This document shows, one piece after another, positions 1 through 32,014 of a DNA stretch of 32,014 nt (position 1 is its first letter; each line of letters begins with the position of its first letter). Location: positions 1-32,014 of the forward strand of contig JADGOH010000062.1 in assembly GCA_017883025.1 (NCBI GenBank), written 5' to 3'. This stretch comes from Acidimicrobiales bacterium. GTDB lineage: Bacteria > Actinomycetota > Acidimicrobiia > Acidimicrobiales > RAAP-2. The translations under genes and the position numbers were made by a program. The notes under the pieces were generated by a model. The model was not told the origin of the DNA. It did not search any database and saw nothing but the letters and a program-made list of their open reading frames with translations.

Positions 1-336
1 GGCGTTCTCCAAGTGCTTGTAGCCCTTCTTCGGCCCGGGAAGACCCTGGATGCCCAGCTCCCGCATGATCCGCTTGACCAGCTTGGTGTTGACGATGAGC
101 CCCTGTTCGATCTCCAAGGCGGCCTTGACCCGCAGGATGCCGTAGGTGCCCCGGGAGCGGGCGTGGATGTCGGCGATGGCGTCGGCCAGCAGGAGGCGAC
201 GGATCTCGCGGTCGTTGGGCTTCCTGAATTTGATCTTGCAGGACGTCGAGCGGTCGAGGCCGACGATCTGACAGGCGTAGCGCTCGGAGTAGCCCAGGTT
301 GTTCAGCCCTCGGACAACCTGGAACGTTCTGTTGGG
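1..336 (-). CDS. IS3-family transposase OrfB, N-terminal part (partial)
   Basis: The frame one nucleotide back from orfA reads as the start of an IS3 OrfB. It has the HTH_21-type region (VVRGLNNLGYSERYACQIVG, then a DRSTSCK stretch) and the IADIHARSRGTYGILRVKAAL stretch followed by a VNTKLVKRIMRELGIQG stretch typical of the segment before the integrase core. The catalytic DDE domain is outside the window. No good ATG/GTG start is visible, so translation probably enters by -1 frameshifting from orfA; the 5' limit given is approximate. The frame stays open to the window edge, so there is no sign of decay in the visible part. Confidence 0.8.
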
Positions 337-611
337 TCGGCGCCACCCTCCTCGAAGAGGGCACTGGCCGCCTTCACCGCCTTGAGCTCGGCCTCGAGCT
401 CTTTGACCCGCCGACGGGCGGCGAGCAGCGGATCAGCCTCGTAGCTCTTGAGTCCGGGTCGTTGGCCGGCGTCGACGAGGGCCTGGCGCCGCCATTTGTA
501 GAGGGCGACCTGAGCGATCCCGAGCTCGACCTGGAGGTCGTTGACCGCCTCGCCGGCAAGCATCCGCTCGCAGGTCCGGCGCCGAAGCTCGGCGGGATAG
601 TGCCTTGGCAT
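303..611 (-). CDS. IS3-family transposase OrfA (HTH protein)
   Basis: This is a 102-residue protein of the IS3/IS911 OrfA type. The N-terminal helix-turn-helix (about residues 5-45, including the LQVELGIAQVALYKWRRQ recognition region) binds the element's ends. A leucine-zipper-like heptad helix (about 65-90, ARRRVKELEAELKAVKAA) gives dimerisation. The start is the ATG at 611, whose MPRHYPAELRRR opening matches the family; a longer frame to 737 crosses the IS terminus and is not credible. The 3' end overlaps orfB in the -1 frame. I saw no classical A6G slippery string, so the frameshift site is unclear. Confidence 0.85.
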   Translation of the reverse strand: MPRHYPAELRRRTCERMLAGEAVNDLQVELGIAQVALYKWRRQALVDAGQRPGLKSYEADPLLAARRRVKELEAELKAVKAASALFEEGGADPTERSRLSEG

Positions 612-660
612 GTTGGCTCCTGTGTATCGGGGCCAAGTTGTCCCATAGGTGGTCCACTTC

Positions 661-675
661 TTGGGGTACAGGTCA
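661..675 (-). repeat. Putative left terminal inverted repeat of the IS3 element
   Basis: On the minus strand this reads TGACCTGTACCCCAA, about 50 nt upstream of the orfA start. The position and 5'-TG match the ends of IS3-family elements. The partner repeat is outside the window, so the exact length is unknown. Confidence 0.5.
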
Positions 676-772
676 GTTCGCCGTGGCGACTGGAGGAGCG
701 GGCCGCTCGGGCCCGGGCACAGCGTCCGGTGGATCACCTCAACCGGTCCCCGTTACGGGAGCCGGCGGTGGA

Positions 773-806
773 CCGGCTCGGTTGCCGGGTTCCCGGACCG
801 AGCCGG
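773..806. terminator. Strong nested hairpin (terminator-like)
   Basis: CCGGCTCGGT (773-782) pairs perfectly with ACCGAGCCGG (797-806). Inside, CCGGG (785-789) pairs with CCCGG (792-796) around TT, leaving only a 2-nt bulge. The result is an almost perfect 15-bp hairpin. There is no T-run, as is common for actinobacterial terminators. It may end a transcript from the left that the IS has interrupted, or limit read-out from the IS. Confidence 0.45.
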
Positions 807-915
807 CCGGCCGCCGCCGCAATGCGGGTGTGCCCGCCGCCTGCAACTCCCGGTCATCTCCACGGAGGTGCCTTCGGAGGTGTGGTGCCCCGACTCGAGC
901 GCCCTCCGCCTACTT

Positions 916-930
916 AGGACCTTCGGCCCT
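916..930. promoter_or_regulatory. DosR/DevR-like palindromic box
   Basis: AGGACCTTCGGCCCT is an interrupted palindrome (AGGNCC-TTC-GGNCCT). It resembles the DosR/DevR dormancy-regulon box (GGGACTTTNGNCCC type) of actinobacteria. It lies about 260 nt upstream of the acyl-CoA dehydrogenase start, further than a typical site, so its target is unclear. The call rests on the motif only. Confidence 0.3.
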
Positions 931-1188
931 GAGTATCCGTGGGAACTGGCGCGATTCACCGGCAGATGGCCCCGGATTCCCACGCTGCGTGGGGTTTGAC
1001 CGGCCGCAGGATCGGACGCCGATGCCCTGGAACCCCTGGTGCACTTCCGGCCCGCACCGCGGGGTGGTCCCGGTTGGCTACCCTCGGGCAACGCAGGGCA
1101 CGCGCCCGCACCGCCCCTCCGGCCACGGCCGCGGAGGGCACAGTGTGCGCGCTGCCGTGCACCCGTCCGTCCGACAGAGGAGTGAGCC

Positions 1189-2400
1189 ATGAGTTTCGAG
1201 CCGAGCCCCCGGGGAGTGGACCTCCGTCAGCGCGTGATCGAGTTCCTGGAGACCGTGGTCATCCCGGCCGAGCCCATCTACGAGGAGCAGATGCGGGCGG
1301 CCGGCAACCCCCACGCCCACCCGCACGTGATCGAGGACCTCAAGGCGGAGGCCAAGGATCGGGGCCTGTGGAATCTGTTCATGCCCCACGTCACCCCATG
1401 GACCCCCGACCCGGTGCCCAACCTGGACTACGCCTACCTGGCCGAACTCGCCGGCCGCAGCCACCTCGCATCCGAGGCGATGAACTGCTCGGCTCCGGAC
1501 ACCGGGAACATGGAGGTCCTGGCCCTGTTCGGGAGCGACCAGCAGAAGGACGAGTGGCTCGTACCCCTGCTCGAGGGTCGGATCCGGTCGGCGTTCGCCA
1601 TGACCGAGCCCGACGTCGCCTCCTCGGACGCCACGAACATCCAGCTCTCGATCGTCCGCGACGGTGACGACTACGTGCTCAACGGGCGCAAGTGGTGGAT
1701 CTCGGGGGCGGCCTCGGAGCGGTGCGAGATCTTCATCGTCATGGGCAAGACCGACCCGTCGGCCGCCCGTCACCAGCAGCAGTCGATGATCCTCGTGCCT
1801 CGGGGGACGCCGGGGCTCACCATCGTGCGCAACCTTCCGGTGTTCGGGTATACCGACCGCGAGGGCCACTGCGAGCTGCGCTTCGAGGACGTGCGGGTGC
1901 CGGCCACGAATCTCATCGCCGAGGAGGGGATGGGCTTCGCCATCGCCCAGGCCCGGCTCGGCCCGGGTCGGATCCACCACTGCATGCGTTGCATCGGCAT
2001 GGCCGAGCGGGCGCTCGAGCTGATGTGCCGACGGGTGCTCGGCCGGGAGGCCTTCGGCAAGCCGTTGGCCGCCCAGGGGGTCATCCGGGAGTGGATCGCC
2101 GACTCGCGTATCGAGATCGAGCAGGCCCGGCTCCTGACACTCAAGGCCGCCTTCCTGATGGACACGGTGGGCCACAAGGGCGCGGCTACCGAGATCTCGG
2201 CCATCAAGGTCGTGGCGCCCAACATGGCGCTGCGTGTCGTGGACCGGGCGATCCAGGCCCACGGAGGCGGCGGCGTGTCCGACGACTTCCCGCTGGCCCG
2301 CATGTACGCCGGCCTGCGCACCCTGCGGTTCGCCGACGGCCCCGACGAGGTGCACCGCAGGCAGCTGGCACGGGCCGAGCTCGGCAAGTACGCCTCCTGA
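1189..2400 (+). CDS. Acyl-CoA dehydrogenase (ACAD10/11-like)
   Basis: This 403-residue FAD-dependent dehydrogenase introduces the alpha,beta double bond into acyl-CoA, passing electrons to ETF. The visible landmarks run in family order: an N-terminal helical domain, the FAD/substrate-binding beta strand region [16 protein letters not shown] (about 135-150), [10 protein letters not shown] (165-174), and C-terminal helices with REAFGKPL (286-293) and [13 protein letters not shown] (358-370), ending in GPDEVHR (384-390). The [12 protein letters not shown] form is characteristic of the ACAD10/ACAD11 branch rather than classical FadE enzymes; the substrate cannot be told. The ATG is preceded by AGAGGAGTGAGCC, a good ribosome site. 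A VOC protein follows 56 nt downstream on the same strand. Confidence 0.93.
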
Positions 2401-2456
2401 CCCGACCCGAGGTGAAACCCGGTGCCGCCGAGGTCCCGGAGTGCGATGATGGGGTG

Positions 2457-2828
2457 ATGCTCGACCACCTCAGCATCCAGTGCGCCGATGTCGCCGTCAG
2501 CGCGGGCTTCTACGACCGCGTACTCACCCCGCTCGGGGGCGGGCGTGTCATGGACTTCGGCGAGGTGATCGGGTACGGCATCCCGCCCATGCCCAGCTTC
2601 TGGATCGGCCCGGCGACGACCGGCGAAGGGTTCCGTGAGGCCCACATCGCGTTCAGCGCGGCCGATCGCTCAGCCGTCGTGGCCTTCTTCGACGCGGCCG
2701 TCGCGGCGGGCGCCGAGGTGCTCCATGCGCCGCGGCTCTGGCCCGAGTACCACCCGGGCTACTTCGGAGCGTTCGTGCGCGATCCCGACGGGAACAACGT
2801 CGAGGCGGTGTGCCACGTCCCGGAGTGA
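2457..2828 (+). CDS. VOC (glyoxalase/bleomycin-resistance) family protein
   Basis: A 123-residue single-module vicinal-oxygen-chelate protein. It opens with LDHLSIQCADVAVSAGFYDRV (strand plus helix), has EAHIAFSA near residues 61-68, and closes with VRDPDGNNVEAVCH (108-120). Likely metal ligands are H4, H63 and E116, in the usual spacing. The reaction cannot be assigned; relatives include glyoxalases and small dioxygenase- or isomerase-like enzymes. The ATG at 2457 begins exactly where homology should begin. A GATGAT box at 2445-2450, 6 nt before it, could be a leaderless -10, although it departs from consensus. It could also be co-transcribed with the upstream dehydrogenase. Confidence 0.85.
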   Translation: MLDHLSIQCADVAVSAGFYDRVLTPLGGGRVMDFGEVIGYGIPPMPSFWIGPATTGEGFREAHIAFSAADRSAVVAFFDAAVAAGAEVLHAPRLWPEYHPGYFGAFVRDPDGNNVEAVCHVPE

Positions 2829-2990
2829 CCGGCGGAGATCCCAACTCCGGCCCCACGCCGGGTGAACGCGGATTCCGACCGGAGGGATCGTCTGCAAACA
2901 GGTGGCGAAGGACTCTAGTGCCGCTTGCAACCCGCGAGCACCATGGACATGACCCCGTCATGGACGGGGGACAACGACAAGGAGGTCGTG

Positions 2991-3398
2991 ATGGCAACGA
3001 AACGGGCGAGGTCGCGTGACGACGGAGCCAATCGGATCATCGACTCGGTGGCAGATGCAGAGCGGACGGCGCTCGAGGCGGTGCGACGGTTCCTCGACAC
3101 GGTGAACAACGCGTTCCCCGATGTCGGACCGGACGGCGGCCAGCGCCAGAAGATCATCGACTCGGCATTCCGCATGACGGAGGAATTGGTCGGCTCGTCG
3201 AACGAGTTCGCGCACCGGCTGGTCAAGGTCGGGTCGGATGCCGCCAAGCGGTCCCCGGTGAAGAAGGCAGCGGCCAAGCGGACGGCGAAGAAGGCCCCGG
3301 CCAGGAAGTCGGCGGCCCGCAAGGCTCCTGCGAAGAAGGCCCCGGCCAGGAAGTCGGCGGCCCGCAAGGCTCCTGCGAAGAAGGCCGCGGGCGGGTAG
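2991..3398 (+). CDS. Histone-H1-like protein with Lys/Ala-rich tail
   Basis: This 135-residue protein has two parts. Residues 1-83 are predicted mainly helical (RIIDSVADAERTALEAVRRF, then a second helix around QKIIDSAFRMTEELVG) and match no family I can name. Residues 84-135 are a strongly basic, low-complexity tail of KKAPA, RKSAA and KRTAKK units like the C-terminal tails of histone H1 and of the actinobacterial HupB/HU-like nucleoid proteins. A DNA- or RNA-binding, nucleoid-associated role is inferred from the tail. The start ATG at 2991 follows AAGGAGGTCGTG, a near-perfect ribosome site; an earlier in-frame ATG at 2943 lacks one. Part of the tail is an exact DNA tandem duplication (3288-3377). 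Confidence 0.8.
   Translation: MATKRARSRDDGANRIIDSVADAERTALEAVRRFLDTVNNAFPDVGPDGGQRQKIIDSAFRMTEELVGSSNEFAHRLVKVGSDAAKRSPVKKAAAKRTAKKAPARKSAARKAPAKKAPARKSAARKAPAKKAAGG
3288..3377 (+). repeat. Exact 45-bp tandem duplication inside the basic tail
   Basis: Positions 3288-3332 and 3333-3377 are identical 45-bp units, each encoding the 15 residues KKAPARKSAARKAPA. A partial third start (AAGAAGGCC) follows. Identity at all third positions points to a recent slippage or unequal-crossover event. The unit number probably varies between strains. Confidence 0.9.
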
Positions 3399-3405
3399 CG
3401 CCCGG

Positions 3406-3765
3406 TCAGCCGGCCAGCTCGGCGAAGGGCGTGCCCCAGTAGGTTGAAGGCCAGAACTGGGCGCCTTCGCCCAGCTTGCCGGTGTCGCCGAAGGCGTCCA
3501 TCGAGATGAACTCGCAGGTCTGGAGCATCTCGGGTCCCACCTCGGTGAACACCGGCCCCCGGGCGTGCGCCAGGACGGCGTCAACCGACTCGTATGCCTC
3601 GACCAGGCGGGCCCCGCCGGTTGCCTCGTTCAGGAACCAGTCGTAGTGGATCGTGCCCGGCTCGGTGCGGCTGATCTCGACGCACCGGGCGACGGTCGCC
3701 TTGAACCGCTCGATGTCGTGCACCTGGATATGGACGACGAAGCGGACGGCGGGGGACGGTTCCAT
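3406..3765 (-). CDS. Antibiotic-biosynthesis-monooxygenase (ABM)-like protein
   Basis: A 119-residue ferredoxin-like alpha/beta protein. Its pattern is that of ABM-domain quinol monooxygenases and related small oxygenases: VVHIQVHDIERFKATVARCV, then EPGTIHYDWFLNEATGGARLVEAYES, then a VLAHARGPVFTEV helix. Such proteins dimerise into a beta barrel; the substrate is unknown. The start ATG at 3765 is preceded on the minus strand by CGAGGAGACCC. It lies 37 nt downstream of the DUF1330-like gene on the same strand and probably shares its transcript. Its 3' end faces the histone-like gene, with only 7 nt between the stops. Confidence 0.8.
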   Translation of the reverse strand: MEPSPAVRFVVHIQVHDIERFKATVARCVEISRTEPGTIHYDWFLNEATGGARLVEAYESVDAVLAHARGPVFTEVGPEMLQTCEFISMDAFGDTGKLGEGAQFWPSTYWGTPFAELAG

Positions 3766-3802
3766 GGGTCTCCTCGGATGGTCGTGGGAAGTCGGTTGTC
3801 GG

Positions 3803-4624
3803 TCAGCCCCGGATGGACTCGGCCAACCGGTCGATGGCGGGGCGGAGCATCAGGGTGTACGTGTCGGCGATGGTCGGCCCGCGATGATCGGCCTGCGCGG
3901 CGATGCGTCCGGGGTCGAACGCCACGGCCTCGAAGGCGGCCCGCGACGGGAAGACGTTGAACCGCACCTCGTCCCACCCGCGCCCGTCACCCACGACGGT
4001 CCCCTCGACGTCCAGCCAGGCGCCGATGCGCACGCCGTGGGGGAGTGCCACCCTACCGGCGGCACCCTGGTACACCGCCATGTCCGCGGATCGCCGCCCC
4101 TCCTGGTAGCGGAGCAGGTGGAGGAGCACGACCGGCCCGTCGTCCGGGGTCGAGGGGTGCGGCACGCTGTCGAGCGCCGGGGCGTCGGCCGGCACGTCGG
4201 GCCAGTCGGAGGGCTCGCAACAGATGACGAAGGTCGATGCCATGCCGGCGTCCTTGTGTTCGTGCAACCCGATGTAGTCGGGGAGTTCCTGCATCTCCAG
4301 GAACGCCCGGCGGGTCGGGTACCGGACCACGGCGATCCGCTCCCACTCCTGGTCGTCTCCCACCAGCTGGGCCTCGACGTCGGCGAGGAAGACCAGCTCG
4401 GCGCCGACGGTGCGGAACGGCCCGAACGGGGCGTACCGGTCGTCGGCCTCGCGCCCGGTCAGGTCCGACTCGCGACCGTCGGCGTAGACGGCCCGCTCCC
4501 GGTACCGCATGAGGTTGACCATCCAGACGGGGCCGTCGTCCTCGGGGGCGACGGCGGCCAGCCTGGCGGCGTAGCCCCTGTCGATGGTTCCGTACGAGAT
4601 CGTGGGGAGGGCGTGGGGGTCCAT
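3803..4624 (-). CDS. Two tandem DUF1330/dimeric-barrel domains
   Basis: A 273-residue protein built from two similar halves. The first (about 32-150) opens GPVWMVNLMRYRERAVYADG; the second (about 170-265) opens GPVVLLHLLRYQEGRRSADM. Each half continues with a strand ending in a GDD- or GDGRGWDEV-like turn and a YPTRRAF / FPSRAAF helix start. This VNL(M/L)RY pattern is the signature of DUF1330-type ferredoxin-like domains, so the protein looks like an intramolecular dimer formed by duplication. Function is unknown. The ATG at 4624 follows GAGGACTGCC; the frame remains open far upstream, but that extension is antisense to the dehalogenase and is not credible. Confidence 0.75.
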   Translation of the reverse strand: MDPHALPTISYGTIDRGYAARLAAVAPEDDGPVWMVNLMRYRERAVYADGRESDLTGREADDRYAPFGPFRTVGAELVFLADVEAQLVGDDQEWERIAVVRYPTRRAFLEMQELPDYIGLHEHKDAGMASTFVICCEPSDWPDVPADAPALDSVPHPSTPDDGPVVLLHLLRYQEGRRSADMAVYQGAAGRVALPHGVRIGAWLDVEGTVVGDGRGWDEVRFNVFPSRAAFEAVAFDPGRIAAQADHRGPTIADTYTLMLRPAIDRLAESIRG

Positions 4625-4698
4625 GGCAGTCCTCGGTGGGTCGGTCAGCCGTCGGTCGGCGGTCCGCGCTCGGTGGCGTGACCGGGCCGGTTCGTCGC

Positions 4699-4704
4699 TA
4701 GTTT
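4699..4704 (+). promoter_or_regulatory. -10 box TAGTTT upstream of dehalogenase leader
   Basis: TAGTTT lies 5 nt before an ATG (4710), the same arrangement as several other putative leaderless promoters in this window. It faces the dehalogenase, in a 153-nt divergent gap. Confidence 0.5.
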
Positions 4705-4709
4705 GGCCC

Positions 4710-4781
4710 ATGACACGTGTGCCCGGCCATGGCCGCCCCACGCAGGGGTCTGCCCGGCCGAGGAAGAAGGAGCACGGATGA
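4710..4781 (+). CDS. Possible leaderless 23-aa leader ORF
   Basis: An ATG lies 5 nt after the TAGTTT box and opens a 23-residue frame (MTRVPGHGRPTQGSARPRKK, then EHG). The stop TGA (4779-4781) overlaps the dehalogenase ATG as ATGA, and the AAGAAGGAG ribosome site lies within the small ORF. If transcription starts near 4710, ribosomes would read this leaderless ORF and terminate exactly on the next start, giving translational coupling. The peptide is basic with no recognisable family. It may be a chance frame; the evidence is positional only. Confidence 0.4.
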   Translation: MTRVPGHGRPTQGSARPRKKEHG

Positions 4782-5689
4782 CCGACAGTCTGCGCACGCC
4801 CGACGAACGGTTCGACGGCATCGGCTGGGAGTTCGCGCCCCACTACCTGAACCATCCGGACGGCCTGCGCCAGCACTACGTGGACGAGCGCCCGACCGAC
4901 GAGGAGCGGGGGACCTTCCTGCTGGTCCACGGCGAGCCCACCTGGTCCTACCTCTACAAGGACTGGATCGGTCCGCTGGTCGACCTCGGGTTCCGGGTGG
5001 TCGCCCCCGACCACTTCGGGTTCGGGCGGTCGGACAAGCCGACCGACGAGGACTGGTACACCACCGCCCGGCACCGCCACGCCCTCGACCACCTGGTGCG
5101 CGAGCTCGACCTGACCGGCGTCCACCTGGTCGTCCAGGACTGGGGTGGGCCGATCGGACTGTGCACGGCGCTGGCCGACCTCGACCGTTACGAGCGGCTC
5201 GTCATCCTCAACACGTGGCTCCACGACGACACCTTCGAGTACTCGGACGGAGTACGGCTCTGGCGCCAGATGGCCGTCGACCCGGCGCAACTGGGTGGCG
5301 ACATGCCGACCGGTGCCATCGTCTCGAGCGTCCTGCGGCGTCCGGGCCACGACGCCGAGGCCATCGTCCGCGCGTTCGACGCCCCTTTCGTCGACGAGGC
5401 GTCCAAGGCCGGCGCCCGCCGGTTCCCGTTCTGCATCCCGTTCGCCGAGCCGGAGCTGGGCGATGCCGCCCTGCAGGCCGAGACCCGGGCCCGCCTCCGC
5501 ACCGTCGGACTTCCCGTCCACGTGGCCTTCGGCGACGCCGACCCGATCTTCACGTGGGAGTGGGCCGAGCAGTGGGCGGACGAGATCGAGGGTGCCACCC
5601 TCGATCGGATCGAGGGAGCAGGCCACTTCGTCCAGATCGACGCCCCTGACGACGTGCTCGCCGTGATCCGTGCCCATGTCGGGGAGTGA
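4778..5689 (+). CDS. Haloalkane dehalogenase-like alpha/beta hydrolase
   Basis: This 303-residue alpha/beta hydrolase resembles DhlA-type haloalkane dehalogenases, which hydrolyse carbon-halogen bonds through an aspartyl ester. The oxyanion region HGEPTWSYLY (51-60) is the DhlA form. The nucleophile is D121 in VVQDWGGPIG, with the halide-holding tryptophan W122 directly after it. The catalytic histidine is H283 (GAGHFVQ), and the acid is probably D253 or D255 (FGDADPIF). A cap domain rich in W and F lies between about 145 and 225. Length and order are normal. The start has an AAGAAGGAG site. Epoxide hydrolases or other relatives are possible, but an Asp nucleophile followed by Trp favours dehalogenase. 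The next gene overlaps its 3' end. Confidence 0.85.
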   Translation: MTDSLRTPDERFDGIGWEFAPHYLNHPDGLRQHYVDERPTDEERGTFLLVHGEPTWSYLYKDWIGPLVDLGFRVVAPDHFGFGRSDKPTDEDWYTTARHRHALDHLVRELDLTGVHLVVQDWGGPIGLCTALADLDRYERLVILNTWLHDDTFEYSDGVRLWRQMAVDPAQLGGDMPTGAIVSSVLRRPGHDAEAIVRAFDAPFVDEASKAGARRFPFCIPFAEPELGDAALQAETRARLRTVGLPVHVAFGDADPIFTWEWAEQWADEIEGATLDRIEGAGHFVQIDAPDDVLAVIRAHVGE

Positions 5690-7025
5690 CAGTGGGGCGG
5701 CCGGGGCCGTCGCCACGCCGATCGGACTGACCCGCAAGGGCGCGCCCGCCCCTGCGGGCAACGCGCCGTCCCTGCGTCCGAGCACCCTCCGGGTGCCGTT
5801 CCACGTCTTGGCCAAGCCGACCGGCCCCATCTGCAACCTCGATTGCGAGTACTGCTTCTTCCTGTCCAAGGAATCGCTCTACCCCGGTGACCGGTTCCGC
5901 ATGTCCGACGACCTGATGGCCGAGTACCTCCGTCAGTTCATCGGCGCGCAGCCGGACGGCGAGGTGACGGTGGCCTGGCAGGGCGGCGAGCCCACGTTGA
6001 TGGGCGTCGACTTCTTCCGCCGTGCGATCGAGTCCGCCGAGTCGGTGCGCCGCCCCGGGCAGCAGCTCCTCCACACGATCCAGACCAACGGCACCCTCCT
6101 GACGGCCGAGTGGTGCGATCTCCTCGCCCGTCACCGGTTCCTGGTCGGCATCAGCATCGACGGGCCGCCCGACATCCACGACCGCTACCGTGTCGACAAG
6201 CGGGGTGGGCCGACCTCCGCCAGGGTGTTGCGCGGGCTCGCCCTGTTGCAGTCCCACGGGGTCGACGTCAACGTCCTCTGCACCGTCCACGCCGCCAACC
6301 AGGACCGCCCGCTCGACGTCTACCGCTACTTCCGTGACGAGCTCGGCCTCACGTTCATCCAGTTCATTCCGATCGTGGAGCGCGAGAACGAGACCGGGTT
6401 CCAGGAAGGCGACACGGTCTCCGACCGGTCTGTCGACCCGGCTGCCTGGGGCGCCTTCCTCGAGGCGGTGTTCGACGAGTGGGTCACCCGGGACGTCGGG
6501 ACCGTGTTCGTGCAGCTGTTCGATGCCGCCCTCGCCACCTGGTGCGGCCTGCCGTCGACACTGTGCATCTTCCGCGAGACGTGCGGAGACGCCCTCGCGC
6601 TCGAGCACAACGGCGACCTCTACTCGTGCGACCACTTCGTCGAGCCCGACCACCTGCTCGGCAACATCACCACCACCACGATGGTGGAGCTGGTCACCTC
6701 GCCGAAGCAGCGGGCCTTCGGCCAGGCGAAGGCCAACTCGCTGCCCGCCTACTGCCGGAGCTGTGCCGTCCGCTTCGCCTGCAACGGCGAGTGCCCTCGC
6801 AACCGGTTCACCCTGACGCCGGACGGCGAGCCCGGGCTGAACTACCTCTGCGCCGGCTACAAGTCGTTCTTCACCCACATCGACGGGTCGATGCGCCTGA
6901 TGGCCCAGCTCCTGCGCAGCGGCCGGTATGCGGACGAGATCCGGGGGATCCTTGCCACCGCCGGGCGCAACGACCCGTGCCCGTGCGGCAGCGGCAGGAA
7001 GGCCAAGGCCTGCCACGGCCGCTGA
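5676..7025 (+). CDS. Radical SAM/SPASM anaerobic sulfatase-maturase-like protein with SEC-C tail
   Basis: A 449-residue protein of the anSME type, which oxidises an active-site Cys or Ser of sulfatases to formylglycine. The radical SAM cluster motif is CNLDCEYC (C53, C57, C60), followed by TVAWQGGEPTLMG and the HTIQTNGTLL, GISIDGP and RGLALLQ segments. The SPASM region has many cysteines (TWCGLPSTLC, FRETCGD, SCDHF, CRSCAVRFACNGECPRNRF) for two extra Fe-S clusters. The last ~22 residues, NDPCPCGSGRKAKACHG, are a zinc-binding SEC-C motif. Start is the ATG at 5676, or a GTG two codons earlier; either overlaps the dehalogenase, suggesting coupling. No sulfatase is in the window. Confidence 0.9.
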   Translation: MSGSDSGAAGAVATPIGLTRKGAPAPAGNAPSLRPSTLRVPFHVLAKPTGPICNLDCEYCFFLSKESLYPGDRFRMSDDLMAEYLRQFIGAQPDGEVTVAWQGGEPTLMGVDFFRRAIESAESVRRPGQQLLHTIQTNGTLLTAEWCDLLARHRFLVGISIDGPPDIHDRYRVDKRGGPTSARVLRGLALLQSHGVDVNVLCTVHAANQDRPLDVYRYFRDELGLTFIQFIPIVERENETGFQEGDTVSDRSVDPAAWGAFLEAVFDEWVTRDVGTVFVQLFDAALATWCGLPSTLCIFRETCGDALALEHNGDLYSCDHFVEPDHLLGNITTTTMVELVTSPKQRAFGQAKANSLPAYCRSCAVRFACNGECPRNRFTLTPDGEPGLNYLCAGYKSFFTHIDGSMRLMAQLLRSGRYADEIRGILATAGRNDPCPCGSGRKAKACHGR

Positions 7026-7049
7026 TCATCGCGGCTCGGGATCGGGACG

Positions 7050-7991
7050 TCAGGGGGTGACGTAGCGGGCGCTGAGGTCGGCCAGCGTGGCCTCGCACCC
7101 GTCTGCGCACGACCGGACGATGTCGCCCACCGGCCGGATGGCGTCGATCCGCCCGGCCACCTGGCCACCCAGGGCGATCCCGGCCCCGAGGTCACCACCG
7201 AAGTACACGTCGCGCACGTTCCCGAACGACGCCATGGCATTGCGCGCGTGGTCGAACTCCAGTGCCTCGCTGTAGGGCGTCCGCAACGCCCGCAACGCCG
7301 GCGAGGCGTGCTGGTTGAGGAAGACGGTGTCGGTGGCGGCGGCGTCCAGGATCGCCTGCTTCCAGTTCGGGTGGATGGGGGACTCGGCGGCGGTCACCAT
7401 CACCGTCCCGAGCTGCACTCCCTCGGCCCCGAGCGCGAACGCCGCCGCCATCGTCGGGCCGTCGAGGAAGCCGCCGGCGGCGATGACCGGCACCTCGAAG
7501 GCCGACGTGACCGAGGGCAGCAGCACCATGGTGGACACGGGACGGGGGTTCTTGAATCCGCCGCCCTCGCCGCCCTCGACGATCAGCCCGTCCACCCCGG
7601 CCTCGACGGCCTTGGCCGCCGCCCGCAGGGTGGGGACGACGTGGAACACGGTCAGCCCGGCGCCCTTCAGCTGGGCCGTGTACTTGGTGGGGCTGCCGGC
7701 CGACGTGGTCACGAAGCGCACGCCCTGGGCGATGACGAAGTCGACGATGACCGTGGGGTCGGCCACGAAGGCCTGCGCGATGTTGACGCCGAAGGGCTTG
7801 TCGGTCAGGTCCTTCATCTTGGCGATCTCGTCCCGGATGGCGTCGAGCTCGCCCGAGGAGGTCTCGATGATCCCCATGGCGCCGGCGTTGGAGACGGCGG
7901 AGGCGAGCGCCGAGCGGGCGATCCACCCCATGGGGGCCTGGACGATGGGGATCTCGATTCCGAGGAGCTCGGTCACGCGGTTGGAGAGCAT
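7050..7991 (-). CDS. Nitronate monooxygenase-family FMN protein lacking the usual His
   Basis: A 313-residue TIM-barrel flavoprotein of the NMO/2-nitropropane dioxygenase and FabK-like group. The visible family marks are the IPIVQAPMGWIA opening (14-25), DKPFGVNI (64-71), the phosphate-binding VIAAGGFLDGPTMAAAFALG (169-188) and EGVQLGTVM (190-198). In classical members the middle segment reads EGxEAGGHxG with a catalytic histidine; here it is VEGGEGGGFKNPRP (138-151), with Phe146 in place of that His. It may therefore act as an NAD(P)H-dependent reductase or on CoA substrates instead of oxidising nitronates, similar to the IpdC-type actinobacterial relatives. Convergent with the radical SAM gene (24-nt gap). 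Confidence 0.85.
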   Translation of the reverse strand: MLSNRVTELLGIEIPIVQAPMGWIARSALASAVSNAGAMGIIETSSGELDAIRDEIAKMKDLTDKPFGVNIAQAFVADPTVIVDFVIAQGVRFVTTSAGSPTKYTAQLKGAGLTVFHVVPTLRAAAKAVEAGVDGLIVEGGEGGGFKNPRPVSTMVLLPSVTSAFEVPVIAAGGFLDGPTMAAAFALGAEGVQLGTVMVTAAESPIHPNWKQAILDAAATDTVFLNQHASPALRALRTPYSEALEFDHARNAMASFGNVRDVYFGGDLGAGIALGGQVAGRIDAIRPVGDIVRSCADGCEATLADLSARYVTP

Positions 7992-8017
7992 CCCCGAAGC
8001 TTGGCATGCGTCCGGCG

Positions 8018-8048
8018 GAGCCGGCCGAGCGCGGCGGGCTGCCGGCTC
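8018..8048 (-). terminator. Hairpin at the 3' end of the K+ channel gene
   Basis: GAGCCGGC (8018-8025) and GCCGGCTC (8041-8048) form an 8-bp perfect stem with a 15-nt loop. It overlaps the channel stop codon on the minus strand. No T-tract follows. It could separate the channel gene from the flavoprotein gene downstream. Confidence 0.4.
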
Positions 8049-8649
8049 AGGCGGACGGCGGCGGATCGACGGCCGCCGCGGTGGCGCCGGGTCCCGCGCT
8101 GTTGCGCTCGTCGGCGGTCCGACCGGCCACGCCGAAGATGACCCGCACGACGATTGCGATGACGGCGAGGTCGGCGATCATCTGGACCGTCGTCACCAGA
8201 CGAGCCAGGTCGCTGTGCGGGGTGATGTCACCGAAGCCGACCGTCGAGAACACCGTGACGGTGAAGTAGAGCGCCGTCACGCGGCTCATCCCGACGTTGA
8301 AGGTGTGCGGGTCCGAGTTCGACATGTTGAGGTAGATCCAGGCGAAGAAGACCAGGAAGAGGGGGATCACCACGGCCATCGCCACCCCGGCGCGCAGCAT
8401 CGGGTGCCGGGCTTTCGTGATGCTCCGGATCTCGAAGAGCAGGACCGCGACGAAGATCGCCGCGGCCACGCCCAGGCGTGCCATGACGCCGACGTCCCTG
8501 ACGATGCTCCCCGACCGGTGGCGCAGGTTGACCGGCATCAGGAAGTAGGCGGCCAGGAGGACTCCGGTGCTGAGGGCGGCCCGGACGCCGGTTCCCAGGA
8601 GCTCACGGCGTTCGACGTCGCCGATTCCGACGATGGATGACGTGGCCAC
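8047..8649 (-). CDS. Potassium channel (Ion_trans_2 family)
   Basis: A 200-residue integral membrane protein. Four hydrophobic segments are visible: about 22-42, 55-74, 88-109 and, after the pore loop, 152-174. The pore helix and selectivity filter TVFSTVGFGDITP (132-144) contain TVGFGD, the K+ channel signature, so the last two helices form a KcsA/MthK-like pore. The C-terminal tail is short (about 25 residues), with no RCK/TrkA domain, so gating is not by a fused ligand domain. The start is GTG 8649 with no good Shine-Dalgarno but a CAGGCT box 6 nt upstream, suggesting a leaderless transcript. It probably sets membrane potential or K+ flux. Confidence 0.88.
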   Translation of the reverse strand: MATSSIVGIGDVERRELLGTGVRAALSTGVLLAAYFLMPVNLRHRSGSIVRDVGVMARLGVAAAIFVAVLLFEIRSITKARHPMLRAGVAMAVVIPLFLVFFAWIYLNMSNSDPHTFNVGMSRVTALYFTVTVFSTVGFGDITPHSDLARLVTTVQMIADLAVIAIVVRVIFGVAGRTADERNSAGPGATAAAVDPPPSA

Positions 8650-8655
8650 GGATCC

Positions 8656-8661
8656 AGCCTG
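8656..8661 (-). promoter_or_regulatory. Putative leaderless -10 box (CAGGCT) of the K+ channel gene
   Basis: On the minus strand CAGGCT is followed by 6 nt (GGATCC) and the GTG start. The identical box and spacing precede the DUF167 gene at 23722. It deviates from TANNNT at the first base. Confidence 0.4.
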
Positions 8662-8707
8662 TCAGGCCCGGGGGTGCCCGGGACGGACCCCTGCTGGTTT
8701 GGCGGGC

Positions 8708-9559
8708 TCAGCCCCGCTTCGGATCGGACAGATACGCGACGAGTGCGTCCCGGCGCCGGGCGATGAGCCGGAGCGCGTAGCGGTGCCCGAGCCAGACGGC
8801 TGCCGCGGCGATGGCGCACGCCAGGGCGATGCCGAGGCCGAAGTCGTTGTCCGGAAGCTTCTTGGTGAGCCCACTCGGCGAGGTCAGTCCCCAGATCAGC
8901 AGGGACGGCGACAGGAAGGCGATCGTCAGGCCCGGCACGACGGCGTAGGGCAGGAGCACGAGCGTCCCCCATCGCAGCAGCATCGGTTTCCAGTCGCGCC
9001 GACGGCTCCACCGGTAGCGGAGCGGTACCGGGTGGTACGGGTACAGGATCCCGAGCCAGCCCGAGACGGCGAGGACGCCGAACGGCACCACGCCGATGGC
9101 GACGGCGGAGTAGACGGCGGTGATCTTGTCCGACTGGCCGGCACCCGCGATGAACGAGATGAGCAGGCAGATCGGGGCAACGAAGCACCACAGCACGGTG
9201 CTCTTGGCCAAGAGCAGGCGACCGAGCACGCGGGGCTCGTCGATGGCGGCCAGCACCCGGAGGCCGTCGGGGGCGAGCACGTTGGTCGCCGGCACGTCGG
9301 AGTACATCCAGCTCGACAGCACGAAGGCGAACGCCACGCTCCCGTGCAGCGTGAAGAGGTCGTCGACGAGCTTCGGCGGGAGGAAGAACCACGCCGAGCT
9401 CATGAGCCCGGCATTGATGGCGACGGTCAGCGGGGTCTCGAACGGCGGCCGCAGGACCCGGCGCCACTCGGCCCGCAGGGCTTCCCGCAGGGTGCCGGGG
9501 AGCGGCCCGTCGTAGGCGCGGACGTCGGCCGCCATCGGCTCCGGTGTGCTCGGGACCAT
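8708..9559 (-). CDS. Multi-pass membrane protein of unknown function
   Basis: A 283-residue protein with about six hydrophobic segments: near 45-65, 70-90, 118-140, 146-170, 192-220 and 238-258. Basic loops ([24 protein letters not shown]) suggest cytoplasmic faces. The soluble N-terminus ([21 protein letters not shown]) and overall layout recall permease subunits of ABC-2-type exporters, but I see no defining motif and no ATPase is adjacent. I do not recognise the family. The ATG at 9559 is chosen because a TAGGGT box lies 7 nt upstream; the frame stays open to 9688 but would run across the divergent xylA promoter region. Confidence 0.7.
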
Positions 9560-9566
9560 CGGATCG

Positions 9567-9572
9567 ACCCTA
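9567..9572 (-). promoter_or_regulatory. Leaderless -10 box (TAGGGT) of the membrane protein gene
   Basis: On the minus strand TAGGGT is followed by 7 nt and the ATG at 9559, leaving no room for a Shine-Dalgarno. The same hexamer precedes the glycerate kinase ATG at 14791. Confidence 0.6.
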
Positions 9573-9674
9573 CACACTGGGTGCGGCCGGGCCGTGCGAC
9601 CCCATGGTGGCGCCGACCGGCGGCCGACGCGAAGATGCGGTGGTGCGCAGCCGCCGAACAGGGTCGAGCGGGAC

Positions 9675-11012
9675 GTGACCGACACCACGGAGTTCTTCGA
9701 GGGGATCGGACCGATCCGCTACGCGGGGCCGGCGAGCGACGACCCGCTGACGTACCGCTGGTACGACGCCGACCGCGTCGTGGCGGGACGGCGCATGGAG
9801 GATCAGCTGCGGATGGCCGTCTGCTACTGGCACAGCTTCGTGTGGCCGGGATCGGACATCTTCGGTGAGGGGACGCTCGACCGGCCCTGGAACGCGCCGG
9901 GGCTGGAGCCGATGGCGGCGGCCCGCCGGAAGATGGCGGCCGCCTTCGAGTTCTTCGCCAAGCTCGCCACGCCCTTCTTCTGCTTCCACGACCGGGACAT
10001 CGCCCCGGCCGGCGACACCTTCGCCGAGTCGTGCGCCCGCCTCGACGCCATGGTCGACGAGGCGATCGGGCACATGGAGCGCTCCGGTGTCCGGCTCCTG
10101 TGGGGGACGGCCAACCTGTTCTCCCACCCGCGCTACGCCGCCGGCTCGGCGACCAACCCCGACCCGGAGGTCTTCGCCCACGCTGCCGCCCAGGTGTGCC
10201 ACGTCCTCGAGGCGACCCACCGGATGGGCGGGGCCAACTACGTCCTGTGGGGCGGGCGCGAGGGCTACGACACCCTGCTCAACACCGACCTGGTCCGCGA
10301 GGAGGCCCAACTCGCCCGGTTCCTCCACCTGGTGGTCGAGCACAAGCACCGGATCGGGTTCGCGGGGTCGATCCTGATCGAGCCCAAGCCCGCCGAGCCG
10401 GCCAAGCACCAGTACGACCACGACGCGGCCACCGTGGCCGGCTTCCTGGCCCGGCACGGCCTCGAGGGGGAGGTGCTGGTCAACCTGGAGGGCAACCACG
10501 CCACGCTCGCCGGGCACAGCTTCCACCACGAGGTGGCGACGGCCGTCGCCACCGGCGTGTTCGGCTCGATCGACGCCAACCGGGGCGACCCGCAGAACGG
10601 GTGGGACACCGACCAGTTCCCAACCTCGGTCGAGGAGTGCACGCTCGTCCTCTACGAGATCCTCGCCGACGGCGGATTCACGACCGGCGGCATCAACTTC
10701 GACACGAAGCTGCGCCGCCAGTCGGTGGCCCGCGACGACCTGTTCCACGGGCACGTCGGGGCCGTCGACACGATGGCCCGGGCCTTGCTGGCCGCGGCGT
10801 CGTTGCTCGAGTCGGGCGCCCTCGCCGACCGGAAGACGGCGCGCTACGCCGGGTGGGACGAACCCCTCGGGGCCCGCATCCTCGGCGGGAGCGCCACGTT
10901 GGCCGACCTGCACCGCCTCGTCCTCGACGAGGAGCTCGACCCGACACCCGACTCGGGGCGCCAGGAGCTGCTCGAGAACCTGGTGAACCGCCACGTCGAG
11001 CGGACGCGGTGA
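9675..11012 (+). CDS. xylA: Xylose isomerase
   Basis: A 445-residue class II (E. coli-like length) xylose isomerase converting D-xylose to D-xylulose with two divalent metals. The catalytic His is in [10 protein letters not shown] (H105, D108). Substrate and metal positions are visible: [10 protein letters not shown] (145-154), [15 protein letters not shown] (191-205), IEPKP (E236, K238), [12 protein letters not shown] (E272, H275), D300 in GSIDANRGD, and GWDTDQFPT (D311, D313). The GTG start at 9675 follows GAGCGGGAC; a CAGGGT box lies 10 nt upstream. The divergent 115-nt gap to the membrane protein gene must hold its promoter, but I see no clear operator. Its stop overlaps the GH3 start by four bases (GTGA), so the genes are translationally coupled. 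Confidence 0.97.
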
Positions 11013-13240
11013 CCGGCCTGCCCGATACCGGGGCGACCGGGCCCACCCCGTTCGCTTCCTCCGTCGATCGGGTCCGGGGCGGCGCCGACCATCACGCCGA
11101 GGCCCGGGCACTGGTGGCGGCCATGACGGACGAGGAGAAGCTCGGCTGCCTCGACGGGGACACCGAATTCTGGTCCGGCATCGTCGACATGGTCGGCGGT
11201 GGCTACCACCGCCACGCCTGGCCTGCCGCCGTGGTCGCGAGACTGGGCGTCCCGGGCATCCACTTCGCCGACGGACCCCGTGGCTGCGTGATCGGCCCGG
11301 CCACCTGCTTCCCCGTGTCGATGGCCCGGGGGGCCACGTTCGATCCCGAGCTCGAGGAGCGGATCGGCCGGGTCATCGGCACCGAGCTGCGGGCGATGGG
11401 GGCGACCTACACCGGGGCCGTGTGCATGAACCTCCTCCGCCACCCCGGATGGGGACGGGCCCAGGAGACCTACGGCGAGGATCCCCACCACGTGGGCGAG
11501 ATGGCCGCGGCGCTGACCCGGGGCCTCCAGACCCGGGTCATGGCCTGCATGAAGCACTTCGCCTGCAACTCGATGGAGGAGGCCCGGTTCCGGGTGGACG
11601 TGACGGTGGACGAGCGCGCGCTCCACGAGGTCTACCTGCCCCACTTCCGCCGGGTGGCCGACGAGGGCGTGGCATCGGTCATGTCCGCGTACAACTCGGT
11701 CAACGGGAACTGGTGCGGTGAGCACACCGTGCTGCTCACCGACGTCCTGCGCGCCGAGTGGGGATGGGACGGGTTCGTGACCTCCGACTTCATCGCCGGC
11801 CTCCGCGACCCGGTCCTGTCAGTGACGGCTGGCCTGGAGATCGAGATGCCGTTCCGCCAGCAGCGGGCCCAGCACCTGCCGGACGCGGTGGCGTCCGGCG
11901 CCCTGGCCCTGGCCGACGTCGAGGCCCGAGTCGAGGCCACGCTGGCCACCCTGCTGCGGTTCGCCCACGTGTTCGAGCGGGCGCCCGACCCCTCGGTGCT
12001 CGCCGCACCGGACCACCGGGACCTGGCCCGGGAGGCCGCCGCCGCGGCGATGGTGCTCCTACGCAACGAGGGCGGGCTCCTCCCGGTGACGACGGATCCC
12101 GGGCGCGTGGCTGTCCTCGGCCGGCTCGCGGCCGTCCCCAACCTGGGCGACGGCGGGTCGAGCGACGTCTACCCTCCCGAGGTGTCGACGCTCCTCGACG
12201 GCGTGCGGGCGGCGTTCCCGACCGCCGACGTCGTGCACCACGACACCGATGCATCCGTGGCGGAGGGGGCGGACCTGGCCATCGTCGTGGTGGGATGCAC
12301 CAAGGCCGACGAGGGCGAGTTCATCGACGTCGGGACGAGCGAGTCGATGCTGGCCATGTTCCCACCGCCGCCTCCCGGCGGGTCGGCGCCGCCGCCCGCT
12401 GCCGTGGCCGAGGAGCCGCCGGCACCCGACCTCCCCGTCGACGCCGCGCCCTCCGTTGACGCGCCCTCCGACGCCGCCACGGAGCACGGGACCTTCGCCC
12501 CGGGCGGTGACCGCCGGTCGCTCCGGCTGTCCGCCGCCGACGAGGCCCTGGTGCGGGGGACCGCCGCCGCCTGCCCCCGCACGGTGGTGGCCGTCATGGG
12601 CGGCTCGGCTGTGGTCATGCCGTGGCTCGAGGGGGTGCCGGCCACGCTGCAGGTCTGGTATCCGGGCATGGAAGGCGGCAGCGCGTTCGCCGACGTGCTG
12701 ACCGGGGTACGGGAGCCTGGCGGGCGGCTCCCGTTCGCCCTGCCACGCGACGAGGCCGACCTGGTCGCGTGGGATCCGGACGCCGACACCGTCGTCTACG
12801 ACCTCTTCCACGGGCAGTGGAAGCTCGACCGCGACGGCGTGGCCCCGCACCGGCCGTTCGGCGCGGGGCTCGGCTACACCGACTTCGAGTTGGACCCCGG
12901 ATCGGCGCACGTGCGACAGGTCGGGCCCGGGGTGACCACCGGGTCGGTCGAGGTGGCGGTGGCCAACGCCGGCGACCGACCGGGCTCCACCGTCGTGTTC
13001 GCGTTCGCCGGGCTCCCGGGTTCGAGCGTGGACCGTCCGCTGCGGCGCCTGGTCGGCTTCCGGCGGGTGGTGCTCGACGCCGGCGCCCGCACGGTGGTGG
13101 TGCTTCCGTTCGACCTGGCCACCCTGGCCGTGCGGCGGGGCGGCGGCTGGTTCCAGGAGCCGGGCCGCTACGTGCTCGACGTCGGCACCGACGCCGGGAC
13201 GCCGGTCGCCACGGTGACCGTGGACGTGTCGGGCACGTGA
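11009..13240 (+). CDS. Glycoside hydrolase family 3 (probable beta-xylosidase or beta-glucosidase)
   Basis: A 743-residue GH3 enzyme that removes terminal beta-linked sugars with retention. The N-terminal barrel carries [10 protein letters not shown] (83-92), the substrate-binding KHFACNSME (182-190) and the nucleophile Asp260 in FVTSDF. The alpha/beta sandwich follows ([11 protein letters not shown], 350-360), then a fibronectin-III-like end with [12 protein letters not shown]. There is no signal peptide, so it acts in the cytoplasm. A Pro/Ala/Asp-rich insertion (about 452-495) interrupts the second domain near where the acid/base residue normally sits; E435/E437 (KADEGEF) are candidates. 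Placement between xylA and xylB points to xylo-oligosaccharides, inferred from context. The GTG start overlaps xylA. Confidence 0.9.
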
Positions 13241-13280
13241 CGCGTCACCGGAGGTCGCCGACCGACCAGGCCCGCTGACC

Positions 13281-14717
13281 GTGCCGCTCGTCCTGGGGGT
13301 GGACAGCTCCACCCAATCGACCAAGGTGGAGCTGCGGGACGCCGACGACGGCACCCTGGTGGGGTCGGCGCAGGCACCCCACCCGGCCGTCCACCCGCCC
13401 GCTTCGGAGCAGGACCCCGAATCGTGGTGGGAGGCGCTCTGCCTGGCCGTGGCCCAGGCCACCGCCGACGGGTCCCACGACGTGGCGGCCATATCCGTTG
13501 CGGCCCAGCAGCACGGCATGGTCGTGCTGGACGGGGCCGGCCGCCCGTTACGGGACGCCAAGCTCTGGAACGACACCGAGTCCGCCCCCGAGGCGGCGGC
13601 CATGGTCGCCGAGCTCGGCGCGGCCTGGTGGACCGCCCGCACCGGATCGGTGCCGGTGGCCGCCTTCACCGTCACCAAGCTGGCCTGGCTGGCCAGGCAC
13701 GAGCCAGACACGGCCCGCGTCGTGCACTCGGTCCTGCTGCCCCACGACTACCTCACCTACCGACTCACCGGTCGGCGGGTCACCGACCGGGGCGACGCCT
13801 CGGGGACCGGCTACTTCGACCCGACCGGCGACGCCTGGCTGCCGGACCTGTTGGAGCAGGTCGTCGGGGCCGGCGCGTGGCTCGAACGGCTGCCCGAGGT
13901 CCTCGGGCCGACCGAGTCGGCCGGCCCGGTGGACGGCCCGGGGCTGGTGGCCCTGGACCTCGGTCCCGTCGGGAAGGTTGGCCCCGGCACCGGCGACAAC
14001 ATGGCGGCCGCCCTCGGGCTCGGACTCACCCCCGGACAGGCGTGCGTGTCGATCGGCACGTCCGGCACCGTCTACACCCGCTCCGGTTCGTCGGTGACCG
14101 ACCCGACCGGCGCGGTGGCGGGGTTCGCCGACGCCACCGGCGGATTCCTGCCCCTCGTCTGCACGCTCAACGCCACCCGGGTCACGGGGGCCGTCGCCCG
14201 TCTGCTCGGGGTCACGCCGGCCGGGCTCGACGAACTGGCGCTGGCCGCCGCGTCCGGGGCGTCCGGCGTCACCCTGCTGCCCTACTTCGACGGCGAGCGC
14301 ACGCCGGACCGGCCGGACGCCACCGGGACGATCGCGGGGATCCGGGCCGACGTCGACCGCGAGGACCTGGCCAGGGCCGCCTTCGAGGGTGTGGTGTGCG
14401 GGCTGCTCGACGGACTGGACGCGCTGTCGGACGTGGTGCCGCTCGACGACGGCCCGCTGCTGCTGGTGGGCGGGGGCGCACGGTCGGCTGCCTTCCGCCG
14501 GTTCCTGGCCGACCTGTCGGGGCGACCCGTGCTGGTGCCCCAGGTGGAGGAGGCGGCGGCCACCGGGGCCGCCGTGCAGGCCGCCGCCGTCCTGACGGGG
14601 CGCCCGCTCGACGAGGTCCAGTCGGCGTGGGGTGTGGGCGGTGGCGTCCTCGTCGAGCCGGACGGCGCGGTGGACGCGGCGGCGGTGCGCGACGCCTATG
14701 CCGCCGTCCGGGGCTGA
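13281..14717 (+). CDS. xylB: Xylulokinase (FGGY family)
   Basis: A 478-residue FGGY-family sugar kinase. The ATP-grasping first strand is GVDSSTQSTK (6-15); AQQHGMVVLD carries the family's substrate-binding QQHG; KLWNDTES (residues about 94-101) and the middle segment RGDASGTGYFDP are xylulokinase-like. The second phosphate segment is SIGTSGTVYT, and the adenosine motif is LLLVGGGARSAAFRRFLADL. It phosphorylates the D-xylulose made by XylA to xylulose-5-phosphate for the pentose phosphate pathway. The GTG at 13281 is fixed by an in-frame stop just upstream. A GGAGG lies 25-30 nt before it, too far for a normal site, so initiation may depend on read-through from GH3. An exact palindrome, GTGACGCGTCAC (13237-13248), spans the GH3 stop. 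Confidence 0.95.
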   Translation: MPLVLGVDSSTQSTKVELRDADDGTLVGSAQAPHPAVHPPASEQDPESWWEALCLAVAQATADGSHDVAAISVAAQQHGMVVLDGAGRPLRDAKLWNDTESAPEAAAMVAELGAAWWTARTGSVPVAAFTVTKLAWLARHEPDTARVVHSVLLPHDYLTYRLTGRRVTDRGDASGTGYFDPTGDAWLPDLLEQVVGAGAWLERLPEVLGPTESAGPVDGPGLVALDLGPVGKVGPGTGDNMAAALGLGLTPGQACVSIGTSGTVYTRSGSSVTDPTGAVAGFADATGGFLPLVCTLNATRVTGAVARLLGVTPAGLDELALAAASGASGVTLLPYFDGERTPDRPDATGTIAGIRADVDREDLARAAFEGVVCGLLDGLDALSDVVPLDDGPLLLVGGGARSAAFRRFLADLSGRPVLVPQVEEAAATGAAVQAAAVLTGRPLDEVQSAWGVGGGVLVEPDGAVDAAAVRDAYAAVRG

Positions 14718-14742
14718 GGCCACCGACCGGCGCCGGGTGGCC
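14718..14742 (+). terminator. Hairpin terminator after xylB
   Basis: GGCCACC (14718-14724) pairs with GGTGGCC (14736-14742) across an 11-nt loop, starting at the base after the xylB stop. No T-run is present. The following gene has its own promoter. Confidence 0.45.
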
Positions 14743-14790
14743 GGCCCATCCTCCGGGTGGTGGTTCCCGCCCTTCGGGCCCGTTGCTCGG

Positions 14791-14796
14791 TAGGGT
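14791..14796 (+). promoter_or_regulatory. Leaderless -10 box (TAGGGT) of the glycerate kinase gene
   Basis: TAGGGT is followed by 6 nt (CCGGGG) and the ATG at 14803. There is no Shine-Dalgarno, so the transcript is probably leaderless. Confidence 0.6.
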
Positions 14797-14802
14797 CCGG
14801 GG

Positions 14803-15828
14803 ATGCCCCGGGTCGTGGTCGCGCCGGACAAGTTCCGGGGGACCGCCACGGCGGCCGAGGTGGCGGGGGCCATGTGCGGAGCCGCCACCGGGCTCGGCTG
14901 GCAGGCCGTCCGGCTCCCCCTGTCGGACGGTGGCGACGGCATGCTCGACGCCTGTGCGGCGCTGGCGCCCGAGCCGGTCGTCACCCGCGTCACGGGACCG
15001 GACGGGTCGCCTGTCGACGCCGGGTGGCGCCTCGGCGAAGGTGTCGCCGTGGTCGAGCTGGCCCGGGCCTCGGGCCTGGCCCTGGTGGGCGGCCCCGACG
15101 GCAACGACCCGGTCCGGGCCACGTCTCGAGGGACCGGCGAGTTGCTCGTGGCAGCTGCGAGGCGGGTCGGACGGGGTGGGAGGCTGATCCTCGGCCTGGG
15201 GGGCTCGGCCACCACCGACGGCGGTCGCGGCATCTGGGAGGCGGTCGTGGAGGCGGGCGGGCTGGACGGGGTCGAGCTGGTGGGGGCGTGCGATGTGGAG
15301 ACGCGGTACTGCGACGCCGCCGAGGTGTTCGGGCCGCAGAAGGGCGCCGGCCCCGACGACGTCGTCGCGCTGACCGAGCGGCTGGTGCGGCAGGCCCAGG
15401 TGTGGGCGGACGATCTCGGGGTGGACGTCCGGGACGTCCCCGGATCCGGGGCGGCCGGGGGAGCGGGCGGTGCGGTGGTGGCCCTCGGCGGCTCACTCCG
15501 GTCGGGGTACCGGCTGGTGGCCGACCTGGTGGGCCTCGGGCCGGCGCTCGAGGGCAGCGACCGGGTGGTGACGGGGGAGGGGGCACTCGACGCCGGGTCC
15601 TTCGCCGGCAAGGTGGTGGGCGGGGTGGTCGGCGACGCCCGGGGTCGGGAGATCGCCACACTGGTCGTGGTCGGCCGGGCTACGGCTGCGGCCACCGCCG
15701 AGGCCGAACGTGCGGGGTGCGTCGTGGTGTCCCTGACCGACCGCTTCGGCGAGGCCCGGTCGCTCGGGGACACGGCCGCCTGTGTGGCCGAGGTGACGGC
15801 AGCCTGGCTCGGGCCCGCTCCGGGGTGA
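14803..15828 (+). CDS. Glycerate kinase (type I, GlxK/GarK family)
   Basis: A 341-residue enzyme phosphorylating D-glycerate. The opening VVVAPDKFRGTATAAEVA (residues 4-21) is the family signature, followed by LPLSDGGDGMLDA (44-56), the RATSRGTGELL region, and the strongly conserved LILGLGGSATTDGGRG near 126-141. AEVFGPQKGAGP and DRVVTGEGALDAGSFAGKVV complete the pattern. Length and order are standard. It follows the xylose operon but is separated from it by a hairpin and has its own leaderless promoter, so a direct link to pentose use is uncertain. It more likely serves glycolate/glyoxylate or serine metabolism. Confidence 0.95.
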   Translation: MPRVVVAPDKFRGTATAAEVAGAMCGAATGLGWQAVRLPLSDGGDGMLDACAALAPEPVVTRVTGPDGSPVDAGWRLGEGVAVVELARASGLALVGGPDGNDPVRATSRGTGELLVAAARRVGRGGRLILGLGGSATTDGGRGIWEAVVEAGGLDGVELVGACDVETRYCDAAEVFGPQKGAGPDDVVALTERLVRQAQVWADDLGVDVRDVPGSGAAGGAGGAVVALGGSLRSGYRLVADLVGLGPALEGSDRVVTGEGALDAGSFAGKVVGGVVGDARGREIATLVVVGRATAAATAEAERAGCVVVSLTDRFGEARSLGDTAACVAEVTAAWLGPAPG

Positions 15829-15846
15829 GCCTCGGGCCGGAGCGGG
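15814..15846 (+). terminator. Perfect 10-bp hairpin at the end of the glycerate kinase gene
   Basis: CCCGCTCCGG (15814-15823) pairs exactly with CCGGAGCGGG (15837-15846). The loop holds the TGA stop codon. There is no T-tract. It would insulate the kinase from the riboswitch-controlled operon that begins about 130 nt later. Confidence 0.5.
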
Positions 15847-15975
15847 GAGGGGTCACTGGGTCTGCACCGGTCCGCCCGGTGTGGGCGACCGGCCTGCCAA
15901 CCGGGGTCGGAGCGCCCGACCCGGCGGCAATCCCGGTGGCGTCGAGCGGCCGGGATCCCTGGGGGGGCGGACTGC

Positions 15976-15981
15976 TAGTGT
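15976..15981 (+). promoter_or_regulatory. -10 box (TAGTGT) of the cobalamin transport operon
   Basis: TAGTGT sits in GACTGCTAGTGTCGGAG, about 9 nt before the first paired base of the riboswitch. The transcript would therefore begin just upstream of the aptamer. No clear -35 was identified. Confidence 0.55.
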
Positions 15982-15989
15982 CGGAGCCG

Positions 15990-16108
15990 AAGCATGAAGT
16001 CCCCAGGCGGGGAAGCCGGTCGGAGTCCGGCGCTGGTCCGCAACCGTAGGCAGCACCACCACCGAGGTCGGGTGAGGTGCGGCGAGTCGGGATACCGCCC
16101 GGGTGCTT
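15990..16108 (+). promoter_or_regulatory. Cobalamin (adenosylcobalamin) riboswitch
   Basis: The leader carries the conserved parts of the cobalamin aptamer in order. The closing stem pairs AAGCA (15990-15994) with TGCTT (16104-16108). The core runs GGGAAGCCGGT (about 16010-16020), CGGAGTCCGGCGCTG, then GTCCGCAACCGT (16037-16048), and ends in the B12 box GAGTCGGGATACCGCCC (16084-16100). About 100 nt separate it from the first start codon. That stretch should hold the expression platform, either a terminator or a sequestered ribosome site, but I could not identify the switching helix. It is expected to shut off the four genes below when cobalamin is plentiful. Confidence 0.9.
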
Positions 16109-16209
16109 GATGAGTCCCACCCGTCGAGAACAGCGGTCCGGACTCGGTCATCGGGGGCGGTGCGCCTTCCGGTGCTCCCGGGGTCGTGGCCCGGAAGCGA
16201 GCAGGCCCC

Positions 16210-17217
16210 ATGTCCCTCATCCGCCGCCGGTCACCGGTCGCAGCCGATGGGGGCCGGGCGCGCCCGGACCCGGACCTTCGAGGGCGTCGGAGCCGGTCCA
16301 CGGCGCGGCGACTCGTCCGCGGCGTGCTGGTCGTCGCCGCGGGCACCGCTGCCCTGTCGCTGGCCGGCCCCTTCGCGCTGCGCCCCTTCACCGACCTCGC
16401 CGGGGCGGCTGGCGAGGTCACGGTGGCCTTCGTCCTCGACTTCGGCAGCACGTCGGCCGACCTGGTCGTCGGCTGCGTCACCGTCCCCGCCTCCGACAGC
16501 CGGTACGACGCACTCACCGCATTCGTGGCGTCGCGTGGACTCGCCTCGCCGACCTACGCCACGAGCGGGCTGCTGTGCTCGATCAACGGGACGCCGACGT
16601 CCGGGTGCGGACAGACCGTTCCCGGCGGGTACGTCTACTGGTCCTACTTCACCGCCGGGCAGGGAGCCTGGACGTACTCGAGCACGGGGGCGTTCGCCAC
16701 GGTGAGCCCGAACGACGTGGAGGGCTGGCGCTTCCAGAACCCGGGGTCGGGCCGTCCGAACGACCCGGCGCCGCGGGCGACGGCCCAGTACCAGGCCATC
16801 TGCCCGGCGACGCCGCCCTCGACCACGACGACCACGACGACCACGACCACGCCGAGCGCCCCGGACGGTGGGGGCACGAGGCCGGGGGGCGGCGCGTCCA
16901 CCACGCCGGGGGGCGGCGGGTCCGCCACCCCGGCCGCGGTTGCGCACGCGCACGCCGCCCAGTCCTCGAAGGGGGGGACCACGGGCTCCGCGGGCTCGAC
17001 CTCCACCACGACGACCACGTCCACCCGCCCCTCGGACTCCCCGTCGTCGTTGCCCGACTCGAGCATCCCGTCCGATCCCAAGGTCGCCGTCGCCACGGTC
17101 GCCCGCCATGTGACGCCCGGACCCGGGCCCGTCCCGCTCATCGTGGGCGGGCTCGTGGTGGCCGGACTGGCCGCCGCCGCCTGGCTCCGGTGGCGTAGGC
17201 GCCCCCGGACGCCGTGA
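16210..17217 (+). CDS. Secreted, membrane-anchored SCO2322/DUF4430-like protein (probable cobalamin capture)
   Basis: This 335-residue protein has a basic N-terminus and a signal segment (about 35-58, ending near LAGAAG). The extracellular domain (68-200) contains VAFVLDFGS, YDALTAFVASRG (99-110), LLCSINGTPTSGCG (121-134) and YVYWSYFTAGQGAWTYSSTG (141-160). These resemble streptomycete SCO2322-family proteins and the DUF4430/transcobalamin beta-domain pattern. C89, C123, C133 and C198 may form disulfides. A Thr/Gly/Ser-rich linker (202-285) leads to a C-terminal membrane helix (308-326) and a basic stop-transfer (RWRRRPR). Gene order and riboswitch control suggest it delivers cobalamin to the ECF transporter; this is inferred. 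ATG 16210 has an AGCAGG site; GTG 16186 is an alternative. The stop overlaps the T-component start. Confidence 0.7.
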   Translation: MSLIRRRSPVAADGGRARPDPDLRGRRSRSTARRLVRGVLVVAAGTAALSLAGPFALRPFTDLAGAAGEVTVAFVLDFGSTSADLVVGCVTVPASDSRYDALTAFVASRGLASPTYATSGLLCSINGTPTSGCGQTVPGGYVYWSYFTAGQGAWTYSSTGAFATVSPNDVEGWRFQNPGSGRPNDPAPRATAQYQAICPATPPSTTTTTTTTTTPSAPDGGGTRPGGGASTTPGGGGSATPAAVAHAHAAQSSKGGTTGSAGSTSTTTTTSTRPSDSPSSLPDSSIPSDPKVAVATVARHVTPGPGPVPLIVGGLVVAGLAAAAWLRWRRRPRTP

Positions 17218-18506
17218 GGCGACCCGGCTCGGCCTCGCCGGGTCGACGGGGGCTCCACCCGGCGGCGTGGTGGTTGTGGGCGGCCTGTATGGCCGGTGCG
17301 GCCTCACGCACCACGAACCCGATCCTCCTCCTCCTCATCGGCGGCGTGGTGGCCTTCGTGGTCGCCGCCCGCCGGACCGCCGCCCCGTGGTCGCGCTCGC
17401 TGGTGGTGTTCCTGCGGCTGGGCCTGGTGGTGATCGTGCTGCGGGTGGTGCTGGTGGTCGTCTTCGGGAACCGCCTGCCCGGGCACGTCCTGTTCACGCT
17501 CCCGCAGGTGCCCTTACCGTCGTGGGCCCGCGGGGTGAGCATCGGCGGGCCAGTCACCGTCGAGGCCCTGGTCCAGGCGGTCGTCCAGGGCCTGCGCCTC
17601 GCCGTCGTGCTGCTGTGCTTCGGCGCCGCCAACTCGCTCGCCAGCCCCTACCGGCTGCTGCGGTGCCTGCCGGCCGTGCTCTACGAGGCCGGTGTCGCCA
17701 TCACGGTCGCCCTCGCGTTCGCTCCGGAGCTGGTCGTGTCGATCGGTGCCGTGCGGGACGCCCGGCGGCTGCGCGGTCGTCCCGTGCGGGGGTTCGCCGG
17801 CCTGCGGGGCATGGCCGTGCCCGTGCTCGAGAGCGCCTTCGACCGTTCGTTGCAACTGGCGTCGTCCATGGACGCCCGCGGCTACGGCCGTCGGGTCCCG
17901 GTGTCGGCGGGTGCCAGGCGGTGGGCGACCGGCGGAACCGCGGTGGGGTTGCTCCTGGTGATCGGGGGCGTCTACGGGGTGCTGGTCAGCGGCTCGTTGC
18001 CGGGCGGCGGGATCCCCTTCGTTGCGGTCGGGGCCGTCCTGGTGGGTGTCGGGCTCGCCGCCGGCGGGCGCCGGACCAACCGCACCCGGTACCGCCCCGA
18101 CCCATGGGGGTGGCCGGAGTGGGTGGTGGGCGCCTCGGGCGCCGTGGCCGTGGGCTGCCTGATCGCCGCCGGCGTGCTCGGTGTCGCCGGCCTCCAGTTC
18201 TCCGTCTACCCGCTGGGCCTCCCCACCCTGCCCCTGCTGGCCGCAGCCGGGATCCTGGTGGGCCTGCTGCCCGCCTGGGCGGCCCCCGTCGAGCGCCGCA
18301 CCGCGGCGCCGGCACGGACACGTCCGCCGCGGGCACCGGGCGGGCCGGAGCGCGGCCGCACGGCCACCCCGGCGGCCGATTCGGCCGACGTGCCGCCCGA
18401 GCGGCCCGTGCCCCCGTCATCGTTGCCGGTGCCCACCAGCCCGAAGCGGCCGGCGGTCACCCCGGCCGATGCACCGGTGGGCCGCATCGAGGGACGCGTC
18501 GCGTGA
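17214..18506 (+). CDS. ECF transporter T component (CbiQ/EcfT-like)
   Basis: A 430-residue membrane protein coupling the ATPases to the substrate-binding S component. It has several hydrophobic helices (about 15-30, 36-52, 62-84, 122-142 and 155-175), then the cytoplasmic coupling helices. These carry the family's two Ala-Arg motifs: VRDARRLRG (180-188) and SMDARGYGRR (218-227). Extra helices follow (about 238-262, 265-288, 308-332 and 338-358). A Pro/Arg-rich, probably disordered tail (365-430) makes it longer than typical EcfT proteins (about 260 aa). The GTG start at 17214 overlaps the previous stop as GTGA, and its own stop overlaps the ATPase start the same way, indicating a tightly coupled operon. 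Confidence 0.88.
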   Translation: MRRPGSASPGRRGLHPAAWWLWAACMAGAASRTTNPILLLLIGGVVAFVVAARRTAAPWSRSLVVFLRLGLVVIVLRVVLVVVFGNRLPGHVLFTLPQVPLPSWARGVSIGGPVTVEALVQAVVQGLRLAVVLLCFGAANSLASPYRLLRCLPAVLYEAGVAITVALAFAPELVVSIGAVRDARRLRGRPVRGFAGLRGMAVPVLESAFDRSLQLASSMDARGYGRRVPVSAGARRWATGGTAVGLLLVIGGVYGVLVSGSLPGGGIPFVAVGAVLVGVGLAAGGRRTNRTRYRPDPWGWPEWVVGASGAVAVGCLIAAGVLGVAGLQFSVYPLGLPTLPLLAAAGILVGLLPAWAAPVERRTAAPARTRPPRAPGGPERGRTATPAADSADVPPERPVPPSSLPVPTSPKRPAVTPADAPVGRIEGRVA

Positions 18507-20122
18507 TCCGCTTCGAGCAGGTCACGTTCACCTACGACGGGGCCGACCTCCCGACGCTCGACCGTGTCGACCTCGCCGTCGGCGAAGGCGAGCTGTGCGT
18601 GGTGGTGGGCCCGACCGGCTCGGGCAAGACCACCCTGCTGCGGGCCGTGAACGGCCTGGTGCCCTACTTCACCGGCGGCCGCCTGTCGGGCGAGGTCGTC
18701 GTCGACGGCCGCTCCACGCGGGACTACCCGCCCCGGGAGCTCGCCGACGTCGTCGGCATGGTGGGGCAGAACCCGGCGGCCAGCTTCGTGACCGAGTCGG
18801 TCGAGGACGAACTGGCGTACACGATGGAGAACCTCGGGATCGAACCTGCGGTCATGCGACGACGGATCGAGGACACCCTCGACCTCCTCGGGCTGCACGA
18901 GCTGCGCCACCGGCCGCTCGCCACGCTGTCAGGCGGGCAGCAGCAGCGGGTGGCCATCGGCGCCGTGCTCACCGCGTCGCCCCGGGTGCTGGTCCTCGAC
19001 GAGCCGACGTCGGCCCTCGATCCGGCCGCCGCCGAGGAGGTGCTCGCGTCGCTCACCCGACTGGTCCACGACCTCGGCCTGACCGTGCTCCTGGCCGAGC
19101 ACCGCCTCGAGCGCGTGCTGCCCTTCGCCGACACCATGGTCCTGGTGCCGGGCCGGGGGTCCCCGCTCGTCGTCGGGACCGCGGCCGAGGTCATGGTCGA
19201 CTCGCCGGTGGCGCCTCCCCTGGTGGAGTTGGGCCGGCTGGCGGGGTGGGCTCCGCTGCCGCTGTCCGTGCGGGACGCCCGCCGCCAGGCCGGCGCACTG
19301 CGCCTCCGCCTCGCCGGCGCCCGACCGGCGACCCGCGACGCCGTGGCCGGAGCGCCACTGGCCACCCTCGACTCGGTGACCGTCCGCTACGACGAGGTCA
19401 CCGCGCTCGACGCGGTCAGTCTGGCCTTCGGTGCCGGCGAGGTGGTGGCCGTCATGGGGCGCAACGGCTCGGGCAAGTCCACGTTGCTCGCCCAGGTGGC
19501 CGGGGTGCGGCCACCGGCGTCGGGCACGGTTCGACTCGACGGCGTCGACCCGGTCGGTCTCGGCCCGCGCGACCTGGTGGCCAAGGTGGGCCTGGTGCCA
19601 CAGGACGCCGGTGTCCTGCTCTACGGCGAGTCGGTGGGCGAGGAGTGCGCCAGTGCCGACCACGACACCGGCCTCCCACCGGGGACGACCGCGGCCGTGC
19701 TCGAGCGGGTGCTGCCCGGACTGGACCCCGACCGCCATCCGCGGGACCTGTCCGAGGGCCAGCGCCTGGCCGTGGTGCTCGCCGTGGTGCTCGCCCCGGC
19801 GCCCCCGCTGCTCCTGCTCGACGAGCCGACACGGGGCCTCGACTACCCGGGCAAGGCCCGACTCGTCCGCCTGCTCACCGAGCTCGCCGACGCGGGCCAC
19901 GGTGTGGTCGTGGCCACCCACGACGTCGAGCTGGTGGCCCAGGTGGCCACGCGTGCCGTCGTGCTGGCCGAGGGCGAAGTCGTGGGGGACGGTCCCGCCC
20001 GCGCTGTCGTGTGCCACTCGCCGGTGTTCGCCCCGCAGGTGGCCAAGGTGCTGAGCCCGGACCCGTGGCTCACCGTCGACGAGGTGCGTACCGCACTGCT
20101 GGGGGAGCCGGTCCGTGGCTGA
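18503..20122 (+). CDS. ECF transporter double ATPase (fused EcfA-EcfA')
   Basis: This 539-residue protein contains two complete ABC ATPase domains, replacing the usual two subunits. Domain 1 has Walker A GPTGSGKTT (36-44), Q-loop VGQNP (87-91), signature LSGGQQQR (142-149), Walker B VLVLDEPTSALD (162-173) and the switch H200. Domain 2 has Walker A GRNGSGKST (319-327), Q-loop VPQD, signature LSEGQRL (416-422), Walker B LLLLDEPTRGLD (436-447) and the switch H in VATHDVEL. A linker (about 245-285) joins them. Both sites look catalytically competent, so energy coupling should be normal. The GTG start overlaps the T-component stop, and the S component starts within its last codons. Confidence 0.95.
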   Translation: MIRFEQVTFTYDGADLPTLDRVDLAVGEGELCVVVGPTGSGKTTLLRAVNGLVPYFTGGRLSGEVVVDGRSTRDYPPRELADVVGMVGQNPAASFVTESVEDELAYTMENLGIEPAVMRRRIEDTLDLLGLHELRHRPLATLSGGQQQRVAIGAVLTASPRVLVLDEPTSALDPAAAEEVLASLTRLVHDLGLTVLLAEHRLERVLPFADTMVLVPGRGSPLVVGTAAEVMVDSPVAPPLVELGRLAGWAPLPLSVRDARRQAGALRLRLAGARPATRDAVAGAPLATLDSVTVRYDEVTALDAVSLAFGAGEVVAVMGRNGSGKSTLLAQVAGVRPPASGTVRLDGVDPVGLGPRDLVAKVGLVPQDAGVLLYGESVGEECASADHDTGLPPGTTAAVLERVLPGLDPDRHPRDLSEGQRLAVVLAVVLAPAPPLLLLDEPTRGLDYPGKARLVRLLTELADAGHGVVVATHDVELVAQVATRAVVLAEGEVVGDGPARAVVCHSPVFAPQVAKVLSPDPWLTVDEVRTALLGEPVRG

Positions 20123-20960
20123 GCGCACCCACGTCGTCGCCGTCCGTCTGCAGGCACGCTCGTCGGCCCTGCTCCTCGTGACCTCCCTGCTGGGGCTGGT
20201 CTGCTTCGGCTGGCCGCTCCTCCTCCACGGCAGCTCGGCCTCGGCACTGGCCCACTCGGCGGACGCTCCCTGGATCTTCCTGTCGCTCATGCCGCTGCTG
20301 CTCGCCGTGGTGCTGAGCGCGCTGGCGGAGGGTTCGCTCGACGCCAAGGCCATCGCCCTCCTGGGGATCCTGGCGGCGTGCGGCGCCGCCCTGCGGGTGC
20401 CCCAGCCCGGGATCGCCGGGTTCGAGCCGGTGTTCTTCCTACTCATCCCCGCGGGCCGGGTGTACGGGCGGGGCTTCGGGTTCGTGCTGGGGGCACTGAC
20501 ATTGGCGGTGTCGGCCCTGGTCACCGGCAACGTGGGCCCGTGGCTGCCCTTCCAGATGTTCGGCGCGGCCTGGATGGGGTTCGGCGCCGGCTGCCTCCCT
20601 CCGGCCAGGGGCCGGGCCGAGCTGTGGCTGCTCGCAGGCTACGCAGCTGCCGTCTGCATCCTGTACGGCGCGCTCATCAACCTGTGGTTCTGGCCGTTCG
20701 GGGCGGGCACGGCGACGGCGTTCTCCTTCCAGCCCGGCGCGGGATTCCTGGTGAACCTGCACCGCTTCGTGCTCTTCGACCTGACGACGTCGCTCGGCTT
20801 CGACATCCCCCGAGCCGTAGTCAACGCCGTGCTCGTGCTGGTGGTGGGCCGCCCCGTGCTCAACGCCCTGCGCCGTGCGAGCCGCCGGGCCGCGTTCGAC
20901 GTCCCCGTCGCACACGTCGACGCGGCGACCGACGGCCCCGTGGAGACATCGGTCGCCTGA
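20115..20960 (+). CDS. ECF transporter S component (probable cobalamin-specific)
   Basis: A 281-residue membrane protein with about six hydrophobic segments (near 17-37, 52-70, 78-96, 120-140, 168-190 and 230-250). PGIAGFEPVFFLLIPAGRVY (98-117) and GALTLAVSALVTGNVGPWLP (126-145) are the recognisable S-component core, including small-residue faces that contact the T component. As last gene of a cobalamin-riboswitch operon it is assigned to cobalamin (or cobinamide) binding; the sequence alone does not fix the substrate. The GTG start at 20115 overlaps the ATPase stop by 8 nt. A terminator-like hairpin follows 21 nt after the stop. Confidence 0.85.
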   Translation: MAERTHVVAVRLQARSSALLLVTSLLGLVCFGWPLLLHGSSASALAHSADAPWIFLSLMPLLLAVVLSALAEGSLDAKAIALLGILAACGAALRVPQPGIAGFEPVFFLLIPAGRVYGRGFGFVLGALTLAVSALVTGNVGPWLPFQMFGAAWMGFGAGCLPPARGRAELWLLAGYAAAVCILYGALINLWFWPFGAGTATAFSFQPGAGFLVNLHRFVLFDLTTSLGFDIPRAVVNAVLVLVVGRPVLNALRRASRRAAFDVPVAHVDAATDGPVETSVA

Positions 20961-20981
20961 TCCTGGACCGGTGGCCCACCG

Positions 20982-21001
20982 CCCCCGTCGGCCGGCGGGG
21001 G
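20982..21001 (+). terminator. GC hairpin after the cobalamin operon
   Basis: CCCCCG (20982-20987) pairs with CGGGGG (20996-21001) around an 8-nt loop, 21 nt beyond the S-component stop. No T-run follows. Confidence 0.4.
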
Positions 21002-21014
21002 AGCGGGGGCGACC

Positions 21015-21020
21015 TACACT
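21015..21020 (+). promoter_or_regulatory. -10 box (TACACT) for the acyl-CoA ligase gene
   Basis: TACACT lies about 60 nt before the GTG start at 21080, leaving a leader of roughly 50 nt that ends in an AAGGAGGTG ribosome site. This promoter would give a leadered transcript, unlike several others in the window. Confidence 0.45.
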
Positions 21021-21079
21021 TCGTTACCCGCCGGTCATTTCGGGGCCGGCCCGCTCGCTCGCTGAAGGAGGTGGCCCCG

Positions 21080-22771
21080 GTGCCGCTCACGTATGAGGAG
21101 GCCCTGGCGCAGGTCACGGGCCCCGGACAGCTGTTCGAGGTGGTCGAGGCCCAGGTGGACGGCCTCCCCGTTCGGGTCTTCGCCAATGCCCCGGCCAACC
21201 TGGGCCAGCTCTTCGCCGGCTCCCGGGATGACGAGGCCGAATTCCTGGTCTACGAGGACGAGCGGTGGACCTTCGCCGAGACCATGCGCCACGTGGACGC
21301 ACTGGCCCATGCGCTGGTGCACACCTACGGGATCCGGAAGGGCGACCGGGTGGGCATCGCCATGCGGAACCTGCCCGAGTGGATCGTCTCGTTCGCCGCC
21401 GTCCTGTCGATCGGAGCGGTGTCCGTGTCCCTCAACGCCTGGTGGACCGAGTCCGAGCTCGACTACGCCATCGAGGACTCGGGGCTGGCGCTGCTGATCG
21501 CCGACCCCGAGCGCATCGAACGGGCGCACGCCCCGGCCCACTCGCGCGGCGTGCCGATGATCATGGTGCGCGGCGACCAGCTCGAGCCGAACCCCACCGG
21601 CGTGCAGCGCTACGACGAGGTCGTCTCCGTCGGCGATGCCATGCCGCAGGTCGAGGTCGACCCCGACGACGACGCCACGATCCTGTACACCTCGGGGACG
21701 ACCGGGTTCCCCAAGGGCGCCGTGTCGACGCACCGCGGCGTCGTCAACGGGCTCATGGGGTTCTGGTGCAACACCACGGTCCAGACGGCCCGCAAGGGCA
21801 CGGATCTGCTGGGCGGCGAGGGCGGGTTCGCCCCGTGCTTCATCCTGATCGTCCCGCTGTTCCACGTGACGGGCTGCGTGCCGGTGATGCTGTCGTGCTT
21901 CGGGATGAAGTTCAAGCTGGTGATGATGCACCGGTGGGACCCCGACACCGCCCTGCGCCTCATCGAGGCCGAGCGGGTCACGACGTTCGTGGGCGTGCCC
22001 ACCCAGAGCTGGGACATGCTCGAGAGCCCGTCATTCGCCAAGTACGACACCTCCTCGCTGGCCAGCATCGGCGGCGGCGGCGCCCCGGCCCCGGCCAAGC
22101 TCGTCGACCGGGTGGAGAAGGGCTTCAGCCGGGGCCGGCCGAACATCGGCTACGGCATGACCGAGACCAACGGCTTCGGCCCGGGCAACACCGGCGACGA
22201 CTACGTGACCCACCCGACGTCGACGGGACGGGCCCGCATCTCGGTCATGGACATCGAGATCCGGGACGATGACGGAAACGCCGTGCCGACCGGCACCCGA
22301 GGGCAGATCTGGATGCGGGGCCCCAACGTCATCCGCTGCTACTGGAACAAGCCGGAGGCCACGGCGGAGACGATCGTCGACGGCTGGCTGGCCTCGGGCG
22401 ACCTCGGCCGTGTCGACGGGGACGGCTTCCTGTACATCGAGGACCGGGCCAAGGACATGGTGCTCCGGGCTGGCGAGAACGTCTACTGCGCCGAGGTGGA
22501 GAGCGCGATCTACGAGCACGGCGACGTCTACGAGGCGGCGGTCTTCGGCGTGCCCCACGAGCGCCTGGGCGAGGAGGTGGGCTGCGTGATCCTGCGCCAA
22601 CCCGGCTCCGACCTCGACGCGGACGGACTGAAGGACTTCCTGTCCGAGTCACTGGCGCCGTTCAAGGTGCCGAGCCGGATCGCCTTCGCCGACGGACAGC
22701 TGCCCCGCAACGCCTCGGGCAAGATCCTGAAGCGGTCGCTCCGTGACTCGTACTTCGGGGACGGCTCCTAG
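21080..22771 (+). CDS. Acyl-CoA synthetase (AMP-binding, class I)
   Basis: A 563-residue ANL-superfamily ligase that activates a carboxylic acid through an acyl-AMP to acyl-CoA. The phosphate loop is LYTSGTTGFPKG (202-213). Later motifs are GGGGAPAPAKLVDR, GYGMTETNG, the hinge YIEDRAKDMVLRAGENVYCAEVE, and PRNASGKILKRSLRD with the adenylation lysine K548. The order is complete and the length normal for medium- or long-chain ligases. The GTG at 21080 follows AAGGAGGTGGCCCCG, a strong ribosome site. The substrate is unknown; fatty or aromatic acids fit the oxidative gene content of the window. Its TAG stop shares the palindrome CTAG with the stop of the convergent RNase Z gene. Confidence 0.93.
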   Translation: MPLTYEEALAQVTGPGQLFEVVEAQVDGLPVRVFANAPANLGQLFAGSRDDEAEFLVYEDERWTFAETMRHVDALAHALVHTYGIRKGDRVGIAMRNLPEWIVSFAAVLSIGAVSVSLNAWWTESELDYAIEDSGLALLIADPERIERAHAPAHSRGVPMIMVRGDQLEPNPTGVQRYDEVVSVGDAMPQVEVDPDDDATILYTSGTTGFPKGAVSTHRGVVNGLMGFWCNTTVQTARKGTDLLGGEGGFAPCFILIVPLFHVTGCVPVMLSCFGMKFKLVMMHRWDPDTALRLIEAERVTTFVGVPTQSWDMLESPSFAKYDTSSLASIGGGGAPAPAKLVDRVEKGFSRGRPNIGYGMTETNGFGPGNTGDDYVTHPTSTGRARISVMDIEIRDDDGNAVPTGTRGQIWMRGPNVIRCYWNKPEATAETIVDGWLASGDLGRVDGDGFLYIEDRAKDMVLRAGENVYCAEVESAIYEHGDVYEAAVFGVPHERLGEEVGCVILRQPGSDLDADGLKDFLSESLAPFKVPSRIAFADGQLPRNASGKILKRSLRDSYFGDGS

Positions 22772-23682
22772 CCTCGACGGATCGGGACGGGTACCCGCAG
22801 CAGGTCCTCGGCCGCCACCACGTCACCGAAGACCGCGAGCGCCTCGTCGAGCAGGACCCGGACGTCCGGGTACCGCTGGCTGAAGTGGGTGATGACCAGT
22901 CTGCGCGCCCCGGCGTCGCGGGCCACCCGGGCGGCGTCGGCCGCCGTCAGGTGCCGGTACCGACGGGCCAGGCCGGCGTCGGCCGATGCGAACGTCGCCT
23001 CGCACACGACCAGGTCGGCGTCGGCGGCCAGCTCGACGGCGCCGTCGCAGATCCCGGTGTCCATCACAAAGGCCATGCGCTGGCCCCGGCGCACCTCGGA
23101 CACCCCGTCGAGTCCGACCCGCACGCCGTCGCGGACGAGCGCGCCCTCGGTCAGCAGCCGGCCGACGTCGGGGCCATGGATGCCGATCGCGTCGAGCCGT
23201 TCCGCCAGCACGTGGACACCGTCGGGCTCGACGACCCGCCAGCCGAAGCACTCGGGGTCGTGGTCGAGGCGCACCGCCTCGATGGCGAACGCCGTGCCGG
23301 CGGACACCCGACCGTTCCCGGTGACGGGCACCGGGTGGACGTCGAGGTGGTCCTGGTAGGCCGAGGCGTGGCGGAGCCGGTCGAAGTAGGCCTGCCCGCT
23401 CGCCGGGTAGAGCACCTCGACGGGGTGGGGGACCCGGTCGAGCGAGAGGCGCTGGAGCATCCCGGGCAGCCCGAGGCAGTGGTCGCCGTGGAAGTGGGTG
23501 ATGCAGACGTGGTGGATCGAGGTCGGCGACGCGCCGGCCAGGAGCAGCTGCCGCTGGGTGCCCTCGCCGGGGTCGAACAGCACCGAGACCCCGTCCCACC
23601 GGAGGAGGTACCCGTTGTGGTTGCGGTGCCGGGTGGGGGTCTGGCTGGCCGACCCCAGGACCACCAGCTCGCGGGAGCTCAT
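22768..23682 (-). CDS. rnz: Ribonuclease Z
   Basis: A 304-residue metallo-beta-lactamase-fold endonuclease that trims the 3' end of tRNA precursors. The zinc motif is THFHGDH (62-68), followed by CLGLPG as in RNase Z. Other ligand motifs are DTGICDG, CEATFASADAGLA, RRYRHLTAADAA and THFSQRY, all in the expected order. The N-terminal VVLGSASQTPTRHRNHNGYLL is the standard substrate-facing start. A TAGAAC box lies 6 nt upstream of the ATG at 23682, with no Shine-Dalgarno, suggesting a leaderless message. Its last codon overlaps the convergent acyl-CoA ligase gene by four bases. Confidence 0.95.
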   Translation of the reverse strand: MSSRELVVLGSASQTPTRHRNHNGYLLRWDGVSVLFDPGEGTQRQLLLAGASPTSIHHVCITHFHGDHCLGLPGMLQRLSLDRVPHPVEVLYPASGQAYFDRLRHASAYQDHLDVHPVPVTGNGRVSAGTAFAIEAVRLDHDPECFGWRVVEPDGVHVLAERLDAIGIHGPDVGRLLTEGALVRDGVRVGLDGVSEVRRGQRMAFVMDTGICDGAVELAADADLVVCEATFASADAGLARRYRHLTAADAARVARDAGARRLVITHFSQRYPDVRVLLDEALAVFGDVVAAEDLLRVPVPIRRG

Positions 23683-23688
23683 GGCCCC

Positions 23689-23694
23689 GTTCTA
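23689..23694 (-). promoter_or_regulatory. Putative leaderless -10 box (TAGAAC) of rnz
   Basis: On the minus strand TAGAAC is followed by GGGGCC and the ATG, with the same 6-nt spacing as other boxes here. The last base deviates from TANNNT, so confidence is moderate. The divergent DUF167 promoter lies about 30 nt away. Confidence 0.35.
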
Positions 23695-23721
23695 GCCCGC
23701 CACCGGCGCCGGTGGCCGTGG

Positions 23722-23727
23722 CAGGCT
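23722..23727 (+). promoter_or_regulatory. Putative leaderless -10 box (CAGGCT) of the DUF167 gene
   Basis: CAGGCT is followed by GGCGCG and the GTG start at 23734. The box and spacing are identical to those of the K+ channel gene. Confidence 0.4.
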
Positions 23728-23733
23728 GGCGCG

Positions 23734-24033
23734 GTGAAGCGCCCCGTCCTGGTCCGGCCCCGATCGACGCACCCGGCCGTCGGCGGATCCCACGACGGCG
23801 TCCTGGTGGTGCGGGTACGCGAGCCGGCGACCGACGGACGGGCCAACCGTGCCGTCGTCGACGCGTTGGCCGCAGCCCTCGGGGTGGCACGGAGGGAGGT
23901 GCGGATCGCCGGGGGCGCCGCCTCGCGCCGCAAGCTCGTGGAGGTCGACGGCGACGACGCCGCACTGGGCGCCACCTGGGACCGCCTCGCCGATCGGGGG
24001 GCACCAGGCCGGTCCGGTCAGAGTCGGGCGTAG
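23734..24033 (+). CDS. DUF167 (YggU-like) protein
   Basis: A 99-residue protein of the DUF167/YggU family. The hallmark is VVRVREPATDGRANRAVVDALAAALGV (about 25-51), followed by VRIAGGAASRRKLVEVDG (56-73), which matches the family's V..G..S..K...I pattern. The molecular role of YggU proteins is not established. The GTG start at 23734 fits the domain and the CAGGCT box. The last 16 nt overlap the convergent GNAT-AAA gene; the C-terminal ~15 residues run past the domain and are not conserved in type. It is divergent from rnz, with a 51-nt gap. Confidence 0.82.
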   Translation: MKRPVLVRPRSTHPAVGGSHDGVLVVRVREPATDGRANRAVVDALAAALGVARREVRIAGGAASRRKLVEVDGDDAALGATWDRLADRGAPGRSGQSRA

Positions 24034-25283
24034 CGCTCGGCCTCGTCGGCGAACTGCGCGGCCGAGGCGGTGCCCACCGAGGGGCGGGTGAGCGCCACGG
24101 CCTGCAGCACGTCGCCACCGGTGACCGCGGGCACCTCGCCGTCGAGGGCCCGGTCGAACGCCAGCTGCGCAGCCCGCTGGGCGACGAGGGCGAAGTCGGC
24201 CGGGGTGAACCCGGGCGTCCGGGCCGCCACCTCGGCCGGATCCCCGGCGGCCAGGAACTCCGTGGCCAGCTCTGCCCGCTCGACCTCGTCCGGTGGGCCC
24301 ACCGGGATGATGAGGTCGAACCGCCCGGGACGGAGCAACGCGGGGTCGATGGCGGCGACCGAGTTGGTGGCCATCACCACCAGACGGTCAGGCCGGGACT
24401 TGAACATCGGCACCGCCTTGAGCAGCTCGTTGACCAGCGGCTGGCTGTCGGGTCGCTCGGCCCGGTCGGACGCGATCTCGTCGGCCTCGTCGATGAAGCA
24501 CACCAGGCGGTCCACCCGACCGAGCTCGGACAGCGCCTCGCGCAGTGCCCGGGCGCCGTCGACGCCCTGGCCCAGCAGGGATGGATGGAGCTCGACGAAG
24601 GCCCACGAGAGCCGGGACGCGATGGCCCGGGCGAACGACGTCTTGCCGGTGCCCGGGGGGCCGAACAGGAGGACGGCCGCCGGCGGACGGAGACCGAGAC
24701 GTTCGGCCAGCTCGGTATGCGCGAGCGGCGCCACGACCCGTCGGTCGAGGATCTCCTTGGCCGCCGAGAACCCCTTCATCGACTCCCACAGTCCGTCTGC
24801 CGGCACGGTGCCCCCGAAACGCTCGACGAGCGCCAGCTCCTCGGGCACCATCGACGCATCCCTGGCGTAGAGGTGCAGCCCCTCGAGGTGGGTGAAGCCC
24901 TGGTTGACGAAGGCGTCCTCGCCGACCTGGCCGGCCTGGACCACGGCGAGCAGCCGGCAGGCGCCCCGGTGGATGACCTCCTGGTCGAGGCGCCGGAGCA
25001 AGGCGGAGCCGATGCCCCGTCGACGCCACTCGGGATGGAGGGCGAAGGCCAGCACGTGGGCGTCGGGACCGCTGACGCGGGCCACGACGGCACCCACCAG
25101 CTCGCCGGCGGGGGACAGGGCCACGGCCGCGGGCTGGTGTTCGTGGAGCGCCTCGACGACGTCGCTCCGGCCGTAGGCGGCACCGGTGGAGGTACCGGCC
25201 AGGTCGATGAGGCGCACGACGTCCTCGACCGGGGCGACCGGGTCGCGGTCGCCGAGGGTGTGGACCTTCCAGGCGGTGCTCAT
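24018..25283 (-). CDS. GNAT acetyltransferase fused to an AAA+ ATPase
   Basis: This 421-residue protein joins two enzymes. Residues about 1-140 form a GNAT fold: the acetyl-CoA loop is FALHPEWRRRGIGSALLRRL (80-99), followed by FVNQGFTHLEGLHLYAR. Residues about 165-400 form an AAA+ domain of the FtsH/CDC48 type: Walker A GPPGTGKT (208-215), Walker B VCFIDEADE (261-269), sensor-1 N307 in MATNS, and arginine fingers R318/R321 in DPALLRPGRFD, then the helical lid. No protease or membrane segment is present. The architecture suggests ATP-driven remodelling of a target coupled to acetylation, which is inferred. ATG 25283 follows GAGGAGGGCACGCCC, with a TACCAT box upstream. Confidence 0.88.
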   Translation of the reverse strand: MSTAWKVHTLGDRDPVAPVEDVVRLIDLAGTSTGAAYGRSDVVEALHEHQPAAVALSPAGELVGAVVARVSGPDAHVLAFALHPEWRRRGIGSALLRRLDQEVIHRGACRLLAVVQAGQVGEDAFVNQGFTHLEGLHLYARDASMVPEELALVERFGGTVPADGLWESMKGFSAAKEILDRRVVAPLAHTELAERLGLRPPAAVLLFGPPGTGKTSFARAIASRLSWAFVELHPSLLGQGVDGARALREALSELGRVDRLVCFIDEADEIASDRAERPDSQPLVNELLKAVPMFKSRPDRLVVMATNSVAAIDPALLRPGRFDLIIPVGPPDEVERAELATEFLAAGDPAEVAARTPGFTPADFALVAQRAAQLAFDRALDGEVPAVTGGDVLQAVALTRPSVGTASAAQFADEAERYARL

Positions 25284-25316
25284 GGGCGTGCCCTCCTCGT
25301 CCTCCGGCTTGTCTGC

Positions 25317-25322
25317 ATGGTA
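25317..25322 (-). promoter_or_regulatory. -10 box (TACCAT) of the GNAT-AAA gene
   Basis: On the minus strand TACCAT lies about 33 nt before the ATG at 25283, allowing a short leader containing the GAGGAGG ribosome site. No -35 was identified. Confidence 0.4.
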
Positions 25323-25452
25323 GGGGACGGTCGTCGGCGCACGGGGTGCGGGCTGCCCGACGCCGATCGGGCCCGGGGGCCGGACCGTTGACCGGCGACC
25401 CCCCGTGGGCACACACTGTGGGCGTGGCCCGTCGGGCCGGTCAGGAGACGTC

Positions 25453-25908
25453 GTGGGACAGTGGCCGAAGTCGGAGATCGAGACGGCGTTCGTGGAGTAC
25501 CAGCGCCGGGCGGCCGAGTCGGGGGCGAGCGGTGACTGGCGGCCGTGGTGCGACCTGTTCACCGAGGATGCCGAGTACGTCGAGCACCTCTACGGGCGGA
25601 TGCACGGACGCGAGGCCATCTACGAGTGGATCCAGAAGACGATGTCGGAGTACCCCGGCAGCGACATGCCGGAGTTCCCGATCGAGTGGCACATCGTCGA
25701 CGAGGACAAGGGCTGGGTGGTGTGCCAGGTGTGGAACCGGATGCGCGACCCCGGCGACGGCAGCATCCACCAGGAGTACAACATCACCATCCTGAAGTAC
25801 GCCGGCGACGGCCGCTGGTCGTCCGAGGAGGACGTCTACAACCCGATGCACTTCGGGACCATGCTGCAGGCGTGGGAGGCGGCGCGGGACGCCGCCGTGG
25901 CGTCCTGA
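25453..25908 (+). CDS. SnoaL-like (NTF2-fold) protein
   Basis: A 151-residue NTF2-like protein, possibly a small cyclase, isomerase or dehydratase. It shows the usual order: a helical start (KSEIETAFVEYQRRAAESG), DWRPWCDLFTEDAEYVEHLYGRMHGREAIYEW (about 28-58) and then a curved sheet (WHIVDEDKGWVVCQVWNRM, HQEYNITILKYAGDGRWSSEEDVYNP). Such proteins bind hydrophobic ligands in a cone-shaped pocket; the substrate is unknown. The GTG at 25453 is chosen because AGGAG lies 5 nt upstream; an in-frame ATG-like extension to 25405 has no ribosome site. An aldo/keto reductase follows 51 nt later with its own promoter. Confidence 0.82.
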   Translation: MGQWPKSEIETAFVEYQRRAAESGASGDWRPWCDLFTEDAEYVEHLYGRMHGREAIYEWIQKTMSEYPGSDMPEFPIEWHIVDEDKGWVVCQVWNRMRDPGDGSIHQEYNITILKYAGDGRWSSEEDVYNPMHFGTMLQAWEAARDAAVAS

Positions 25909-25946
25909 CGACGCCGTCGCCCCGGTCGGGCCTGCGGCGACCGCAC

Positions 25947-25952
25947 TAGCGT
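25947..25952 (+). promoter_or_regulatory. Leaderless -10 box (TAGCGT) of the aldo/keto reductase gene
   Basis: TAGCGT is followed by 7 nt and a GTG at 25960. This spacing decides the start of the next gene: the upstream in-frame GTG at 25951 lies inside the box and so cannot be on the transcript. Confidence 0.55.
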
Positions 25953-25959
25953 GGCCGAC

Positions 25960-26820
25960 GTGGAACGACGCAGGCTCGGACGCACCGGACACCGCTCGTC
26001 GGTCGCCGTCCTGGGGGGTGCCGCCTTCTGGCAGGGCGACCCTGACGCGACGGCGGCGTCGTTCGAGCTGGCCCGGGCCGCCGGGGTCAACCACCTCGAC
26101 GTCGCCCCGCAGTACGGCGCGGCCCAACAGGTGCTCGGCCCTCTGGTCGGCGACGTCCGCGACGACCTGTTCGTGGCGTGCAAGACCCTCCGCCACAATC
26201 CGGACGGGGTGCGGGCCCAGCTCGAGGAGTCGCTCACGCTCCTGCACTGCGACTCGTTCGACCTGTACCAGCTCCACGCCGTGACCGACCTCGCCGAGCT
26301 CGACGCCCGGGACGGCGCGGTGCGGGCCATCCTGGCTGCCCGGGACGAGGGCCTCACCCGGTGGGTCGGGATCACCGGGCACGAGCACTCGGCGCCGGCC
26401 GCGCACCTCGAGGCGCTCCGTCGCTACGACCTCGACACGGTGATGTTCCCGGTCAACCCCAGGCTGTGGTCCGACCCGGTCTACCGACGCGATGCCGAGG
26501 CACTCCTCGAGTACGCCGCGGCCCACGACGTCGGGGTGATGGCGATCAAGGCCGCGGCGGCACGTCCGTGGGCCGGGCGTGCACGTTCGGCCACCACCTG
26601 GTACGAGCCCTACACGTCCGAGGAGGAGGTCGACCGGGGTGTTCGGTTCGCACTGTCGACGCCGGGGGTGCACGCCTTCTGCACGCCGGGCGACACCGGC
26701 GTCCTCGCCACTGCCCTGGCCGCGGCCGACGGGGACACGTCGATGGACGAGGCCGAGCGCGACGCCGCCATGGGCGCAGTGGCCGGCGAGTCGTCGATCT
26801 TCCCGATGACGCCGGCCTGA
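25960..26820 (+). CDS. Aldo/keto reductase family protein
   Basis: A 286-residue AKR-type TIM barrel. The opening RRLGRTGHRSSVAVLGGAAFW is typical, and the catalytic tetrad is visible: Asp in NHLDVAPQYG, Tyr in the same segment, Lys in FVACKT and His in LYQLHAV. Later parts include RWVGITGHEHSAP and a GVMAIKAAAARPWAG strand. It probably reduces an aldehyde or ketone with NADPH; the substrate is unknown. The C-terminal region contains CTPGDTGVLATALAAAD, related to the cofactor-binding end of the family. The carboxyltransferase gene starts 17 nt later, so the two are likely co-transcribed. Confidence 0.88.
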   Translation: MERRRLGRTGHRSSVAVLGGAAFWQGDPDATAASFELARAAGVNHLDVAPQYGAAQQVLGPLVGDVRDDLFVACKTLRHNPDGVRAQLEESLTLLHCDSFDLYQLHAVTDLAELDARDGAVRAILAARDEGLTRWVGITGHEHSAPAAHLEALRRYDLDTVMFPVNPRLWSDPVYRRDAEALLEYAAAHDVGVMAIKAAAARPWAGRARSATTWYEPYTSEEEVDRGVRFALSTPGVHAFCTPGDTGVLATALAAADGDTSMDEAERDAAMGAVAGESSIFPMTPA

Positions 26821-26837
26821 GTCGGGCGGAGCGGGCG

Positions 26838-28724
26838 ATGGCAGGCGACGAAGCGACCGGTGGCGGCGCGGGCGACGACGCAGTGCCCGCTCCGGGGACC
26901 GAGATCGGGCTGGACGCGCCGCTGCAGGGCACGGTGGTCCTGCTGCCGTTCGGGCCCGGCGACCCGGTGCCGGCCGGGGCGATCGTGGTCGTGCTCGAGT
27001 CCATGAAGATGGAGCACGTGGTGCGCACGCCGGTGGCCGGCAGCCTGCGTCACGTCGGGGTCGACGTGGGCGGGCTGGTGGCCGTGGGCGACCGGCTGGC
27101 CACGGTCGTGACGGGGGAGCAGGGCAACGGCCCGGCCGCGGTGGACGAGACCGTCGACCTCGACCACGTGCGGGCCGACCTGGCCGAGTTGTTCACCCGG
27201 CGTGGCCTGCTCACCGACGAGGGTCGCCCGGACGTCGTGGCCCGACGTCACGAGCGCGGCCGGCGCACGGCCCGCGAGAACATCGCCGACCTGTGCGACG
27301 CGGGCAGCTTCACCGAGTACGGCGGCTTCGCCATCGCCGCCCAGCGCCGGCGCCGCGATGTCGCCGAGCTGGTCGAGCGCACGCCGGCCGACGGACTGGT
27401 CGGTGGTACGGCCCGGGTCAACGGCGACCGGTTCACCGACGAGCAGGCCCGGTGCGCCGTCGTCTCCTACGACTACACGGTGCTCGCCGGGACCCAGGGC
27501 CAGCAGAACCACCGCAAGAAGGACCGGTTGTTCGAGCTGGTCGAGCGGCTCCGGCTGCCAGTGGTGCTGTTCGCCGAGGGTGGCGGCGGCCGGCCGGGGG
27601 ACACCGACTACGCCGTCATCACCGGCCTCGACACCCGGGCCTTCGAGTACTTCGGCCGCCTGAGCGGCCTCGTGCCACTGGTGGGGATCGCCTCGGGTTG
27701 GTGCTTCGCCGGCAACGCCGCCCTGCTCGGGTGCTGCGACGTGATCATCGCGACCGAGGGCACGTCGATCGGGATGGGCGGGCCGGCGATGATCGAAGGC
27801 GGGGGCCTCGGCACCTACCGGCCCGAGGAGGTCGGCCCACTCGACGTCCAGGTCCCCAACGGCGTCGTGGACCTGGTGGCGGCCGACGACGCCGAGGCGG
27901 TCGACCTGGCCAGGCGGTACCTGTCCTACTTCCAGGGTCCGGTCGACGCATGGGCGTGCGCCGACCAGCGCCTCCTGCGCTCGGCCGTCCCCGAGCAGCG
28001 GCTGCGGGCCTACGACATCCGTACCCTGGTCGACCTGCTGGCCGACCTCGGCTCGGTGCTCGAGCTCCGACGGGGGTTCGGTGCCGGCATGGTGACCGCC
28101 CTGGCCCGCATCGAGGGACGCCCGGTGGGCATCGTGGCCAACGACCCGACGCACCTCGGCGGGGCGATCGACGCCGACGGCGCCGACAAGGCTGCCCGGT
28201 TCCTGCAGCTGTGTGATGCCCACGACCTGCCCGTCGTCTCCCTGTGCGACACCCCCGGATTCATGGTCGGCCCGGACGCCGAGCGCACGGCCCAGGTCCG
28301 CCACGTGAGCCGGATGTTCGTCACCGGGGCGAGCCTGACCGTGCCGCTCTGCACCATCGTGCTGCGCAAGGGCTACGGGCTCGGCGCCCAGGCCATGGCC
28401 GGCGGCAGCTTCCGCGCGCCCCTCTTCGTGGTGGCGTGGCCGAGCGGCGAGCTCGGGGGCATGGGGCTCGAGGGCGCGGTCCGGCTCGGGTTCCGACGCG
28501 AGCTCGAGGCGGTCGAGGACCCCGTCGAGCGCGAGGCGCTCTTCGACTCGATGGTCGCGCTGGCCTACGAGCACGGCAAGGCGCTCAACGTGGCCACCGC
28601 CTACGAGATCGATGACGTGATCGACCCTGCGGAGTCCCGGTCGAGGATCGTGGAGGCCCTGCGGTCGTGCCCGCCGCCCCCGGTCCGCACGGGCAAGAAG
28701 CGGAGCTGCGTCGACACCTGGTGA
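26838..28724 (+). CDS. Biotinyl-carboxyltransferase fusion (acyl-CoA carboxylase subunit)
   Basis: A 628-residue protein with an N-terminal biotinyl domain followed by a complete acyl-CoA carboxyltransferase. The biotinyl part (about 22-93) holds LESMKMEH, with the biotin lysine at K57. The carboxyltransferase (about 105-628) has both halves: GTQGQQNHRKKDR, VVLFAEGGGGRPGDTD, ASGWCFAGNAALLGCCDVIIA and GMGGPAMIEGGGLG, then VGIVANDPTHLGGAIDADGADKAARF, SLCDTPGFMVG and KGYGLGAQAMAGGS. No biotin carboxylase domain is present, so that half must come from another locus. The acyl-CoA substrate is unknown. The ATG at 26838 has only a weak GGAGCGGGCG site. It follows the reductase by 17 nt and ends inside a large inverted repeat. 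Confidence 0.9.
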   Translation: MAGDEATGGGAGDDAVPAPGTEIGLDAPLQGTVVLLPFGPGDPVPAGAIVVVLESMKMEHVVRTPVAGSLRHVGVDVGGLVAVGDRLATVVTGEQGNGPAAVDETVDLDHVRADLAELFTRRGLLTDEGRPDVVARRHERGRRTARENIADLCDAGSFTEYGGFAIAAQRRRRDVAELVERTPADGLVGGTARVNGDRFTDEQARCAVVSYDYTVLAGTQGQQNHRKKDRLFELVERLRLPVVLFAEGGGGRPGDTDYAVITGLDTRAFEYFGRLSGLVPLVGIASGWCFAGNAALLGCCDVIIATEGTSIGMGGPAMIEGGGLGTYRPEEVGPLDVQVPNGVVDLVAADDAEAVDLARRYLSYFQGPVDAWACADQRLLRSAVPEQRLRAYDIRTLVDLLADLGSVLELRRGFGAGMVTALARIEGRPVGIVANDPTHLGGAIDADGADKAARFLQLCDAHDLPVVSLCDTPGFMVGPDAERTAQVRHVSRMFVTGASLTVPLCTIVLRKGYGLGAQAMAGGSFRAPLFVVAWPSGELGGMGLEGAVRLGFRRELEAVEDPVEREALFDSMVALAYEHGKALNVATAYEIDDVIDPAESRSRIVEALRSCPPPPVRTGKKRSCVDTW

Positions 28725-28854
28725 CGTGCGGTCGTGCGGTCGGAACGGGCATCGACGCGACGTGGGCGCGGCGCCCGTCCGGTTCCGGCCGCAGTGCCCG
28801 AACTCCCATCGACCGGACGTCGCGTCGATGGGGAGGCCGCCGCACAGGTGTCAC
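28721..28854. repeat. Complex nested inverted repeat between convergent genes
   Basis: The gap between the carboxyltransferase and hydrolase genes is almost filled by a symmetrical structure. CATCGACGCGACGT (28750-28763) pairs exactly with ACGTCGCGTCGATG (28817-28830). Outside it GTGCGG (28734-28739) pairs with CCGCAC (28840-28845), and GTGAC (28721-28725) pairs with GTCAC (28850-28854), separated by similar-length unpaired bulges. Inside lies the palindrome GGGCGC-G-GCGCCC (28764-28776). It could be a bidirectional terminator, a structured RNA or a MITE-like relic. The outermost arm includes the carboxyltransferase stop codon. Confidence 0.7.
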
Positions 28855-28875
28855 TACCTCGTCCTGCGGTCCGGC

Positions 28876-29775
28876 TCAGTCCCCGAGCAGCTCGTCGCCG
28901 AACCGGGCCACCGAGGACCACGCGGCGACGGCCTCCGGCACGCCCAGGGCGACCAGTCCCTGGACGCCGTGGATCCCGTCCCGCACGACATCGACCCGGG
29001 CGTCCGTGCCGACGTCGCCGGCGGCCCGACCGAGGTGCTCGGCGTCGATCCGGGTGACGTCGACTTCGCCGACCTGCAGCAGCATCGGCGGCAGTCCCGC
29101 CAGGGACCCCCGGGCCGGAGAGGCACGGGGATCCCTGGCGTCGCCGTCCGGCCCGAGGTAGTCGCGGGCCCGGGCCCGGAGGAATCCCTCGCTGATGAAG
29201 GGGTCGGGCCCGGTCGGGCCACCCGGGCCGTAGCCCCGGGTGTCGAGATCGGTCCACCCCGACAGGGAGACGACGCCGGCCGGCACACCGGCATCCGAGT
29301 CACGTGCCGCCTGGGCGGTGGCCAGGGCCAGCCCGCCCCCGCACGAGTCACCCACGAAGAGGGCACGGTCCGGCTCCAGGCCGCCGGCGACCAGACCGGA
29401 GTACGCGGTCACACAGTCGTCGAGGGCAGCCGGAAACCGGTGCTCGGGGGCAAGGCGGTAGTCGATGGTCACCACCGGGACGCGCAGGTGGTCGGCGATG
29501 AATTCGGCGTAGAACAGGTAGGCCTCGAGGTCACACGATACGAAGGCCCCGCCGTGGAAGAACACCGCCGTCCCACGATCAGGACGGGATGCCGGTGTGG
29601 ACAACCAGCCACAGCGCACGCCACCGGCCGAGGTGGTGCGCACCGTGGTGTGGGGGCTCAGCGGATGCCCGTGGAGCGGCGCCATCCGGATCCGGGTGGT
29701 GATGGCGTCGTCATCGGGACCGGCGAAATCGGCCGGCATGCCGTCGATGACGGCGGCCAGCAGCTCGCTGGTCAC
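28876..29775 (-). CDS. Alpha/beta hydrolase (hormone-sensitive lipase family)
   Basis: A 299-residue esterase/lipase of the HSL (fold-3) family. The oxyanion motif is FFHGGAFVS (72-80). DYRLAPEHRFPAALDDC (105-121) is the family's next signature. The nucleophile Ser144 sits in VGDSCGGGLA; the usual form is GDSAGG, so Cys145 is a mild oddity. The catalytic acid is probably Asp in QVGEVDVTRIDAEHL and the histidine is in DGIHGVQGL. It hydrolyses an ester, probably short-chain. The GTG start at 29775 overlaps the stop of the universal stress gene as GTGA, so the pair is coupled. Its 3' end faces the inverted repeat. Confidence 0.9.
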   Translation of the reverse strand: MTSELLAAVIDGMPADFAGPDDDAITTRIRMAPLHGHPLSPHTTVRTTSAGGVRCGWLSTPASRPDRGTAVFFHGGAFVSCDLEAYLFYAEFIADHLRVPVVTIDYRLAPEHRFPAALDDCVTAYSGLVAGGLEPDRALFVGDSCGGGLALATAQAARDSDAGVPAGVVSLSGWTDLDTRGYGPGGPTGPDPFISEGFLRARARDYLGPDGDARDPRASPARGSLAGLPPMLLQVGEVDVTRIDAEHLGRAAGDVGTDARVDVVRDGIHGVQGLVALGVPEAVAAWSSVARFGDELLGD

Positions 29776-30227
29776 GAAGCAGGCTCGGGCTCCCGGTAGA
29801 CGACGACCGGGCAGGCGGCGTGGGTGGCACAGTGCTGGCTGACCGACCCCAGCAGCACGCCGGCGAACGCACGGTGGCCCCGACTGGCCACCACCAGCAG
29901 GGCCCCGTGCTTCGACGCCTCGACCAGTACGTCGCCCGGGTTGCCCTCGACCACGTGGGCGTGGACATCGAGCACAGGATAGGTGGCATGGATGCGCTCG
30001 AGCACCGGGTCGAGCATGGCCCTGCCGTCCTGGGCGGGGTCGTACCCGGTGGGCAGCGGAATCGTGCTGCCCCAGGACGTCGGGTACTCCCATGCGGTCA
30101 CCACGTCGAGGCGCCCGCCGGAACGCACCGCCTGCTCGGCGGCCCACGTCACGGCACCGTCGGCCGCCGACGAGCCGTCGTACCCCACGACGACGCCGGT
30201 CGGGTGGCCCTGTGTGTCGGTCGTCAT
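29772..30227 (-). CDS. Universal stress protein (UspA family)
   Basis: A 151-residue single-domain UspA-type protein. VVVGYDGSSAADGAVTWAAEQAV (12-34) is the standard first strand and helix. The nucleotide loop ASRGHRAFAGVLLGSVSQH (114-132) follows the G-2x-G-9x-GS pattern, except that the first Gly is Ala; the rest is intact, so ATP binding is probable. VEGNPGDVLVEAS precedes it as usual. The ATG at 30227 follows GGAGGACCACC. A TACGCT box lies about 50 nt upstream. The hydrolase downstream overlaps by four bases. Many actinobacterial USPs are controlled by DosR, but I saw no such box immediately upstream of this one. Confidence 0.92.
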   Translation of the reverse strand: MTTDTQGHPTGVVVGYDGSSAADGAVTWAAEQAVRSGGRLDVVTAWEYPTSWGSTIPLPTGYDPAQDGRAMLDPVLERIHATYPVLDVHAHVVEGNPGDVLVEASKHGALLVVASRGHRAFAGVLLGSVSQHCATHAACPVVVYREPEPAS

Positions 30228-30275
30228 GGTGGTCCTCCAGGTGGGCTCGCCGGCGGTGCGGGTGCTGCTGGGGCG

Positions 30276-30281
30276 AGCGTA
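30276..30281 (-). promoter_or_regulatory. -10 box (TACGCT) of the universal stress gene
   Basis: On the minus strand TACGCT occurs in CCACTACGCTCGCC, about 50 nt before the ATG at 30227. It leaves a leader of about 40 nt. It lies in the 89-nt gap after the deacetylase gene. Confidence 0.35.
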
Positions 30282-30316
30282 GTGGTCGTGGATCATGGGG
30301 CTGTGCCCGCTCGGTG

Positions 30317-31378
30317 TCATCGGTCCTCCTCCGCCGGGGTCGCGACCCCCGGTGCCGCCGTCGTTCCTCCGCCGTCGTCCAGCGCCCGTCGTCGGCGGGC
30401 GTGTGCGGCGTCGACCTGCTCGATGCCGGGGCCGCCCGAGGTGGGGGACTCGTCGCCGGGATCGGCACCGACCAGGCGGCCGAGGGTCGCGGCCACCGAG
30501 GCACGCAGCGCGTCGAGGTCGTAGCCGCCCTCCAGGAAGAGGACCAGCCGACCGGGAGCCGGCGCGTACCCGGCCACGATCCCGGCGAGCGCGGCGAAGT
30601 CGCCGGCCGACAGGGACAGATCGGCCAGGGGGTCGCCCCGGTGGGCGTCGAACCCGGCCGACACCAGGACCCAGGTGGGTGCGAACGCCTCGACCACCGG
30701 GGTCACGAGCTCGTCGAACGCCTTGCGGAGGACGTCGCCCGTGGCACCGGGAGGCACGGGGACGTTCACGTTGGCGCCCCGGGCCGTCGGGCCGCCGACC
30801 TCGTCGGCCCGACCGGTACCCGGGTAGGCGGGCCACTGGTGGGTGGAGACGTAGAGCACGTCGGGGTCGTCCCAGAACACGTCCTGGGTCCCGTTTCCGT
30901 GGTGGACGTCCCAGTCGACGACCAGCACCCGCTCGCCGACCTCGCGGAGTGCGCCGGCGGTGACGGCGACGTTGTTGAGGAGGCAGAAGCCCATGGCCCG
31001 GTCGGCCACCGCGTGGTGCCCGGGCGGACGGGCGGGGACGAAGACGGGCGCCCCGTGGGCGGTGGCGGCCTCGACGGCCACCAGCCCGGCGCCGGCGGCC
31101 ATGCGGGCGTCGTGCCACGAGGTGTGGCTTGCGTACGTGTCCTGGTCGATGGCGCCCCCGCCGGCCGCGCTCAGGCGTTCGAGGCGGTCGAGGTGCCCGG
31201 GCGTGTGGACCCGGACCAGGTGCTCGACCGGGGCCGGCTCGGCCGCCACCACGAGGAGGTCGGTGCCGAGGTGGAGGTCCTCGACCCCCCGCATGGCGGC
31301 GCCGATGCGAGCCGGGCGCTCCGGATGCCCCGGGTCGTCGTGCGACCCGGCCTCGAGCGGCTCGACGACGATCAGCAC
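30317..31378 (-). CDS. Histone deacetylase-family amidohydrolase (AcuC-like)
   Basis: A 353-residue arginase/deacetylase-fold enzyme, a zinc-dependent amidohydrolase acting on acetyl-lysine, acetylpolyamine or related amides. HPERPARI (18-25) opens the domain. RPPGHHAV (117-124) provides the His pair. VVDWDVHHGNGTQDVFW (153-169) and SAGFDAHRGDPL (240-251) hold the zinc ligands D157, H159 and D244. THQWPAYPGTG and FLEGGYDL (Y286) complete the site. The C-terminal ~50 residues are Gly/Ala/Arg-rich and beyond the domain. The start is a GTG at 31378. It lies 30 nt downstream of the DsbA-like gene on the same strand, so the two are probably one operon. Substrate unknown. Confidence 0.9.
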   Translation of the reverse strand: MLIVVEPLEAGSHDDPGHPERPARIGAAMRGVEDLHLGTDLLVVAAEPAPVEHLVRVHTPGHLDRLERLSAAGGGAIDQDTYASHTSWHDARMAAGAGLVAVEAATAHGAPVFVPARPPGHHAVADRAMGFCLLNNVAVTAGALREVGERVLVVDWDVHHGNGTQDVFWDDPDVLYVSTHQWPAYPGTGRADEVGGPTARGANVNVPVPPGATGDVLRKAFDELVTPVVEAFAPTWVLVSAGFDAHRGDPLADLSLSAGDFAALAGIVAGYAPAPGRLVLFLEGGYDLDALRASVAATLGRLVGADPGDESPTSGGPGIEQVDAAHARRRRALDDGGGTTAAPGVATPAEEDR

Positions 31379-31408
31379 GGTGCCGTCCCGGTCACGCAGA
31401 CGTCCCGG

Positions 31409-32014
31409 TCACGGCGTGGGCCTCTGGACCGAGAACCAGTCCCGGGCCTCGAGGTAGGGGGAGAAGGCGGTGGCGATGGCGTCGATGTCGGCCGCGGCCT
31501 TCGGGCGCTGGACCTCGTACACGTGGGGGAACTCCAGCCATCCGACGGTGAGGTCCCACAGCCGGACGGCGGCGTCGCCCGCCGGCGGGTCCACGAGGAC
31601 GGGGCCGAAGAGGGCCTGGTCGTCCTCGAAGAGGAGCGTCGGCACCCCGAACCCGCCCTTGGCAACGACCCGCTCGTGCTCGGCGAGCACCTCGTCGCCG
31701 GTGGTCGGGTCGTCGATGGCCGCCCGCACGATCCCAGGGTCGAGGCCCATCGCGCCCAGGATCTCCTCGGCCACCTCGGGCCGGTGGGGCTTGCGGCCCT
31801 CGACGTGCAGTGCCTTGCCGGCCTCCGCGTACCACCGGTCGAGCAGGTCCATGTCCTGGCGGCGCAGGAGGGCGCCGATCCGCATCATCGACCACCCGTA
31901 GGACCACTCCCGCTCCCACGGGTGCTTCTTGCCCTCCAGGCGGTTGACCTCCTCGAGGCTGAAGAACTTCCAGCGGATGTCGAGCCCGGTCTCGTCCCGG
32001 ACGTTCCGGATCCA
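31409..32014 (-). CDS. DsbA-like thioredoxin-fold protein (partial, N-terminus beyond window)
   Basis: The C-terminal 201 residues run from the window edge. They begin [20 protein letters not shown] and continue with [27 protein letters not shown], followed by a helical insertion and [21 protein letters not shown], the cis-Pro strand of the thioredoxin fold. The layout matches actinobacterial DsbA-family proteins related to 2-hydroxychromene-2-carboxylate isomerase and the mycothiol-dependent nitroreductase Rv2466c. The active-site motif, normally near the N-terminus, is outside the window, so redox activity cannot be judged. An ATG at 31888 is internal and not the true start. It probably forms an operon with the downstream deacetylase. 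Confidence 0.8.

Follow-up and report, generated by a model that had tools for sequence, protein, structure and literature searches.

What does a secreted, membrane-tethered protein do at the head of an operon for a vitamin importer? S components of ECF transporters are usually described as direct vitamin binders. In the window analyzed here, the whole 32,014-nucleotide stretch from an Acidimicrobiales MAG, a cobalamin riboswitch precedes four overlapping genes, the first of which encodes such a protein. We consider it probable that this unit is a cobalamin-repressed importer equipped with a split, surface-displayed transcobalamin.

The first-pass annotation had placed a cobalamin aptamer at 15990-16108, and scanning the whole window against 4227 families with cmscan recovered a covariance-model match to RF00174 inside that interval, scoring 35.5 bits where the gathering score is 31.5 (E 1.2e-5). 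A genome-wide search found this to be the sole RF00174 match in the MAG. When the leader was aligned with those of four sister stretches, the aptamer core was conserved in all five. For the proposed promoter, there is a TAnnnT box with T, A and T invariant across the five leaders, and its action as a -10-like element is a plausible reading of that conservation. The leader folded alone (15975-16230) does no better than its shuffles in a single-sequence fold (z 0.76). For gene 1, the ATG codon at 16210, common to the window and three sister leaders, is better supported as a start than the GTG at 16186; the fourth sister stretch in the alignment stops short of this ATG. The four genes all lie on the forward strand behind the riboswitch and overlap at 17214, 18503 and 20115, bearing out the proposal that aptamer and genes form one unit (Table 1).

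Table 1 Features of the riboswitch-led unit, in positions of the window
Feature	Position	Strand	Evidence
TAnnnT (-10-like) box, probable promoter element	15976..15981	+	T, A and T invariant in 5 aligned leaders; promoter function predicted
Cobalamin riboswitch aptamer core (RF00174)	16010..16096	+	Above gathering score; 5/5 leaders
Leader / probable expression platform, aptamer to start codon	16097..16209	+	Long conserved blocks in 5-leader alignment
Gene 1, secreted, membrane-anchored transcobalamin-beta-like protein, 335 aa	16210..17217	+	Translation; profile homologues
Beta domain of gene 1, 139 aa, residues 64-202, predicted transcobalamin/intrinsic factor/haptocorrin fold	16399..16815	+	AF2, Foldseek, VIA, hhalign
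Gene 2, EcfT / CbiQ transmembrane subunit	17214..18506	+	PF02361, 30.5 bits, cut-off 25
Gene 3, fused double ECF ATPase, CbiO-CbiO / EcfA-EcfA'	18503..20122	+	ABC_tran, E 4.8e-53, 2 stretches
Gene 4, ECF S component, predicted cobalamin-specific	20115..20960	+	Family matches, mostly via orthologues

Genes 2 to 4 encode an ECF transporter with a module of its own, as had been claimed. A CbiQ match above cut-off and two ABC_tran stretches account for the transmembrane subunit and the two ATPases, and gene 3 additionally exceeds the TIGR01166 (cbiO) cut-off. The S component is supported at the level of its orthologues: the window protein gives a weak match to PF07155 (E 0.0014, below cut-off), and 9 of 19 aligned members of the orthologue set match PF12822 (ECF_trnsprt; best E 1.7e-11). 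The family profile scan gave no CbiM match for gene 4, and searching the PDB by sequence with the S profile, which bears on a possible relationship to CbrT, returned no chain up to E 10. Genes for CbiQ, CbiO and the S component are present in all 40 fetched stretches centered on the beta gene, lying on the opposite strand in L101; in the four closest sisters (L062-L065), a glycerate kinase gene upstream and an acyl-CoA ligase gene downstream are also syntenic.

The translation of gene 1 contains the elements read by the first-pass annotation (signal segment, cysteines, a YWSYF motif, a Thr/Gly-rich linker and a C-terminal hydrophobic segment), arranged as a signal segment, the beta domain, a Thr/Gly/Pro-rich linker, and the hydrophobic segment with a basic tail. 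By eye, the LPXTG motif expected of a sortase-anchored surface protein is absent; the hydrophobic segment is followed only by an RWRRR tail, and the anchor has the look of an ordinary transmembrane one.

Several structural comparisons bear on the identity of the extracellular domain. An AlphaFold2 model of the beta domain from 33 aligned sequences (pLDDT 89.7, pTM 0.85) was compared with the PDB using Foldseek, where ranks 1-12 were all transcobalamin or haptocorrin; the best, 5np4, scored E 1.5e-3 with probability 1.00, and nothing reached E 0.001. VIA-align put transcobalamin, haptocorrin and intrinsic factor first, with 14 rows at Z 11.7-12.4 (97-103 residues superposed at rmsd 1.9-2.4), followed by 3u7z from Ruminococcus gnavus at Z 10.6 and then a fall to 7.8. 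Searching the PDB by sequence with the beta profile found no relative (best PsaF, E 0.35), and the claim of a transcobalamin-type beta domain at residues 68-200, which we find to be right, thus rests on structure prediction and profiles. Pfam DUF4430 (PF14478) matched 0 of the 33 aligned beta domains at E 0.1 or better, the window included, and no DUF4430 match occurs in the MAG. Aligned by hhalign with a profile built from 28 actinobacterial DUF4430 domains (from 28 of 30 fetched loci; L182 and L188 were left out), however, the beta profile scored E 9.5e-7 in a single comparison, with probability 91.3 and a collinear alignment spanning query columns 5-115; as controls, 20 of 20 column-shuffled profiles gave probabilities of at most 1.6, and the toroid and S profiles at most 0.4. 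On these models and profiles, the extracellular domain is a transcobalamin-type beta fold and a distant DUF4430 homologue. The earlier description of it as DUF4430-like holds in this distant sense, although it lies below the Pfam gathering threshold. Likeness to SCO2322 also requires qualification: gene 1 is related to SCO2322_fam (NF040672; E 1.6e-16), but at 61 bits against a cut-off of 85 it is not a family member, and the match falls into two pieces in swapped order, making SCO2322 a circularly permuted relative.

A beta domain of this kind resembles half of a binder, and relatives of the window encode a candidate for the other half. In many of them, the riboswitch is followed by a gene for a secreted alpha/alpha toroid of squalene-cyclase type, then by the beta gene and then by the ECF genes; in one distant relative (L086), the toroid and two beta domains occupy a single open frame. 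A model of the toroid from these relatives has the alpha/alpha toroid fold (pLDDT 91.3). Its fold search is led by squalene-hopene cyclases (Z 26.9), with the alpha domain of intrinsic factor at rank 28 (Z 21.2), and its 28 PDB sequence matches at E 0.1 or better are all cyclases, prenyltransferases or AprG, with no B12 binder among them. By these searches, the resemblance to the alpha half of transcobalamin is not specific. A terpene-cyclase role for the toroids is nevertheless disfavored, because the squalene-cyclase DxDD motif is present in 0 of 20 aligned toroids and replaced in all 20 by D-[TS]-N. Some toroids appear by eye to carry extra repeats, and a C-terminal IPT/TIG domain is found in all four split-clade toroids scanned.

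The toroid and beta genes are inherited together. Among 172 family genomes, 38 have both, 3 only beta, 2 only the toroid and 129 neither, so that the two co-occur in 38 of the 43 genomes having either (Fisher p 3.9e-32, relatedness ignored). These counts come from a profile search that found beta in 41 of 172 genomes, the window's own included (an initial single-protein search found 34 of 172), and from strong toroid matches in 40 of 172. The toroid threshold, E <1e-20, was chosen once the best E of each genome had been seen to leave a gap from 1.6e-25 to 1.8e-12; weaker matches are partial and look like cyclases, and at E 0.001 the number of toroid-positive genomes would be 71 of 172. The toroid occurs without beta in G004 and G039, and beta without the toroid in the window's own MAG, G057 and G095. 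In G095, the beta match has an internal stop. Of 41 named beta loci, 22 have Acidimicrobiaceae or Acidimicrobiales in their titles, and the words bog, palsa or fen turn up in many of the isolate names.

The place of the window's own organism among the beta-only genomes raises an alternative, in which the toroid has been lost and the tethered beta domain binds B12 unaided before passing it to the S component. A beta domain can hold ligand by itself, as the isolated human transcobalamin beta domain was crystallized with cyanocobalamin (title of 5np4), and no toroid was found in this MAG. The MAG is only 71.65% complete, however, all 13 other genomes of the genus that were searched have a toroid, and in the nearest sisters of split layout the toroid gene is retained under a riboswitch of its own. 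We therefore regard capture by beta alone as unlikely. The earlier proposal of a tethered capture protein partnering an ECF S component withstood those parts of its own refutation test that can be computed, namely the RF00174 match and the fold, and is further supported by operon linkage in relatives, but the protein looks like one half of a binder, accompanied by a toroid in 38 of 41 beta-positive family genomes.

How can two halves of one binder be encoded apart? In the window's closest sisters, the toroid gene lies on another stretch, behind its own B12 riboswitch. One riboswitch ahead of each locus, toroid and beta, is found in G008, G009, G016, G017, G019 and G023 and also in G305, G451 and G273, although both elements of G023, both of G273, one of those in G305 and one of those in G451 fall short of the gathering threshold. 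RF00174 matches at E 0.001 occur in 28 of 30 beta-carrying genomes scanned; 34 of the 37 matches in these genomes lie upstream of a toroid or beta gene, and 30 of those 34 are over the gathering score. In G003, G007, G010-G013 and G037, the toroid and beta genes sit at contig ends, where their mutual distance is not measurable. A tree of S and CbiO sequences (65 loci, some being the same genome under two identifiers; L093-L096 and L155 were removed by a filter) places the window with four split sisters, apart from the split loci L082-L084. Because the split groups are placed separately, the toroid gene may have moved away from the beta operon at least twice.

The gene content of the host bears on what is imported. 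In the MAG, a single frame of 1348 residues combines a MetH activation domain with a B12-binding domain, and two further B12-binding proteins are encoded; CbiC was not detected and a BtuC/FecCD-type permease gave a sub-threshold match alone (22.3 bits against a cut-off of 26.5), absences that carry little weight in a 71.65%-complete assembly. This gene content fits an organism that needs B12 and imports the vitamin via the ECF system. Cobinamide or another corrinoid precursor, or else cobalt, could be the cargo instead. Cobalt transporters too are found under B12 riboswitches according to the accessible part of one study (PMC3766115), and the known ECF importer of B12 moves cobinamide as well in the available text of another (PMC5997447). 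Against such cargoes, the nearest solved folds are B12 carriers and the orthologues of gene 4 match ECF S families, with no CbiM match; free cobalt, moreover, would be of little use if the failure to find CbiC holds beyond the incomplete MAG. We judge a precursor or cobalt to be an improbable cargo. A more distant alternative is that the extracellular proteins have another function, as sensor, adhesin or wall protein, and are only incidentally part of the operon. The extra repeats or IPT/TIG domain of some toroids, of a kind often seen in surface proteins, would suit such a role, but linkage to ECF genes, near-exclusive control by B12 riboswitches and the presence of both transcobalamin folds would then be a large coincidence, making this explanation very improbable indeed.

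The swapped order of the SCO2322 match reflects a rearrangement that affects both subunits. In genomes of the Streptomyces type, the beta domain of SCO2322 begins with its YWS half and ends with what is the first half in the window and in DUF4430, and the SCO2321-family toroid (NF053823) is also permuted. A swapped beta domain is paired with a swapped toroid in 12 of 12 loci in which both proteins read in two pieces (L093-L096, L146-L149, L151, L152, L154, L155), and a straight beta domain with a straight toroid in 9 of 9 named loci, for which a full-length toroid match was required (L127, L131, L134, L136-L140, L144); L141, L153 and L157-L160, whose toroid matches are partial or very divergent, were excluded from the count. 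The straight order is common to transcobalamin and DUF4430, which makes it probable that the permuted form is derived. It is not a clean clade in the 65-locus S and CbiO tree, where eight permuted leaves fall in an 11-leaf group (support 1.0) with three unpermuted ones (L086, L089 and L090), a pattern that fits one or several permutation events. The Streptomyces loci share the operon content of toroid, beta, CbiQ, CbiO and S component, but both of their subunits are permuted, whereas the window's beta domain has the canonical order.

Comparison with known systems delimits what is new. Animal transcobalamin, intrinsic factor and haptocorrin, which in humans carry B12 in blood and gut, have the same beta fold (Z about 12) with the same N-to-C order of the beta domain, and an alpha/alpha toroid partner like that of the window's relatives. 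The window's system, by contrast, would comprise two chains instead of one, with the beta chain tethered to the membrane, and feed an ECF importer rather than an endocytosis receptor; the beta profile also has no significant sequence match in the PDB. Among bacterial proteins, the statement of the first-pass annotation that ECF importers are not normally described with such a partner is wrong: the accessible text of Burroughs et al. 2007 (PMC1796856) describes transcobalamin-like SLBB (DUF4430) proteins that carry signal peptides, anchors and toroids, are generally encoded in CbiO/CbiQ operons and are widespread in low-GC Gram-positives and planctomycetes, and proposes that these surface proteins scavenge B12. 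The window family shares with them the secreted beta-grasp domain, the CbiO/CbiQ operon and the proposed scavenging. It differs, as far as that text goes, in having separate toroid and beta genes, sometimes at two loci, where the 2007 proteins carry the toroid in fusion, in lying beyond the reach of Pfam DUF4430, and in its riboswitch-led operon with an S component of its own. ECF-CbrT of Lactobacillus delbrueckii, an ECF-type importer of B12 demonstrated by experiment, including work in an E. coli strain without btuF, btuC and metE, uses a shared (group II) ECF module, its CbrT alone binds B12 at about 9 nM, and the available part of its description mentions no extracellular capture protein (PMC5997447).

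These comparisons suggest that the new elements are the split actinobacterial form with its own S component, the riboswitch regulon spread over two loci, the function proposed here for the SCO2321 and SCO2322 families, and the joint permutation of both subunits. In the literature searched, which left most subscription journals outside, we found no earlier description of the split form, the regulon or the joint permutation, and, with few subscription journals covered, no mention of SCO2322. The mentions found of SCO2320, SCO2321, SCO2323, SCO2324 and SCO2325 are limited, in the text accessible, to work on cell-penetrating peptides, and the circular permutation treated in the accessible text of PMC1949818 concerns a different domain.

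We propose the following model for the unit. At low cobalamin, the riboswitch would permit expression. The gene 1 product would be exported and tethered by its C-terminal segment, with the beta domain held outside the cell on the flexible linker. A secreted toroid from a separate gene, predicted to lie at another place in this genome behind a second B12 riboswitch, could contribute the missing half of the site, and both chains would then close around one B12 molecule. The tether would hold this cargo beside the S component, which would take over the vitamin for import driven by CbiQ together with the fused CbiO ATPases. More broadly, we lean towards a mechanism common to Actinobacteriota, in which a two-subunit transcobalamin of toroid and tethered beta captures B12 outside the cell and hands the vitamin on to a dedicated ECF importer, and in which the matched permutation suggests that the clamp tolerates, or selects for, rewired ends.

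There are several implications. First, the model offers a concrete function for SCO2321 and SCO2322, whose NCBIfam entries (NF053823 and NF040672) have no function in their names. Second, it connects the B12 carriers of bacteria with those of animals, and it predicts that an ECF importer has an extracellular partner. Third, the split and permuted forms constitute natural experiments on the assembly of the transcobalamin clamp. Finally, these same forms may mark uncultured Actinobacteriota that depend on the B12 of their neighbors.

In the window's leader, an inverted repeat downstream of the aptamer is retained in the sister leaders, as is, with strong conservation, the segment between its arms; this element is possibly part of the expression platform. 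Upstream lies an apparent sugar cluster, in which three genes resemble, by eye, a sugar isomerase, a GH3-type glycosidase and an FGGY kinase, and a glycerate kinase (PF02595) is the last gene. Among relatives, three matches to the cobalamin riboswitch family RF00174, two in genome G067 and one in G013, are not close to the toroid or beta gene.

Features of the window and of relatives
Feature	Location	Remark
Apparent sugar cluster	window 9546-15828	
Inverted repeat GAGTCC...GGACTC	window 16112-16145	
RF00174 match	G067:C12:11193-11316	92.8 bits
RF00174 match	G067:C28:4264-4385	
RF00174 match	G013:C7:19963-20154	
Alpha/alpha toroid plus two transcobalamin-beta-like domains, single open frame	L086:5397-8279	genome G414
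Additional toroid-like frame	L086:3165-5210	

The architecture of the toroid and beta proteins varies among relatives. At loci of the Streptomyces type, and at some others from actinobacteria, the beta subunit is circularly permuted (L093-L097, L146-L152, L154 and L155), and the toroid is likewise permuted in every one of these where it was read. At locus L086, the fusion frame also carries cell-wall-binding repeats, as judged by eye, and the RF00174 match scores 31.0 bits, slightly under the gathering score. Toroid C-termini at L070, L072, L073 and L074 bear tandem repeats of GGYWEVASDGGIFSFGDA type, which by eye look beta-propeller-like; perhaps because of such repeats, toroid and beta fall at the ends of separate contigs in several relatives.

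In other actinobacteria, genuine DUF4430 genes (L167 and L169) adjoin frames resembling CbiQ or CbiO by eye. These neighbourhoods are in line with the 2007 prediction by Burroughs et al. (PMC1796856) that transcobalamin-like DUF4430 surface proteins in CbiO/CbiQ operons scavenge B12.
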